Origin: Oscillospiraceae bacterium
GTDB lineage: Bacteria; Bacillota; Clostridia; Oscillospirales; Oscillospiraceae
NCBI GenBank assembly: GCA_902778665.1
Contig: CACYYN010000015.1
Location: 1-56,324 of the forward strand
Length of the DNA: 56,324 nucleotides
Direction of reading: 5' to 3'
In this document: positions 1 through 56,324 of the stretch, piece after piece
Position numbering within the stretch: position 1 is the stretch's first letter
Layout: every line of letters starts with the position of its first letter
Position numbers and translations under genes: made by a program
The notes under the pieces: generated by a model
What the model was told of the DNA's origin: nothing
Databases searched by the model: none
The model's input: the letters and a program-made list of their open reading frames with translations, nothing else

Positions 1-1
1 G

Positions 2-184
2 GGAGATTGGCGGATCTCCGAAAAGGCGCTGTTTCTTAGTGCCGTTCTGGGCGGAAGCCTCGGTGCGCTGATCGGCATGCGGCTTTTTCATCATAAGACA
101 AAGCACTGGTATTTTGTTATCGGGATACCGGCAATCCTTGTGTTGCAGATTATCGGCTGCGTCCTGATCATATATTATTTTTAG
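2..184 (+). CDS. DUF1294 family membrane protein, C-terminal part (5' end outside window)
   Basis: The reading frame is open from the first bases and ends with TAG at 182-184, giving the last 60 residues of a protein whose start lies outside the window. It reads G-D-W-R-I-S-E-K, then a glycine-rich helix, then RLFHHKTKHWYF and a hydrophobic terminal helix ending IIYYF. The R-x-x-E-K, GGSLGAL and HKTKHWYF pattern is typical of DUF1294, a small family of integral membrane proteins of unknown function. The ferredoxin-like gene starts 14 bases downstream, so the two may share a transcript. The family assignment is from remembered family pattern, not a search. Confidence 0.75.
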   Translation, partial: GDWRISEKALFLSAVLGGSLGALIGMRLFHHKTKHWYFVIGIPAILVLQIIGCVLIIYYF

Positions 185-198
185 AAGAGGACAGAGAT

Positions 199-477
199 AT
201 GATGATTCATTGCCCGGCGGGCGTGCGGCTGCAAAATTATCTGCTCAGCCTGGACATCCACATCTTAACGGCATGCGGCGGACGCGGAAACTGCGGGAAG
301 TGCGCGGTGCGCATCACGGAGGGTCACGCCGCCGTCAACACCATGGACAGGATGTGGTTCACGGAGGAGCAGCTTGCAAACGGCATGCGGCTCGGCTGCC
401 AGGTATACGCAAAGGAGCCGTTAACCGTCGAGCTGCCGGATGCGGCAAAGGAGCCTGCCGTTACCGTATTGCTGTAA
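199..477 (+). CDS. 2Fe-2S ferredoxin-type protein, single domain
   Basis: A 92-residue protein that is almost wholly one 2Fe-2S (Fer2) domain. Cys26, Cys32 and Cys35 form the C-x5-C-x2-C motif inside ACGGRGNCGKC, and Cys67 in LGCQV is the fourth ligand. The spacing is plant-type ferredoxin. The sequence style (CGGRGNCGKC, then RLGCQ) resembles the N-terminal electron-input domain of corrinoid-activating ATPases (RACo/RamA type), but the large ATPase domain is absent, so it is free-standing. No redox partner is obvious nearby apart from the CPYC protein directly downstream. A ribosome binding site (AGAGGACAGAG) precedes the start. A soluble electron carrier is the likely role; the partner is unknown. 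Confidence 0.8.
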   Translation: MMIHCPAGVRLQNYLLSLDIHILTACGGRGNCGKCAVRITEGHAAVNTMDRMWFTEEQLANGMRLGCQVYAKEPLTVELPDAAKEPAVTVLL

Positions 478-512
478 CTATGAAAATATAAAAATCAACG
501 GAGGAACATGAA

Positions 513-791
513 ATGAAGGACTTGAAAATATTCTACTTCCCTACCTGCCCGTATTGCAAAAAAGCCAAACAGGCAGTCGAGGAGCTGCAAGAGGAAAACC
601 CGAAATATCGGGAGATCGGGATTGAGTGGATCAACGAGCATGTGGACACTGCACTGGCCGAGCAGTACGATTACTATTATGTGCCGACTGTTTTTTACGG
701 TGACGAAAAACTCTATGAGGCCTCCCCTGCTCACAGCTATGAGGACATCCGGGAAAACATCCGCCGGGCATTCGACACAGTAACGGCATAG
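513..791 (+). CDS. Glutaredoxin/thioredoxin-like CPYC protein
   Basis: A 92-residue thioredoxin-fold protein. A first beta strand (KIFYFPTCPYC) carries the redox pair Cys12 and Cys15 in a CPYC motif, the glutaredoxin-type active site. The cis-proline strand is seen as YVPTVF, followed by GDEKLYEAS. It would act in the cytoplasm as a thiol-disulfide reductase or reduce a specific partner. The start is preceded by GGAGGAACATGAA, a good ribosome binding site. It lies 35 bases after the 2Fe-2S gene and is followed by a terminator at 826-858. It resembles the small glutaredoxin-like proteins of Clostridia, whose substrates are mostly unknown. Confidence 0.8.
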   Translation: MKDLKIFYFPTCPYCKKAKQAVEELQEENPKYREIGIEWINEHVDTALAEQYDYYYVPTVFYGDEKLYEASPAHSYEDIRENIRRAFDTVTA

Positions 792-825
792 GAAAGAACA
801 GACACGGTCTATCTCCGAAAATGAA

Positions 826-858
826 AACCACCCGCTTCACTTCACATGGCGGGTGGTT
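826..858. terminator. Bidirectional rho-independent terminator
   Basis: A 10-bp perfect stem (AACCACCCGC at 826-835 with GCGGGTGGTT at 849-858) and a 13-base loop lie between two convergent genes. On the minus strand the stem is followed by TTTTCATTTTC, on the plus strand by GATTCTTT. It serves the CPYC gene and the FAD oxidoreductase. Confidence 0.8.
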
Positions 859-864
859 GATTCT

Positions 865-2217
865 TTATCCGAGGAAGGCACCTTCCTGCAGAAGGGTTTC
901 CTGGAGGAGAGGAACGGATATTTCGGTCGGGAGCTGTTGATGGCTCACCGCAATAGCCGCGGCACAGCCGGCAGCCTCTCCGAGTGCTGCACAGCAGGGG
1001 CTGACACGTGTACTGGCCTGTGCCTCAAAGGAGCATGATATATTTCGCCCTGCCGCCATAAGATTCGGAACGGAAGCGTTGATCAGGCAGCGATAAGGGA
1101 TTGTATACCAGGTGCCGTCCTGAAGGAAGGTGGAATGGGTCTCCGTGCCGTCGGATGAATGGATATCGATGGGATAGCCAAATGCCGCAATGCGGTCATC
1201 AAAAACACGGTTGCAGACAATATCATCTGCTGTCAGGGTGTAAACACCGATCATCTGTCTTGAAGATCGGATGCCTACATTCGGCCCGGAAGAAAGGAGC
1301 CTTGCGTTCTCATACCCCGGCACATTCTGTTTCAGAAAAGGAAGCAGCTCAAGCATCTGCCTGCGGCCTTCCATTTCGGCACGCGTCAGAGATTCCGGGT
1401 CAACAGGATCCTCCCCATTGATGCGGGTCATGTTGACAATCATTTCTCCCGGCACATCCGTTTCAAAGGTGAGAACAATATCACGGTCAAAGCTGATTGC
1501 CCCTTCACGAATGCCGCGTTTCATAATCGCCTGAAAACCGGAAACGGAAAGCCTGGAGGCATTCTTTTCAATTCCGGGTTTTTTGCACAGGAAGGGGAAC
1601 AGTTCCGGTGAGCGCTCCATGTAGGCGCGGATTCGGGCGGTATCAACCCCATCGATTTTGAAGTTCATGGTCATGGGCTGGTTTTTCCCGTCAGCGTTTC
1701 TGCCTTTTGTAAAAGGTACGCCGGAAAGGGCAAAAAGGTCCCCATCACCGGTGGCATCAATAAACACGGATGCCGAGACAGTAAAATTCTCTCCGCAGGA
1801 GAAGCAGGATACTTCACTGAGTTTGCCGCTCACCACTGTTGCCTTGTAAACAGTGGTGTGGTAAAGGACTGTGACACCGGCTTCCGTCATCATCTCCTCC
1901 AGAATCCGTTTCATCCCTTCCGAGGAAAAGGGTGTCACCGTATAGGTATAGCCGGTGGAGTCAACCGTGTGGCCGGGTGAAAAGCCACGCTCTACAAGCC
2001 TGTCCACCATCTCCTGCGCAAGGCCGCGAACAACCTGCGTTTTACCGGCATGGAAGGTCATCATCGGGCCGGTACCCATAGCTGTCAATGCGCCGCCGGG
2101 ATAGCCGGCTTCGTCAATTGCAAGCACATTGCAACCGTTCCTTGCAGCGGCTACTGCTGCCATACACCCGGAAATCCCGCAGCCTATAACAGCAAGATCT
2201 GCTTTTTTATTTTCCAT
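865..2217 (-). CDS. FAD-dependent oxidoreductase (FAD_oxidored family)
   Basis: A 450-residue flavoprotein. The N-terminal Rossmann motif GCGISG (residues 12-17) binds the ADP part of FAD, and a mid-protein DATGDGDLFALSG is the second FAD-contacting motif of this family (Pfam FAD_oxidored). No signal peptide, so cytosolic. The gene is last in a carbohydrate ABC transporter operon: its start is 3 bases after the stop of the second permease, with AAAGGGG as ribosome binding site. Members of this family are often found with sugar transport and glycan-use genes, where they may oxidise or reduce a sugar derivative. The substrate here is unknown; the link to the transported sugar is inferred from context. 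Confidence 0.8.
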   Translation of the reverse strand: MENKKADLAVIGCGISGCMAAVAAARNGCNVLAIDEAGYPGGALTAMGTGPMMTFHAGKTQVVRGLAQEMVDRLVERGFSPGHTVDSTGYTYTVTPFSSEGMKRILEEMMTEAGVTVLYHTTVYKATVVSGKLSEVSCFSCGENFTVSASVFIDATGDGDLFALSGVPFTKGRNADGKNQPMTMNFKIDGVDTARIRAYMERSPELFPFLCKKPGIEKNASRLSVSGFQAIMKRGIREGAISFDRDIVLTFETDVPGEMIVNMTRINGEDPVDPESLTRAEMEGRRQMLELLPFLKQNVPGYENARLLSSGPNVGIRSSRQMIGVYTLTADDIVCNRVFDDRIAAFGYPIDIHSSDGTETHSTFLQDGTWYTIPYRCLINASVPNLMAAGRNISCSFEAQASTRVSPCCAALGEAAGCAAAIAVSHQQLPTEISVPLLQETLLQEGAFLG

Positions 2218-2220
2218 ATT

Positions 2221-3057
2221 TTACCCCTTTAACCCTGAATTCACCATTGCATCCGTCACTTTCTCCTGGAAGAAAAGATAGACCAGCATGATCGGGAGGA
2301 TTGAAACTGTTGTCGCCGCCATCTGCAGGTTCCACTGCGGCTGACCGTAAACATCATTGAAATTATTGAGGGAGAGAGGCAGCGTAAAGTTATTCAGGCT
2401 GCTTGTAAAGACAAGAGGCTCCAGATAGGTATTCCACGCTGCGAGAAACGCCAGAATTGCAGTGGCGCTGATGACCGGCCCGGCAATGGGAAGCATGATC
2501 CGCCAGAATATGCCAAAGCTTCCGAGGCCGTCAAGCCGGGCAGCTTCCTCCAGCTCCTTGGGAATGGTAATGAAAAACTGCCGGAACATAAAGGCGGAAA
2601 ATGCACCCTGTGCCCCGAAAATAGGGATGAGCATCAGCGGTTTCAGAGAATCATTAAAGCCCCAGTCCCGCATCTGGAAGAAGAGAGGAATGATGATTAC
2701 TTCAATCGGCATCATAAGTGCCGTCAGAAGCAGAATAAACAAAACCTGACGTCCGGGAAACCGCAACCTTGCAAAGGCATAGCCGCTGAAAGCAGAGACA
2801 AGAATATTGCCGAAGGTTCCGACCAGTGCAACAAGAATACTGTTGAAAAGATGTCTGCCAAAGGGCTGAATCTGAAAGATTTCCTTGTAGTTTTCCCAAC
2901 GCCATGAAACCGGCAGAAAAGTCGGCTTCCCGAAAACCTGTGCAGAGGTGTTGAGCGAGTTAACTATCATCCACCAGAAGGGATAGACAAAAAAAGCCGT
3001 CACGATCAGAATCAGCAGAAAGCGGAGAAATAACCGGCCGGTTACTTTAATCTTCAT
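2221..3057 (-). CDS. Carbohydrate ABC transporter permease (MalG/LacG-like)
   Basis: A 278-residue inner-membrane subunit of a CUT1-type sugar importer. It has an N-terminal helix (about residues 10-30), four to five further helices, and the EAA loop that docks the ATPase (EAARLDGLGSFGIFWRIMLP, residues 171-190). It ends NSGLKG, a typical MalG-like tail. It overlaps the preceding permease gene by 11 bases, so the two are translationally coupled. No ATPase gene is in the operon; as in many Bacillota, a shared MsmX-type ATPase elsewhere in the genome probably powers it (inference). Confidence 0.93.
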   Translation of the reverse strand: MKIKVTGRLFLRFLLILIVTAFFVYPFWWMIVNSLNTSAQVFGKPTFLPVSWRWENYKEIFQIQPFGRHLFNSILVALVGTFGNILVSAFSGYAFARLRFPGRQVLFILLLTALMMPIEVIIIPLFFQMRDWGFNDSLKPLMLIPIFGAQGAFSAFMFRQFFITIPKELEEAARLDGLGSFGIFWRIMLPIAGPVISATAILAFLAAWNTYLEPLVFTSSLNNFTLPLSLNNFNDVYGQPQWNLQMAATTVSILPIMLVYLFFQEKVTDAMVNSGLKG

Positions 3058-3952
3058 AATGCGACACCTTCTTCCTGAGCGTCCATTGAATAATCGTGAG
3101 AATCAGCACAATGAGAAAGAGAATGACAGCGATAGCGGAGGCATAACCGGTATTGAACATTTTAAATGCCTGATGATAGATATAATACACCAGAACCATC
3201 GTGCTGCCCTCCGGGCCGCCATCCGTCATGAGCCGGATGGTGTCAAAAACACGCATAGAGCCGATCAGCGTGACAATGGTCACCATGAGCACGGTAGGCA
3301 TGAGCAGCGGCAGCTTTACGCGTTTGATCACCTGCCATTCACTTGCACCGTCAAGCCGGGCGGCCTCAATGACATCACGGGGCATATTCATGACAGCACC
3401 GAGAAAAATCAGCACATTAGTCCCGAGGTTTTTCAAAACACGGTTAATGACCACACTGATCATCGCCCAATTCTTGTCTGTCAGCCAGTTGGGTCCGGTA
3501 ATTCCTATTTTTGAGAGACAATAGTTAATCGGCCCTGCCGTTCCGCTTTGTAAAAGATACTTCCAGACGATGGCCCATGCCACACCGCTTGTGACAACCG
3601 GCAGAAAGATGACCGTGCGGATATATCTGCTGCCGAAAAGCTGCTCCCCCAGATAGAGAGACAGCAGGAAAGATAACACCAGATTCAGCGGAACAAGAAG
3701 AATGCTGAAACGGAAGGTGTTGCCGAGTGTCTTCCAGAAGAGTTTATCATTGAGAAGCTTCTCGTAATTCCCCCATCCGGTAAAGATGTTGGTGCCGTAA
3801 AGCATATTCTTATTGTGGAAAGAATAAATAAAAACATTGATCAGCGGAATCAGCACAAGAAGCACAAAACCGATCAGTTGCGGAGTAACAAAAGCATAGC
3901 CGGTCAGCGCTTCCACACGGCGCTGCCGATTCATGCCGGATTTCTTTTTCAA
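3047..3952 (-). CDS. Carbohydrate ABC transporter permease (MalF/UgpA-like), TTG start
   Basis: A 301-residue partner permease with six predicted helices and the EAA loop (EAARLDGASEWQVIKRVKLP, residues 196-215). A hydrophilic loop with TGPNWLTDKNWA is characteristic of the family. The start is chosen as TTG at 3952 because GGGAG sits 7 bases upstream of it, while the first ATG at 3934 is 25 bases from that site. It forms the transmembrane channel together with the following gene. An intergenic hairpin (3980-4007) separates it from the binding-protein gene, which would lower permease relative to binding-protein mRNA. Confidence 0.93.
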   Translation of the reverse strand: MKKKSGMNRQRRVEALTGYAFVTPQLIGFVLLVLIPLINVFIYSFHNKNMLYGTNIFTGWGNYEKLLNDKLFWKTLGNTFRFSILLVPLNLVLSFLLSLYLGEQLFGSRYIRTVIFLPVVTSGVAWAIVWKYLLQSGTAGPINYCLSKIGITGPNWLTDKNWAMISVVINRVLKNLGTNVLIFLGAVMNMPRDVIEAARLDGASEWQVIKRVKLPLLMPTVLMVTIVTLIGSMRVFDTIRLMTDGGPEGSTMVLVYYIYHQAFKMFNTGYASAIAVILFLIVLILTIIQWTLRKKVSHYED

Positions 3953-3979
3953 TCGACTTCTCCCCTACTGTTTTAATGG

Positions 3980-4007
3980 AAAACCCGGCGGCGAACCACC
4001 GGGTTTT
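3980..4007 (-). terminator. Intra-operon hairpin between binding protein and permeases
   Basis: A 9-bp stem (AAAACCCGG at 3980-3988 with CCGGGTTTT at 3999-4007) lies in the 85-base gap of the ABC operon. It is U-rich only through the stem, so it is more likely a partial terminator or mRNA-stabilising hairpin than a full stop. Such hairpins commonly raise the binding-protein to permease ratio. Confidence 0.65.
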
Positions 4008-4037
4008 GTGAGAAAGAGGTTCTCTGATCAGTCGGAA

Positions 4038-5279
4038 TTATCCGACATAGCTGCGATAGATATCGCCCACTTCGTGCATGATAGCCGCGACATCGGCATC
4101 AGCATTCCAGAGCTTGTCATAGGCCATCTGAGCTTCCACACTGATCTGCGGATAGAGCTCATGTGCAGGGAGAACACGGCCGGTTGCAATGGAGGCAGCA
4201 ACGGCATTCTTCATCTGCTCGGGAGAAATGCGGCTGTTGGAGGTGAGGAACTCTTCGCTGTCAAGAACAGACTGACGTGCAGGCGGCCAGATACCGGCAA
4301 TACGTGCCACGCACTCTTTGTTGGTCATGTATGCTGCAAGTTCTGCTGCAAGTTCACCGTTCTTGCTGCCGGAGAATGCACCGATTGCTGCCTGCCCGAT
4401 CACAGGATTGTTGCCGGGAAGGGTGCACATGCCCCATTTCCAGGTAACTTCATCCAGGTTGGACACGCGGCTGATCTGGCTGAGGGTCATTGCGGCTGCA
4501 CCGGTATAGAAGCTGCTTTCATCTCCGGGAGGCACAACAGACTGATCCACATAAACCATATCGTGGAAAAGCTGAACGGCTTCAATTGCACCGTCGTTAT
4601 CAATCAGCACGTTGCCTTCTGCATCCCATGCATCGCCGCCGTAGGTGCGGATAATGGGAAGCAGGTTCTGCATAACGCTTGTTGTGTAGCCGGCACCGTC
4701 AACCGTCTGATATCCCCAGACTCCGGTTGCATCTTTAATCTGTTTGCTGACTTCACGGAAGGTCTCCCAAGTCCAGTTGCCTTCAGCAATGTATTCTTCC
4801 GGAGTCTTGACGCCTGCCTGCTCGAAAAGATCGGCATTGTAGAGAAGAATAAACGGAGAAGTGGAGAACGGAATGGCATAAACATCGTCCCCCTTCTTCC
4901 AGAGAGACATTGCGCCCTCTGCGAAATCTGCGGGATCATACTCTGCCATGGCATCATTGAGAACAGCGAGATTGCCGGATGCTATAAAGGCAGGAGCAGA
5001 AGTTTCCGTTACCCAGTAAACATCAGGTGCTTCAGCGCCCTGAAGCTCGAGCAGAAGCTTCGTTGTGAAATCGGCATAGGCGATAGACTCAAAAGTCACA
5101 TCGATATTGATGCCTTTTTTCTCTGCAAATTCCTGAACGAAGCTGCCAAGCAGTTCAAGCTGTGACTCATTGCTTGTCCAGACAGCAATTTTCATGGGGA
5201 CTGTGTCTTCTGCAAAGGCAAAGGAGCTCATACCAAGCACCATTACCGCCGCGAGGACGATTGCCAGAATCTTTTTCAT
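4038..5279 (-). CDS. Extracellular sugar-binding protein (ABC family 1)
   Basis: A 413-residue solute-binding protein of the maltodextrin/multiple-sugar type. A classical signal peptide covers residues 1 to about 23 (MKKILAIVLAAVMVLGMSSF, then AFA-ED as likely cleavage site). The mature part has SBP_bac_1 features: KIAVWTSNESQLELL, EAPDVYWV, YAIPFSTSPFILLYNADLFE and a late helical region with MTNKECVARIAG. There is no lipobox cysteine, which is unusual for a Gram-positive binding protein. It is the first gene of the importer operon, with GAAAGGAG as ribosome binding site and a strong promoter at 5344-5372. The ligand is a carbohydrate by family; its identity cannot be read from sequence. Confidence 0.93.
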   Translation of the reverse strand: MKKILAIVLAAVMVLGMSSFAFAEDTVPMKIAVWTSNESQLELLGSFVQEFAEKKGINIDVTFESIAYADFTTKLLLELQGAEAPDVYWVTETSAPAFIASGNLAVLNDAMAEYDPADFAEGAMSLWKKGDDVYAIPFSTSPFILLYNADLFEQAGVKTPEEYIAEGNWTWETFREVSKQIKDATGVWGYQTVDGAGYTTSVMQNLLPIIRTYGGDAWDAEGNVLIDNDGAIEAVQLFHDMVYVDQSVVPPGDESSFYTGAAAMTLSQISRVSNLDEVTWKWGMCTLPGNNPVIGQAAIGAFSGSKNGELAAELAAYMTNKECVARIAGIWPPARQSVLDSEEFLTSNSRISPEQMKNAVAASIATGRVLPAHELYPQISVEAQMAYDKLWNADADVAAIMHEVGDIYRSYVG

Positions 5280-5343
5280 GGGGATTCTCCTTTCAAACTA
5301 CTTAAAACTAATCGGATCTTTTGTACGACCCTGATTAAATTCT

Positions 5344-5372
5344 ATTATAAGCTATCGCGGCTGCTCTGTCAC
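5344..5372 (-). promoter_or_regulatory. Promoter of the sugar ABC operon
   Basis: On the minus strand GTGACA (5367-5372) and TATAAT (5344-5349) are separated by exactly 17 bases, a near-consensus sigma-A promoter about 65 bases upstream of the binding-protein start. Confidence 0.75.
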
Positions 5373-5390
5373 TTCACAAAAGAACCATAT

Positions 5391-6320
5391 TTATAGCACA
5401 ATCGGAACATTCTTGTTCTTATTATGCATCTCACTATATCGTGTTCTGTATTCCGTGGGCGTCATTCCGTAGGAAGCCTTGAATGCACGACAGAAATAAT
5501 TGGAATCCGGATAACCCACATCCTCTCCGATTTCATTGATCGGCTTTGCGGTCTCTGTCAGCTCCTTTGAGGCCTTCTCCAGACGAAACTGTTTCACATA
5601 GGCCATGGCGCCCATGTGCACTTCCCGCCGTACCAGGCGGTTGATGTGGCCTTCACTGAGCAGAAAGCGCTGCGAGAGCATTTTTAAGGTGATTTTATTC
5701 CGATAGTTCTCCTCCAGATAGGCAATGAGCACAGCGGCCATGCCCTGCCGCCAGGTTCGCACAGACTCGACCGGGTAGTAATCCTTAGACGGCACAACAC
5801 GATGGGAACTCATTTGCGCCGCATTCAGAATTGTTTCTTTCACCAGCTTTGCGAAAAAGTGAAGCTGCGCTTCTGTGACATCTGCCTGCCGGACAAAGGA
5901 TTTATACTCCTGCATCAACTCCCGGCTGTAGCATTGGCCTTCCACAATATGTGCCAGCAGCTTCTCCTCTGCTTCCTGCCTCTTCTCCCGGATCACACCG
6001 CTTGCAAACACAACTGCAATCAGCCTTTCATCCAGCTTCACGGGTTCAACATAATCACATACGCCCATGCGACAGATTCCGCAAAAAGGATTCCCTCCGT
6101 TCCTCTGCAGTTTATGGAGGGCTATTTCCTTCTGACGCATACATGCCCGTTCCGACGTGGCTTTTTTGGCTGCCGTGCAGTATTGGCCGCCGTGGGTCTT
6201 CCATAAATACGGCAATGCAAGAGAGGGAATCGTAAATGTAATGCCGGAAACATCGTGCACACAGACCCGGACGCCGAAATCAGCCTCTATTTCCTTCAAA
6301 AGATCAAATAATTCACTCAT
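5391..6320 (-). CDS. AraC-family regulator with PocR sensory domain
   Basis: A 309-residue transcription factor. Residues 1 to about 165 match the PocR ligand-binding domain, with its scattered cysteines (Cys18, Cys48, Cys60, Cys80, Cys83, Cys88) in patterns such as NPFCGICRMGVCDYVEP. PocR domains are thought to sense small hydrocarbon or sugar-type ligands. Residues about 205-305 are a double helix-turn-helix AraC DNA-binding domain, with GYPDSNYFCRAFKASYGMTP as the family signature. The gene lies immediately upstream of, and in the same direction as, the sugar-transport operon, so it most likely activates that operon in response to its substrate. Control of this operon is inference from position. 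Confidence 0.9.
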   Translation of the reverse strand: MSELFDLLKEIEADFGVRVCVHDVSGITFTIPSLALPYLWKTHGGQYCTAAKKATSERACMRQKEIALHKLQRNGGNPFCGICRMGVCDYVEPVKLDERLIAVVFASGVIREKRQEAEEKLLAHIVEGQCYSRELMQEYKSFVRQADVTEAQLHFFAKLVKETILNAAQMSSHRVVPSKDYYPVESVRTWRQGMAAVLIAYLEENYRNKITLKMLSQRFLLSEGHINRLVRREVHMGAMAYVKQFRLEKASKELTETAKPINEIGEDVGYPDSNYFCRAFKASYGMTPTEYRTRYSEMHNKNKNVPIVL

Positions 6321-6496
6321 AGTTCCTGTAACCTGCCCATTTCTCCGCTACGCATACTTCCTGACTGCGCGCATTAGAACCGTTCACGGAATTTGCTGAC
6401 GGACGGAGGATATTTTATAATGAAAGCGCAAAAAACACAAGAGACGGTTTAACCGGGAAGTATATCCTGAAGCTGAATCCGGCAGGTTCCTGCCCC

Positions 6497-6525
6497 TTGC
6501 GGAATTGTACGGCAGGTGATATAAT
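6497..6525 (+). promoter_or_regulatory. Extended -10 promoter of the DUF1232 gene
   Basis: TTGCGG (6497-6502), 17 bases, then TATAAT (6520-6525) preceded by TGA, a perfect TGN extended -10 element. The start codon is 33 bases downstream with AGGAGG in between. Confidence 0.7.
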
Positions 6526-6557
6526 TCACGTATATCATCAAACAGGAGGAAAACGCA

Positions 6558-6953
6558 ATGGATCTCGATAAAGCAAAAGAAGCGCTGAACGGTTTCACCG
6601 CACAGGCGGAAGAAATCATCAAGAATCCCCAGAAGCTGGAGGAGCTGCTGCAGCAGCTTGAAGCCAAGCTGAAGGATGTGCCGAAGGCGGGAGACGCTCT
6701 CTCCAGAATTCCGCTGATGATCTCCATGGTCCGCAGCTACATCACGAAGGAGTATACGGAGATCTCCCCGAAGGTGATTGTTTCGCTGGTATGCGCAATC
6801 ATCTATCTGCTGAAGGGCAAGGATGTCATCCCCGACAATATCCCTGTTGTGGGCTACGTGGATGACCTGGCTGTGTTTGCCGCGGCATTCATGATCAATG
6901 AGCCGGAGCTGCAGGCCTACACCCAGTGGAGAACCGAGCACGGCAAAGCCTGA
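6558..6953 (+). CDS. YkvA/DUF1232 family protein
   Basis: A 131-residue protein. The first 60 residues are a charged, helix-forming segment rich in Glu, Lys and Leu (probable coiled coil). Residues about 75-112 match DUF1232, with KGKDVIPDNIPVVGYVDDLA, the family's hallmark (x-D-x-I-P-D-x-I-P-x-x-G-x-x-D-D). The DUF1232 section is hydrophobic and may be membrane-associated. Its function is unknown in all bacteria. It has its own promoter and AGGAGG ribosome binding site, and the exonuclease gene starts 6 bases after its stop. Confidence 0.85.
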   Translation: MDLDKAKEALNGFTAQAEEIIKNPQKLEELLQQLEAKLKDVPKAGDALSRIPLMISMVRSYITKEYTEISPKVIVSLVCAIIYLLKGKDVIPDNIPVVGYVDDLAVFAAAFMINEPELQAYTQWRTEHGKA

Positions 6954-6959
6954 GCGCGC

Positions 6960-7493
6960 ATGAACCGCTACGTTGCCTTTGATGTTGAAACCCCGAACCG
7001 GCTGAACAACAGGATGAGTGCGATCGGGATCGCGGTGATTGAAAACGGTGTGATCACGGATGAGACCTATTCATTGGTGAATCCCGAGCAGCCCTTTGAT
7101 CTGTTCAACACCATGCTCACCGGCATCAGCGAGGAGTCGGTAGTTTCTTCGCCGATCTTTCCGGAGCTCTGGGAAAAAATAGCCCCGATTATGGAATCGG
7201 GCATTCTGGTGGCACACAATGCAAGCTTTGATATGGGGGTGCTCCGGAAATGCCTGAACGATTACGGCATCAGCTGGAGGCCGGCGGTAAAGGGTGTGTG
7301 CACCGTGCTGATGGGGCGAAGCCTTCTGCCGGGCATCAGCCACAAGCTCAACGACATGTGCGATTACTACGACATCAGCCTGAACCATCACCGGGCGGAC
7401 AGCGACAGCCGCGCCTGCGCGGAGATTCTGCTGCGGTATATGGAAGGTGGGGCAGACCCGGCGAAATATATCCGCACCTACCGGATGGACTGA
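6960..7493 (+). CDS. DnaQ-like 3'-5' exonuclease (DEDDh)
   Basis: A 177-residue single-domain exonuclease. Motif I is DVE (Asp8, Glu10), motif II has AHNASFD (Asp91), motif III is H-x4-D (His144, Asp149); all four acidic residues and the general-base histidine of the DEDDh class are present. GISEESV matches the LTGI region of DNA polymerase III epsilon relatives. As a stand-alone 177-aa protein it may act in DNA repair or RNA trimming rather than replication. It sits 6 bases after the DUF1232 gene with no clear ribosome binding site, which suggests translational coupling. Confidence 0.88.
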   Translation: MNRYVAFDVETPNRLNNRMSAIGIAVIENGVITDETYSLVNPEQPFDLFNTMLTGISEESVVSSPIFPELWEKIAPIMESGILVAHNASFDMGVLRKCLNDYGISWRPAVKGVCTVLMGRSLLPGISHKLNDMCDYYDISLNHHRADSDSRACAEILLRYMEGGADPAKYIRTYRMD

Positions 7494-7561
7494 AAGCAGG
7501 CAGAAGGATATCGCCAGGATCACAATTCCTGCCGGAATGCAGGGAGAAAAGAGGAAAAAGA

Positions 7562-8149
7562 ATGGTCCGGATCAAACTTGTTGCGGAAAAAAGCATTGAC
7601 TGGCATGAGATTCCCGCCCTTGAGCTGGAAAACGTGCTCTGGACGCCGGATGCCGGCATACGCGCGAAAGCGCAGATCTGCCGAACGGAGGATGCACTGC
7701 GCGTGCATATGACGGCTGCGGAAAAGGAGATCAGGGCAGAATATTCCCTTCCCCTCTCCCCCGTCCACGAGGACAGCTGCCTGGAGTTCTTCTTCATGCC
7801 GGCGGGCGAAAGCCGCTATATGAATTTTGAGATGAACCCCAACGGGTGCCTGCACGTGGGCTTCGGGCAGAGCAGGCAGCAGCGGGCTGTGATTTTCCGC
7901 CGGGACGGAGAAGAGCTGTTCCGCATCCGGACAGGACGAAGGGCAGACGGCTGGGAGATTGATTACCGGATCCCCTATGACTTTCTGCGCATCTTCTATC
8001 CCGGCTTTGAGCCCACAGGCGTGCTGCGGTGCAACTTCTACAAATGCGGCGATAAGACCGTGCATCCGCATTTTCTCTCCTGGCATCCCGTCAGGTCGGA
8101 AACGCCGGACTTTCACCGGCCGGAGGATTTCGGCGAAATCATGTTCTGA
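7562..8149 (+). CDS. CBM9-like/DOMON-type carbohydrate-binding protein
   Basis: A 195-residue protein with no signal peptide or membrane segment. The pattern DSCLEFFFMP, YMNFEMNPNG, the following strand and WEIDYRIPYDFL is that of carbohydrate-binding family 9-like beta-sandwich domains (CBM9_2 type). It ends HPHFLSWHPVRSETPDFHRP, typical of the family's C-terminus. It is probably cytosolic, so its target may be a nucleoside or sugar rather than a polymer. The start at 7562 is chosen because GAGGAAAAAG lies just upstream; the frame is open further 5' but overlaps the exonuclease gene there. A strong terminator follows at 8165. Confidence 0.75.
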   Translation: MVRIKLVAEKSIDWHEIPALELENVLWTPDAGIRAKAQICRTEDALRVHMTAAEKEIRAEYSLPLSPVHEDSCLEFFFMPAGESRYMNFEMNPNGCLHVGFGQSRQQRAVIFRRDGEELFRIRTGRRADGWEIDYRIPYDFLRIFYPGFEPTGVLRCNFYKCGDKTVHPHFLSWHPVRSETPDFHRPEDFGEIMF

Positions 8150-8164
8150 AACAGCAAAAAACAC

Positions 8165-8198
8165 CGGGGCAGCTCTCAGAATGAAGAGAGCTGCCCCG
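8165..8198. terminator. Bidirectional terminator
   Basis: A perfect 13-bp stem (8165-8177 with 8186-8198, core GGGGCAGCTCTC) and an 8-base loop lie between the CBM9-like gene (plus) and an oppositely oriented small gene. Confidence 0.75.
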
Positions 8199-8214
8199 AT
8201 GTTTATCCCGTCGG

Positions 8215-8391
8215 TCAGATAATTTTCCCCTCAGGGGTGATGATGGTGAGAATACCGCGGTAAAGCACGTATTCATTATTGGCCTCATCACTGTAACAGA
8301 GGTACCGCCAGGATTGTTCCTGCTCTTCGCAGCGGCGGAGGTTTCCGATTATCTGGAAACCCAGCTCCTGTGCCTGTTTCTCAATACTCAT
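8215..8391 (-). CDS. Small hypothetical protein (58 aa)
   Basis: Translation from ATG at 8391 gives 58 residues beginning MSIEKQAQELGFQIIG and ending TPEGKII. That start is chosen over an upstream one because GGGAGG lies 8 bases before it. The protein is soluble, with a helix then three short strands containing aromatic residues (WRYLCYSDE, EYVLYRGI). I do not recognise the family. It has its own AT-rich promoter (8427-8455) and is monocistronic between two terminators, which supports that it is real. Confidence 0.65.
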   Translation of the reverse strand: MSIEKQAQELGFQIIGNLRRCEEQEQSWRYLCYSDEANNEYVLYRGILTIITPEGKII

Positions 8392-8426
8392 ATGTTTATC
8401 CTCCCTCGGAGTGATTTTCTGACGAT

Positions 8427-8455
8427 AGGATAACATAATTATTACAATTTGTCAA
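8427..8455 (-). promoter_or_regulatory. Promoter of the 58-aa protein gene
   Basis: A perfect TTGACA (minus strand, 8450-8455) and TATCCT (8427-8432) are 17 bases apart in AT-rich DNA. A second, overlapping TTGACT/TGTAAT pair lies just upstream. Confidence 0.6.
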
Positions 8456-8505
8456 CATAATTCAGTCAAATTTATTAACATAATTTTCAAACAGGCACAA
8501 TATAT

Positions 8506-8531
8506 GGGCAGGCTCTTTTGGGAGCCTGCCC
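8506..8531. terminator. Terminator hairpin
   Basis: A 10-bp stem, GGGCAGGCTC (8506-8515) with GAGCCTGCCC (8522-8531), loop TTTTGG. It lies just after the stop of the minus-strand gene at 8554. The following bases are AT-rich (ATATATT on the minus strand) but not a clean T-run. Confidence 0.6.
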
Positions 8532-8553
8532 GTTTGCGTGACATTTCCGATTG

Positions 8554-8874
8554 TTACGGCTGAGGGATGTCCTCTTCCGGCACGGGTGTGCTGAGCGCAA
8601 CGGCGTCTTCCAGCATGCTCTCGGGCACATAAATGTCGGTTCCGAGGCCGCTCATGCCCAGGACGACACGCCCGAAGCTGCCGTCACCGGGGTAAAGGCA
8701 CAGGCAGGGGATGCCGTAGGCTTCCAGCATGTTGACTTTGAGCTCATCGCTCATGTCCTGCGCACGGCAGTGGCAGAGCAGGGCCGGTTTTTCGGGCTGC
8801 CCGTCGGGCAGTTTGGGCCAGCGTGCCAGAAGATCATCGGGCAGGCTTCTGCCCCAGGAAAGTTCGTTGTCCAT
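8554..8874 (-). CDS. Hypothetical protein, DUF2007-like
   Basis: A 106-residue soluble protein. It opens MDNELSWGRSLPDDLLARWP and contains LEAYGIPCLCLYPGDGSFG followed by DIYVPESMLEDA. The pattern 'change in a C-terminal helix, GIP, short strands, then a V-P-x-x-x-L-x-x-A helix' is that of DUF2007 putative signal-transducing proteins. The start has AAGGAG 8 bases upstream. It is the last gene of the run that begins with the flippase and is 19 bases after the secreted peptidoglycan-binding protein. No function can be assigned. Confidence 0.6.
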   Translation of the reverse strand: MDNELSWGRSLPDDLLARWPKLPDGQPEKPALLCHCRAQDMSDELKVNMLEAYGIPCLCLYPGDGSFGRVVLGMSGLGTDIYVPESMLEDAVALSTPVPEEDIPQP

Positions 8875-8893
8875 TGATTTCTCCTTCCGTTTT

Positions 8894-9853
8894 TCAGTCG
8901 CCGCGTGCGGCTTTCAGGATGGCATGTATGGTGTAGTTATCTGCTATGCCGGTAGGCGGGAGGCCGTGGTCATTCTGGAAGTCGGTAACCGCCTTTTCCG
9001 TGGTGGGTCCGTAGCTTCCGTCGGCAGTGCCGGCCTTCTGATAGCCTGCCCGGATGAGAATCTGCTGCAGGAAGTTGACGTTATCGCCCCAGGTGGAGGG
9101 TTCTATGGTCTCATAGAAACAGCTGTCGCTGAGACGGATGAAAACCCAGTCTTTGAGGTTGGGCACATCATTAAATACTGCGGGCTGAGGCGGAACCTCC
9201 GCTTCGGCTGCCTCCTCCTCTGCAGGCTCAGCGGAGGGGCGGGTAACTTCCCGCGGGTTGATGGCCAGTAAAAGACCGTCATAGGAAGCGGGTACATTGA
9301 AAACATAGGTGACGACAACCGTGAGAGGGGTTTCACATGTTAGCTCGTCCCACTCGCTTTCGCCCCATTCCTCCGTGACTTCGGAGGTAAAGTAGATCTG
9401 TTCCGTCTTCCCGCCCGCCGAAACCGCAAAGCCCTCGCCGTTATAGGGGCTGTAGGGCACATATTCGGCTGTCTCCGTGATCCATCTGCCGGAGGAAGCA
9501 TCCATCGGACGGAGCACATGGGGCAGGACGTCGGCAGTCCACTCCTTGTTTTTCAGAAGCCGCGGCACTTGTACCGTTGTGCCGGTGCGAAGAGAATAGA
9601 CCACCTCATAGGTGACACGGCCGCTGTAATCCGGCAGAGTGGCCGTGATGGCCGGTTGAGACATACTGGCAGACCAGATGCCGCCGGAGATCTCCGGGAG
9701 AGAGGGCAGCGACTCCTCCATCAGGCCGTCAAAGGCCCGGGAAGGGATAATGTGGAGCATGTCACGCTGCACAAAGGTGTCACTCTCCGCATAAGCAGCG
9801 GAAGATGACATGAGCAGCAGCGCTGTGAGAAGCAGAAGGAACAAGCGTTTCAT
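8894..9853 (-). CDS. Secreted protein with C-terminal peptidoglycan-binding domain
   Basis: A 319-residue exported protein. Residues 1 to about 22 are a signal peptide (MKRLFLLLLTALLLMSSSAA, cleavage likely after AYA). Residues about 30-215 form an unrecognised beta-rich region (for example TYEVVYSLRTGTTVQVPRLL) followed by an acidic Glu/Ala/Pro linker near 216-230. Residues about 255-317 are a PG_binding_1 domain: NVNFLQQILIRAGY, DGSYGPTTEKAVTDFQ and GIADNYTIHAIL. It should bind cell-wall peptidoglycan outside the membrane. AGGAG precedes the start. There is no catalytic domain I can identify; the N-terminal region is the part worth structural prediction. Confidence 0.85.
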   Translation of the reverse strand: MKRLFLLLLTALLLMSSSAAYAESDTFVQRDMLHIIPSRAFDGLMEESLPSLPEISGGIWSASMSQPAITATLPDYSGRVTYEVVYSLRTGTTVQVPRLLKNKEWTADVLPHVLRPMDASSGRWITETAEYVPYSPYNGEGFAVSAGGKTEQIYFTSEVTEEWGESEWDELTCETPLTVVVTYVFNVPASYDGLLLAINPREVTRPSAEPAEEEAAEAEVPPQPAVFNDVPNLKDWVFIRLSDSCFYETIEPSTWGDNVNFLQQILIRAGYQKAGTADGSYGPTTEKAVTDFQNDHGLPPTGIADNYTIHAILKAARGD

Positions 9854-9916
9854 ACGGAAACTCCTATTGAATCTTAAACTGCGTCATAAACTGCGCAATG
9901 CAGCGACGGGTAACAC

Positions 9917-10375
9917 TTATTGGGGCCATGGGAGCAGACGGTCGCCCTTGACCAGAATTGCATGGGCAGCAATCGAGGCAAGAGGGGCATCCGAGAGCGA
10001 ATCGGAATAGAAGCAATCGATATCGGCGTCGGGGTACTCCGCCCGAAAGCGGCGCAGCTTCTCCTCGTCATGACAGTTTCTGCCCAGAATACGGCCGGAA
10101 TAGGGATCCATTGGCGTTGCAATGAGGCTGACCCCCAGCCGCTCTGCCGCAGGACGGAGAAGAAACTCCGGCGAGGCGGAAATGATGAGATCATCCTCCC
10201 GGGACTGGGCCAGATACCAGGGCTGCATCAGAGAGAACTTCTCATCCCAGAAAGAGAGGACAAGCCCCTCCGGATCGGGCACGACCGAGAGGAAGGAAAA
10301 GAGCTGCTCCTTCATGGGGGTGGCGTCGGCCCCTTTTCCGCCGGCAATGGTACGGTCAAAATCATAGACATTCAT
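9917..10375 (-). CDS. HAD-IB family phosphatase, shortened form
   Basis: A 152-residue HAD hydrolase. Motif I is DFDRT with Asp5 and Asp7, motif II is the ISAS serine near residue 67, motif III a lysine near 106, and motif IV is SDSLSD (residues 124-129). All catalytic elements are present, so a phosphatase is expected. The clostridial relatives I know are about 200 residues, with a helical cap after motif I; here only about 35 residues separate motif I from the conserved FWDEKFSLMQPWYL segment, so the cap is reduced. GGAGGG precedes the start. It lies 36 bases after the pseudo-ATPase gene and may belong to the same transcript. Confidence 0.8.
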   Translation of the reverse strand: MNVYDFDRTIAGGKGADATPMKEQLFSFLSVVPDPEGLVLSFWDEKFSLMQPWYLAQSREDDLIISASPEFLLRPAAERLGVSLIATPMDPYSGRILGRNCHDEEKLRRFRAEYPDADIDCFYSDSLSDAPLASIAAHAILVKGDRLLPWPQ

Positions 10376-10411
10376 AAATTCCCTCCGGAAACAGGGCGGG
10401 GCGGGCGGACA

Positions 10412-12379
10412 TCACAATCTTGAGAAGAACCAGGAAGCAAACAGGAAAGAAGCTCCGGCTGCAGCCGTCAACAGGACGGAAGCCAGGAGCGGCGGGCAGA
10501 CCCCCAAAAGTGCAAGGAGGATCAGCAGAAGCCGCAGGGAAAAATGCACCACCACAGAGAGGAAGGACAGCCGGGAGGAAGCCCTGCCGGCATGGACTGC
10601 TGCGGGCAGACGCACAAAGCTTTCACCGAGAATCACAATATCGGCGCGGGAAGCTTCGCCGTCGCCCAGAGCCCCGGTTGTAACGGAGAGGCTGTCAGGC
10701 GGGACGCATGCCATCTCATGAGAGCCATCCCCCGCATAGGCCAGGGTCTTACCCTGGGTGCGGTTGCTGCTGAGATAGGCTGCAGCATTGGCCTTGCCTT
10801 CCGGCGTGAGCTCCGCTTTCACCACATTGAAGTTCAGGGCGGAGGCGATGGGCCGCACAACAGAGCGAAGGTCACCGGAGAGGAGGGCAAAATTCTTCAC
10901 GCCGAGAGCACGCATCTGCTCAATGGCATCATAGTTGCCCTCGCGCACGGTGTTTTCCAGAACAATATAGCCGCAGTATTTTCCGTCTACCGCCGCGTGG
11001 ATGGCAATTCCCTGCCCTTCCGGCACGGAACAGTTGATGCCGCGGTCAAAAAGCAATGTTGCATTGCCTGCAAGCACCTCCGTCTCCCCGATGCGGGCGG
11101 AAATGCCCTTACAGGGGATCTCCTCACAGGAAAAATCTTTGACGGAATAACCGTCCGGCACGCCGGCGTATTTGCGGATTGCCCTGGCAATGGGATGGGA
11201 GGAACGGCTTTCCGCTTTGGCAAGCACGGCAAGAAGCGCATCATCGCTGATGCCGGAGGGGTTGACCGAGCGAACGGAATAGTAGGACTCCGTCACCGTG
11301 CAGGTTTTGTTGCAGATGAAGGTTTCCAGCTTGGCCAGGGAGAACAGAACGCGGATTTCACGGATGAGGATGCCCGCAGAAAAGATCTCGGACACACCGC
11401 TGAACACCGCAAGGGAAAGAGCGTTTTTCATGGCGAAGGGGCATGCAGCCAGAAGAAACACCATAGCCTGCCGTGCACCGGCGATCCAGTTCTTCGTAAA
11501 GAGGGGAACCAGCAGCCCGAAAAGCAGTGCCAGAACCAGCAGAACCGGATATAGAATATTGCTGACGCGCACGAAGAGCCGCTCGTCCTCACTCTCCTTG
11601 CGGATGGTGGCGGTGAAGGACGAATAAACCCGGGGTGCCGCGGAAGTGTTGAAGTTGGCGGATGCGCACACGGTGAGAGGCACCGTCAGATTGCGGCAGC
11701 CGCAGAAAACCTTTCTGCCGGGAGCAACCGGAACAATTTTTTTGCCGCGGATCAGCGGCCCGAGATCCACGGAGGAGACCCCGTCTTCCACCAGGGCGTC
11801 CACGGGGATGATTTCACCGGGCTGCACCAGAAGACGGTCCCCCGCCCGGATATGGACGGGCTTGATTTTGCGCAGGGTCCGGTCGTCCCCCTCCTCCTCG
11901 ATGAGCGTGGCAGACTGAGGCAGGATGCCGAGAATCGGCTGACCGCTCTCCTGCTGATGGCGCACGGCAAGAATCTCCAGCAGCTTCAGAAGCTGATAAA
12001 GCATGAGGATCAGCACGGAGGAAATGATGAGTCCCGTACAGAAGCCGATGACCGCTGCAACAAGCACCGGCAGCGCCTCGCAGAGAAACCGGCCCCCACG
12101 GAAGTTTATCATCAGGTTCAGCACAATGTGGAATGCCGAGAGGCAGAAGCTCAGGGCACTGAGAACGAGACGAATCGGCGTGCCGCGGCCGAAAAAGAGA
12201 GACACCAGCAGCAACAGAAGCGCAGAGAGCAGAAAAACAGGGATTCTCCATCCGGCCGGATAGCCTTCGCTGTCAGCCCCGTTGTCGGGATAAATGCGCA
12301 GGACTTCCAGACCCCGCAGGCTTTTGCCCTGCCGGCGAGGCGGATTTTTCTTTTTCGGTTCGGATAGATGTTTACTCAT
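10412..12379 (-). CDS. P-type ATPase-like protein lacking catalytic residues (pseudo-ATPase)
   Basis: A 655-residue membrane protein with the full P1B-type layout: basic N-terminus, helices at about 45-62, 68-92, 103-137 and 275-330, cytosolic ATPase region about 350-590, and two last helices 605-650. Every catalytic signature is altered. The phosphorylated DKTGT is Asn357-Lys-Thr-Cys-Thr, the actuator TGE is Ile210-Arg-Gly, and the hinge GDGxND reads GDGSHE at 550-555. The metal motif CPC is Cys313-Pro-Phe, while SSHP (393-396) is kept. The frame is fully open and hydropathy is preserved, so this looks like a maintained pseudoenzyme rather than a decaying gene. It could be a scaffold, sensor or flippase partner. 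It lies between a polysaccharide flippase and a HAD phosphatase, on the same strand. Confidence 0.85.
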   Translation of the reverse strand: MSKHLSEPKKKNPPRRQGKSLRGLEVLRIYPDNGADSEGYPAGWRIPVFLLSALLLLLVSLFFGRGTPIRLVLSALSFCLSAFHIVLNLMINFRGGRFLCEALPVLVAAVIGFCTGLIISSVLILMLYQLLKLLEILAVRHQQESGQPILGILPQSATLIEEEGDDRTLRKIKPVHIRAGDRLLVQPGEIIPVDALVEDGVSSVDLGPLIRGKKIVPVAPGRKVFCGCRNLTVPLTVCASANFNTSAAPRVYSSFTATIRKESEDERLFVRVSNILYPVLLVLALLFGLLVPLFTKNWIAGARQAMVFLLAACPFAMKNALSLAVFSGVSEIFSAGILIREIRVLFSLAKLETFICNKTCTVTESYYSVRSVNPSGISDDALLAVLAKAESRSSHPIARAIRKYAGVPDGYSVKDFSCEEIPCKGISARIGETEVLAGNATLLFDRGINCSVPEGQGIAIHAAVDGKYCGYIVLENTVREGNYDAIEQMRALGVKNFALLSGDLRSVVRPIASALNFNVVKAELTPEGKANAAAYLSSNRTQGKTLAYAGDGSHEMACVPPDSLSVTTGALGDGEASRADIVILGESFVRLPAAVHAGRASSRLSFLSVVVHFSLRLLLILLALLGVCPPLLASVLLTAAAGASFLFASWFFSRL

Positions 12380-12421
12380 ACTGATCAGTCCTGCAAGAAA
12401 GGCAGCGTACTGCCGAAAGGA

Positions 12422-13858
12422 TTATGCGCGGTGCAGCATCTTCTTCACGATGCCCAGCAGATAGTTAAAGGTATCCAGCTTCAGGATCACCGATGCCGCA
12501 ATGTAGAACACCGCTCCCGTGAGCACCTGAAGAATCAGGGTGACAAGGCTGCCGAAGCCTGCCAGTGAAATAAGCCAGACCAGAAGGCCCATGGCGGCCG
12601 CCAGAAGAAAAGCGGGAATAATGTCTCTCAGCTGCTGAGAGAAGGCATATCCGCAGAGCTTGCTGTTGGGATAGGAGTTGATGAAGAGGCACAGCACGCC
12701 CTGAATCAGCAGGCCGTAAGCCATGGCACGCACGCCGATGAAAACCGTGGAAACCACAAACACAAGATCCAGAACACGCTTGACAATCTCCAGGCGGAGG
12801 AAGATATCGCTTCTGCCCATGGCCTTGATGGCATTGAGATTGGCGGTGTGGATGGGAAACAGTGCGTAATAAAGGCTGAAAATGCGCACAAAAGGCACAC
12901 AAGGGAGCCAGTCCTGCCCCAGGAGGAGGGACACCAGCGGCTCGGCGCAGACAAAAAGCCCGATCATCAGCGGCCACATGATATAGGAGCTGATCTGAAT
13001 AGCCCGGCGCGTCATGGTTTTGACCTGCTCCGCAGAATCCTGCTGCTGGGAAAGCGCAGGCAGGAGAACACTGTCGATGGAGGAGTTCACATTGTCCACA
13101 ATCAGGTTGGGAAAGAGAAGCCCCTCATTATAAAAAGACAGGTCGGCAGGAGAAAACCGGTAGCCGATGATCAGCGGGCGCAGCTTGTCGGAGACAATAT
13201 TCAGGAGGCTGGAGACCAGAAGCTTCCAGCCGTAGGAGAAAAGGCCCTTCAGCCGCTCAAGAGAGAAGCGTGCCACCGGGCGCCACTTCACGGTGAACCA
13301 GAGAATCAGTGTGCCGACCAGATTATTCAGCAGATACTGGGTGACATAGGCCCAGACTCCGAAGCCTTTCACAGCCATGAAGATGCCCACCACGGCAGAA
13401 ACAACCGTGCCGCCCAATGTGGAGAAGAAAAAGCGCTTGAAGAGCATGTTGCGGGACACATAAGCCTGCTGCACATTGCGCACACCAGCAATAATCAGAA
13501 TAAGCCCCACAACGCGGATAATCTTCAGCAGCTCCGGACGGCCGTAAAGCCGGGAGATCAGGGGTGCAAAAGCGAACAGCAGCACATAAAGCAGCACAGA
13601 CATGGCCAGGTTAAAGAAGAAAACGGAAGAAAAATCAAGATCATCCGCATCTTTTTTCTGGATGAGTGCCGTGCCGAAGCCGCTCTCCACAAACACCTGC
13701 AGAATCTCTGTGAAGACCAGCACAATGGCGACCGTACCGTAGAGCTCGGGCGCGAGGATACGGGCAAGGATCAGGTTGACAACAACCGAGATCAGCTTTG
13801 CCCCGATCCTTTCGGAAAACCGCCATATAAGATTGGAAAAAACCTTATTACCGTCCAT
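12422..13858 (-). CDS. Lipopolysaccharide/polysaccharide flippase (MOP superfamily)
   Basis: A 478-residue protein with about 12-14 hydrophobic segments. The opening (VFSNLIWRFSERIGAKLISV, then LARILAPELYGTVAIV and GFGTALIQKK) is the signature of PST-type Wzx-like exporters (Polysacc_synt_3). It would flip an undecaprenyl-linked glycan across the cytoplasmic membrane. No glycosyltransferases are nearby, which is unusual for a Wzx gene. Its start is 13 bases after the obgE stop and the P-type ATPase-like gene follows after 42 bases, so the three may be co-expressed. Confidence 0.88.
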   Translation of the reverse strand: MDGNKVFSNLIWRFSERIGAKLISVVVNLILARILAPELYGTVAIVLVFTEILQVFVESGFGTALIQKKDADDLDFSSVFFFNLAMSVLLYVLLFAFAPLISRLYGRPELLKIIRVVGLILIIAGVRNVQQAYVSRNMLFKRFFFSTLGGTVVSAVVGIFMAVKGFGVWAYVTQYLLNNLVGTLILWFTVKWRPVARFSLERLKGLFSYGWKLLVSSLLNIVSDKLRPLIIGYRFSPADLSFYNEGLLFPNLIVDNVNSSIDSVLLPALSQQQDSAEQVKTMTRRAIQISSYIMWPLMIGLFVCAEPLVSLLLGQDWLPCVPFVRIFSLYYALFPIHTANLNAIKAMGRSDIFLRLEIVKRVLDLVFVVSTVFIGVRAMAYGLLIQGVLCLFINSYPNSKLCGYAFSQQLRDIIPAFLLAAAMGLLVWLISLAGFGSLVTLILQVLTGAVFYIAASVILKLDTFNYLLGIVKKMLHRA

Positions 13859-13872
13859 AGAGAAGCTTCCGA

Positions 13873-15156
13873 TTAATCCTTATATTCAAACATCAGGTCA
13901 TAGATGCTGACGGTGTCACCGTCTTTTACGCCCATTTCTTCCATGCGGGCATAGATGCCCGAGGTGCGCAGCGCTCTGTCAAAGAACATCATGCTTTCAT
14001 TGTCAGAGAAATTGACGTTGGAGCACAGGCGCTGCATCCAGGGGCCTTCCACCGTCCAGATATCGTCAAAGTGGCGGATTTCCACATCCTCCGCAGTGCC
14101 GATTTCCGGCTCGGGCGGAACATAATCCGCCTCGTACGCCTTGGGCAGCGGAATGGTGCTTAAGAGATCGGCGCAGGCCTTCACCAGCTCCGACACACCC
14201 GTGTGGGCGGCAGCGCTCATTTCAAAGAAGGTGTAGCCGAGAGCCGTCACATGCTCTTTGAGGCGGGAGACATTCTCCTGCTCCTGATCGGAGATCAGGT
14301 CGGTTTTATTGCCCACCACCAGCTGAGGACGGGAGGCAAGCTCTGCGCTGTACTCCTTCAGCTCGGCGTTGATTTTATCAAAATCCTCCACCGGGTCACG
14401 GCCCTCCGAGCCGGAGACATCCACCACATGCACAAGAAGCCTGCAGCGGTCCACATGGCGGAGAAAATCGTGCCCGAGGCCGGCACCCTCCGAGGCGCCT
14501 TCAATCAGGCCGGGGATATCAGCCATGACAAAGCTTCTGCCCTCATCCACGTAGACAACGCCGAGATTCGGGTAGAGCGTGGTGAAATGATAGTTGGCAA
14601 TTTTCGGGTGGGCTTTGCTCACCACGGAGAGAAGGGTGGATTTGCCCACATTGGGAAACCCGACCAGCCCCACATCCGCCAAAAGCTTCAGCTCCAGCGT
14701 GATCTCAAAGCTCTCCCCTTCCAGGCCGGGCTTGGCAAAACGAGGCACCTGACGGGTGGGCGTGGCAAAGTGCATGTTGCCCCAGCCGCCGCGGCCGCCG
14801 CGGGCAGCAACCCAGTCCTCCCCGGAGGACATGTCGTGCATGATGGCGTTGGTGGCCGTGTCACGGACCACCGTGCCCCGGGGAACACGGATGATGATGG
14901 ATTCCCCATCCTTGCCGTTGCAGCGTTTGCCGCTGCCGTTCATCCCGTTGCCTGCAACAAACTTGTGCTTGTAGCGAAAGTCCATCAACGTGGACATGTT
15001 GTCATCCACCGTGAAGATCACGCTGCCGCCGCGGCCGCCGTCACCCCCGTCAGGGCCGCCGGCTGCCACATACTTTTCGCGATGGAAGGCAATGGCGCCG
15101 TCGCCGCCCTTGCCCGCTTTCACGGTGATTCTTGTTTTGTCAATAAAGCTTGTCAT
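13873..15156 (-). CDS. obgE: GTPase ObgE/CgtA
   Basis: A 427-residue essential GTPase that acts in late 50S ribosomal subunit assembly and stress signalling. Domain order: glycine-rich Obg fold (1-158, with AAGGPDGGDGGRGGSV), G domain with P-loop GFPNVGKST (166-174), switch DIPGLIEGA and NKTD, then a C-terminal OCT domain (about 345-427). Length is normal for Bacillota, which carry the OCT extension. It follows rplU and rpmA, the standard neighbourhood, and a terminator hairpin (15176-15200) sits between rpmA and this gene, giving it lower expression than the ribosomal proteins. Confidence 0.97.
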   Translation of the reverse strand: MTSFIDKTRITVKAGKGGDGAIAFHREKYVAAGGPDGGDGGRGGSVIFTVDDNMSTLMDFRYKHKFVAGNGMNGSGKRCNGKDGESIIIRVPRGTVVRDTATNAIMHDMSSGEDWVAARGGRGGWGNMHFATPTRQVPRFAKPGLEGESFEITLELKLLADVGLVGFPNVGKSTLLSVVSKAHPKIANYHFTTLYPNLGVVYVDEGRSFVMADIPGLIEGASEGAGLGHDFLRHVDRCRLLVHVVDVSGSEGRDPVEDFDKINAELKEYSAELASRPQLVVGNKTDLISDQEQENVSRLKEHVTALGYTFFEMSAAAHTGVSELVKACADLLSTIPLPKAYEADYVPPEPEIGTAEDVEIRHFDDIWTVEGPWMQRLCSNVNFSDNESMMFFDRALRTSGIYARMEEMGVKDGDTVSIYDLMFEYKD

Positions 15157-15175
15157 AAATACCCCTGTATTGGAA

Positions 15176-15200
15176 AAGGCCGGACTGAAAGCCCGGCCTT
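15176..15200 (-). terminator. Terminator/attenuator after rpmA
   Basis: An 8-bp GC-rich stem (AAGGCCGG at 15176-15183 with CCGGCCTT at 15193-15200), followed on the minus strand by TTTTCC. It lies between rpmA and obgE. Confidence 0.7.
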
Positions 15201-15212
15201 ACGGTTCACTTT

Positions 15213-15476
15213 TTACTGAGCGATTTCTTCGTAAACAGAAACCTTTTTACGGTCTTTGCCGAGACGCTCGAATTTGACGGTGCCATCCACAAGTGCGAAG
15301 AGCGTATCATCTTTGCCCTTGCCTACGTTAGTGCCCGGATGAATCTTCGTTCCGCGCTGTCTGACGAGGATGTTGCCGGCAAGCACGAACTGACCGTCTG
15401 CTCTTTTGGCTCCAAGACGCTGTGACGCACTGTCGCGCCCGTTCTTCGTGGAACCCATACCTTTTTTATGAGCCAT
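15213..15476 (-). CDS. rpmA: 50S ribosomal protein L27
   Basis: An 87-residue L27, the ribosomal protein whose N-terminus reaches the peptidyl-transferase centre. It begins [16 protein letters not shown] with GGGAGG 8 bases before ATG. Most Bacillota make L27 with an extra nine or so residues ahead of this point that the protease Prp removes; here that extension is absent. The prp gene normally lying between rplU and rpmA is also absent: the two ribosomal genes are only 41 bases apart. The body ([27 protein letters not shown]) is standard. Confidence 0.97.
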
Positions 15477-15517
15477 GTAGGTTAACCTCCCTTTGTCAAA
15501 ATCAGTGATGCGGAATA

Positions 15518-15832
15518 TCAGCCGTTGATTGCTTCAATCTGGACCTTGGAATACGGCTGTCTGTGGCCCTGCGTTCTGCGATAGCCTTTTTTCGGCTTCA
15601 TCTTGTAAACGCGGATCTTTGCGGATCTGCCGGACTTCACAAGATTTGCAGTGACGGTTGCGCCGTCAATGTAGGGCTTGCCGAAGGTGACATTCTCACC
15701 GTCAACCACGGCAAGAACCTTGTCGAACGTGACAGCTGCGCCGGCTTCAGCATCCAGCTTCTCGACGAAGATCACATCGCCTTCAGAAACACGATACTGC
15801 TTGCCGCCTGTTACGATAACAGCATTCTTCAA
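15518..15832 (-). CDS. rplU: 50S ribosomal protein L21
   Basis: A 104-residue L21, which binds 23S rRNA. Diagnostic segments are [20 protein letters not shown] near the start and [19 protein letters not shown] near the end. First gene of the rplU-rpmA-obgE cluster, with GGGAGG upstream, preceded by a leader region (15833-15909) and a strong promoter (15916-15944). Confidence 0.97.
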
Positions 15833-15909
15833 TGAACTTTCCTCCCTCTTCTCAGGACTCGCTCTTGAGGCGGAGCTGTGCCCACTTTCACAAGCCTCTT
15901 CAACGCGGC
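15833..15909 (-). ncRNA. Putative L21 leader (ribosomal protein autoregulatory RNA)
   Basis: The 77-base 5' untranslated region of rplU is GC-rich and contains GTGAAAGTGGGCACAGCTCC and CAAGAGCGAGTCCTGAGAAG, which can fold into short helices just ahead of the ribosome binding site. Bacillota rplU operons usually carry an L21 leader at this place. The assignment rests on position and general resemblance; a covariance-model search (Rfam L21 leader) would decide. Confidence 0.5.
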
Positions 15910-15915
15910 TTTAGT

Positions 15916-15944
15916 AGTATACAAGACTCTTCGCAAAAAGTCAA
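15916..15944 (-). promoter_or_regulatory. Promoter of rplU operon
   Basis: On the minus strand TTGACT (15939-15944), a 17-base spacer and TATACT (15916-15921), with TG directly before the -10 box. Transcription would start near 15909. Confidence 0.75.
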
Positions 15945-15975
15945 CATTTTTTATCGGGTTTTCCCGCAGTTTTTC

Positions 15976-17235
15976 CTATGTTTTTGCGGAAAGCATGCCG
16001 CTGACAGCCAGCATCACACCCAGCTTGCCGGATTCGTAGGTGAGCCCGCCCTGCAGGTAGACGCAGTATGGCTCCCGAACCGGCCCGTCACAGGAGAGCT
16101 CGATGGAGCTGCCCTGGATAAAGGCACCGGCGGCCATGATCACATCGCAGTCATAACCGGGCATCGGGGCGGGCACGGGAGAAACAAAGGAATCTACCGG
16201 AGCCCCTGCCTGAATTCCGCCGCAGAATGCCTCCATCTTCTCGGGAGAGCCGAGGGAAATGCGCTGGATAATGTCAGACCGCTTTTCATCATAGCGGGGA
16301 TGGCTGTCATAACCCAGAAGATGCATCATGGCTGCAGCAAATACAGCCGTCTTCACAGCCTGCATCACAATGTGGGGGGCCATAAAGAAGCCCTGGAACA
16401 GCAGGCGGTTCACCCCCAGGGTGGACCCGCACTCCCCGCCGATCCCCGGCAGGGTCATGCGGCAGGCGGCCTTCTCCACAAGGTCGGCCCGGCCGGCAAT
16501 ATATCCGCCGGTAGGCGCAAGACCGCCGCCCGGGTTTTTGATGAGAGAGCCTGCTATCAGATCCGCTCCCACGTGGGTGGGTTCCAGAACATCGGTGAAT
16601 TCCCCGTAGCAGTTATCCACAAAAACGGTGATCTCCGGCCTTGCTGACTTGACGGCGCTGCAAAGCTCACGGATCTGGTCGATGGTTAAGGCCTTTCTGG
16701 TGCTGTAGCCGATGGAGCGCTGCGCTATAACGGATTTAACGGCAGGATCAGCCAGCGCCTTGAGCACGGCGGGGATGTCAATGGTTCCGTCCTCTCGAAG
16801 ATCCACCTGCTCGTAGCCGATCCCGTAAAACCGGAGTGAGCCGAACTCCTCTCCCGTGATGCCGATGGCCCGGTGGAGCGTGTCATAGGGTTTGCCGGTG
16901 GCGGCAAGGATCTTCTCCCCCGGGGCACAGAGGGCAAAGAGGGCCGATGTGATGGCGTGGGTGCCGTTGACAAAATGGGGGCGAACCAGAGCGGCTTCCG
17001 CTCCGAAAACCCGGGCGTAGATTTTCTCCAGGGTTTCGCGGCCCAGATCATCATAGCCGTAACCGGTTGTGCCGGCAAAGCAGGCTTCGGAAACCCGATT
17101 GGCCTGAAAAGCCTCCATCACGCGAAGCGTATTCTTTTCGCAGATCTCCTGCAGGGCAGCGAACTGCGGCGCGGCCAGTTCCTCGGCCCTGCGGGCGAGA
17201 TCATATACTTCCGGGGAAATCTCTGAAATATTCAC
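15976..17235 (-). CDS. Methionine gamma-lyase family/aluminium resistance-type PLP enzyme, GTG start
   Basis: A 419-residue PLP-dependent enzyme of the YnbB group. The cofactor lysine is Lys233 in AGSLIKNPGGG, with the PLP-nitrogen aspartate Asp207 in VFVDNCYGEF, and the N-terminal signature FAGTTGYGYDDLGRETLE is diagnostic. Family members are annotated as methionine gamma-lyase-like or aluminium resistance proteins; the real substrate is uncertain. The start is GTG at 17235 with GGAG 9 bases upstream, placed within 3 bases of the murD stop, so the gene is translationally linked to murD. Confidence 0.9.
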   Translation of the reverse strand: MNISEISPEVYDLARRAEELAAPQFAALQEICEKNTLRVMEAFQANRVSEACFAGTTGYGYDDLGRETLEKIYARVFGAEAALVRPHFVNGTHAITSALFALCAPGEKILAATGKPYDTLHRAIGITGEEFGSLRFYGIGYEQVDLREDGTIDIPAVLKALADPAVKSVIAQRSIGYSTRKALTIDQIRELCSAVKSARPEITVFVDNCYGEFTDVLEPTHVGADLIAGSLIKNPGGGLAPTGGYIAGRADLVEKAACRMTLPGIGGECGSTLGVNRLLFQGFFMAPHIVMQAVKTAVFAAAMMHLLGYDSHPRYDEKRSDIIQRISLGSPEKMEAFCGGIQAGAPVDSFVSPVPAPMPGYDCDVIMAAGAFIQGSSIELSCDGPVREPYCVYLQGGLTYESGKLGVMLAVSGMLSAKT

Positions 17236-17237
17236 GC

Positions 17238-18617
17238 TTATAACTCCATTACCAGTTTCTTGAAATGTCTGCCTCTCTCGGCAAAGTTTTTAAAATGATC
17301 AAATGCTGCACAGGCCGGGGAGAGAAGCACAATGTCGCCGGGGACGGCACAGCGGGATGCGGCGAAAACAGCATCGTCAAAATTGTCTATTTTTTCTGTG
17401 GGGAGACCGGACTCGGCATAATACCGGGAGGCCTTCACCGCCTGCAGGATTTTATCTGCCGTGTCGCCTGTGGCGAAAACCGCCTTGGCATGCAGGCACA
17501 GCTCATCCCCCAGACCGTCAAACGGGATGTGCTTGTCATATCCGCCGACGATAATGACGGGCTTGACCTTCAGCGCATGCAGCCCGGCAGCAGTGCGCGT
17601 GGGGCTGGTGCCGATGGAATCATTGATATAGGTGACGCCGTTATACACCCGCACCGTCTCCAGCCGGTGCTCCACGCCGCGAAATTCCATTGCCACCCTG
17701 CGGCAGATCTCATCCGGCACAAAGTCAGCCGTGGCGGCGAATGCGGCCATATAGTTCATGCAGTTATGCTCACCGGGAAGGAGGATTTCATCGGCATGCA
17801 TAATCGGCGTTTCCGCCCCGTCCTTTCCACGGATGATAACCCCATCCCGGCAAAAGACGCCGTTTTCGCAGGCCCTCTTCAGGGAGAAAAACCGCTTGCG
17901 GGAAGACGCCTCGGAGGCAAAAGAGGGCGTGAGGGCATCATCGGCGTTCAGAACCAGAACATCGTTCTCGTTCTGCATGCGATAGATGGATTTTTTGGCA
18001 TCAATGTAATCGGCATAATCCTTATGCTTGTCCAGATGATTCGGGCTGATGTTGGTGATGACGGAGACCGCCGGGTGGCAGGGCATGCTGTGCAGTTGGA
18101 AGGAACTGAGCTCCAGCACGGCAATGTCATAAGGCTTCATGTGCGGCGTTTCGCACAGAAGCGGATTGCCGATATTGCCACCCAGATTCACGGTACGGCC
18201 TGCGGCCTTCAGAAGCTCGGAGATGATGGTGGTTGTGGTGGTCTTCCCGTCACTGCCGGTAACAGCAATCACCGGGCAGGGGCAGGTCTGAAAAAAGACT
18301 TCCATTTCAGAGGTGATAACACTGCCGTTCTCCTTCGCCTTCTCCAGATGGGGGTCAAAAGGCATCAGGCCGGGCGTGCGGAAAATGATATCATAGTCCA
18401 GATGCTCGAGATAATCCTCTCCCAGCTGAAGAGTAGCCCCGAGAGCGCGAAGCTTATCGGCTTCCTCTCCCATATCCTCAGCGGTACGCCTGTCGCAGGC
18501 AGTCACATGGCAGCCGGCAGCAAGCAGCGCAGTGATCAGCGGCTCATTGCTCACACCGATCCCGACGATGCAGATTCGTTTGTCACGGATGGAGCGGATA
18601 TATTCCTCAAAAGTCAT
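17238..18617 (-). CDS. murD: UDP-N-acetylmuramoyl-L-alanine:D-glutamate ligase
   Basis: A 459-residue Mur ligase that adds D-Glu to UDP-MurNAc-L-Ala in peptidoglycan synthesis. It has the N-terminal substrate Rossmann domain (ICIVGIGVSNEPLI), ATP loop GSDGKTTTTT, central NISPNHLDKH and YINDSIGTSPTRT in the C-terminal domain. ATG at 18617 is chosen because GGGAGG sits 7 bases before it; an upstream in-frame ATG at 18632 would lie on the ribosome binding site itself. Outside a dcw cluster, here paired with the PLP lyase gene. Confidence 0.95.
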   Translation of the reverse strand: MTFEEYIRSIRDKRICIVGIGVSNEPLITALLAAGCHVTACDRRTAEDMGEEADKLRALGATLQLGEDYLEHLDYDIIFRTPGLMPFDPHLEKAKENGSVITSEMEVFFQTCPCPVIAVTGSDGKTTTTTIISELLKAAGRTVNLGGNIGNPLLCETPHMKPYDIAVLELSSFQLHSMPCHPAVSVITNISPNHLDKHKDYADYIDAKKSIYRMQNENDVLVLNADDALTPSFASEASSRKRFFSLKRACENGVFCRDGVIIRGKDGAETPIMHADEILLPGEHNCMNYMAAFAATADFVPDEICRRVAMEFRGVEHRLETVRVYNGVTYINDSIGTSPTRTAAGLHALKVKPVIIVGGYDKHIPFDGLGDELCLHAKAVFATGDTADKILQAVKASRYYAESGLPTEKIDNFDDAVFAASRCAVPGDIVLLSPACAAFDHFKNFAERGRHFKKLVMEL

Positions 18618-18703
18618 AAAATGACCTCCCAATTAAAAAAATGCTGCCGAGACACAGCAAATGTCATTATAGCGTTTTCTGCCGGTATTTACAAGAATAA
18701 TTG

Positions 18704-18732
18704 TTGACTCCGGGGCTGATTTCGTTTAAAAT
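18704..18732 (+). promoter_or_regulatory. Promoter of rnpB
   Basis: TTGACT (18704-18709), 17 bases, TAAAAT (18727-18732), placing transcription start at about 18739, where helix P1 of the RNase P RNA begins. Confidence 0.75.
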
Positions 18733-18738
18733 ATGCGG

Positions 18739-19082
18739 GCGAGCCGGCCGAACGGCCGCGGGCACGAGGCGAAAGCCTGTGCGTGAGGAAAGTCCGGGCT
18801 CCACAGGGCAAGGATAACGGGTAACGCCCGCCAGGGGTGACCCTCGGACAAGTGCAACAGAGATATACCGCCGCGGCAACGCGGTAAGGGTGGAAAGGCG
18901 AGGTAAGAGCTCACCCGTCGCATGGAGACATGCCGACGCTGTAAACTCTATCCGGAGCAACACCGTGGGAGAGCACAAGGCCTGCCCGGCCGCTCTCGGG
19001 AGGTGGCTTGAGCCTGCGGGCAACCGCAGGCCACAGATAGATGGCCGTTTAAGACAGAACCCGGCTTACAGACCGACTCGTA
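18739..19082 (+). ncRNA. rnpB: RNase P RNA, bacterial type A
   Basis: The catalytic RNA of ribonuclease P, which removes 5' leaders from pre-tRNA. Hallmarks are visible in order: P1 5' strand CGAGCCGG, the universally conserved GAGGAAAGTCCGGGCTCC near position 50, AAACTCTATCCGGAGCAAC, the AGATAGATGGCCGTT stretch, ACAGAACCCGGCTTACAG and the P1 3' strand CCGACTCG. The length of about 340 bases suits type A. It is followed by a hairpin and T-run (19096-19135). Confidence 0.95.
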
Positions 19083-19095
19083 TTTTTAGATCATT

Positions 19096-19135
19096 CCGCT
19101 TGGGGCGTACGCCCGTCAGGCGGGATTTTCTTTTT
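19096..19135 (+). terminator. rnpB terminator
   Basis: An imperfect hairpin with CCGCTTGG (19096-19103) opposite TCAGGCGG and an inner GGGC/GCCC helix is followed by GATTTTCTTTTT. Confidence 0.6.
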
Positions 19136-19251
19136 GATGCATTTTTCGGTGAATATTCAAAAAGTTATGCATGACTAACCAACGGGTTATATGTTATGAT
19201 ACTAAGGTGTGAAATGTGTTTGTTTTTTACCTAATTAATAAGGAGTAACAT

Positions 19252-21957
19252 ATGGCAAGAGAAATCCTGTTTGAACTGGGCAAAATGATTACGGACCGGC
19301 TTCCGTACAAATTCGGCATCAAAAAGCTGACAGAGAGTGATCCGGAATACATTATTCTGGATCGTGCATGCTCCAATGACGAGATTGCGGAGATCATGCT
19401 GAAGATGGGGCTTCGCAAGCCCAAAACCACCGCGGAGATTGCACACCTCACCGGCAAGAGCGAGGAGCGCGTCACGGAGCTTCTCACCGACGCTGCCGAG
19501 CACGGCATCGTTGAATATAACTGGGAGAATCCGCGGCATGAGAAGCAGTGGTATGTGCAGCTGTTCGTACCCGGAATTGCCGAGATGACCAACATGGTCC
19601 TTTGGCAGGTTGAGAAGTATCCGGAGCTTGCTGATTCCTTTGATAAGATGACCTTCCTCCCTCTGGAGGGAAAAACCCATCTGATTCCTCCCGGCGGGGA
19701 CGGAATCGGCATGCACGTCATCCCGGTGGAAGCTGCTATCCCGGCGAAGAGCCAGTCGGCTTCTGTGGAGCACCTCTCCCACTGGCTCGAGAAATATGAC
19801 GGCCAGTTTTCTGTGGGTTACTGCTCCTGCCGCAATGCCCGCCGCCTCTACGGCGAAGGCTCCGGCGAGATTCAGGATGACTGCTGCATCGGTGTGGGCG
19901 ATTTTGCCACCTATCTCATTGAAACCGGAAAGGGCCGTCCTATCACCAAGGAAGAGGCCCTGGAGATTCTTCAGCGCTCCGAGGACAACGGATACGTTCA
20001 CCAGGTCACAAACATTGACGGTTCCGACAAGATTTTCGGCATCTGCAACTGTGATGTGGGCGTGTGCTTTGCCCTGCGCACCAGCCAGTATTTCAACACA
20101 CCGAACCTTTCCGCTTCTGCCTACCGGGCACATGTGGACAAGGAGAACTGCGTAGCCTGCGGCAAGTGCGTAGAAGTCTGCCCGGCCGGCGCGGTGAAGC
20201 TGGGCCAGAAGCTCTGCACGAAAAACGGTGAGGTTTCTTACCCGAAGCAGGAGCTGCCCTCCGGCCTCAAATGGGGCAAGGATAAGTATAACCCGAATTA
20301 CGTGGTAGATAACCGCAAAAACTGCCATGAATCCGGCACGGCTCCGTGCAAAACCGCATGCCCGGCACACATTGCCATCCAGGGCTACATCAAGCTTGCC
20401 AAAGAGGGCAGATATCTCGATGCCCTGAAGCTGATCAAACAGGACAACCCCTTCCCCTCCGTGTGCGGCTATGTCTGCAACCGCCGCTGTGAGGACGCCT
20501 GCACCCGCGGCGCCCTGGACAAGGCCCTGGCCATCGATGAGATCAAAAAGTTCATTGCAGAACAGGATCTCAAGGGTGAAGAGCGGTATATCCCCGCCCC
20601 CATTCGCCGCAGACCCATCGACAAACCCTATGAGGAGAAGGTCGCCATTATCGGTGCAGGCCCTGCAGGCCTGAGCTGCGCCTATTACCTCGCCCGCATG
20701 GGTTATACCAACGTGACCGTTTTTGACCGGAACCCGCAGCCGGGCGGCATGCTCGTGATGGGCATTCCCAGCTATCGCCTGGACCGCAGCGCACTGAAGG
20801 GTGAGATTGAGGTGCTGGAGAAGATGGGTGTTCACTTCCGCATGAACACGGAAGTCGGAAAGGACGTCACCATCGAGCAGCTTCGCGCAGAGGGATACAA
20901 GGCATTCTACGCAGCCATCGGTGCCCAGAAGAGCTCTGCCATCGGTGTTCCCGGTGAGGAGCTGGAAGGTGTTTACGGCGGTGTGGACTTCCTGCGGGAA
21001 GTGAACCTGGGCAACAAGCCGTCTCTCTGCAGGAAGTGCGCGGTTATCGGCGGAGGCAACGTGGCAATGGACCTGTGCAGAACCGCCGTGCGTCTTGGTG
21101 CGGAGACCTATGTGATCTACCGCAGAAGCGAAGAAGAGATGCCCGCCGACAAGGAAGAGATCGCCGAGGCAAAAGAAGAGGGCGTGAAGTTCTGCTTCCT
21201 CAATGCACCAGTTGAGATTCTCGGCAAAGACGGAAAAGTCTGCGGATTGAAAGTGGAGCTCATGGAGCTCGGCGAGAAGGACGAGAAGGGCAAACGCAAG
21301 CCCGTCGGCACCGGGAAGTTCGAGACCATTGAGCTGGACAGCGTGCTGGCAGGTGTCGGCCAGGTGATCGACTGGGGCACGCTGGACGTGGGCGCACTGA
21401 AGACCGGCAAGAAGGGCAATGCCATTGCAGACCCCGTGACCTATCAGACCGAGCAGGCAGACATCTTCGTCGGCGGTGATGTTTACACCGGCCCGAAGTT
21501 TGCCATCGACGCCATTGCAGCCGGACGGGAAGGCGCAGAGTCGATCCACCGCTTTGTGCAGGACGGACAGAGTCTGACCAGAGGCCGCAATCTGAGAGAG
21601 TTCTACGAGCTTGATAAAGACAACCTGGTATTCGGCGTTGACAGCTTTGACAAGCCTGCCCGTCAGGCAGTGCTGCACGACGCGAAGAAGGCACGCTCCT
21701 TCGAGCATGACAGGCTGACCTTCACCGAGGAACAGGTGAAAGCGGAAGCCAGCCGCTGCCTGGGCTGCGGCGTCAGCGTGGTGGACCAGAACAAGTGCAT
21801 CGGCTGCGGACTGTGCACCACCAAGTGCATGTTTGATGCAATCCATCTGCAGCGCGATGTGCCGGAGGCCTCCAACATGGTGCGTTGTGAAGACAAGGTC
21901 GGCCCCATGCTGAAGCATGCGGCAAAACAGAGCATCAATCTGATTCTTAGGAAGTAA
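19252..21957 (+). CDS. GltD-type NAD(P)H/FAD oxidoreductase fused to iron-sulfur domains
   Basis: A 901-residue cytosolic flavoprotein. Residues 1-285 hold a winged-helix-like segment (about 45-92) and a cysteine cluster (Cys191, Cys193, Cys211, Cys212, Cys265, Cys267, Cys272) that may bind an FeS centre. A ferredoxin motif follows at 300-310 (CVACGKCVEVCP). Residues about 355-450 are the GltD N-terminal FeS domain (CKTACPAHIAIQGYI, CGYVCNRRCEDAC). The FAD site is GAGPAG (468-473) and the NADPH site GGGNVAMD. A last cluster is CIGCGLCTTKC near the C-terminus. The protein could move electrons between NAD(P)H and ferredoxin. It is transcribed alone and ends at a strong terminator. Substrate and partner unknown. 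Confidence 0.9.
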   Translation: MAREILFELGKMITDRLPYKFGIKKLTESDPEYIILDRACSNDEIAEIMLKMGLRKPKTTAEIAHLTGKSEERVTELLTDAAEHGIVEYNWENPRHEKQWYVQLFVPGIAEMTNMVLWQVEKYPELADSFDKMTFLPLEGKTHLIPPGGDGIGMHVIPVEAAIPAKSQSASVEHLSHWLEKYDGQFSVGYCSCRNARRLYGEGSGEIQDDCCIGVGDFATYLIETGKGRPITKEEALEILQRSEDNGYVHQVTNIDGSDKIFGICNCDVGVCFALRTSQYFNTPNLSASAYRAHVDKENCVACGKCVEVCPAGAVKLGQKLCTKNGEVSYPKQELPSGLKWGKDKYNPNYVVDNRKNCHESGTAPCKTACPAHIAIQGYIKLAKEGRYLDALKLIKQDNPFPSVCGYVCNRRCEDACTRGALDKALAIDEIKKFIAEQDLKGEERYIPAPIRRRPIDKPYEEKVAIIGAGPAGLSCAYYLARMGYTNVTVFDRNPQPGGMLVMGIPSYRLDRSALKGEIEVLEKMGVHFRMNTEVGKDVTIEQLRAEGYKAFYAAIGAQKSSAIGVPGEELEGVYGGVDFLREVNLGNKPSLCRKCAVIGGGNVAMDLCRTAVRLGAETYVIYRRSEEEMPADKEEIAEAKEEGVKFCFLNAPVEILGKDGKVCGLKVELMELGEKDEKGKRKPVGTGKFETIELDSVLAGVGQVIDWGTLDVGALKTGKKGNAIADPVTYQTEQADIFVGGDVYTGPKFAIDAIAAGREGAESIHRFVQDGQSLTRGRNLREFYELDKDNLVFGVDSFDKPARQAVLHDAKKARSFEHDRLTFTEEQVKAEASRCLGCGVSVVDQNKCIGCGLCTTKCMFDAIHLQRDVPEASNMVRCEDKVGPMLKHAAKQSINLILRK

Positions 21958-21985
21958 CGGAAAACGAAATAATACAGCATAACAG

Positions 21986-22019
21986 CAGAAACGGCAGGCG
22001 AAAAAGCCTGCCGTTTCTG
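21986..22019. terminator. Bidirectional terminator
   Basis: A perfect 14-bp stem (21986-21999 with 22006-22019; CAGAAACGGCAGGC) and loop GAAAAA, followed by TTTT, between two convergent genes. Confidence 0.88.
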
Positions 22020-22047
22020 TTTTACCCTGTTTCAGGGAAAAGAACAC

Positions 22048-22494
22048 TCAGAGATTTGCCTTGATCTTTGCAATCATGTCCACATACGCTGCATCGGAGA
22101 GGAAGGTCTGCCCGGGGTTCATGGCAAACACACCGCCCCACTCATATCCGTCCTTATACTTAGGGACCAGATGCATATGCAGGTGGCATCCCGTATCACC
22201 GTATGCTCCGTAATTGAGCTTATCCGGCTCGAATGCCGCATGGATTGCTTTTGCCGCGCGGTTCACATCTGCAAAGAAAGCATTGCGCTCTTCATCCGAA
22301 ATGTCGGTGATTTCACTGACATGGTCTTTATAGGCAACGATGCACCTGCCCGGATGGCTCTGCTCCCTGAAGAGAATCAGGGTGCTGACACTCAGATCAC
22401 AGATTTTGATGCCGAACGCATCCAGCAGCTCTCCGCCCATGCAATATCCGCAGGCGGTTCTGGGGCTCATTGCCTGTTTTTCTTCCAAAGTCAT
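22048..22494 (-). CDS. HIT family protein
   Basis: A 148-residue histidine-triad protein. The triad is His104-Leu-His106-Met-His108 in CHLHMHLVPKY, with the typical upstream SHPGRCIVAYKDHVSEI strand. HIT proteins are nucleotidyl hydrolases or transferases acting on dinucleoside polyphosphates, AMP-lysine or similar. The four cysteines at the start (Cys15, Cys18) and mid-protein suggest a zinc site as in some HIT members. It ends at a shared terminator and lies 36 bases after the BadF-type kinase gene, on the same strand and likely on the same transcript. Confidence 0.9.
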   Translation of the reverse strand: MTLEEKQAMSPRTACGYCMGGELLDAFGIKICDLSVSTLILFREQSHPGRCIVAYKDHVSEITDISDEERNAFFADVNRAAKAIHAAFEPDKLNYGAYGDTGCHLHMHLVPKYKDGYEWGGVFAMNPGQTFLSDAAYVDMIAKIKANL

Positions 22495-22530
22495 TCCGAC
22501 TTGCTCCTTTATAATTGGTATAAATTCTGT

Positions 22531-23490
22531 TTACCAGCCGTAATTATCGCCGGCCTGACGAGCAAAAGAGTAAAGGAAGCGGCTCTTAAAGTCATAATTC
22601 TCCTTCTCCTCTGCCAGCCACATGGCTTCCAGCGCGGCACCGTAAAGGGTGGGCGTGTCAAGCAGCTTCATCACGCAGCCCTCCGGGGCACGCTCGCAGA
22701 CAGCTTCCGTATATTCGGGGACGTGGAGAAACACGCCGCCGCCGAGGACACCGCGATAGGGGTGGCCCATAATCTGATAGGCCGTCTGCATGGCCTCGGC
22801 AAAATAGTTGACCGCGTCATCAAAAATGCGGGAAGCGACTTCGTCCCCCTGTTTGCGGGCTGCAAAAACCGCCTGCGCAAAGGAGGAAATATAGGCACGA
22901 CCGCCTGCATAGATGACAGGGAGATGCTCCCGGAGCGTCTCGCCCATCTCGGCTTCCAGAATCGGTGTGAGAAGGGTTGCGGGGCCGCGGCCGTCACGCT
23001 CGCGCTGTGTGGCAATCAGAGCCTGCTGCCCGATCACATAGCCGCTTCCGCCGGTGTCCAGCATGTAGCCGCTGCTGCCGATGTAGTGGCGGTGTTCATT
23101 ATCCTTTTTCCGGACACAGCAGTAGGAGCCTGTGCCGGAGATTAAACATACACCGTCATCTTTTCCGAGGCCGGCAGCCATAACGCTGGAGACTACGGAA
23201 TCCATTTTCACCTTTGCCTTCCCGAACTGACGTTTCAGGCGCTGCTCGATTTCCGGAAAGTAATATGACGCGGAAATACTGCCGAACACACTGGCAATTT
23301 CTCCGTCTGCCGGCATACGGGCTTTCATGTTTTCCGCCGCATCACGGATACGGTCGCTTGCTTCCGCAACTCCGATATCAAACGCGTTTGCACCGCGGCC
23401 GCGTGCATAAGCATAGACCTTGCCGGTCTGATCAAACAGAATGCTCTCGGTTTTATATCCGCCGGAATCAATTGCGATAAAATACTTCAT
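22531..23490 (-). CDS. BadF/BadG/BcrA/BcrD-type ATPase, probable N-acetylglucosamine kinase
   Basis: A 319-residue ASKHA-fold kinase. Phosphate-1 motif IAIDSGGYKTESILFD, phosphate-2 region CLISGTGSYCCV, DTGGSGYVIGQQAL and GVLGGGVFLH match the BadF/BadG family, whose single-domain members include N-acetylglucosamine and N-acetylmuramic acid kinases. It would phosphorylate an amino sugar salvaged from cell wall or diet. The start has GGAGGAGC upstream, and the promoter at 23547-23575 is a perfect consensus, so expression should be strong. The exact sugar is inferred from family. Confidence 0.85.
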   Translation of the reverse strand: MKYFIAIDSGGYKTESILFDQTGKVYAYARGRGANAFDIGVAEASDRIRDAAENMKARMPADGEIASVFGSISASYYFPEIEQRLKRQFGKAKVKMDSVVSSVMAAGLGKDDGVCLISGTGSYCCVRKKDNEHRHYIGSSGYMLDTGGSGYVIGQQALIATQRERDGRGPATLLTPILEAEMGETLREHLPVIYAGGRAYISSFAQAVFAARKQGDEVASRIFDDAVNYFAEAMQTAYQIMGHPYRGVLGGGVFLHVPEYTEAVCERAPEGCVMKLLDTPTLYGAALEAMWLAEEKENYDFKSRFLYSFARQAGDNYGW

Positions 23491-23546
23491 CCTTAAGGCT
23501 CCTCCATCTTTTTTATTGTTCAGCTTAAGAGTTTGCTGCTGTAGAA

Positions 23547-23575
23547 ATTATAACTTTTGCCGGGCCTGCTGTCAA
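23547..23575 (-). promoter_or_regulatory. Perfect consensus promoter of the BadF-type kinase gene
   Basis: Minus strand TTGACA (23570-23575), exactly 17 bases, TATAAT (23547-23552). Both hexamers are perfect, which is rare and implies constitutively strong transcription unless a repressor acts. Confidence 0.85.
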
Positions 23576-23676
23576 TTAAAAATCGATTGATCCCGGAAAT
23601 TTATATTCCCAAAAAATTGCACTCCCTGCAGCGTAATAAGCATCTTTATCTGAATGGTTTTCCGCTATAATAGCAG

Positions 23677-23709
23677 AAACCTCCTGTTGTGTGTCATAAC
23701 AGGAGGTTT
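23677..23709. terminator. Hairpin in the yebC-kinase gap
   Basis: A perfect 12-bp stem, AAACCTCCTGTT (23677-23688) with AACAGGAGGTTT (23698-23709), loop GTGTGTCAT. On the plus strand it is followed by GTTTTATGTTAT. It may end yebC transcription on the minus strand or belong to a small plus-strand RNA; TATAAT occurs at 23666-23671 on the plus strand. Confidence 0.65.
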
Positions 23710-23815
23710 GTTTTATGTTATCATATTTGCAATGTACAGCATAACTGCTTTATCAAAACCTTGGAAAAAGTCCTGAAATCAGTACATTTCGCAAAATCCG
23801 GCGCACATTCGTGCA

Positions 23816-24556
23816 TTATTCAGCGTCTTCCCAGTTGTGCCAGACGTTCTGAACGTCGTCATTGTCGTCCAGCAGGTCGAGCATCTTCTGCAGGCCTTTG
23901 GCTTCGTCCTCATTGGAAAGCTTGATATAGCCGTTCTGCGGGAGCATTTCCACCTGAGCAGAAAGGAGCGTGTAGCCCTTTGCGGTGAGAGCATCGGAAA
24001 CTGCAGCAACATCATCTTCCGCGGTGTAGACAGTGAAGGAGCCTTCATCGGGTTCCACATCTGCTGCGCCGGCATCGAGAGCATCCATCATGACAGTGTC
24101 TTCATCCAGCTCTTCGTCCTCGTCATCGATGACGATAACACCCTTGCGGTCAAAGGACCAGCTGACACAGCCGGTAACGCCCATGGATCCGCCGTATTTA
24201 TCAAAAAGGTGACGGACTTCGCCTGCGGTGCGGTTGCGGTTGTCGGTCATTGTCTCAACGATGATCGCTACACCGCTGGGGCCGTAGCCTTCATAGGTGA
24301 TTTTTTCATAGTTGTCCGTATTGCCCGAACCAAGCGCCTTATCAATGGTACGCTTGATATTGTCATTGGGCATGTTGGCCGCCTTCGCTTTAGCGATAAC
24401 GGAAGCAAGCTTGGAATTGCTGCGGGGATCACCGCTGCCGCCTTCTTTTACGGCGACGATCATCTCACGTGCAATCTTGGTGAAAGCCTGCGCTCTCTTG
24501 GCATCCGCTGCCCCTTTGGTCTTCTGAATATTATGCCATTTGGAATGTCCTGACAT
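23816..24556 (-). CDS. YebC/PmpR family protein
   Basis: A 246-residue YebC protein starting MSGHSKWHNIQKTKGAADAK, with NMPNDNIKRTIDKALG and YEGYGPSGVAIIVETMTDN, all diagnostic. YebC proteins are DNA-binding regulators in some bacteria and, for one of the two clades, translation factors that relieve proline-rich ribosome stalling. Which role applies cannot be decided from sequence alone. An acidic stretch (DDEDEELDED, around residue 140) is typical. The gene is monocistronic, with GGGAG ribosome binding site. Confidence 0.95.
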   Translation of the reverse strand: MSGHSKWHNIQKTKGAADAKRAQAFTKIAREMIVAVKEGGSGDPRSNSKLASVIAKAKAANMPNDNIKRTIDKALGSGNTDNYEKITYEGYGPSGVAIIVETMTDNRNRTAGEVRHLFDKYGGSMGVTGCVSWSFDRKGVIVIDDEDEELDEDTVMMDALDAGAADVEPDEGSFTVYTAEDDVAAVSDALTAKGYTLLSAQVEMLPQNGYIKLSNEDEAKGLQKMLDLLDDNDDVQNVWHNWEDAE

Positions 24557-24635
24557 AGTTGATACAACTCCCTTACTGGTAATTTAATATGATTTTAGCA
24601 CAATGCAATGGGTATGACAAGAAAAAATGTTACAG

Positions 24636-24666
24636 CAGAGCAGGTTCAGTAATTGTTTCTGCTCTG
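24636..24666 (-). terminator. Terminator at the end of the 18-gene housekeeping run
   Basis: An 8-bp stem, CAGAGCAG (24636-24643) with CTGCTCTG (24659-24666), overlaps the rsgA stop codon. It is followed on the minus strand by AACATTTTTTC. Confidence 0.75.
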
Positions 24667-25524
24667 GGTTTTTATCAGATCGTAGAGTCTTTTATAGGAT
24701 TCATATCTGGTCGGGGCCAATGCGCCGGTGCGCACTGCACTTGAGATGGCACAGTCCGGTTCATTGAGGTGCCGGCAGTCCTGAAAACGGCAGGAACCGA
24801 AATACGGCTCGAAATCCGGGAAACAGTACTGCAGCTGTTCCGCCTCGATATCATCCACCATCTGCACTTCAAAAGACGCGAACCCCGGTGTGTCTGCCAC
24901 AAAGGTGGTGTCATCCAGCGGAAAGAACTCCACGTGGCGGGTTGTATGCTTCCCGCGCCCCAGCTTTTCGCTGATCTCGTCCGTTTTCAGAGCCAGGTCC
25001 GGAACAAGACAGTTGAGAATGCTGGATTTTCCGATTCCGGAATTCCCGGCAAAGGCACAGATCTTGCCCTGAATCAACCTCCGCAGAGTTTCAATCCCCT
25101 CTCCGGTGGCAGCACTGGTGCACACGGTGGGGAAACCGGATCTGGAATAGATGGCAAAGAGCTCATCTGCAGATACGAGATCGCATTTATTCAGGCAGAC
25201 GATCATCTCACAGTCCGCATGCCGGGCAATGACGGAGAACCGGTCGATGAGGAAGGGATCGGTCACCGGCTTTGCGGCACCGGCAATATAGACCATGGCG
25301 TCGATATTGGCCACAGCGGGACGGATGAAAGAATTCTTCCTTGGTGCGATGGCGTCAATCGTGCCGGTGGCGTCCGGCTGAAGAGAATAGGTCACATGGT
25401 CGCCCACAAGAGGTGACGTGCTGACATGGCGGAAGCGCCCCTTCGCCTTGCAGGTGATTCGGCGTGATCCGTCCGCCACGGTATAAAAGCCGCTGAGCGC
25501 CTTGATGATTGTACCTTCACCCAT
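24646..25524 (-). CDS. rsgA: Ribosome small-subunit maturation GTPase RsgA
   Basis: A 292-residue circularly permuted GTPase acting in 30S subunit maturation. Order: OB domain (1-65), G4 motif LNKCD, G1 GNSGIGKSSIL, G3 DTPGF, then a C-terminal zinc domain with C-R-F-Q-D-C-R-H and a later cysteine. It ends at a terminator. Its start overlaps the prkC stop by one base (TGATG), so it is translated by coupling. In Bacillus the same order prkC-rsgA is followed by rpe and thiN; here neither follows. Confidence 0.95.
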   Translation of the reverse strand: MGEGTIIKALSGFYTVADGSRRITCKAKGRFRHVSTSPLVGDHVTYSLQPDATGTIDAIAPRKNSFIRPAVANIDAMVYIAGAAKPVTDPFLIDRFSVIARHADCEMIVCLNKCDLVSADELFAIYSRSGFPTVCTSAATGEGIETLRRLIQGKICAFAGNSGIGKSSILNCLVPDLALKTDEISEKLGRGKHTTRHVEFFPLDDTTFVADTPGFASFEVQMVDDIEAEQLQYCFPDFEPYFGSCRFQDCRHLNEPDCAISSAVRTGALAPTRYESYKRLYDLIKTQSRNNY

Positions 25525-27233
25525 CAGTAGAAGATCCCTCCCGCGCCGCCGGAGGAAACCGTCAGCGTCACATTGGTAAGCTCCTCCACCTCGGCAAAGG
25601 CCACAACACTCTGGGAAATCACAGTGCCGGCATCATAGACGCTGGTGATCCGCTCACTGCCGCCGTAAGTCAGATTTGCATTGCGCAGTTTTTCGATGGC
25701 CGCATCCTCGGAAAGCCCTACCAGATTCGGCATGCGCACATAGCTGATCTGAACACCGCTGCTCACCGTGAGGTAGACCGTGGAACCTGCACTGATGCTC
25801 TCCCCCGCAGAGGGGCTTGATGAAATGACCAGATCCTTCGCAACGGTCTGTGAGGTCTGATTGGAGACCTCTACCACAAATCCGGCATTCTGCAGCACAC
25901 GCGTAGCCTCCCGGTAATCGGAGCCCACCACATTCGGCACCTCGCTGAGCACATATCCCGTGCTGACCGACAGCCGCACGGGCATGCCTTCATCCGTCAG
26001 CATCAGGCTTCTGCCGGCTACCGGGTCCTGAGCAAGCACCGTGCCCGCCGGGGTGGAGGTATCCACCACTTCCGTGACCGTGAATTTATAGCGCGAAGTG
26101 AGGGACACATCGTGGGAAATGGTGTCATAGCTGCTGCCGACAAAGTTGGGCAGCTCAACACGCTGCGCCTCGGTGAAAACGTCCCTCAGCCAGAAATTCC
26201 AGAGGAAGACGAACATCATCACAACCACGGCAAGCAGCGCAAAGGAACCTGTGGAAAACCCGATCCGGTTCGAGCGGCGCATAGACCGCACATACTCCCA
26301 CTTGGGGATATTGACCGTCGGCGTGACGGAAACCTTCAGAGGGCCACCCTCCTGCTCACCGAGGCCGTTTCTTGCCCGATTTTCCGCCTTGACGACCTTG
26401 TCGGTAAACCGGTTCAGAGCAGTTTTCAGTTCCTGGGAGGACTGATAGCGCTCCGCAGGGTCCACCGCCATGGCTTTCATGACAATGTTTTCAAATTCCT
26501 CCGGTACGTCCACATCAAAAGCCCGGACAGGCAGCAGAGAACCGGATTTCTGCTGCTGCAGAATCTCCATCGGGGTTTCCCCTGTATAGGGCTTGTAGCC
26601 GGTGAGCATCTCATACATGGAGACACCCAGAGAATAAACATCTCCCCTGGCATCCGCCTTTTTACCCCGAAGCTGTTCGGGAGCGATATAATGCAGAGAG
26701 CCGAGAGCCTCGCCTTTCGTCTCATTCAGCTCGTGCTGGAAGGCTGCAATGCCGAAATCTGCCACTTTGATGCTGCCGTTGGGCAGCAGCATAATGTTCT
26801 GGGGCTTGATGTCCCGGTGAATAATGCCTCGCTCATGGGCATGCTGGAGCGCGTCCGCAATCTGACGGGAAAAATGAAGCACCTGCTTCCAGGGGACGGG
26901 ATGCTTCCGCTCCATATACTGGCGCAGCGTAATGCCGGAGAGAAGCTCCATGACAAGATAGCTCAGATCTTCCGTCTGGCTGACGTCATAGATGGCTACG
27001 ATGCCCGGATGGGAAAGCTTTGCAACCGCATGGGCCTCGGCAAAAAACTGCCGGCTGATCTCCTCATCTCCGAAGAGTTCATCCCGCACGATTTTGACGG
27101 CAACCTCCCGGTTCAGCCGGGTATCCAGCGCACGGAAGACGATGGCCATGCCGCCTTCGCCGATTTTCTCCAGGATCTGATACCGGTCATCCAGCACCGT
27201 GCCCAGATATTTGGTGTAGGATTTCTCACTCAT
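25524..27233 (-). CDS. prkC: PASTA-domain Ser/Thr protein kinase (Stk1/PrkC type)
   Basis: A 569-residue membrane kinase that senses muropeptides or lipid II and controls cell-wall growth. Kinase domain 18-275 with GEGGMAIV, catalytic Lys47, HRDIKPQN (Asp141) and DFG (159-161), followed by a juxtamembrane region, one transmembrane helix at about 329-349, and three extracellular PASTA domains (about 355-425, 426-492 and 493-565). The family usually has two to five PASTA repeats. It directly follows its phosphatase gene and overlaps it by 4 bases (ATGA type), and overlaps rsgA by one base. Confidence 0.96.
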   Translation of the reverse strand: MSEKSYTKYLGTVLDDRYQILEKIGEGGMAIVFRALDTRLNREVAVKIVRDELFGDEEISRQFFAEAHAVAKLSHPGIVAIYDVSQTEDLSYLVMELLSGITLRQYMERKHPVPWKQVLHFSRQIADALQHAHERGIIHRDIKPQNIMLLPNGSIKVADFGIAAFQHELNETKGEALGSLHYIAPEQLRGKKADARGDVYSLGVSMYEMLTGYKPYTGETPMEILQQQKSGSLLPVRAFDVDVPEEFENIVMKAMAVDPAERYQSSQELKTALNRFTDKVVKAENRARNGLGEQEGGPLKVSVTPTVNIPKWEYVRSMRRSNRIGFSTGSFALLAVVVMMFVFLWNFWLRDVFTEAQRVELPNFVGSSYDTISHDVSLTSRYKFTVTEVVDTSTPAGTVLAQDPVAGRSLMLTDEGMPVRLSVSTGYVLSEVPNVVGSDYREATRVLQNAGFVVEVSNQTSQTVAKDLVISSSPSAGESISAGSTVYLTVSSGVQISYVRMPNLVGLSEDAAIEKLRNANLTYGGSERITSVYDAGTVISQSVVAFAEVEELTNVTLTVSSGGAGGIFY

Positions 27234-27973
27234 GGCTTAACCACCACTGCAATCGTCACATTATCTCCGGCGCCCCGCGCATAGGTCTGGGAAAGCAGAT
27301 CCCGGCAGCATTCTTCGGGATCAGGATGCAGGAGATACGTCTGTAGGATTTCATCATCGGTTACAAAGTTGGAAAGCCCGTCACTGCAGAAAAGAAGCAT
27401 ATCGCCGGACTGCATCTTGACTTCAAAGATATCCGCGTCCTCATAGACATCTCCGCCCAGCGCCCTGGTTATAATGTTCTTGCGGGGATGGGTTCTCGCT
27501 TCTTCCTTTGTGATAAGGCCGGCATTGACATAGGTCTGCACCAGGGAATGGTCTTCCGTGATCTGCACAATGGTCTTGCGGCCGGCAGAGAGCTGATAGG
27601 CACGGCTGTCACCCACGTTCACCAGGTAGGAGGTACCGGATTCTGACAAAATCCCGCCGACGAGAGTAGTTCCGAGGCCTGCATATTCCTCCGACATTTC
27701 GGAATACTGCAGAATGATGCTGTTAGCTTCCCGGCAGCCGTCCTGCAGGATTTTCCGGGTATCCATGAATCTTCTGATACGGGAGGTCAGCTTGCCGCGG
27801 ACATAGTTGCGAAAAGCCTCATCTGCCAGGTGCGACGCCAGACGGCCTGCGGCATGCCCTCCCATCCCGTCACACACAACGAGAAGGAGCACATCGCCGA
27901 TTTCTTCGATGGAAAAGCAGTCCTGATTTTCCTTACGAACGATTCCCTTGTCAGATATGCCGTAATACTTCAT
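27230..27973 (-). CDS. stp: PP2C-type Ser/Thr phosphatase (Stp1/PrpC type)
   Basis: A 247-residue Mn-dependent PP2C phosphatase that reverses PrkC phosphorylation. It has the metal-binding segments DKGIVRKENQDCF, VVCDGMGGHAAG (Asp35) and FCSDGLSN, and ends ARGAGDNVTIAVVV with the last Asp ligand. It overlaps rlmN by 4 bases upstream and prkC by 4 bases downstream. Confidence 0.95.
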   Translation of the reverse strand: MKYYGISDKGIVRKENQDCFSIEEIGDVLLLVVCDGMGGHAAGRLASHLADEAFRNYVRGKLTSRIRRFMDTRKILQDGCREANSIILQYSEMSEEYAGLGTTLVGGILSESGTSYLVNVGDSRAYQLSAGRKTIVQITEDHSLVQTYVNAGLITKEEARTHPRKNIITRALGGDVYEDADIFEVKMQSGDMLLFCSDGLSNFVTDDEILQTYLLHPDPEECCRDLLSQTYARGAGDNVTIAVVVKP

Positions 27974-29004
27974 TTTTCTCTGCTCTTTTCAAACTTTCTG
28001 CGGAGCTGACCGCAGGATGCATCAATATCTCCGCCCAGACGTCTGCGTACGGTGTAGTTTACGCCGGAATCCTCCAGCACTTTGATAAAGGCTTTCATAT
28101 GCCCCTGGGTGGAAGGCCCGTAACGGGATTCCTCCACATGATTCAGGGGGATCAGATTCACGTGGGCTCCGACACTGCGGGCACGCTCGACCAGAAGCTT
28201 TGCGTGCGGAAGCGTATCATTCACCCCGTCAATCATGGCGTATTCAAAAGAAACTCTTCTGCCTGTTTTTTCCGTATAATCCCTGCAGGCTTTCATGAGG
28301 GCGTCCACTCCCCTGCCCCGGTTGGCAGGCATGAGCCTGGAGCGTGTCTCGTCATCCGGTGCATGAAGGGATACCGCAAGCGTAAGCTGCAGGTCCTGCT
28401 GCGCCAGATCATCAAACCGCTCAATAATGCCGCAGGTGGAGAGGGAAACATGCCGCAAACTGAGATTGAAGACCTCCGGATGGTTCAGGAGGCGAAGGAA
28501 CCGCATCACATTGTCAAAATTATCCAGAGGCTCCCCTGTTCCCATCAACACCACATGAGAGATGGTCTCCCCGCTGTCCTTCTGGGAAAAAAGCACCTCA
28601 TTGAGCATTTCGGAGGGCTCCATCTGACGCACAAGCCCGCCGATGGTGGATGCGCAGAAAGCACAGCCCTGCCTGCAACCCACCTGGGTGGAAATACAGA
28701 CGGTGTTTCCGTAGCGGTATTTCATCACAACGGTCTCCACCGCATTCCCGTCGGAAAGGCCCCAGAGATACTTGATGGTTCCGTCTTTGGCGGAAACCTG
28801 CTTCCGCAGCACTTCCGGGCGATAGAGCGAGTATTCCTCCGCAAGACGCGTCCGGAGCTCCAGCGGGAGATTTTTCATCTCGTCAAAGGAGGAGACCCCC
28901 TTTGCCAGCCACTGGGACACCTGCTTTGCACGGAAAGCGGGAAAACCCTTTTCGCGGAAATCTGCCAGAATCTCCTCCGGCAGCATGGAGAGTATATCTT
29001 TCAT
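27970..29004 (-). CDS. rlmN: 23S rRNA (A2503-C2)/tRNA (A37-C2) methyltransferase RlmN
   Basis: A 344-residue radical-SAM methyltransferase that makes 2-methyladenosine at A2503 of 23S rRNA. The cluster cysteines Cys110, Cys114 and Cys117 lie in CRQGCAFCAST, and the methyl-carrying cysteine is in IDASCGQLRRKF near the C-terminus. GTGEPLDN and SLSTCGI are family motifs. It sits in the rsmB-rlmN-stp-prkC order typical of Bacillota, with 4-base overlaps on both sides. Confidence 0.96.
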   Translation of the reverse strand: MKDILSMLPEEILADFREKGFPAFRAKQVSQWLAKGVSSFDEMKNLPLELRTRLAEEYSLYRPEVLRKQVSAKDGTIKYLWGLSDGNAVETVVMKYRYGNTVCISTQVGCRQGCAFCASTIGGLVRQMEPSEMLNEVLFSQKDSGETISHVVLMGTGEPLDNFDNVMRFLRLLNHPEVFNLSLRHVSLSTCGIIERFDDLAQQDLQLTLAVSLHAPDDETRSRLMPANRGRGVDALMKACRDYTEKTGRRVSFEYAMIDGVNDTLPHAKLLVERARSVGAHVNLIPLNHVEESRYGPSTQGHMKAFIKVLEDSGVNYTVRRRLGGDIDASCGQLRRKFEKSREK

Positions 29005-30116
29005 TCCTTTTTCCTTAGCACACAGGCATAAAACCCGTCGGTTCCGTCCAGATGGGGCCAGAAGGTTTTTTCATCGATTCTGTCAAATCCGGCAAGGCTG
29101 TGGGCAACCTGCTCATTTTCCTCTTCAAAAACCGTACAGGTGGAGTAAAGCAGCTTTCCGCCGGGCGCAACATAACGCGCGACATTGTTCAGAATGCGCT
29201 TCTGAACAGCGGGAAGGCCAAGAATCTCCTCTTCGGTCTTCAGCCGAATTTCCGGCTTTTTCCGGATGACGCCGAAGCCGGAGCATGGCACATCGGCGAT
29301 CACCAGGTCAAAAGCACGGTCAAATTCACTCCGGTACTCCCCCGCATCACAGCAGAGCGTACGGATGATGCCGATACCGAGCCGGTCCGCTCCGGATCGG
29401 ATGAGAGAAAGCTTCTTTTCGTGAATATCACAGGAGAGGATGCTGCCGCGGTTTTCCATCAGCACGGATGCGGTAAAGGATTTTCCGCCGGGTGCCGAGC
29501 AGGCATCCAGCACACGCATACCCGGCTCGGGGTGTGCCATTTCCACGGACTGAAAAGCTGCAGCATCCTGAACGTATGTCTCCCCGGGCGCAAACGCAGC
29601 ATGATGCACGGTGGGAGGCTCCGCATTGTCTGCCTCCAGCAGCGCTTCCGTGAAAGCCCGGCCGTGGCGGGATATCATCCGATCCACAAACCAGTCCGGA
29701 TGGCTGAAGCGCACGGCAAGGTCGTCCGGGGTACGGACCCCGCCGGCGGCAATTTTTCGCAGCACTGCGTTGACAAGCCCGGAGGCGCTGGAATAGCCGG
29801 CAGTGCGGCAAAGCGAAACACTCTCGCTGACCGCTGCATGCACCGGGATTCTGTCACTGAACAGAATCTGGTAGGCTCCGAGCCGGAGAATATTCCGCAC
29901 GGTTCCGTCCAGCTTTTTCCGGCCGATGAGAAAGCTGTCGATGTTATAGTCCAGAAGCCTGTAATTCTGCAGGACTCCCAGAGCCAGATGGGACGCAAGA
30001 GCAGTCTCCCGTTCGTCCAGATCTTTTGATACACTGCTGATGGTCTGCTGGGACCATGCACCTGTCCGGAAGCATCGATCCAGCACCTTCAGGGCAGCTT
30101 TACGACCGTCTGCCAT
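29001..30116 (-). CDS. rsmB: 16S rRNA (C967-C5) methyltransferase RsmB-like
   Basis: A 371-residue RsmB. N-terminal NusB-like helical domain (1 to about 135), then a SAM-dependent methyltransferase domain with DACSAPGGKSF, VPCSGFGVIRKKPEIR (catalytic cysteine) and STCTVFEEENEQV (second cysteine). It is somewhat shorter than the usual 430-450 residues, mostly because loops after the second cysteine are trimmed; all catalytic residues are present. It starts in a one-base overlap with fmt's stop (TGATG). Confidence 0.93.
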   Translation of the reverse strand: MADGRKAALKVLDRCFRTGAWSQQTISSVSKDLDERETALASHLALGVLQNYRLLDYNIDSFLIGRKKLDGTVRNILRLGAYQILFSDRIPVHAAVSESVSLCRTAGYSSASGLVNAVLRKIAAGGVRTPDDLAVRFSHPDWFVDRMISRHGRAFTEALLEADNAEPPTVHHAAFAPGETYVQDAAAFQSVEMAHPEPGMRVLDACSAPGGKSFTASVLMENRGSILSCDIHEKKLSLIRSGADRLGIGIIRTLCCDAGEYRSEFDRAFDLVIADVPCSGFGVIRKKPEIRLKTEEEILGLPAVQKRILNNVARYVAPGGKLLYSTCTVFEEENEQVAHSLAGFDRIDEKTFWPHLDGTDGFYACVLRKKE

Positions 30117-31027
30117 CAGAGTTTATGGCCTCGCAGATAATCCGCTGCGTTCATACGCTTCTTGCCCGGGGCCTGAAGCTCCGTGATCAGAATCGTCTCC
30201 CCATCACCGCAGGCGATTTCAATCCCATCCTTGCCGGAGGCAACGATACTGCCGGGTTCTGAGGATGTGTGATGATCGGTCTTGCGGGCGGAAAAGATCT
30301 TCAGAACGCTGCCGCCCAGCTCTGCGGTTGCAACCGGCCAGGGCTGGAGGCCGTAAATCCACTTTATCACAGCACGGGCAGGCTTGGAAAAGTCAATGGG
30401 AGAGAGGCCCTTGTCAAGCATGGTGACATAGGTCGCTTCCTCGTGATTCTGCGGCGTTCTCGGAGCGGTGCCCGCCTCAATATCCTGAACTGTTCGGATC
30501 AGAAGCGATGCGCCGATCTCTTTCAATCTGTCATAGAGCTCGCCGGAGGTCTCATATTCCCCGATCTCCGTCTCCTCCTCATAGATGATATCTCCCGCAT
30601 CCATTTCGGAGGCGAGATACATGGTTGTTACTCCGGTTTTCGTATCTCCGTTCAGGACGGACCACTGGATCGGGGCAGCACCCCTGTATTGAGGGAGGAG
30701 AGAACCGTGAACGTTGATCGTGCCGAGAGGCGGCACGGCAAGCAGATCATCCGGCAGGATCCTGCCATAGGCAACCACCACCACGAGATCCGGTTTCAGA
30801 CTTTGGAGCGTGGCAAGGGCGGTGCCGTCCCGCATCTTTGTCGGCTGGAAGACCGGCAGATCATGCGCCAGCGCCAGCTGCTTCACAGGAGAGAAGGTTA
30901 CTTCCATACCTCTCCCTTTCGCTTTATCAGGCTGCGTGAAAACACCCACCACATCATAATGATTCTCCAGAAGGGCGTTGAGAGATGCGGAAGCGAATTC
31001 CGGTGTCCCCATAAATACGATGCGCAT
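30116..31027 (-). CDS. fmt: Methionyl-tRNA formyltransferase
   Basis: A 303-residue enzyme that formylates initiator Met-tRNA using 10-formyl-THF. Signature MRIVFMGTPEFA, the catalytic NVHGSLLPQYRGAAPI, and TGVTTMYL are present, followed by the C-terminal OB domain. I use ATG at 31027, 4 bases after the def stop, because GGGGAG lies 10 bases upstream; an in-frame GTG at 31045 would lie within def. Confidence 0.96.
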   Translation of the reverse strand: MRIVFMGTPEFASASLNALLENHYDVVGVFTQPDKAKGRGMEVTFSPVKQLALAHDLPVFQPTKMRDGTALATLQSLKPDLVVVVAYGRILPDDLLAVPPLGTINVHGSLLPQYRGAAPIQWSVLNGDTKTGVTTMYLASEMDAGDIIYEEETEIGEYETSGELYDRLKEIGASLLIRTVQDIEAGTAPRTPQNHEEATYVTMLDKGLSPIDFSKPARAVIKWIYGLQPWPVATAELGGSVLKIFSARKTDHHTSSEPGSIVASGKDGIEIACGDGETILITELQAPGKKRMNAADYLRGHKL

Positions 31028-31031
31028 CGGT

Positions 31032-31529
31032 TTAAAACTCCCCACTCTGAATTTCTTCTTCCGTGAGCATACGCTCTGCCAGAGACGTAAAGAGGATCCC
31101 GTTCAGATGATCGATTTCATGACAGAAGCAGCGGGCTGTAAGCCCCTCACCTTCCCGTTCAAACCAGTTTCCGTATCTGTCCTGTGCGCGAACGGTAACC
31201 TTCTCCGGGCGGGTGACAATGCCGAACTGATCCGGAACACTGAGGCAGCCCTCAGAGCCCCGCTGTTCGCCCTCGGCGGAGATAATCTCCGGATTGATCA
31301 GCTCAATGATAAATTCCTCTTCCCCTTCGGGTACGTTTGTCTCCACCACCAACACAACCCGGCGCAGCACACCGACCTGGGGCGCGGCAAGACCCACCCC
31401 ATTGGAGGTATTCAGGGTTTCTGCCATGTCATCGAGAAGGACATGCAGTCTGTTGTCAAATTTAACCACCGGACGGGAGGTCTTGTTCAGTGTAGGGTCT
31501 CCCTCCGTGAGGATATTCCGTAATGCCAT
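31032..31529 (-). CDS. def: Peptide deformylase
   Basis: A 165-residue metalloenzyme that removes the N-formyl group from new proteins. The three motifs are GVGLAAPQVG, EGCLSV and CHEIDHLNG; the last supplies two histidine ligands and the catalytic Glu, and the second the cysteine ligand. It pairs with fmt immediately downstream. AAAGGAAAC precedes ATG. Confidence 0.96.
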   Translation of the reverse strand: MALRNILTEGDPTLNKTSRPVVKFDNRLHVLLDDMAETLNTSNGVGLAAPQVGVLRRVVLVVETNVPEGEEEFIIELINPEIISAEGEQRGSEGCLSVPDQFGIVTRPEKVTVRAQDRYGNWFEREGEGLTARCFCHEIDHLNGILFTSLAERMLTEEEIQSGEF

Positions 31530-31563
31530 TTGTTTCCTTTCTTTCCCGCGGCAGCGTCAGATT

Positions 31564-33819
31564 TCAGAATTCCGGGTCGTTATCCGCATAAAAGGATATG
31601 CCCCGAAATCGTTTATCCGTGCTGCATTCTGTTATTACACCCGAGACTGCGCTTCGAATCGTCGCGTCCGCACTGCATTTGACCATCACCCGGTAGCGAA
31701 ACAGGTTATTCACCCGCACCACCGCAAGAGGTGTCGGCCCGAGAAGTTCTGTTTTCTTTCCGCTGCTGAGAAGGCCTGACAGTCTTTTCCGGATAAACCG
31801 GCAGGCTTCCACCACCAGATGTTCCACCGGACCGGAAGCCGTAATGGAAATCAGGTCTGTAAAGGGCGGAGACTCCTGCAGGGCTCTGATCCGGATCTCC
31901 GATTGATAAAAGGATTCATAATCCTGCTTTGCTGCCTGACGAATCACTTCATTGGTCGGGGTAAACGTCTGTATGACAGCTCGCCCTGCCTTTCTACCCC
32001 GGCCGCTTCTGCCGATGACCTGCGTAATCAGAGAAAAAGTTTTCTCCGCCGCCCGGAAGTCCCCGGAATAGAGGCTCTGGTCCGCTGAGAGAACACCCAC
32101 CAGCGTAACATTTTCAAAATTCAGCCCCTTCGTTACCATCTGGGTGCCGATCATAATCGGGATATTTTCCGTGCGGAAGCGCTCAAACACCTGTTCATGG
32201 GTCATGCTGGCCGACAGCACGTCCGCATCCATCCGGATCACGCCGGAATCCGGAAAAAGGCGGTGGAGCTCTTCTTCCACCAGCTGGGTTCCCGCACCCA
32301 CATATTTGAGAATCCCTCCGCAATCAGGGCAGGCATCGTCCACCCTGCGTGTATATCCGCAGTAATGGCAGATGAGACGCCGGTTTACGCTGTGATAGGT
32401 TAGGGAGACACTGCATTTCGGGCATTTATAAATATACCCGCACTCACCGCAGGTCACCAGTTTATGAGCCCCTCTCCGGTTGAGGAAGAGAATGCTCTGC
32501 TCACCCCGATCTATATTCGTCTGCAGCTCACCCCTGAGGAAGGAGCTGATGCTGCCGTCGTTGCCTGCGCGAAGCTCCTGCTTCAGGTCTACAACAGTGA
32601 CTTCGGGAAGCTCCATCTCATTAAAGCGCTTCCTGAGGACGAAACGGGAATATTTCCCTGTCTCTGCGAAATACCGGCTCTCCACATCCGGAGTAGCTGA
32701 GCCCAGCACCAGCAGGCATCCGCTTTTGTAGCAGCGAAACTTCGCCACATCCTTCGCGTCATACCGGGGAGTGTTTTCCGATCGGTAGGTGTCTTCCTGT
32801 TCCTCATCGATGATCAGCACGCCGAGATTCTCCACCGGGGCAAAAACAGCACTTCGCGTGCCGATTGCCACATGGGCTCTGCCGCTTTTCAGACGCTTCC
32901 ATTCATCATAGCGTTCGCCGGGAGAGAGGCTGGAATGAAGCACCGCTATATCATCGCCGAAATAAGACGAAAAGGTCTGCAGCATCTGGGGTGTGAGCGC
33001 AATTTCCGGCACCAGCAAAACAGCAGATTTCCCCCGCCGCAGGACGGAATCAATAAGCCTGATATAAACGCTCGTTTTCCCGCTTCCCGTGATTCCTTCC
33101 AACAGAGCAACGGAAGCCTTGTTCCGGCAGGAGAGCTCATCCAGCCCGTCAAAGGCCAGCTGCTGCTCATCGTTGAGCACAGGCATCGGCCTTCTCTCAC
33201 CTGCCGTAAAGGACGGAATGCGGAACACTTCCCGTGAAATCACTTCCGCGATACCGGATTCTACAATTTTGTTTGCTGTTGTACGTGCACAGCCCGTAAA
33301 CAGCAGCAGCTCGCGAAGGGGCATCTCCCCATAGGGCGAAAGTTCGGCAAGGAGCCTTGCCTGGGCAGGCGTTTTCTTCCGCATTGCCGCTGCCATGTCA
33401 GATGCCTCTTCTCCCGAGACGAGCAGACGTATGATTTCAACGGTCCTGTCCTGAACGCGCCGGTGCCCGTCACGGTCAAACCAGAGGCCTACCGGCAGCA
33501 TAGACCGGACTGCATCATATACCGTACAGAAAAATCGCTCACGCATAAAAAGAGCGAGCTGAATCTGCTGCTGCGTAAGCACCGGCTGAGAATCCAGCAC
33601 TTCCGTGACCTCTTTCAGTTTTTCCGGCTCGCAGTCCGACCGATCACGCAGAGCGAGGACAATCCCCTCTCTCCGTCTGTTCCCGGACGAGAACGGCACA
33701 TGCACCCGGACGCCGGGCACACACCCGGCAATAAGAGCGTCCGGAACACGGTAATCATAGGGTCTGTCGACCCAGTACGGAACGGAGGAAACGGCAATTC
33801 TGGCTATTGCGTCCGGCAT
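31564..33819 (-). CDS. priA: Primosomal protein N' (replication restart helicase PriA)
   Basis: A 751-residue superfamily-2 DNA helicase that reloads the replisome at stalled forks. N-terminal DNA-binding domain (1 to about 200), Walker A GITGSGKTSVYI (242-253), Walker B region IDEEQED, then eight zinc-binding cysteines in CGECGYIYKCPKC, CHYCG and CPDCG, and a C-terminal helicase lobe. Motif II reads DEEQ (338-341) instead of the usual DEEH. It follows rpoZ by only 8 bases; coaBC, normally between them in Bacillus, is missing. Confidence 0.95.
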   Translation of the reverse strand: MPDAIARIAVSSVPYWVDRPYDYRVPDALIAGCVPGVRVHVPFSSGNRRREGIVLALRDRSDCEPEKLKEVTEVLDSQPVLTQQQIQLALFMRERFFCTVYDAVRSMLPVGLWFDRDGHRRVQDRTVEIIRLLVSGEEASDMAAAMRKKTPAQARLLAELSPYGEMPLRELLLFTGCARTTANKIVESGIAEVISREVFRIPSFTAGERRPMPVLNDEQQLAFDGLDELSCRNKASVALLEGITGSGKTSVYIRLIDSVLRRGKSAVLLVPEIALTPQMLQTFSSYFGDDIAVLHSSLSPGERYDEWKRLKSGRAHVAIGTRSAVFAPVENLGVLIIDEEQEDTYRSENTPRYDAKDVAKFRCYKSGCLLVLGSATPDVESRYFAETGKYSRFVLRKRFNEMELPEVTVVDLKQELRAGNDGSISSFLRGELQTNIDRGEQSILFLNRRGAHKLVTCGECGYIYKCPKCSVSLTYHSVNRRLICHYCGYTRRVDDACPDCGGILKYVGAGTQLVEEELHRLFPDSGVIRMDADVLSASMTHEQVFERFRTENIPIMIGTQMVTKGLNFENVTLVGVLSADQSLYSGDFRAAEKTFSLITQVIGRSGRGRKAGRAVIQTFTPTNEVIRQAAKQDYESFYQSEIRIRALQESPPFTDLISITASGPVEHLVVEACRFIRKRLSGLLSSGKKTELLGPTPLAVVRVNNLFRYRVMVKCSADATIRSAVSGVITECSTDKRFRGISFYADNDPEF

Positions 33820-33827
33820 AATATGGG

Positions 33828-34091
33828 TCAGGCGTCCTGACTCTGCTCTTCGGGCTGTTCTGCCGGTTTAGCATCCCGTGCTTCTTTTTTCTCTTCGGGG
33901 CTCTTTTTCACAATTGTCAGTCTTCCGGTATAGACTTCATCAATCGCCTCAGAAACAGGCTTTCTGTCAGAGGGAGCCCCATCCTCAGAGGAAAGGGAAA
34001 GAGCTCTTGCTCTTCTTGCCACAAGATTTACCAGCTGATAGCGGCTGCCAACCTTTTTAACCAGTTCAGCCACCGGTGGATATAACATCAT
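33828..34091 (-). CDS. rpoZ: DNA-directed RNA polymerase omega subunit
   Basis: An 87-residue omega subunit that helps fold and assemble RNA polymerase around beta-prime. The conserved opening YPPVAELVKKVGSRYQLVNL, then VARRARAL and KPVSEAIDEVYTGRLTI are diagnostic. A charged tail (EEKKEARDAKPAEQPEEQ) is non-conserved. Standard position between gmk and priA. Confidence 0.93.
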   Translation of the reverse strand: MMLYPPVAELVKKVGSRYQLVNLVARRARALSLSSEDGAPSDRKPVSEAIDEVYTGRLTIVKKSPEEKKEARDAKPAEQPEEQSQDA

Positions 34092-34112
34092 GATGATTTA
34101 CACTCCTGAATC

Positions 34113-34706
34113 TTAATTCAAATAATTTTTTCTGTCTTCATAAAGGCAGTGGGATGCTGTGATAATAGCGGAGAGCTCCTCTGCAGCTGCATGGAGATCA
34201 CCGTTGACAATAATGTACTGATATTTGTGCGCCTGTTTGTACTCTTCCCTGGCCCGTTCAAGACGTTCCCGGATTTTCTCCGGAGACTCGGTACCTCTGC
34301 CGGTCAGCCGTTTTTCAAGCTCCTCCAGGGACGGAGAAACGACAAAAACAGAAACTGCATCCGGCTCCTTTTCCTTTACCTGAGCTGCACCCTGCACTTC
34401 GATGTCGAGAACCACATTCCAGCCATCAGCCTGCTTTTCTTCCACATAGGCTCTGGGGGTACCGTAAGAATTCCCCACGTAGGTGGCATGCTCCAACAGC
34501 TCGTTGTTCTCTGCCATTTCAGCAAATCGGGAGGGGGTGATGAAGAAATAATCTTCTCCGTCCACCTCGCCCGGTCTCGGAGACCTGGTCGTAACAGAAG
34601 TGGAGAAACAGAGATCATCTCTCATTTTCATGGTCTCCTCAATGAGGGTCGACTTTCCCACTCCGCTCGGTCCTGAAACAATAATGAGTTTTCCTTTTCT
34701 CTTCAC
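34113..34706 (-). CDS. gmk: Guanylate kinase
   Basis: A 197-residue kinase converting GMP to GDP. P-loop [10 protein letters not shown] (10-19), [17 protein letters not shown] for GMP binding, and [12 protein letters not shown]. It overlaps remA by 4 bases upstream and precedes rpoZ, the usual arrangement. Confidence 0.97.
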
Positions 34707-34960
34707 ATTTTCTCCTTTTCTTCTGAATTGTCCTCCAGGCGGGATGCGAGTACTTCGGGGGTCAGGGCTGATAAAATAACATTTCCGCTGTCAGCGATGA
34801 GAACTGCCTTCGTGCTTCTGCCGAAAGAAGCGTCAATCAGCAGGCCCTTTTCACGGACTTCCTGAACCAGCCGTTTGATCGGGGCAGAATCAGGGCTGAC
34901 GATAGAAATGATATGGCTGGGAGAAACAAAGTTCCCAAATCCGATTCCGAGAAGCTTCAT
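34703..34960 (-). CDS. remA: RemA/DUF370 family regulator
   Basis: An 85-residue regulator. The protein begins [20 protein letters not shown], followed by [18 protein letters not shown] and [13 protein letters not shown], matching RemA, a DNA-binding ring-forming protein that activates matrix and osmoprotection genes in Bacillus. I take ATG at 34960; an in-frame GTG 9 bases earlier overlaps the yicC stop. Conserved place between yicC and gmk. Confidence 0.9.
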
Positions 34961-34965
34961 AGCCG

Positions 34966-35844
34966 TCACTCAATGTTCTGGATCTGTTCTCTGATTTTTT
35001 CAATCTCGGATTTCAGATCCACCACAACATGGGCCAGATCGGAATTCTGGCATTTGGAGCCGATGGTGTTTGCCTCACGGTTGAATTCCTGCACGAGGAA
35101 ATCGATTTTTCTGCCGGTGGGGGAATTCCCGCGAATCATGGTATCCAGCTGAGCCATATGGCTGCGAAGACGAACCGTTTCTTCATCGACGGCGATGTGG
35201 TCGGCAAAAATTGCGGCCTCTGCAAGGATTCTGTCCTCTTCGATGCCTGCCGAGCCCAGCACCTCTGCCATTTTCCGCTCCAGACGTTCGCGGTAACGCT
35301 GAACCGTCTGAGGTGCTTCTTCCTCTACCCGGGAGACATAGGCATCAATCGTGCCGAGCCTTGCAAGCACGTCATCCCGGAGCTTTTCACCTTCCCGGAG
35401 ACGCATGGCATCAAAGTCATTCAGGGCACTTTCCAGCACGGAGCAGATCCCTGCCGAAACGGCTTCGGCATCCAGTTCGTTTCGCTCTACCGACAGCACA
35501 TCGGGGAAGCGGGCAGCTCCCATTGCCGTCAGGTCACAGCTCAGCTGATACTCTTCGGCAATCTTTCGCACGGCCTCCACATATCCTTTTAAAAGGGACT
35601 CATTGACGGAGACCTTCACATCATCCACACCTACAGCGCTGACATTGATGAAAACATCCACCTTACCGCGTGAGATGTGCCGCTGCACCGTGCTTTTGAC
35701 AGCTTCCTCTGCAAAGAGGAAGCTGCGGGGCATCCGCACCGACGTTTCCAGATATCGGTTGTTGACGCTCTTCAGTTCCACACTGATTTCAAATCCGACG
35801 GCATTCCCTTTTGCGCTGCCGTAGCCGGTCATACTTTTTATCAT
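34966..35844 (-). CDS. yicC: YicC family endoribonuclease
   Basis: A 292-residue YicC (YloC) protein. [20 protein letters not shown] at the start and [15 protein letters not shown] near the end are diagnostic, and the C-terminal DUF1732 part carries the acidic metal-binding residues. E. coli YicC is an endoribonuclease acting on small RNAs such as RyhB. Normal family length. Located upstream of remA-gmk, as is common in Bacillota. Confidence 0.93.
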
Positions 35845-35858
35845 AGATCCTCCTGCTT

Positions 35859-37100
35859 TCAGCTGATTTTTCTGATGTCTACCATGATCGTATACGGACC
35901 ACCGATGGCACCTACATCCAGTGCGCCGTCCACCTGGATTCTTGCATTGACGATATTGGAGCCTGTGGTGACGTCATAGTCAGAAAGGTCTGCAATTGCC
36001 ACCAGATCATCTGATGACACCTTTTCCAGCAACTCGGGCGTCCCGCGAATCTTTACGGTAAGCGCTTTGGAGAGCACCTCGGCCTCATAGCCTTCCGTTA
36101 CACCGCGGCACTGAATGTTGCGCACGGTGAAGTTCTTGCTCTCAAGGCCCACAATTTCCACCTTAACCTCTGCTTCTGTGATTCCCTCCACATTAATGAG
36201 AGAATTGTCAAAGCTGATGGGATAGTCATAGGTATAAGTGGAGTTGAAGTCAGAAAGGGAAATGGTGGCAACCGGCACGTTGTTCATGCCACTCAGGACA
36301 GCCGAATCACCCGCAAGGGTAATGGTCTCGGGCGTAACGGTCACAATGGTGTTTGTCTCGTTGGCACCTGCGCCGTAAATCAGGTTCACGGTGAGCGGCA
36401 GCTCCTTCATCTCCAGAATCTTAAGCGTGGCCTTTACCACATCGGCCGAGCTTGTGATTCCGTCGGTTCCGGCAGGTTCGTCTTCAGCGGTCATCAGGGT
36501 ATAGCCGGTCTCGATGGAGTAGGTGGTGGAGACATCCATTGCACTGAAGGAAACCCATGCATAGGAAATATTTCTCAGATAGGCCTCCGGCCCGCTGACG
36601 GTAATCTCCGAGGGTTCAAAGGACACAGGCTCTGCCGTATACCCCGGTGCAATGCTGCCGTCAAAGCTGCCGCGGACCGGGATGGTTTTGGAATTCAGGC
36701 GAGAGACCGTAAAGTTGATGGTATCCGGGACCTTCCTCGTCACTGTGAGACCGGAAGTGTCCGTCCGGGCAGGATAGCTGACGGTGTACTGCATGGAAGC
36801 ATAGGCACTCTGCGAAAGCTTGCTAACATCGATCTGCACGGACAGATCCTCTGCGCTGAGCCCTGCAACAACTCTGCGAGGCCCGGTAATCTCCAGGCTT
36901 ACGGTGTTGGTACTCAGCCCGGTGACAACAAGGCTGCGGGAATCCCGTAAAACCGTCTCCCCTACCAGCTCAACACGCACACCGCGAAAAGTCTGTCGGA
37001 TTGTGTCACTCTCCACGCTCGTCACATAGAGCCAGAAAACAAAGGAGAGGACCAGTGCAGTGATCGCCCAGAATATTTTATTCTCTGTCAGTCTTTTCAT
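35859..37100 (-). CDS. cdaR: CdaR/YbbR-domain regulator of diadenylate cyclase
   Basis: A 413-residue membrane-anchored protein. One N-terminal transmembrane helix (about 10-28) is followed by four YbbR repeats exposed outside the membrane, rich in beta strands (for example VELVGETVLRDSRSLVV and VTVTPETITLAGDSAVL). It regulates CdaA in Bacillota. It overlaps cdaA by 23 bases. The glmM gene that normally follows cdaA-cdaR is absent; yicC comes next instead. Confidence 0.92.
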   Translation of the reverse strand: MKRLTENKIFWAITALVLSFVFWLYVTSVESDTIRQTFRGVRVELVGETVLRDSRSLVVTGLSTNTVSLEITGPRRVVAGLSAEDLSVQIDVSKLSQSAYASMQYTVSYPARTDTSGLTVTRKVPDTINFTVSRLNSKTIPVRGSFDGSIAPGYTAEPVSFEPSEITVSGPEAYLRNISYAWVSFSAMDVSTTYSIETGYTLMTAEDEPAGTDGITSSADVVKATLKILEMKELPLTVNLIYGAGANETNTIVTVTPETITLAGDSAVLSGMNNVPVATISLSDFNSTYTYDYPISFDNSLINVEGITEAEVKVEIVGLESKNFTVRNIQCRGVTEGYEAEVLSKALTVKIRGTPELLEKVSSDDLVAIADLSDYDVTTGSNIVNARIQVDGALDVGAIGGPYTIMVDIRKIS

Positions 37101-37968
37101 CTGAACCTACCTCTTCCGGCTTATCGGCAAACAGCTTCTTAATGATTTTCACAAAGAAATTGGATTCTTCATTATTATCGGTCTCCATTGTGAGCTCCTG
37201 CCGGAGGATCCTGTCAACCGCCTGTGGTTTAAGATGACGTTTCAGCGTGCCCTCCATGGCACAGGAGATGGAGCCCGTCTCCTCCGAGACGATCAGTACA
37301 ACTGCGTCAGACTGTTCGCTCATTCCGATGCCGGCGCGATGCCGCATGCCGAGCTCCTTGCTGATGGTGGTACTGGCTGAGAGAGGGAGAACACAGCCGG
37401 CTGCGGCAATCCTTCCGTCCCGTACAATCACAGCCCCGTCATGCAGAGGAGCCTTGTTGTAGAATATGTTCTTCAGCAGCTCGGAAGAAACTTCAGAGTC
37501 AATGACCGTCCCGGTGGTGATGATGGACTGCAGACTCACGTACCGCTCAAAAATAATCAGGGCGCCCGTCCGGGATTCCGCCATATCGGCACAGGCCATA
37601 ACCGTCTGGGTGATGGCAGAATTCATCTCCGGGTCTGCGTTATTGCTGCGCGATGTGAGGCGGCTGCCGATTTTCTCCAGGACATGGCGCAGCTCCGGCT
37701 GGAACAGAATAACCAGCACCACAACACCGAGTTCAGTGGCTTTGCGAAGGATAAAGCTGATCATCGTCAGACGAAGGAGTTCAGCCAGCCACAAAACCAC
37801 AAGAAAGATCAGAAGGCCTTTTGCCACGTTATAGGTGTTGGTCTTCCTGATCAGCTGAATCAGTTTGAAGATCAGAAATGCCACAATCAGAATATCCACA
37901 ACATCGGAAATCCGAATGGTCTGGACGTAGTTCATGGCACGGCTCAATGCATTGCTCAGTGCGATCAT
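37078..37968 (-). CDS. cdaA: Diadenylate cyclase CdaA (c-di-AMP synthase)
   Basis: A 296-residue membrane enzyme converting two ATP to c-di-AMP, which controls potassium and osmolyte balance and cell-wall homeostasis. Three N-terminal helices (about 20-95) precede the DisA_N domain with DGA ([10 protein letters not shown]) and RHR ([20 protein letters not shown]). Both catalytic motifs are intact. Its start overlaps the ispF stop (ATGA), with GAGGAGG as ribosome binding site inside ispF. Confidence 0.95.
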
Positions 37969-38444
37969 TTTGCCTCCTCTTCCAGCAGGACAACGGCATG
38001 GGCTGCTATTCCCAGCCCCTCACCGGTAAAGCCCAGTTTTTCCTCCGTTGTTGCCTTGACGGAAATTCTGCCGACCTCTACCCCCGCAGCCTCCGCCACT
38101 CTCTTTCTCATTTCATCTATGAAGGGAGAAAGCCGGGGACGCTGGGCAATCACGGTACAGTCCGCATTGGAGAGGGTATATCCGTGCTCTATGATCAGGG
38201 CGGAAACTTTTTTCAGGAGCACCAGACTGTCCGCCCCGAGGTAGGCGTCGTCATTGTCGGGAAACAGCTTGCCGATATCTCCCAGGGCAGCCGCCCCCAG
38301 CATTGCATCCATCAGGGCATGAACCATAACATCCGCATCCGAATGCCCCAGAAGGCCTTTTTCATAAGGTATCTCCACCCCGCCGAGAATCAGCTTCCGG
38401 TTCTCGGTCAGCCGGTGTACATCATATCCATGACCTATTCTCAC
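37965..38444 (-). CDS. ispF: 2-C-methyl-D-erythritol 2,4-cyclodiphosphate synthase
   Basis: A 159-residue MEP-pathway enzyme making the cyclic diphosphate intermediate of isoprenoid synthesis. Metal ligands are in GYDVHRL (Asp8, His10) and [16 protein letters not shown]. Length and motifs are normal. It overlaps ispD by 4 bases upstream and cdaA by 4 bases downstream. ispD and ispF here are separate, not fused as in some bacteria. Confidence 0.96.
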
Positions 38445-39178
38445 TGGAAAAGATCTCCCCCTTCCTTCAGGATGGCTTCCGCAACCGGAACATCTTCCGG
38501 TGTGGTCAGTTTAATGTTATTGACGTCGCCCTCTACGGTTTTGATTTTAAATCCCGTGAGGCGCACGGCAGAACTGTCGTCCGTAACGGTTACATTTTTG
38601 TCGACAGCATACGTCAGCGCACCTTTGATCAGATCCGCATCGAAAATCTGCGGTGTCTGGATGCGAATGACGCTGTCTCGATCCACATCTCCCCCGATAA
38701 ACCCGTTTTCCACCATTCGCAGCGTGTCGGTGCTGGGGATCACGGGAACTGCTGCATGGTAATCTCTTGCGGCATACAGGGCATCGGTAATCACCTTCTG
38801 CGTGATAAGGGGCCGTGCTCCGTCATGAATGGCGATGTATTCCGCCTTTTTATCAACGGCAGTCACACCGATGAGGGAGCTTTCAGCTCGGGTGGCTCCG
38901 CCGGCCATCACGCGTCTCACCTTCTTCAGAGCATACTTTGCGCAGAGATCTGCGATCATCGGGACGCTTTCCTCCTTTGTCACAACAATGATCTCATCCA
39001 CCAGATCATGCTTTTCAAAGGCCTGCACCGCCCGGATGATCACCGGGATCCCGTCCAGGGTAAGCACGGACTTGTCCGTACCCATCCTCGTTGAACTGCC
39101 TGCAGCCAGAATCACGGCACTGCAGTGAGGTGTTTTGGTATTGGTTCTGAATCTATTGAGGAACTTTTTATAGTCCAT
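38441..39178 (-). CDS. ispD: 2-C-methyl-D-erythritol 4-phosphate cytidylyltransferase
   Basis: A 245-residue nucleotidyltransferase of the MEP isoprenoid pathway. [14 protein letters not shown] is the CTP-binding loop, and [18 protein letters not shown] and RIQTPQIFD follow in the expected order. It is 35 bases after mreB and overlaps ispF. Slightly long N-terminus ([16 protein letters not shown]) before the catalytic fold. Confidence 0.95.
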
Positions 39179-39213
39179 CTCCGGCTCCTTTGGTCCGCTT
39201 CCTCTTCGAAATA

Positions 39214-40245
39214 CTACCCTTTCAGCTGTCTCTTGCGATAGAAATTCATCATGCCGTCCTGCATGTCTTCCAGGTGATTGAGCATTTTGCCTGCGCCGTA
39301 TGCCGCACAGGATATGGCATCATCCACTACGACGGTGCGTATGCCGGTGCTGCGTTCAATCAGCCGGTCAATCCCGTAAATCAAAGAGCCGCCGCCCGAC
39401 ATGATAATGCCGTTTTTATCCAGGTCTCCCACCAGCTGCGGCGGGGTACGTTCCAGCACCATGTGCACCGCATCCAGAATCCGATTAACCGGATCCACCA
39501 GGGCTTCAATCAGTTCGGAGGAGCTGATATCTGCCGTCTTCGGCAGACCGTTGACCAGGTTTCTGCCCTTGACCTCTTCGCTGCCTACATCCGGCCGTGT
39601 GATAACACCGCCGATATTCCGTTTCAGCTCTTCTGCTGCCGTCAACCCGATGAGCATGCTGTGATGCTTCCGGATGTACTGTACAATTGCTTCGTCGAAA
39701 GCTCCGCCCGCTGTTTTAATGGACTCACATTCCACCACACCGCCGGCAGAGATCACGGCGATTTCCGTTGTGCCGGCTCCGATATCAATGATCATGTGTC
39801 CGTCCGGCTTGGATATATCCACGCCTGCTCCGAGAGCTGTTGCTACGGCATTTTCCAGCAGATACACCTTTCTGGCACCGGCTTCAATTGCCGCATCGAT
39901 CATTGCACGCTCTTCCACGCCGCTGATGCTGCTGGGAACACATGCCAGCATACAGGGCTTAAACAAGCTGAAAGAAGTAATACGATTGACCAGATCACGC
40001 ATCATATGTGCCGTGATCTCATAGTCCGAAATCACGCTGGCGTCGATGGGACGGATTGCCACAATGTTGGCTGGCGTTCTGCCCAGCATTTTCTGGGCCT
40101 CCTGGCCGATCTTCAGGATCTTGCCGGTGTATTTATCCACAGCGACAACCGTAGGTTCACGGGCAACAATTCCTTTCCCCTGCTCAAAAAGCATGGTGGA
40201 AGCCGTGCCCATGTCTATCGCTATGTCCTTCTCAAATATGGTCAT
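39214..40245 (-). CDS. mreB: MreB/Mbl-type rod-shape actin
   Basis: A 343-residue bacterial actin that guides cylindrical wall growth. Phosphate-1 is IAIDMGTASTMLF, with conserved AREPTVVAVD, PCMLACVPSSISGVEERA and DIGAGTTEIAVIS. The phosphate-1 loop (GTAST instead of GTANT) varies slightly. No mreC or mreD is adjacent; it lies between comFC, whose end it overlaps by 14 bases, and ispD. An Mbl-like paralogue is a real alternative. Confidence 0.93.
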   Translation of the reverse strand: MTIFEKDIAIDMGTASTMLFEQGKGIVAREPTVVAVDKYTGKILKIGQEAQKMLGRTPANIVAIRPIDASVISDYEITAHMMRDLVNRITSFSLFKPCMLACVPSSISGVEERAMIDAAIEAGARKVYLLENAVATALGAGVDISKPDGHMIIDIGAGTTEIAVISAGGVVECESIKTAGGAFDEAIVQYIRKHHSMLIGLTAAEELKRNIGGVITRPDVGSEEVKGRNLVNGLPKTADISSSELIEALVDPVNRILDAVHMVLERTPPQLVGDLDKNGIIMSGGGSLIYGIDRLIERSTGIRTVVVDDAISCAAYGAGKMLNHLEDMQDGMMNFYRKRQLKG

Positions 40246-40954
40246 TTATACTCCCGTCTGCTGAAAGTTCAGCATCGTTGATAGTCTTGCTTTTCTGTCT
40301 CGTCCGTGCGAGGGTCAGTGCTCTCACATCTTTTGCACCGGCACGGGTGAGAACCTTTGCACACTCGGAGAGTGTGGCGCCGGTGGTTACGATATCGTCC
40401 ATCAGCAGTATTCTTCTGCCGGATATCTCCTCCGGGCAGAGTGGCATATAGGCGTCTGCGATGTTCATCCGCCTTGCTTCCCTGCTGTCCGTTCCGGACT
40501 GGGGCGCGGTGTTCTTTATCTTTTTCAGAAGGCCCCTGCAGGGAATACCCGTCCTGCGGGCAAACGCATCTGCAATCAGTTTTGCCTGATCATAACCGCG
40601 GCTTCTCTTTCTCTTCCTGCTGAGGGGAACCCAGGTGATGATATCACAATCGTATTCATCCCGATCCACCCACTCTGCCAGCATGTCTCCGTAGATTCTG
40701 CCGTAAAACGAACGCCCGCCGAATTTATACCGGAGTACGGACTGCCGCACTTCCCCTTCATAGTCAAAAAGAGAGCAACAGGAAGAAATCCCCAAAAGCG
40801 TCTGGCTTCTCTCCTCCTTTGGAAGGATCGGAAGATTCCCGCGACACTCCGGACACAGTTCTCTCTCCCCCTGCTGCAAAAAACGATGGCAAAGGATACA
40901 TCTCGGCGGATACAGAAGATCAAGGAATCGATTGAGCAGCGCATACTTCTTCAT
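40232..40954 (-). CDS. ComFC-type phosphoribosyltransferase
   Basis: A 240-residue ComF family protein. A zinc-ribbon at the start (CILCHRF, then CPEC) is followed by a type I phosphoribosyltransferase fold, with the PRPP loop ILLMDDIVTTGATLSECA and KRSRGYDQAKLIADAFA. In competence systems ComFC binds DNA and assists uptake; in other bacteria the partner is unknown. It starts the 18-gene housekeeping run. The start codon lacks a ribosome binding site and the -10 box is 10 bases upstream, so the mRNA may be leaderless. Confidence 0.9.
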   Translation of the reverse strand: MKKYALLNRFLDLLYPPRCILCHRFLQQGERELCPECRGNLPILPKEERSQTLLGISSCCSLFDYEGEVRQSVLRYKFGGRSFYGRIYGDMLAEWVDRDEYDCDIITWVPLSRKRKRSRGYDQAKLIADAFARRTGIPCRGLLKKIKNTAPQSGTDSREARRMNIADAYMPLCPEEISGRRILLMDDIVTTGATLSECAKVLTRAGAKDVRALTLARTRQKSKTINDAELSADGSINDHI

Positions 40955-40964
40955 AATGTCAGTT

Positions 40965-40973
40965 ATTATAGCA
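40965..40973 (-). promoter_or_regulatory. Extended -10 promoter of the comFC run
   Basis: Minus-strand TGCTATAAT (TGN plus a perfect TATAAT) with no good -35 box. Its last base is 10 bases from the comFC ATG, so transcription would begin about 3-5 bases before the start codon. Confidence 0.65.
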
Positions 40974-41120
40974 CCCCGGCCTACGGAAGTACAGCAAACG
41001 GTAACAAAATGTAATAATTTATTTTTTTGTTTTCAGATTATTCAAATTTTTTCTCTGTGACAATATTGTGATTGTGCACGTGATATAGTATCCACATAAA
41101 AAACAAAGGAGGGAAATGCC

Positions 41121-41306
41121 ATGAGGTTCCTGACAGCTCTGTGTTCCGTTATACTGTTCATTGTGTTTTTGAATGTGGTTTTGTTTATCGTGGATTGCCT
41201 CATCCTCGGAGAGGTTTTTTCTCTGATACTCAGTCCCACGGTAATCCTGCCCGCATTGCTGTTCGGCTCGCTTCTGTTTCTGTTTCTTGCGCCGAAAAAA
41301 TGTTGA
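41121..41306 (+). CDS. Small membrane protein (61 aa)
   Basis: A 61-residue protein with two hydrophobic helices (about 4-28 and 33-57) and a tail APKKC. AAAGGAGGG sits 6 bases before ATG, and an AT-rich promoter-like stretch with TATAGT lies about 30 bases upstream. It is monocistronic and ends at a terminator (41331-41374). I do not recognise it. The strong ribosome binding site and two clean membrane segments argue it is real. Confidence 0.65.
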   Translation: MRFLTALCSVILFIVFLNVVLFIVDCLILGEVFSLILSPTVILPALLFGSLLFLFLAPKKC

Positions 41307-41330
41307 GAATAGCCCTATGAAGACATTATA

Positions 41331-41374
41331 AAGCCCGCAGCGTCGGTTCATGAATGACCGGTTGCTGCGGGTTT
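41331..41374. terminator. Bidirectional terminator
   Basis: A stem of about 11 bp with core CCCGCAGC (41334-41341) and GCTGCGGG (41364-41371), capped by an inner hairpin, between convergent small genes. TTTAAAC follows on the plus strand. Confidence 0.7.
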
Positions 41375-41377
41375 AAA

Positions 41378-41623
41378 CTATTCGGCAAGGATCGCTTTTT
41401 TGAAAACGTAAGTACCGTACACCTCACCCTGAGCGGATGTGAGACGAAGCTGGAAGTCTCCTTCATCCAGAAGAGCGAAATCCATGCTGTAGCCTCGGGC
41501 GTCGGCAAGCTTCTGATAGGATGCGATCATTCTTTTGCTACGCTGCTGAAAAGTATCTTTCAGTCTCGTTCCGGGATGCTCTTCCAGATACCGGTTCATG
41601 TACGCCATGATTTTTTCTTCCAT
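41378..41623 (-). CDS. Unknown 81-aa protein divergent from the deaminase operon
   Basis: Translation from ATG at 41623 gives 81 residues, starting MEEKIMAYMNRYLEEHPGTR and ending GTYVFKKAILAE. The first 45 residues are strongly helical and basic-acidic (LKDTFQQRSKRMIASYQKLA); the rest forms short strands (DFALLDEGDFQLRLTSA). I do not recognise the family. The longer frame extends upstream into the deaminase gene; ATG 41623 is preferred because GGAAAGG precedes it and a TTGACA/TATAGT promoter fits it. The divergent arrangement with the deaminase operon invites a regulator or partner role, which is inference. Confidence 0.65.
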   Translation of the reverse strand: MEEKIMAYMNRYLEEHPGTRLKDTFQQRSKRMIASYQKLADARGYSMDFALLDEGDFQLRLTSAQGEVYGTYVFKKAILAE

Positions 41624-41674
41624 GGAATGCCCTTTCCTTTGTGCAGATACAGATCTTTCTCGATTGTCTTTGAG

Positions 41675-41703
41675 ACTATAACGCAAGAGGAAGGCAATGT
41701 CAA
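41675..41703 (-). promoter_or_regulatory. Promoter of the 81-aa protein gene
   Basis: Minus strand TTGACA (41698-41703), 17 bases, TATAGT (41675-41680). Its -35 box is only 4 bases from the -35 box of the opposite promoter. Confidence 0.75.
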
Positions 41704-41707
41704 GAAT

Positions 41708-41736
41708 TTGCAAAAGAGAGATTGCTGTGTTATACT
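41708..41736 (+). promoter_or_regulatory. Promoter of the deaminase-Nudix-GH5 operon
   Basis: TTGCAA (41708-41713), 17 bases, TATACT (41731-41736), 27 bases before the start codon. Confidence 0.75.
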
Positions 41737-41763
41737 GAAAAAAATGGCTCAGGAGGAGATTGC

Positions 41764-44217
41764 ATGATTTTCTTTCAGCAGTTTTTTCTGGATCGTGAAA
41801 AGGATATTGTGGTGGATCTGTATATGGAAGGCGACAGACTGACCCATGTGATCCGCACCCCGAACCATCACACCGGGAATCTGATACGGAACTTCGCAAA
41901 ATTATGCGGTCTCAGGACATCGGAGGATGAAAACGGCCTGCTGGTAATACGGGGAGAAGTGCCCTCTTACCTGGACGGAGACAACCGGATGGTGTATATT
42001 CTCCGACTCGGCAACACGAAAGTGGCCAATATTTATCCCGACGGAACAGTAGAGCGGAAAGCCTCCATCCCGGCAATCTCCAAAACCCTGATGAGTCAGA
42101 CCAAGGACTACCGGCTCAGAATTGAAAAGACCATCGTAAAAACCTACATCCGGAGCGACTGTAAATTCAGGACGGATCTTCACACCCATATGAACGGCAA
42201 TTTACCCCCGGATGTGCTGATTGCCCTGGGGATCATTCATCAGATTCGTTATCCCTACTATTATATTAAAAAACTGGGGCTGCAGTGCACCCGCGACCAG
42301 CTTGAGACACTGGAGACACGGCGGAGAGAGAGTGAAAAACAGCTGTCGGATCTCACCCTGACGGGAAAACATCGGGAGCGCAGAATTGACGACTTCACGT
42401 TTATCAATTTCGCCGATCTGATCCTCGGCAACCCGGAACGGGCTGCCTTCAACATTGACCGGATCCGCAACAGCCTGACCATCCCGAAGGACGGGCAGGC
42501 TGTGTTCGCAAATCTTGAAAAGGTTTATCTGTATCGGTATGTGTTTACCAAGGCTGTAGCAAGCGAGGATGCGTTTATCGGGGTAAACACGGAGGCCATA
42601 CCGGACCGGGAGGTCCGCCATCTGACAGAGATGATTCTGCGAGACCGGGAGGACGACCGCTACCGGGGCAACACCCTCTTTCAGGATCTGCTGCTGTGGA
42701 TCGGCAGAGAATACCAGAAACACGGCGTCACCTATGTGGAGATTACAGACACGGCATTGCTGAACCGGGGTGAAGCCCCTGCCCGGCTACGTCAGATTCA
42801 CGAGATACTGCCATCTGTCACAAGGGAGACGGGGGTTATGATTCGTTTTCTGGCCGGCATCCGCCGTATTCCGCTGACGATTGTGCGGGATAAAATCACA
42901 CCGGGTGATTACATTGCGGACAACCTGCAGTGCCTTCGGGCAATAGCAGGAGACCCATATATCGCAGGGAGTGACATTATCGGCGAAGAAATCAATGACA
43001 TTCTGGAGCTGCGGGGTGTGCTGCGGGAGCTTGTGGCCATTGCCGGAGAGAACCCCGGGTTTGTGATACGCATCCATGCGGGAGAAAATGACAGTCTGCC
43101 GGACAATGTGGCAAACAGTATCCGCTGTATTGAGGAGGCGCTGCGCCCGGATCAGGCATTTCCGCCGGTCCGGATCGGGCACGGGCTCTATACCTGTGAC
43201 CTGAACTCCGCCAAGGGGAAAAAGCTTCTGGAGGAGATGCGAAAAAATAACGTTACGCTGGAGTTTCAGATCACCTCCAATGTGCGGCTCAACAATCTCA
43301 GTGCTCTGGACAGGCATCCGCTTCGACAGTATCTGCAGGTGGGCATCAACTGTGTGCAGGGCACAGACGGCGGAGCGTTATACGGCACCAATTCCATTGA
43401 TGAGGAGTTGAGCCTGGAAAAGCTGCTGGGGCTGACCCATGCAGAGCTCTGCCAGATGAAGGAGGCAGACAGCCGGATTGCCGCAGAAAGCATGCGGATT
43501 TTCCGGGAGAAGGAGCAGGTGTTCCGCTCCCGGTTCTCCGGCGGTGATCTGGAAAACTACTACAGCGCCCGCCTTCGTGAGGAGACCGGGAGGCCGGAAA
43601 ATCTCTGGCAGGACTCCGGAAAAGCTGACTCCCTGGAAGGGCTGCGGGATCAGATCTCGCCTCTGCCGGAGAGAGTCTACCCCATTATTATTGCGGGCGG
43701 GAGCTTTAACAACAGTCAGCATCGCACAATCGTGCGCCCGGAAGACCGCACGCTCATTGATGCCCTGCTCCGCCTCGCTGACCCGGAAAAAACTGTTTTT
43801 GTGGTCGGCCATTCGCTGAACGGGCAGGAGGGATATCTTGCGAGGAAAGCAGCCGGTAAGTTTCGCGTCTTTGCGATCGTCCCCAACCGGATTACCCGGG
43901 CAGAAAAGAAAAAACTGCTGGATGCGAAGGTAAATGTGCTTATATCAATCGAGAGCTCCGGCATGGGACTTTATAAAAGCTTCGCTTATGAAATCTTCAA
44001 GCGGATGCCCTCTGCCCTGCTGGCTTTTGATGGCAACTCTGCTGCACTGAACCTGATTCAGGAGGCAAAAAACGGCAGAGAGAAATGCCGGATCTACATC
44101 AACCCGAAGTCACGTGGGCTTCAGGCAAAGGCAAAGATGCTGGAAGGCTATGTGATGCCTCTGGAACAGGCGAAAGAGCTTTTCGATGTTCAGGGCATCG
44201 GCGTCAGGACAGAATAA
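41764..44217 (+). CDS. Adenosine deaminase-fold protein with C-terminal Rossmann/SLOG-like domain
   Basis: An 817-residue cytosolic protein with an unusual domain string. Residues 1-130 are an unrecognised N-terminal region. Residues about 135-600 are an adenosine/AMP-deaminase barrel: HTH (140-142), HAGE (438-441), RIGHG (470-474), TSN (504-506) and TDGG (534-537). Metal and proton-shuttle residues His140, His142, His438, Glu441, His473 and Asp535 are all present, but TDDP is replaced by TDGG. Residues about 635-800 look like a nucleotide-binding Rossmann or SLOG fold (IIIAGGSFNN, VVGHSLNGQEG, VNVLISIES). AGGAGG sits 7 bases before ATG. A Nudix gene follows after 6 bases. Purine or modified-nucleotide deamination is likely; the SLOG call is tentative. 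Confidence 0.8.
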   Translation: MIFFQQFFLDREKDIVVDLYMEGDRLTHVIRTPNHHTGNLIRNFAKLCGLRTSEDENGLLVIRGEVPSYLDGDNRMVYILRLGNTKVANIYPDGTVERKASIPAISKTLMSQTKDYRLRIEKTIVKTYIRSDCKFRTDLHTHMNGNLPPDVLIALGIIHQIRYPYYYIKKLGLQCTRDQLETLETRRRESEKQLSDLTLTGKHRERRIDDFTFINFADLILGNPERAAFNIDRIRNSLTIPKDGQAVFANLEKVYLYRYVFTKAVASEDAFIGVNTEAIPDREVRHLTEMILRDREDDRYRGNTLFQDLLLWIGREYQKHGVTYVEITDTALLNRGEAPARLRQIHEILPSVTRETGVMIRFLAGIRRIPLTIVRDKITPGDYIADNLQCLRAIAGDPYIAGSDIIGEEINDILELRGVLRELVAIAGENPGFVIRIHAGENDSLPDNVANSIRCIEEALRPDQAFPPVRIGHGLYTCDLNSAKGKKLLEEMRKNNVTLEFQITSNVRLNNLSALDRHPLRQYLQVGINCVQGTDGGALYGTNSIDEELSLEKLLGLTHAELCQMKEADSRIAAESMRIFREKEQVFRSRFSGGDLENYYSARLREETGRPENLWQDSGKADSLEGLRDQISPLPERVYPIIIAGGSFNNSQHRTIVRPEDRTLIDALLRLADPEKTVFVVGHSLNGQEGYLARKAAGKFRVFAIVPNRITRAEKKKLLDAKVNVLISIESSGMGLYKSFAYEIFKRMPSALLAFDGNSAALNLIQEAKNGREKCRIYINPKSRGLQAKAKMLEGYVMPLEQAKELFDVQGIGVRTE

Positions 44218-44223
44218 GGAACT

Positions 44224-44619
44224 ATGGGTAAAACAGTCAGAGTTACGGCGGCCGTAATATGCAGAGAGAATAAAATATTTGCCACTCAGCGAGGATACGG
44301 CGATTATAAAGACTGGTGGGAATTTCCCGGAGGGAAAATTGAATCGGGTGAATCACCTGAGCAGGCCCTGAAGCGGGAGATTCTGGAAGAGCTGGCCGCA
44401 GAAATCTCGGTTGGCAGAAAAATCATGACGGTGGAATACGATTATCCCACTTTCCACCTCTCTATGGACTGCTTTGTCTGCACGCTGATTTGTGGGGAAC
44501 CGGAGCTGCTGGAGCACGAAGCCGCAAAATGGCTTTCCCGCAGTGAACTGGACAGCGTAAACTGGCTGCCGGCAGACAGAGAAGTGGTTGATACCCTGAA
44601 AGACTATACGGCCTGGTAG
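44224..44619 (+). CDS. Nudix hydrolase (MutT/8-oxo-dGTPase-like)
   Basis: A 131-residue Nudix protein. The Nudix box runs from Gly37 (GGKIESGESPEQALKREILE): G-x5-E (Glu43)-x7-R-E (51-52)-x2-E-E (55-56)-L. Residues WWEFPGGKIE and the C-terminal SVNWLPADREVV match MutT-type (d)NTP pyrophosphohydrolases. It cleaves nucleoside diphosphates linked to another group. It begins 6 bases after the deaminase stop with a weak AAGGA, implying translational coupling. Coupling to a nucleoside deaminase suggests both act on the same nucleotide pool. Confidence 0.92.
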   Translation: MGKTVRVTAAVICRENKIFATQRGYGDYKDWWEFPGGKIESGESPEQALKREILEELAAEISVGRKIMTVEYDYPTFHLSMDCFVCTLICGEPELLEHEAAKWLSRSELDSVNWLPADREVVDTLKDYTAW

Positions 44620-44635
44620 ATACGGAGGTTAAAAA

Positions 44636-45673
44636 ATGAGATCGCTGAACGGTTTTCAGAAGGGCGTAAATTTGGGAGGATGGATCTCTCAGTTTGCAGC
44701 GTATGACACAGAGCATTTCGACAGCTTTATTACGGAAGCGGATATCGCCTTCATCGCCGGGCTGGGTTTTGACCATGTGCGGGTGCCGGTGGATTACAAT
44801 GTGCTGGAAGACGAAGAAGGGAATTATAAAGAAAGCGGCTTCCGGTATCTGCAAAATTGCAGGGAGTGGTGCACCCGTCACAATCTCAATATGCTCATTG
44901 ACCTGCATGAATGCTACGGATATTCCTTTGATCCCCTGAAGAAGGACATGGACCGGAAGAGATTTTTCTATGATGAAAACCTGCAGGAGCGGTTTCTGAA
45001 GCTTTGGCGCAGAATTGCCGAAGAATTTCGCAGTTATCAGGACCGGGTGGCTTTTGAGCCGCTGAATGAAGTCGTTCCGGGCAAGGTTTCCGATGCGTGG
45101 AACGCTCTCGCCGGGAAGTATATTAAAATGATGCGGGAGATTGTACCCGACAGCTGGCTTGTGATCGGCGGGGTACACTATAACAGCGTGCTGAGCGTGC
45201 CGCTGCTTGATCTCCCGACCGACGGGAAAACCGTCTATAATTTCCACTGCTATGAGCCGATGATCTTCACCCATCAGGGGGCATACTGGGTCGACGGCAT
45301 GCCGGGAGACTTCCGCATCGGGTATCCGAAAAGCCTGGAGGAATACCGCACTGCAGGAGAGGCTCTGGATGCAGACCTTGGCGGAGCGGTCTATCAGGAC
45401 GGGATCCGGGAAATCGGCCCCGGGTTTTTTGAGGATATATTCGCCCCTGCTCTTAAGAAAGCGGAAAAGGACAATATTCCCCTCTATTGCGGAGAATACG
45501 GCGTGATTGATCTGGCAGACGGCGAGAGCAAAATCCGCTGGCTGGAAGATATTCATTCCGTTTTTCGCAAATACGGCATCGGCCATGCACTGTGGAATTA
45601 TAAGGAAAAAGACTTCGGAATGCGGGACGAAAAGTTTTCCTGCATCCGAGACAGGTTTATTGAGATTCTCTGA
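44636..45673 (+). CDS. Glycoside hydrolase family 5 (cellulase-fold), intracellular
   Basis: A 345-residue (beta/alpha)8 glycosidase with no signal peptide. The catalytic acid is Glu145 in FEPLNEVV, the nucleophile Glu287 in LYCGEYGV, with supporting His91 (IDLHECYGY), and NFHCYEP near residue 204. Being cytosolic, it should act on oligosaccharides already imported, not on polymer. It lies 16 bases after the Nudix gene with GGAGG upstream and ends at a strong terminator, so it is the third gene of the deaminase operon, an odd partnership. Exact GH5 subfamily not determined. Confidence 0.9.
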   Translation: MRSLNGFQKGVNLGGWISQFAAYDTEHFDSFITEADIAFIAGLGFDHVRVPVDYNVLEDEEGNYKESGFRYLQNCREWCTRHNLNMLIDLHECYGYSFDPLKKDMDRKRFFYDENLQERFLKLWRRIAEEFRSYQDRVAFEPLNEVVPGKVSDAWNALAGKYIKMMREIVPDSWLVIGGVHYNSVLSVPLLDLPTDGKTVYNFHCYEPMIFTHQGAYWVDGMPGDFRIGYPKSLEEYRTAGEALDADLGGAVYQDGIREIGPGFFEDIFAPALKKAEKDNIPLYCGEYGVIDLADGESKIRWLEDIHSVFRKYGIGHALWNYKEKDFGMRDEKFSCIRDRFIEIL

Positions 45674-45675
45674 TG

Positions 45676-45715
45676 AAAAGACTGCCGGCAGCATAAGCAC
45701 TGCCGGCAGTCTTTT
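45676..45715 (+). terminator. Terminator of the deaminase-Nudix-GH5 operon
   Basis: A perfect 15-bp stem, AAAAGACTGCCGGCA (45676-45690) with TGCCGGCAGTCTTTT (45701-45715), immediately after the GH5 stop. Confidence 0.88.
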
Positions 45716-45764
45716 CATCTCACCATATCCGGGTTCAGGTCGGAATGTTCCTCCTACATTTTTC

Positions 45765-45793
45765 TTTACCTTCGGTATGAATTGGGGTATAAT
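45765..45793 (+). promoter_or_regulatory. Promoter of the cyclophilin gene
   Basis: TTTACC (45765-45770), 17 bases, TATAAT (45788-45793), 53 bases ahead of the start. Confidence 0.55.
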
Positions 45794-45846
45794 TCAGCTT
45801 CAGGATATGCCTGATCAAAAGCATCAACCGGAAAGGAATTCTATTT

Positions 45847-46491
45847 ATGATTTCAGACAACTTTTTTCGTAAAACAATCACTTTGCTGATGGCAGTGCTG
45901 CTGGTATTCGCCCTTGCCGGATGCGGGAAGGTCCAATCCGTTCAGGCCGCCAAGCCGGCGGAATCATCCGGTGAGGCGGGCGTTCAGCCCTTTACAAAGG
46001 TACGGCATGCAGAAATCACGGTGAAGGATTACGGCACCATCAAACTGGAACTGGATGAGGGCACTGCTCCTATTACAGTGGAAAACTTCATTAAACTGGC
46101 GAAAGACGGCTTCTATGACGGGCTTACCTTCCACCGGATCATGGATGGGTTTATGATTCAGGGCGGCGATCCTCTGGGCAACGGAACGGGAGGATCGAAG
46201 GACAACATCAAGGGTGAATTCTCCACCAACGGTGTCAACAATCCAATCAGCCATGTAAAGGGCATTATATCCATGGCAAGAGCAAATGACCCGGACAGCG
46301 CCAGTTCCCAGTTTTTCATCACGGTGGCAGACTCCACCTTCTTAGACGGAAGCTATGCCGCTTTCGGCCGTGTGACGGAGGGAATGGACGTAGCAGAGAA
46401 AATTGCCAAAGATGCAAAACCCGTGGACAACAACGGAACAATCCCTGCTGACCAGCAGCCGGTGATTGAAAAAATTGTCATTACAGATTGA
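45847..46491 (+). CDS. Lipoprotein peptidyl-prolyl isomerase (cyclophilin type)
   Basis: A 214-residue exported isomerase. A lipoprotein signal ends at the lipobox LAGC with Cys26 as lipidation site, followed by a short Ala/Glu/Ser linker. The cyclophilin domain spans about 55-212: [30 protein letters not shown] and [10 protein letters not shown]. It would sit on the outer face of the membrane and help exported proteins fold. It is monocistronic; AAAGGA precedes the start. Confidence 0.95.
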
Positions 46492-46507
46492 GCAGATCAT
46501 AAGGATG

Positions 46508-46543
46508 CTATCCTGCCGGGAATTCCTGGCAGGATAGTTTTTT
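46508..46543 (+). terminator. Terminator of the cyclophilin gene
   Basis: A 10-bp stem, CTATCCTGCC (46508-46517) with GGCAGGATAG (46528-46537), followed by TTTTTT. Confidence 0.85.
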
Positions 46544-47087
46544 ACTGCTTTTTCTCTTCTTTCAGCCTACGGCGAACGTAGGCAAAGGCGGCTTCTTCTC
46601 CCTCATTTTTCAGTGTCAGAAGCATTTTCTCCAGCTCTGCTGCTGTTTCCGGATGGATGAGCATAACCTCTCTGGCATTGTCATAATATTCAAAGGGAGA
46701 CGCATCGGTGTACTTCTCTTTGAGATAGATTTTACTCGCTGCAAGACGGTCACAGAACATTTCTGCCACAAAGCGGATCGGCATTTTATTCCCTTCATAG
46801 TGCACGGTTCCGTCGGGTCGGATATGGTAGTCAATCCAGTATTCATAATGGTGGCGGTTTCGGCCTTTATGGTGAAGCCAGGCAATGGAGATCCCCGTGT
46901 CCCGCCGCTCGGCGTCATTGGGGCTTTCAAAACCGCGATAGTATTTCGCCCCTCGCCAGAATTCTACGGGTGAATACTTGCTCAGGTCATGGCTAAGCCC
47001 CTGCCGGACAAGTCCCAGCCGGAAACAGTACCGGCACACCAGATTGCGATGTTCCGTAATGGTTTTAAAATGGGCAAACGGATGCAT
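46542..47087 (-). CDS. DUF5662 family protein (HD-like)
   Basis: A 181-residue protein starting MHPFAHFKTITEHRNLVCRY. GLSHDLSKYSPVEFWRGAKY and WLHHKGRNRHHYEYWIDY are the conserved blocks of DUF5662, with HD and multiple His residues that suggest a metal-binding HD-type fold. The ATG at 47087 is chosen because AGGAGG lies 5 bases upstream; an extended frame begins 69 bases earlier without a site. Function unknown. It lies 78 bases from the ABC pseudogene end, on the same strand. Confidence 0.8.
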   Translation of the reverse strand: MHPFAHFKTITEHRNLVCRYCFRLGLVRQGLSHDLSKYSPVEFWRGAKYYRGFESPNDAERRDTGISIAWLHHKGRNRHHYEYWIDYHIRPDGTVHYEGNKMPIRFVAEMFCDRLAASKIYLKEKYTDASPFEYYDNAREVMLIHPETAAELEKMLLTLKNEGEEAAFAYVRRRLKEEKKQ

Positions 47088-47164
47088 ATTTCCTCCTGAT
47101 ACTGCGTGCACCTGCTGTTTTTCCCTCTCCCCTGTCATAAGTGTAAGAAAGGGCACATGCCGGC

Positions 47165-47950
47165 CTATTCCTGTGCTTTTTCCTGAACTTCTTCCATCAC
47201 CTGCTCAAAGGATTCGCAGAGAAATGCTTTTCCGTCCTTCAGGCGATAGATCATATCCGCCTTCCGAAGGGTGTTGAGGCGATGGGCAACCATCAGCATG
47301 GTGCAGGACCCCATCAGAGACTCAATTGCCTCCTGCACCTGCTTCTCGCTCTCTGCGTCAAGGGCACTGGTGGCTTCATCAAAGAGAATAAATTTTGCTT
47401 CGCGAAGGAGTGCTCTTGCAATGGCAATGCGCTGGCGCTGCCCACCCGACAGGTTGTCCCCGCCCTCCAGAATCTCCCGGTTGAGTCCATCCGGATGGGA
47501 CAGCACCAGATCCTCGAGACCGACACATTGGAGGTTTCCGTCTTATGCCGCAGGATCACTTTGTTTTCGGCAATCGGACGCATAAAGGCACGTGTTATCC
47601 AGGCCGAAACCGGAATCGCAATCAGATAGAAAAGCAGCATTACAGGCATCTTCACCAGTGCCACAATCGCCACAAAGACCACGTCTTCCGACATCATCAG
47701 CACATCGTTGGCATTTTCATAGATCAGCTGTCCGATGAACTGCACATCAGAAACCAGCTTGGAGAGGATCTTTCCGCTCCTGGTTGTATTATGATATTTG
47801 ATGGAAAGAAGCTGGAGTTTGTTGACAATGGCCATCTTAAAGCCCGACTCCACAGCTCTGGTAAACCTGTGATATATTTTATTATCCAGCCAGGCACAGA
47901 CCAGGTTGACGGTGAGGGCAATTGCCGTCCAGCTGTTTGACCATAGTCTT
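47165..47950 (-). pseudogene. ABC exporter remnant (truncated, internally deleted, frameshifted)
   Basis: Two fragments of one ABC exporter (fused membrane and ATPase domains) lie in different frames. Bases about 47521-47940 encode a middle piece of the membrane domain, with KLQLLSIKYHNTTRSGKILS and VSDVQFIGQLIYE. Bases 47165-47520 encode the last part of the ATPase: LSGGQRQRIAIARALL, FDEATSALD and AHRLNTLRKAD. Missing are the N-terminus, the rest of the membrane domain and the Walker A and Q-loop region; the junction near 47521 shifts the frame. The gene cannot make a transporter. Because its lost N-terminus is unknown, I cannot tell whether it was a peptidase-containing exporter of GG-leader peptides, though such a peptide is encoded next door. 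Confidence 0.85.
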
Positions 47951-48111
47951 TCCTCCTGCTCTTCAACCTGCGTTATCGTGGCAGAAACCGACGGACTGTT
48001 GATTGTTATATAATATACCCCTCTTTCGCATTGTCTGTCAAAAGAAAATACGCAGTCGTCTATCATTTGCAAAAGAAGAACAATTATTTGCATTAGATTT
48101 ACAAATATTTC

Positions 48112-48140
48112 TTGCTCTCGCCGTCCTTGTGTGTTATGAT
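48112..48140 (+). promoter_or_regulatory. Candidate upstream promoter of the LysM peptide gene
   Basis: TTGCTC (48112-48117), 17 bases, TATGAT (48135-48140). The -10 is framed by a TGTGT...ACACA dyad (48129-48144). Confidence 0.45.
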
Positions 48141-48184
48141 ACACAGAAGAAACCGTCTGAAAACGGGAATCATAAAGCGTGGTC

Positions 48185-48220
48185 TGTGTGACAGTTGTGT
48201 GACAGATGCGATGCTATAAT
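48185..48220 (+). promoter_or_regulatory. Promoter with direct repeats ahead of the LysM peptide gene
   Basis: A perfect TATAAT (48215-48220) has no -35 hexamer. In its place are two direct repeats of TGTGTGACAG starting at 48185 and 48196, 11 bases apart, so they sit on the same DNA face. This is the look of an activator-dependent promoter. Confidence 0.6.
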
Positions 48221-48295
48221 GGATAGCGTACAGGGACGAAATCCAACAGCATGACCAGAAGAATTGTAAAAAATTTTATGAAGGAGAACAATAAA

Positions 48296-48574
48296 ATGGA
48301 AAAACTGAACGATCTTGAACTTGAGCAGGCTTCCGGCGGCGTTCTTTCCGATCCGGTCAACGGTATGCAGGGTAATGTGGTGTTTACTCCCGGTACCGTC
48401 AATTATGCGCCCAATCAGCTTACACCCTACGTTGTCAAGAGAGGTGACTGCCTGAGCGTGATTGCACAGCGCAACAACACCACCGTCGGCATTCTGCAGA
48501 ATATCAACCATATCCCCAATCCTGACCAGATTAAAGAGGGTATGACGATCATGATCCCCAGAAGATTCTTCTGA
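48296..48574 (+). CDS. Double-glycine-leader LysM protein
   Basis: A 92-residue protein of unusual make-up. Residues 1-15 (MEKLNDLELEQASGG) match the double-glycine leader of peptides exported and cut by peptidase-containing ABC transporters: LNDLELEQASGG fits L-S/N-x-x-E-L-x-x-(I/V/A)-S-G-G. Residues about 45-88 are one LysM domain (VVKRGDCLSVIAQRNNTTVG, NHIPNPDQIKEGM). Residues 16-44 form a flexible Gly/Asn/Pro-rich linker. Cleavage after GG15 would release a 77-residue LysM protein with one cysteine (Cys52). ATG 48296 is chosen as AAGGAG lies 9 bases upstream; an in-frame ATG at 48251 lacks a site. A peptidoglycan-binding secreted factor or bacteriocin-like protein is inferred. Confidence 0.82.
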   Translation: MEKLNDLELEQASGGVLSDPVNGMQGNVVFTPGTVNYAPNQLTPYVVKRGDCLSVIAQRNNTTVGILQNINHIPNPDQIKEGMTIMIPRRFF

Positions 48575-48587
48575 CAAAAAAGAATCT

Positions 48588-48630
48588 GCTCTGCGGCTGC
48601 ACAGAAGCGTGCAGCCGCAGAGCTTTTTTT
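48588..48630 (+). terminator. Terminator of the LysM peptide gene
   Basis: A perfect 15-bp stem (48588-48602 with 48609-48623) and a seven-T tract (48624-48630). Confidence 0.92.
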
Positions 48631-48637
48631 GTGCGTG

Positions 48638-49663
48638 TTAGCGCTGAACCCGTCCGGATGCATTCCCTCCGGCGAGGGCAAGAACTTCCTTTTCCGAGGC
48701 GAGATTGAAATCATATTCGGTCGCCTGTTTCAGGCAGCTGGCTGCAACGGCAAATTCAATCTGCTTCTGCTGATCCTCCGGCCACTTCCGCATGGCGTGA
48801 ATCAGGCCTCCGCCGAAAGAGTCTCCCCCACCGACACGGTCGACAAGATGGATCAGATAATTGCGGGCGAAATAAGCATCCCCATCCCTGTAAAGCATAC
48901 CGCTCCAGTTGTTATCAGAAGCGGAGATACTGCCGCGAAGGGTGATCGCCACAGCCCGGAATGAAAACCGCTCCGTAAGCTGCCTGGCCACCGAGATGTA
49001 GCCTTCACGGTCCAGTTTGCCGGAATTGATATCCGTGTTCTCCGCAGCGATGCCGAAAACATCCTTTGCATCTTCTTCGTTGGCAATGCAGATGTCCACA
49101 TACGGCATAAGGGTGCTCATCACCTCGCCTGCTTTCTCCCGGCTCCACAGCTTACCGCGATAATTCAGGTCGCAGGAAACCGTAATACCTCTTTCCTTTG
49201 CAGCTTTGCATGCATCCAGGCAGGCAGCGGGCATGTCCCCGCCGAGAGCCGGTGTGATGCCGGTAAAGTGGAACCAGTCCGCATCCCGAAATATACTGTC
49301 CCAGTCAAACTCATCACGCTTTGCAATTGCGATGGAGGAGTTTGCCCTGTCATAAAGTACCTTGCTGCCACGTTGGGAAGCACCCTTTTCACAATAATAC
49401 ACACCAAGTCTCGGGCCTCCCCGCAGGATCATGGAGGTGTCCACGCCATAGCGCCGCAGGGCATTGACTGCATTCTGGCCGATCTCGTGATCCGGAACCT
49501 TGGAAACAAAAGCTGCGTCATCCCCGAAATTGGAAAGGGAAACCGCCACATTCGCTTCTCCCCCGGCGTAGGTTGCCTCAAAAACCGACGTCTGCAGAAA
49601 TCGCTGGTATCCGGGAGGATTCAGCCGCATCATGATTTCCCCAAAAGAAATTATTTTAGCCAT
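48638..49663 (-). CDS. kdgK: 2-dehydro-3-deoxygluconokinase (PfkB family)
   Basis: A 341-residue ribokinase-family sugar kinase that phosphorylates KDG to KDPG. Substrate end AKIISFGEIMMRLNPPGYQR, YAGGEANVAVSLSNFG and the catalytic VDRVGGGDSFGGGLIHAM. The GAGDSF motif reads GGGDSF, with the base Asp kept. It overlaps the KDPG aldolase gene by 8 bases, a fixed pairing in uronate catabolism. No uronate isomerase, dehydratase or transporter is nearby, so upstream enzymes must be elsewhere. Confidence 0.9.
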   Translation of the reverse strand: MAKIISFGEIMMRLNPPGYQRFLQTSVFEATYAGGEANVAVSLSNFGDDAAFVSKVPDHEIGQNAVNALRRYGVDTSMILRGGPRLGVYYCEKGASQRGSKVLYDRANSSIAIAKRDEFDWDSIFRDADWFHFTGITPALGGDMPAACLDACKAAKERGITVSCDLNYRGKLWSREKAGEVMSTLMPYVDICIANEEDAKDVFGIAAENTDINSGKLDREGYISVARQLTERFSFRAVAITLRGSISASDNNWSGMLYRDGDAYFARNYLIHLVDRVGGGDSFGGGLIHAMRKWPEDQQKQIEFAVAASCLKQATEYDFNLASEKEVLALAGGNASGRVQR

Positions 49664-50306
49664 TTTCTTTCACCGCCTTTGTAAATTCTTTCGCCAGTTC
49701 CGTAATTTTTGCCCATTCTCCGTCTCGGATCCATTCTTTGTTGACCAGGTTTCCTCCGACTCCCAGGCCGACACACCCGGCTTTCATAAAATCGGCAGCG
49801 TTTTTTTCATTGATACCGCCTACCGCCATAAGTGGAATATGAGTGAGCGGCGCACGGACAGCTTTGATATATCCCGGACCGAGGCTGGCTGCCGGAAACA
49901 CCTTTACCGCGTCAGCCCCGGCTTCATAGGCAGTCAGGATTTCTGTGGGAGTAAGGGCGCCCGGGAACAGGCCGAGGCCCAAAGCCTTTCCGGCACGGAT
50001 AATTTCAGGCTGGGTGGCAGGCGTCACCAGATAATGCCCGCCTGCATTATAAGTCATGCTCACTTGCTGCAGGGTTATCACAGTGCCTGCCCCGGCCAGA
50101 AGCTGATCGCCGAACTCCTTTGCAACGGCTTCAATACCTGCTGCCGTATCCTTCCAGCTTTCGGGATTTTTCTGGTCGTAGGTGATTTCCATCATGCCGA
50201 TTCCGCCCTCTGCAAGAGCGTGACCCAGCCGGACCAGGTATTCAGGGGCAAGCCCCCGTACGATGGCAATAATTTTCCGTTTTCTGACTGCTTCCAATGG
50301 TGTCAT
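49656..50306 (-). CDS. KDPG/KHG aldolase
   Basis: A 216-residue class I aldolase splitting KDPG into pyruvate and glyceraldehyde-3-phosphate. Start motif AVRKRKIIAIVRG, GAGTVITLQQV, and the Schiff-base lysine in ADAVKVFPA. ATG at 50306 follows AAAGGG; the longer frame starts with TTG 15 bases earlier. It overlaps kdgK. A dyad ACAGAACTCTGT (50350-50361) lies upstream and could be an operator, but this is weak. Confidence 0.9.
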   Translation of the reverse strand: MTPLEAVRKRKIIAIVRGLAPEYLVRLGHALAEGGIGMMEITYDQKNPESWKDTAAGIEAVAKEFGDQLLAGAGTVITLQQVSMTYNAGGHYLVTPATQPEIIRAGKALGLGLFPGALTPTEILTAYEAGADAVKVFPAASLGPGYIKAVRAPLTHIPLMAVGGINEKNAADFMKAGCVGLGVGGNLVNKEWIRDGEWAKITELAKEFTKAVKENG

Positions 50307-50408
50307 GTTTTTCCCTTTCAAAGTCTAATAGAAATATAATAGAAAACTAACAGAACTCTGTTTTTTCAGTTGGGTGCTCGAGCTGTCAGGCAGCTTTGCC
50401 CCGACGGT

Positions 50409-52355
50409 TCAGGCGAGGAACGCCCGGGCCTTGCTGTACCCGTCCCGCATGGCGTGAGGGATTCTGCCGCTCTTTTCATTGTCCCCGATGACGAGGACGT
50501 TATCGAAGGCAGATCTGAACTGCTCGGCTGTCACTTCATCCGGTCGGACGCCCAGCGAGAGCACAACCGTTTCGGCATTTATCAGCACATCTTCTCCGGA
50601 TTCCAGGTTTTCCGCCACGGCTCCTTCCGGCGTAATCGCTTTCAGCTTGTGGGAGGTATAGATTTCGGGATGATAGGGCTTGATTCGCTCCATCATATCC
50701 GCCACGATCACGGAGAACATACCGGCTCCCACATGGTCCAGCATCTCTATGATTGAAACCTCACAGCCAGAAAGGCATAGGCCTTCGGCACATTCAAGCC
50801 CTGTCATACCGGATCCGACCACTGCCACTCTGCCGCTGAGTTTTACTTTGCCGGAGATCACATCATGGGACGTGACCACATTGCTGAGATCAACACCCGG
50901 TACATTCGGGATGATCGGCTTTGCCCCGCATGCTACCACGACGCCCGCAGGGGAAAGGGCTTTCACCTCGTCCACCGAGGGGGCATGCCCCGTCATGATT
51001 TTTACCCCGAGACGGTGCAGCTCTTCTTCCATGGTCTGGGAAGCATAGGTGATTTTTTCCTTATGATAGGATTTGTCTGCCAGGTTCATGCTGCCGGCAA
51101 GCACTTTCTCCTTCTCAAAGAGGGTTACGTCGAAGCCTCTCGCCTGCAGCACAATGGCGGCCTCCATGCCGGCAGGGCCTGCTCCGATCACCGCGACCGG
51201 TCTGCCTGCTCCGTCCTTCGGAAGGCAGGCGCTTTCGGCAAACTCAAAGCCGGCGCGGGGATTCAGTGCACAGCGGATCGGCATCTGGCTGTAGAGCTGT
51301 TCCCGGCAGAACATGCATCCGAGACATTTGCGGATGCCGAGAGAATCTCCTGCGGCAGCCTTTTTCATAAACATGGGATCTGCGATCAGGGCACGGCCCA
51401 GGCAGACGAAATCGGAAACCTCTTCCTCCAGCATCTGCTCGGCAAACTCCGGGCTTTTGATGGTGTTGGTCGCAAGAACCGGAATGGAAACCGCATCATG
51501 CACTGCTTTGGCCACATGCTTCTTCCAGCCGGAGACATAGGAATAGGGCTCACAGTTGGCATTGGCATTGAAGTTATTTCCGTTGGAAACATTCAGGCAG
51601 TCAGCCCCGGCCTTCTCCAGTATTTTTGCAATTTCGACCCCGTCAGCAATCGTAAGCGTACCGGGAATGTCCGGCGTGAATTCATCTCCCGGGAAACGAA
51701 CGCTGACCGGGAAGTCCCTTCCGCAGGCGGCGTGAATACCCTGCACGATTTCTGTATAGAACCGGCATCTGTTCTCCGTGGATCCGCCGTATGCATCGTC
51801 ACGGTTATTATAATACGGGCTCAAAAACTGGTGAAGCAGATAGCCGTGCGTACCAGCCAGTTCTACTCCGTCAAAGCCGGATTGCTTTGCCCGCACAGCT
51901 GCATCGATGAAACGCTGCTGTTCAATTCTGATCTCCTCCACGGTCATTTTGTGGCCGGGTTTTCCACCGGGGAGGGCGGGGATTTCACTCGGTGCCCAGG
52001 GAGCACCGGAGGGTGTGGGGGCACTTTTTGCCCCGTAATGATGCAGCTGGATGAAGACCCTGCAGTCATGGGCATGGATGGCCTCGGTGAGAAGCATCCA
52101 GTCCGTCCGGTAGCGGTTGGCCGTCAGGCTGAGCTGATGATCCCAGAGGGTGTTGTTCACATCGTCCACCGCAGTGGCCTCAATAATAATAAGCCCTACA
52201 CCGCCCTTTGCACGCTCTTCATAATAGGCTATCGTGCGAGGGCCGGGATGCCCGTCATTCTCTCCGTACAACACCTGCATGGGGGGCATGACAAAACGGT
52301 TTTTTATTCGCAGGGAACCGATTTTCCCCGGCGTAAATAATTTCGGATATTTCAT
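50409..52355 (-). CDS. Old Yellow Enzyme/2,4-dienoyl-CoA reductase-like FeS flavoenzyme
   Basis: A 648-residue three-domain flavoenzyme of the enoate reductase/BaiCD type. The N-terminal TIM barrel (1 to about 335) binds FMN, with PPMQVLYGENDG and the SVRFPGDEF strand. A 4Fe-4S cluster follows with Cys344, Cys347, Cys350 and Cys362: the third cysteine is spaced x2, where relatives I know have x3. Then come FAD (GAGPAGMEAAIVLQARGFD) and NAD(P)H (VVGSGMTGLECAEGLCLSG) domains. It would reduce a C=C bond of an unsaturated acid, CoA ester or steroid-like compound. Substrate unknown. Confidence 0.9.
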   Translation of the reverse strand: MKYPKLFTPGKIGSLRIKNRFVMPPMQVLYGENDGHPGPRTIAYYEERAKGGVGLIIIEATAVDDVNNTLWDHQLSLTANRYRTDWMLLTEAIHAHDCRVFIQLHHYGAKSAPTPSGAPWAPSEIPALPGGKPGHKMTVEEIRIEQQRFIDAAVRAKQSGFDGVELAGTHGYLLHQFLSPYYNNRDDAYGGSTENRCRFYTEIVQGIHAACGRDFPVSVRFPGDEFTPDIPGTLTIADGVEIAKILEKAGADCLNVSNGNNFNANANCEPYSYVSGWKKHVAKAVHDAVSIPVLATNTIKSPEFAEQMLEEEVSDFVCLGRALIADPMFMKKAAAGDSLGIRKCLGCMFCREQLYSQMPIRCALNPRAGFEFAESACLPKDGAGRPVAVIGAGPAGMEAAIVLQARGFDVTLFEKEKVLAGSMNLADKSYHKEKITYASQTMEEELHRLGVKIMTGHAPSVDEVKALSPAGVVVACGAKPIIPNVPGVDLSNVVTSHDVISGKVKLSGRVAVVGSGMTGLECAEGLCLSGCEVSIIEMLDHVGAGMFSVIVADMMERIKPYHPEIYTSHKLKAITPEGAVAENLESGEDVLINAETVVLSLGVRPDEVTAEQFRSAFDNVLVIGDNEKSGRIPHAMRDGYSKARAFLA

Positions 52356-52388
52356 AATCGTGTTTCTTTCTCCATGATGATTCCTGCG

Positions 52389-53573
52389 TCAGCACAGGCC
52401 GCGAAGCGCTTCCAGATCTACATTTTTCAGATCTTCCTTTTTCATGGCCTGTATCGCAGTTATGAGCGTGTCAATCTCCTCTTCTGTTGTGAAGAAACCG
52501 AGAGAGAGCCGAACGGTGCCCTTAAAGGCAGCATCCTCCAGATGCCGGTGGATCAGGGCAGCACAATGATGGCCTGCCCGCACGGCAATGTCATGCTTTG
52601 CATCCAGAATCGCTGCGGCTTCCCCACAGGTAAAGCCATCCACATTCAATGAGACGATCCCGGCCTGACAGGTTCTGTCGGGAGCACGGTACAGGATAAT
52701 ACGGTCCAGCTGTTCCAGCCGGTCCATCAGATAGGCGGTAAGCTCCTGCTCCCGTTTCAGCACCCGGGCGGAAGGCAGCCAGCCGAGAGCCTCATGCAGG
52801 CCGCAGAGGGCAACGGTGTCTTTGCTGGCACACTCCAGCTTGCCGGGGATCGTGCGGGGCATCTCCAGGCTTTCAGACTGGGAGCCTGTACCTCCCGACA
52901 GGAGGATCTCCAGATCCACACCGTTTTTCAGGAAAAAACCGGCGGCTCCGAAAGGACCGTACAGCGTCTTGTGCCCGGCAAACGTCAGGGCATCGGCCCG
53001 GAGGGAGGCAAAATGCAGCTTCAGCAGACCGACAGCCTGGGCTCCGTCCAGCAGAGTAAACGCTCCGTATTTTTTTGCCATCCTGAAGATCTTTTCCGCC
53101 GGGAGAATATATCCCGTCACATTGGAAACCGCCGTAACAGCCACAAAGGTAGGAGGAAGAGCGGCAAACATCCGCTCCGTCTCCGCAAGGTCGATGGAGA
53201 GATCCGCCGAAAGCGGAAGCTTCTTTACCGTAAAACCGATTTTTTTGCGGAGAAGCTCCAGCGGCCGCAGCACGGCATTGTGCTCATAGGGTGAGACATA
53301 GGCGACAGACTTCTCTGTCCACCGAAGCCCCTGAATGATCTGGTTGATGGCCACGGTAACCGACGGAGCAATTACCACCTGCGCCTGCTCTCTCGCATCC
53401 ACCAGGCTTATCAGCCTCTCCCGGGTCTCTTTTATCATCTCTCCCGCTTCCCTTGCGGCACGGTAAGCCCCCCGCCCCGCATTGACAGCGGATGTGCGGG
53501 CAAAGGCATCCATGGCCGCGTAAACACATTCCGGCTTGGGAAAGGTGGTCGCGGCGTTATCGAGATAGATCAT
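52389..53573 (-). CDS. Cysteine desulfurase-like class V aminotransferase
   Basis: A 394-residue PLP enzyme of the SufS/CsdB type. PLP-lysine is Lys202 in FAGHKTLYGPFG, ring-stacking His98 (PYEHNAVLRP), Asp176 in LLDGAQAVG, and a cysteine in RAGHHCAALIH at the position of the active-site persulfide cysteine. No Suf or Isu scaffold gene is nearby, so sulfur delivery outside FeS assembly or a selenocysteine lyase role is possible. Its start is 8 bases after the AhpD-type gene. Confidence 0.88.
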   Translation of the reverse strand: MIYLDNAATTFPKPECVYAAMDAFARTSAVNAGRGAYRAAREAGEMIKETRERLISLVDAREQAQVVIAPSVTVAINQIIQGLRWTEKSVAYVSPYEHNAVLRPLELLRKKIGFTVKKLPLSADLSIDLAETERMFAALPPTFVAVTAVSNVTGYILPAEKIFRMAKKYGAFTLLDGAQAVGLLKLHFASLRADALTFAGHKTLYGPFGAAGFFLKNGVDLEILLSGGTGSQSESLEMPRTIPGKLECASKDTVALCGLHEALGWLPSARVLKREQELTAYLMDRLEQLDRIILYRAPDRTCQAGIVSLNVDGFTCGEAAAILDAKHDIAVRAGHHCAALIHRHLEDAAFKGTVRLSLGFFTTEEEIDTLITAIQAMKKEDLKNVDLEALRGLC

Positions 53574-53581
53574 CGCATCAA

Positions 53582-54187
53582 TCAGTCAAAATTTCTGTTG
53601 TGGTAGAAGTGGCCGTCATTCGCCACAGGTGCAATGGTGCTGACCCAGCGGTTGGTGTAGTTGAAGAAACCTGCGATGAAAGCCGCCTCCAGAATCTGAT
53701 GATCGTCAAAACCGGCTTCCCGAAGCTTGTCCACCTGCTGCTGGTCGATCTCCTGGGGATGGGCCGTCACAAACCATGCATACTCGCAGAGGGCGTAATC
53801 CTCATCGGAGATCATCCCCTTGCAGGAACGGTAATTGTAGCTGAGCCTGTCCACAAGGGCAGGGTTCTTCCACATGCCGCGAAGATTGTCTCCGTGGGTG
53901 GTGAGGCAGTAGGAGCAGCAGTTGACGGAAGAAACAACAATACCGATCATCTCTTTCTGAGCATCGGTGAGGTAGCAGGTGTCATTATAAAGATTCGTCT
54001 TCAGATTCAGAAATCCGATATACTCTTTTGCGTTGAGCGGAAGCACCTTGAAGAGGTTATTGATAAACCCCCAGTTTTTCTCCATGGTCTCCACATTTTT
54101 GTTGAATATTGCATATTCCTCATCGGTCATTTCATCACGATCGGGCTTCTGCAGACGGGAAAGCTGTTCATTGAATTCGAGTGCCAT
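53582..54187 (-). CDS. AhpD-type alkylhydroperoxidase/carboxymuconolactone decarboxylase family
   Basis: A 201-residue all-helical protein. Redox motif C-x2-C-x3-H (Cys91, Cys94, His98) in CCSYCLTTHGDNLR is the AhpD/CMD signature for thiol-based peroxide reduction. The longer form resembles the 'peroxidase-related enzyme' subgroup. It heads a probable operon with the desulfurase-like and flavoenzyme genes. GGAGG precedes its start, and a TTGACA-17-TATACT promoter drives it. Confidence 0.88.
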   Translation of the reverse strand: MALEFNEQLSRLQKPDRDEMTDEEYAIFNKNVETMEKNWGFINNLFKVLPLNAKEYIGFLNLKTNLYNDTCYLTDAQKEMIGIVVSSVNCCSYCLTTHGDNLRGMWKNPALVDRLSYNYRSCKGMISDEDYALCEYAWFVTAHPQEIDQQQVDKLREAGFDDHQILEAAFIAGFFNYTNRWVSTIAPVANDGHFYHNRNFD

Positions 54188-54260
54188 AATAGTATCCTCC
54201 GTTTAGAGATAAATTGATTTCGGCTGCTACGCATGCAGGTCAGGCAAAATAGCTGAGAAA

Positions 54261-54289
54261 AGTATATCAGCCTTGGTGCCCCTTGTCAA
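54261..54289 (-). promoter_or_regulatory. Promoter of the AhpD-desulfurase-flavoenzyme run
   Basis: Minus strand TTGACA (54284-54289), 17 bases, TATACT (54261-54266). It is back to back with the promoter of the cyclase gene. Confidence 0.82.
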
Positions 54290-54323
54290 CGAAAGGAAAT
54301 TCATCAAAATGAATTTTTATTTC

Positions 54324-54352
54324 TTGACAATGTTTTATTATGTTGTTATACT
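54324..54352 (+). promoter_or_regulatory. Promoter of the cyclase-family gene
   Basis: TTGACA (54324-54329), 17 bases, TATACT (54347-54352). The two divergent promoters use identical hexamers and the same spacing. Confidence 0.82.
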
Positions 54353-54407
54353 TTTATTTAACTTGCTGTTCAATCAGCAAAAACACGTTGATAAAGGAGA
54401 GTTACTT

Positions 54408-55178
54408 ATGAGCAACCTGACACTGTGGGATCAGCTGAAAGAGGCAAAATCGGAGAAATACAAGTGGGTTGACCTTACGCATGAGCTTAGCCCTGAAACT
54501 CCGCACTGGTACGGATTTTCTCCGCTGCAGGCAGATCTCCTGTTCGACTATGCAGAGGGCACTCCGGAAGATAAAATGGCCCCCATGCGCTGCTTCCAGT
54601 ATTCGGTAGCCAGCCAGTACGGCACACATGTGGATGCACCCCGTCATTTTTGGGGCAACGGCAGACCCATGAACGAGATCACCGTAAAAGAGCTGGTGTA
54701 TCCTTTGGTCGTCATCGACAAGAGCGCCGAGTGCGCAGCCGATCCTGACTTTGTGCTGAAAATTGAGGATATTCAGAAATGGGAAGAAGAATACGGCAGA
54801 ATCCCCGAAGGGGCATTCGTCGCCTTCCGTTCCGACTGGTATAAGAAGAGCAATCTGGATAACCCGGATGAAAACGGCCAGCCTCACTATCCCGGTTGGG
54901 ATAAGGCAGCCATCCAGTGGCTGGTAGAAAACCGCAACATCGGTGCCATCGGCCATGAGCCCGCCGACACAGACCCTGCCACCGTAACCACAAAGCCGGA
55001 TGCCTATCCCTACCCCGGTGAGCAGTATATTCTGGAGGTGGATCGCTTCCAGATCGAGGTCATGCGGAATCTGGATCAGGTGCCCGCAGTCGGCTCCCTG
55101 ATCGTATGCGCCTTCCCCAAACTGAAGGACGGCGTCGGCTTCCCGGCACGCTGCTTTGCCATCTGCCCTGCCGACTGA
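54408..55178 (+). CDS. Cyclase family protein (kynurenine formamidase-like metal hydrolase)
   Basis: A 256-residue metal-dependent hydrolase (Pfam Cyclase). The metal motif H-x-D-x3-H is His74, Asp76, His80 in GTHVDAPRHFW, with WVDLTHELSPETPHWYG at the start and NIGAIGHEPADTD later. Members hydrolyse N-formylkynurenine, isatin or aryl amides; the substrate here is unknown. AAAGGAGA precedes ATG 54408. It may use an amide or an unsaturated compound processed by the divergent flavoenzyme operon (inference). Confidence 0.9.
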   Translation: MSNLTLWDQLKEAKSEKYKWVDLTHELSPETPHWYGFSPLQADLLFDYAEGTPEDKMAPMRCFQYSVASQYGTHVDAPRHFWGNGRPMNEITVKELVYPLVVIDKSAECAADPDFVLKIEDIQKWEEEYGRIPEGAFVAFRSDWYKKSNLDNPDENGQPHYPGWDKAAIQWLVENRNIGAIGHEPADTDPATVTTKPDAYPYPGEQYILEVDRFQIEVMRNLDQVPAVGSLIVCAFPKLKDGVGFPARCFAICPAD

Positions 55179-55211
55179 TTCCCGGTCAGACTTCCCCGTA
55201 TGAAAGCTCTC

Positions 55212-55250
55212 CCCTGCTGCAATTGAGTAAGTTGCAGCAGGGTTTTTTTT
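55212..55250 (+). terminator. Terminator of the cyclase gene
   Basis: An 11-bp stem, CCCTGCTGCAA (55212-55222) with TTGCAGCAGGG (55232-55242), followed by eight T. Confidence 0.92.
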
Positions 55251-55255
55251 CAAGG

Positions 55256-55987
55256 TTATATAAATCTCCAATGATACCCACCCGCATATTCAGAAGCCCC
55301 GGTGCATGCAGCATGGATATTCGTGAAGCCTGTCATCCGAACAGCCTCACACTGTGATGAAAAGATAACACCTGTCTCTATACACTGTACAGGCTGTGGC
55401 CTGTGATCTGAGTAGATAAAATTATTGTTTTTCCCTTCCTGACAACGCCGTTTCATTCTTTCGCTAATAGACTTCTTTGCATTCGGATTCTCACGAAACC
55501 ATCTCAATGTCCCTTCCGATAATGCCTTTCGAAACTCCGGCGACTCCTCATATCTTTGTTTGGCGGCCCTGCTATTTTTCTCTTTGGCGGCTTCATTCAT
55601 TTTACTACCCTTATCCCTTCCACCTGTTTTACCGTTATACCCTTTCTCCGGATTCATGCTGTCATAGAGCTCAATAAATTTAGCCTCCAGCTCCCAGGCC
55701 CCTTCCTTTGTCAAATTTTCACAGAGCGGCTCCATTTGAAAATTCTCTTTTCCAAACTGTGCCATCGCCTCCCCGATCGGGCCTCTGCTGCTTTTCTCCT
55801 TCTTGTGATACCCTTTCCACCATCGTACTTTCAACGGCTCTCCCGTCTGCCCGATATAAACCTTCCCTTCCGGACCGGTGATTTTATAAACCGTCCAATG
55901 CGCTTCCGGCGGCGGCGCCGGCATAGAAAGCTCCGACCCCGGAATCTTTACGCGACCGTTCTGAATTTTTTTATCTGTATTACTCAT
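55256..55987 (-). CDS. GIY-YIG endonuclease with C-terminal NUMOD1-like domain
   Basis: A 243-residue probable homing or mobile-element endonuclease. The N-terminal nuclease domain (about 31-115) has the GIY-YIG elements VYKITGP (33-39) and VYIGQTG (43-49), with Arg55 nearby and an acidic residue plus Asn later, but with VYK in place of GIY. The middle (about 130-190) is a charged NUMOD3-like run (SERMKRRCQEGKNN). The C-terminus (about 198-243) is NUMOD1-like: PVQCIETGVIFSSQCEAVRM and AGGYHWRFI. AAGGAG precedes ATG. Its end is 5 bases from a host gene terminator, and a hairpin-rich noncoding region follows on its 5' side. Confidence 0.88.
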   Translation of the reverse strand: MSNTDKKIQNGRVKIPGSELSMPAPPPEAHWTVYKITGPEGKVYIGQTGEPLKVRWWKGYHKKEKSSRGPIGEAMAQFGKENFQMEPLCENLTKEGAWELEAKFIELYDSMNPEKGYNGKTGGRDKGSKMNEAAKEKNSRAAKQRYEESPEFRKALSEGTLRWFRENPNAKKSISERMKRRCQEGKNNNFIYSDHRPQPVQCIETGVIFSSQCEAVRMTGFTNIHAACTGASEYAGGYHWRFI

Positions 55988-56324
55988 TTTTAAATCTCCT
56001 TGCTGTGGGGATGTTTTCCCCGATATTTTTGACTATCTCCAATAAATCAGCTCGGATAGAGTGCTTATTACGACGTATGCAGTTATCTCCTGCGACTCGC
56101 TAAGAGCCCTGCTTCGCAGGGTTGCTCGCTTGCATGGCGCCTGCGGGCGCTCACGAGCAATTGCTTGGCACTACAAACGAGGTTACCCTCCGTTTGCCAC
56201 GCGATAAATCCAATACTGCTGTGGCGTCCAACCCTCGTCAAAACGGCACTTCCATGTCAGCAGGCAAACGCAAGGCGTTTACCTGATATGACATTCGTGC
56301 CGTTTTTCCTCTCCACTCAAGCAA
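55988..56324. other. 337-base noncoding tail rich in hairpins
   Basis: No coding frame is supported. It has several compact inverted repeats: CCCTGC/GCAGGG (about 56112-56126), CAAACG/CGTTTG (about 56176-56198) and the long hairpin at 56240-56306. Together with the neighbouring GIY-YIG gene this may be the noncoding part of a mobile element or a structured RNA. Confidence 0.5.
56240..56306. repeat. 67-base long inverted repeat
   Basis: Three nested helices: AAAACGGCAC (56240-56249) with GTGCCGTTTT (56297-56306), ATGTCA with TGACAT, and CAGGCAAACGC (56261-56271) with GCGTTTACCTG (56275-56285; one mismatch). It is far longer than a terminator stem needs to be, though T follows the outer helix. 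Confidence 0.7.

Follow-up and report, generated by a model that had tools for sequence, protein, structure and literature searches.

A LysM-domain protein with a double-glycine leader in a genus of Oscillospiraceae, and its association with a C39 exporter and a shared promoter box

Double-glycine exporters are regarded as short-peptide machines, and the question raised by the locus described here is whether such an exporter may also deliver a peptidoglycan-binding domain to the cell wall. The window, by which we mean the whole 56,324-nucleotide stretch of DNA analysed (contig CACYYN010000015.1 of an Oscillospiraceae bacterium), contains a 92-amino-acid open reading frame (ORF) on the plus strand (ATG at 48296, stop codon ending at 48574, from the window sequence and its translation), for which an initial annotation proposed a double-glycine (GG) leader fused to a LysM domain and export by a bacteriocin-type exporter. 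An alternative in-frame ATG at 48251 would yield 107 amino acids; the start was assigned to 48296 because the sequence AAGGAG at 48281-48286 is located 9 nt ahead of it. The features of the locus are the following.

41056..41089, plus strand: second copy of the promoter box, preceding a 61-amino-acid hydrophobic ORF (41120-41305)
48187..48220, plus strand: promoter box TGTGAC-N5-TGTGAC-N11-TATAAT, an 11-bp direct repeat ahead of a -10 hexamer, also present before other GG-leader genes of the genome and genus
48281..48286, plus strand: ribosome binding site AAGGAG, 9 nt 5' of the start codon
48296..48574, plus strand: gene for the GG-leader LysM precursor (92 codons and a stop), with relatives and under purifying selection
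48296..48340, plus strand: double-glycine leader of 15 residues, MEKLNDLELEQASGG, with a predicted C39 cut after residue 15 (recognition rule of PMC6363468)
48341..48427, plus strand: linker of the predicted mature protein, residues 16-44 (AlphaFold model, mostly low confidence)
48428..48559, plus strand: LysM domain, residues 45-88 (Pfam profile and AlphaFold model)
48588..48630, plus strand: intrinsic terminator, a 15-pair stem (48588-48623) and a T-run (fold z = -6.2)

Both parts of the protein were found where the initial annotation had placed them. Residues 1-15 (MEKLNDLELEQASGG) possess L(-12), E(-8), L(-7), A(-4), G(-2) and G(-1), which is the GG-leader motif of L(-12), E(-8), L(-7) and a hydrophobic residue at -4, and the GG is invariant in alignments A1 and A2. 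The recognition rule of ComA is L(-12)-X3-E(-8)-L(-7), and LahT has pockets for leader positions -4, -7 and -12 (PMC6363468). The LysM domain matches PF01476 over residues 45-88 (profile positions 1-43 of 43; 45.7 bits against a cut-off of 20.9; 6e-12). An AlphaFold model built from alignment A2 has a helix in the leader (residues 6-12) and a beta-alpha-alpha-beta LysM fold with block pLDDT of 84-88; the model as a whole is weaker (mean pLDDT 68.8, pTM 0.47), with pLDDT under 50 at residues 1-4 and 14-34, and on this model the linker of residues 16-44 is probably flexible. No bacteriocin family model matched the protein in Pfam and NCBIfam scans, and no NHLP or Nif11 leader model was among its 12 NCBIfam matches at E up to 10.

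The view that a strong ribosome binding site, a repeat-bearing promoter and a perfect terminator denote a maintained gene is upheld by the AAGGAG sequence, the promoter box, the 15-pair stem and the substitution rates: dN/dS is 0.07-0.25 in six of seven pairs of relatives (dS being about 1.7, close to saturation, in two of these six usable pairs), indicating that the reading frame is under purifying selection. Full-length orthologues of the window gene are encoded in G020 (~58-59% identity) and G087 (~54-55% identity), in both cases inside an exporter cluster and behind the promoter box with one mismatch. The comparison with G087 gives a dN/dS of 0.25 (dS 1.7), that with G020 is not computable owing to saturated dS, and five other pairs give 0.07-0.17. 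Both orthologues are longer and contain two tandem GG motifs, the window gene beginning at the second; these tandem motifs (L063 6323-6703, minus strand; L064 7896-8279, minus strand) possibly allow two cuts per precursor.

The initial annotation called for a C39-peptidase ABC transporter in the same genome, and one is present: the sole C39 match of the assembly, which is 84% complete, lies at C11:24891-25280 within a 731-amino-acid ABC protein that passes TIGR03796 (NHLM ABC1) with 932.4 bits against a cut-off of 853.3. Its ABC2-like neighbour is just below the TIGR03797 cut-off (704.7 against 709.4 bits), and a 141-amino-acid HlyD-like neighbour is below that of TIGR03794 (34.4 against 156.2 bits, over the first 52 model positions only). 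The locus holds a GG peptide of its own (71 amino acids, ..LNDVTGG LTTFPDKDGVDRHSWFV..) beside a DUF218 protein. The window gene (contig C15) and the exporter are on different contigs of this assembly; adjoining the window gene is the remnant of an ABC exporter (47165-48144, minus strand), with a PF00664 membrane piece (9e-10) and a PF00005 ATPase end (4e-10) in different frames. A LysM search of the same genome gave eight matches, six of them in frames of at least 314 amino acids and two in short frames, namely the window gene and a 68-amino-acid gene (C30:3982-4110) that has a GG leader too, MELNEKILKDENLEEVQGG.

If the protein were cytosolic or exported by some other route, its N-terminus could resemble a GG leader by chance, and the separation of gene and exporter on two contigs, together with two genomes of the genus that carry such genes and have no C39 match (G059 and G094, considered below), fits this explanation. 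The leader is, however, a constant companion of the domain. All 99 distinct LysM ORFs of up to 160 amino acids in the fetched loci of the genus have GG before the LysM, as do none of 10 longer LysM ORFs. The short ORFs were collected without requiring GG; a script recognized the motif in 98, and the remaining one, which it overlooked because of a spurious first domain match, reads SVSGG. Homologues that keep the LysM and lack the GG, which would have told against the original proposal, were not encountered among these 99. The fetched loci were chosen partly by LysM similarity or the GG profile and are thus non-random; the Pfam search of the window's own genome is unbiased, and there GG is present on both short LysM ORFs. 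In loci of other lineages, two of four distinct short LysM ORFs have GG, both from genus g84 of the same family, and two do not (L094, L242). A leader expression combined with a start codon and ribosome binding site retrieved 136 ORFs from 74 loci of the genus (1.16 Mb) and none from letter-shuffled copies; in 44 loci of other lineages (0.31 Mb) it retrieved one, which is a GG-LysM gene from a different genus in the family. With no shuffled copy yielding the motif and GG on 99 of 99 short ORFs, with the exporter co-occurring and linked, and with leaders common to CW_7, PepSY and bacteriocin-like cargo, a chance GG was rejected, and we regard coincidence as extremely unlikely.

Profile A1, made from 19 GG-LysM proteins and applied at a threshold of 1e-9 to a set of 101 genomes of the genus, matches in 63; the 150 matches listed are in 55 genomes, and 148 of them begin at profile position 1-7, i.e. 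in the leader, all of these being counted as profile matches. TIGR03796 is over its cut-off in 63 of the 101 genomes. Among the matches listed, the exporter is present in 53 of 55 genomes with GG-LysM versus 10 of the 46 others (Fisher 7e-16, uncorrected for kinship), so that 53 genomes have both, two have GG-LysM without exporter, 10 have the exporter only and 36 have neither; 60 of the 150 matches are within 20 kb of an exporter. Absence of a C39 transporter from every genome carrying the gene, the other outcome that would have counted against the original proposal, is thus not what is found. The two genomes without it (G059, 93% complete; G094, 83% complete) have GG-LysM genes and no C39 match in their draft assemblies, which argues against strict dependence on the exporter unless the drafts miss C39. 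Weaker A1 matches beyond those listed occur in eight genomes (G058, G069, G083, G096, G018, G042, G062 and G067): the fetched exporter loci of G058 and G083 include a GG-LysM ORF, G096 has C39 in a shortened frame, and G018, G042 and G067 each have a weak A1 match and no C39 match. Consequently, the exporter-only count of 10 is too high and the count of two without exporter is possibly too low. CW_7 parallels LysM: 55 of the 101 genomes have it, the exporter is present in 51 of these, and 39 of 84 hand-merged places are within 20 kb of an exporter. Export through a bacteriocin-type exporter is, in sum, well supported by inference from leader, co-occurrence and linkage, with G059 and G094 on the other side of the account.

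LysM is one of several GG-leader cargoes in the genus. The 136 GG-leader ORFs of the 74 loci comprise 83 with LysM, 32 with CW_7 and 21 others, including three false cases, which were discarded as LSGGQ signature motifs of ABC proteins; in 40 exporter-centred loci there are 26 with CW_7, 21 with LysM, 11 others and 3 false, one locus having been used for genomes with two exporters (the copy near a GG-LysM match in G025, G030 and G066, the other copy in G010). Pfam supports CW_7 (Cpl-7) and PepSY behind GG leaders (3e-28 and 8e-11, respectively), and SH3_3 is sub-threshold (0.0014 and 0.0027). A peptide of the window's own genome, encoded under the promoter box, passes Bacteriocin_IIc (27.4 against 27.1 bits), and a G087 ORF behind the same box (L285 115-801, plus strand) has a Nif11 leader (32.7 against 32.3 bits) and a sub-threshold Hint-like region. 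Short GG peptides with the core D-x-[VL]-[DN]-R-[DH]-S-W-[FL] adjoin exporter and DUF218 genes (L054 4330-4545, minus strand; L063 4796-5050; L064 6407-6613; and others). Another group consists of GG-leader proteins of ~145 amino acids that are beta-rich by eye and have an HFNG motif near the end (L058 6267-6707, L059 7852-8289, L066 3066-3518, L131 8048-8479, L147 12900-13337 and L156 9152-9583); of these, L059 and L066 were scanned and gave no Pfam match.

The promoter repeat belongs to a genus-wide box and regulon. Upstream of the window gene, the box reads TGTGACAGTTG TGTGACAGATGCGATGC TATAAT, the whole element (48187-48220) being TGTGACAGTTGTGTGACAGATGCGATGCTATAAT; the window contains two boxes against 0.03 expected from shuffles. 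The ORF behind the second copy has no Pfam match, and short hydrophobic ORFs are also found behind boxes in G024 (L255) and G087 (L281). A sigma-70 scan near the window gene gave three promoter-like sites, none on the plus strand, which is explicable if an activator replaces a good -35 box. Exact TGTGACA is present within 170 nt upstream of 43 of 83 GG-LysM genes and 10 of 32 GG-CW_7 genes. The pattern TGTGACN5TGTGACN11TATNNT, with up to two mismatches, has 25 sites in this genome versus one for the reversed pattern, and TGTGAY-N5-TGTGAY-N11-TATNNT has 455 versus 4 in the 101 genomes, the sites lying in 50 of them. At least two boxes are present in 43 genomes, 38 with the exporter and five without TIGR03796 over the cut-off, and fewer than two in 25 of the 63 exporter genomes; in this genome, neither the exporter operon on C11 nor its own GG peptide has a box.

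GG precursors are located behind 30 of 65 box sites inspected in three genomes. The 25 sites of this genome precede nine GG precursors, one GG-leader fragment, nine proteins with a Sec-type signal by eye and six membrane or unassigned products; GG precursors follow 10 of 20 inspected sites in G024 (22 found) and 11 of 20 in G087 (23 found), the latter count including the Nif11-leader ORF L285, which the leader expression missed. Site L278 of G087 was left out, the expression having matched inside the Sec-type signal of the first ORF. PepSY is found behind the box in both forms: the G024 protein (L265) has a GG leader, and that of G087 (L283) has, by eye, a Sec-type signal. A family of ~130-amino-acid proteins with Sec-type signals by eye (MFKTVLTY..) is repeatedly encoded behind the box in G000 (C4:90193, C7:64793, C13:64946, C32:227, C33:57267 and C53:382; L180, L181, L185 and L192-L194).

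The best explanation of these observations, to which we assign a probability of about 0.7, is that the C39 exporter releases the GG-LysM protein to the wall under co-regulation, as part of an envelope response. Specifically, the NHLM-type ABC exporter on C11 would, through its C39 peptidase, recognize the 15-residue leader and cut after Gly15; the exporter would release a protein of ~77 residues consisting of a flexible linker and one LysM; the LysM would bind peptidoglycan and so retain the mature protein in the wall; the activator-type promoter, with its 11-bp direct repeats ahead of the -10 hexamer, would co-induce GG precursors and small Sec-type-looking proteins; and the mature protein would act on the walls of the producing cells and their kin. 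The leader, the LysM, the one C39 exporter of the assembly, its co-occurrence and linkage in the genus and the common promoter are computational observations; recognition, cleavage, export and wall binding, like the regulator and the role, are what we infer from the sequences of draft assemblies.

As to the regulator, the protein that binds the box is probably an OmpR-family response regulator. The genus box resembles the WalR box TGTWAH-N5-TGTWAH (PMC9210968) in being a direct repeat of hexamers with N5 spacing, but differs as TGTGAY-N5-TGTGAY in its fourth base, G rather than A/T. A response regulator of ~268 amino acids is encoded in several LysM clusters (L059 6465-7271, L060 8492-9301, L066 4029-4838); it has a clear receiver and only a weak winged-helix match in the two scanned (L059, L060), and is a candidate regulator of the box genes. 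Its presence also fits a scheme in which cells export the protein as a density signal and sense it with a two-component system, as quorum signals do use GG leaders and C39 exporters (PMC6363468). Against such a pheromone stand the many divergent paralogues per genome and the folded LysM of 44 amino acids, and we think it very unlikely. We know of no GG pheromones that resemble divergent, multi-paralogue, folded LysM proteins.

Release of the LysM protein to the producer's wall accords with its neighbours. In other bacteria, proteins with DUF218 function in the envelope. In the loci of the genus, 19 of 34 DUF218 membrane-protein genes lie at most 150 nt behind a GG gene, which in 13 cases encodes GG-LysM; for the remaining 15, no preceding GG gene was detected. 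Large proteins with signal-peptide or lipoprotein-like starts (..DHDGNLEFVAA..) alternate with GG-LysM genes (L056 4162-6267, L066 7081-9099, L059 13999-15765); L056 and L066, the two that were scanned, matched no informative Pfam family. An envelope role is favoured by the pairing with DUF218 and by the admixture of Sec-type proteins behind the box: co-regulation with Sec-exported-looking proteins leans towards envelope upkeep, and co-regulation with bacteriocin-like GG peptides leans towards competition.

Two other roles, both named as possibilities in the initial annotation, were considered. Wall-binding domains such as CW_7 and LysM occur in lysins. A protective or immunity function, in which mini-domains of the LysM, Cpl-7 and SH3-like types form a coat on the wall of the producing cell against lysins, bacteriocins or phage, would account for the DUF218 neighbours and for exporter-proximal cargo in which non-catalytic wall binders (CW_7, LysM) predominate; it fits poorly with the PepSY, Gly-zipper and short acidic GG peptides that likewise lie behind the box, and we consider it quite unlikely. 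A bacteriocin-type toxin that docks by LysM on the peptidoglycan of rivals, blocking growth sites or recruiting lysins alone or with a partner GG peptide, is kept in play by the bacteriocin-like members of the regulon, i.e. the Bacteriocin_IIc peptide of this genome and many diverse GG peptides; several GG-LysM paralogues per genome (at least 10 matches in G097, the highest among the matches listed) and the description of NHLM-type exporters with microcin-type precursors (PMC2887384) point the same way. The predicted mature protein is nevertheless a bare LysM with no recognized catalytic or membrane-active part, which makes killing by this protein alone less likely, and proteins with Sec-type signals are also under the box; overall, a toxin is an unlikely reading, though one to be taken seriously. 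The preferred reading, wall delivery within an envelope response, may extend further: the NHLM exporter could serve this genus as an additional general route of secretion for small folded proteins of the envelope, with tens of genes forming a regulon behind a single envelope-responsive box; in this regulon, LysM, Cpl-7, SH3-like and PepSY proteins would have a GG leader in place of a Sec signal, beside true bacteriocin-like peptides. We offer this wider proposal tentatively, at somewhat less than even odds.

The protein has likenesses to several known systems. Like the GG-leader/C39 ABC systems of ComA, LahT and PCAT (PMC6363468), it has the leader motif L(-12)..E(-8)L(-7)..GG and a C39-ABC exporter in the genome, linked in relatives; the cargo there is a short peptide, pheromone or RiPP core, whereas here it is a folded peptidoglycan-binding domain. 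Likeness to the NHLM/NHLP system (TIGR03794, TIGR03796, TIGR03797; PMC2887384) consists of the passed TIGR03796 model, the TIGR03797-like partner and the G087 ORF barely over the Nif11-leader cut-off behind the same box, but the window leader is short and has no NHLP or Nif11 match, and the HlyD-like partner has only 141 amino acids. The LysM is of the ordinary type found in wall hydrolases such as LytE (PDB match 8i2e), from which the window protein differs in having a GG leader instead of a signal peptide (none by eye) and no catalytic domain. Polymorphic toxins (PMC3482391) likewise use LysM, SH3 and PGB adhesion domains, with LysM/SH3 serving for wall or carbohydrate binding in conflict proteins; there LysM accompanies toxin domains, whereas here it is nearly the whole predicted mature product.

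The broader search for GG-LysM that the initial annotation recommended bore out recurrence in part. Applied to samples of the family (250 genomes), order (394) and phylum (398), with a start at profile position 8 or lower and a frame under 160 amino acids as criteria, profile A1 found the architecture across its own genus and in g84 and, among the matches listed, nowhere else; weak cases could fall outside those listed. Two g84 genomes have it: in G183 (100% complete), three GG genes, one for LysM, one for CW_7 and one other, are clustered within ~3 kb of C39, and G254 has its GG-LysM gene and C39 on different contigs, with a 72-amino-acid match on C3 that has no clean GG leader. A scan of the contigs of named genomes yielded 14 relatives, and a short GG-LysM ORF was not among them. 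In a plasmid scan, 52 records had matches; most of the ten listed are annotated as wall hydrolases or LysM proteins, and two records, one of which carries no annotated feature, match over at least 80% of the query.

No description of GG-leader LysM proteins was found among the open-licence PMC papers listed, and scans of both GG-LysM proteins of this genome yielded no Pfam or NCBIfam model joining a GG leader with LysM. PMC11322243 was rejected as a precedent, its available text concerning a DUF4177 protein; PMC6393860 mentions a C39 locus of archaea that encodes numerous proteins with GG leaders, and in the available part of that paper these are not LysM proteins. Export by GG leader is already known, and the LysM cargo and the box regulon appear to be new.

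If folded wall-binding domains are routinely exported in this way, some short ORFs of gut-type bacteria annotated as 'LysM domain' or 'hypothetical' have been assigned the wrong route, and GG-leader mining for antibiotics would have overlooked a class of cargo. The standalone LysM and Cpl-7 mini-proteins would then be ready-made wall-binding tags, and the box would provide a direct handle on the timing with which GG-leader wall proteins are produced.
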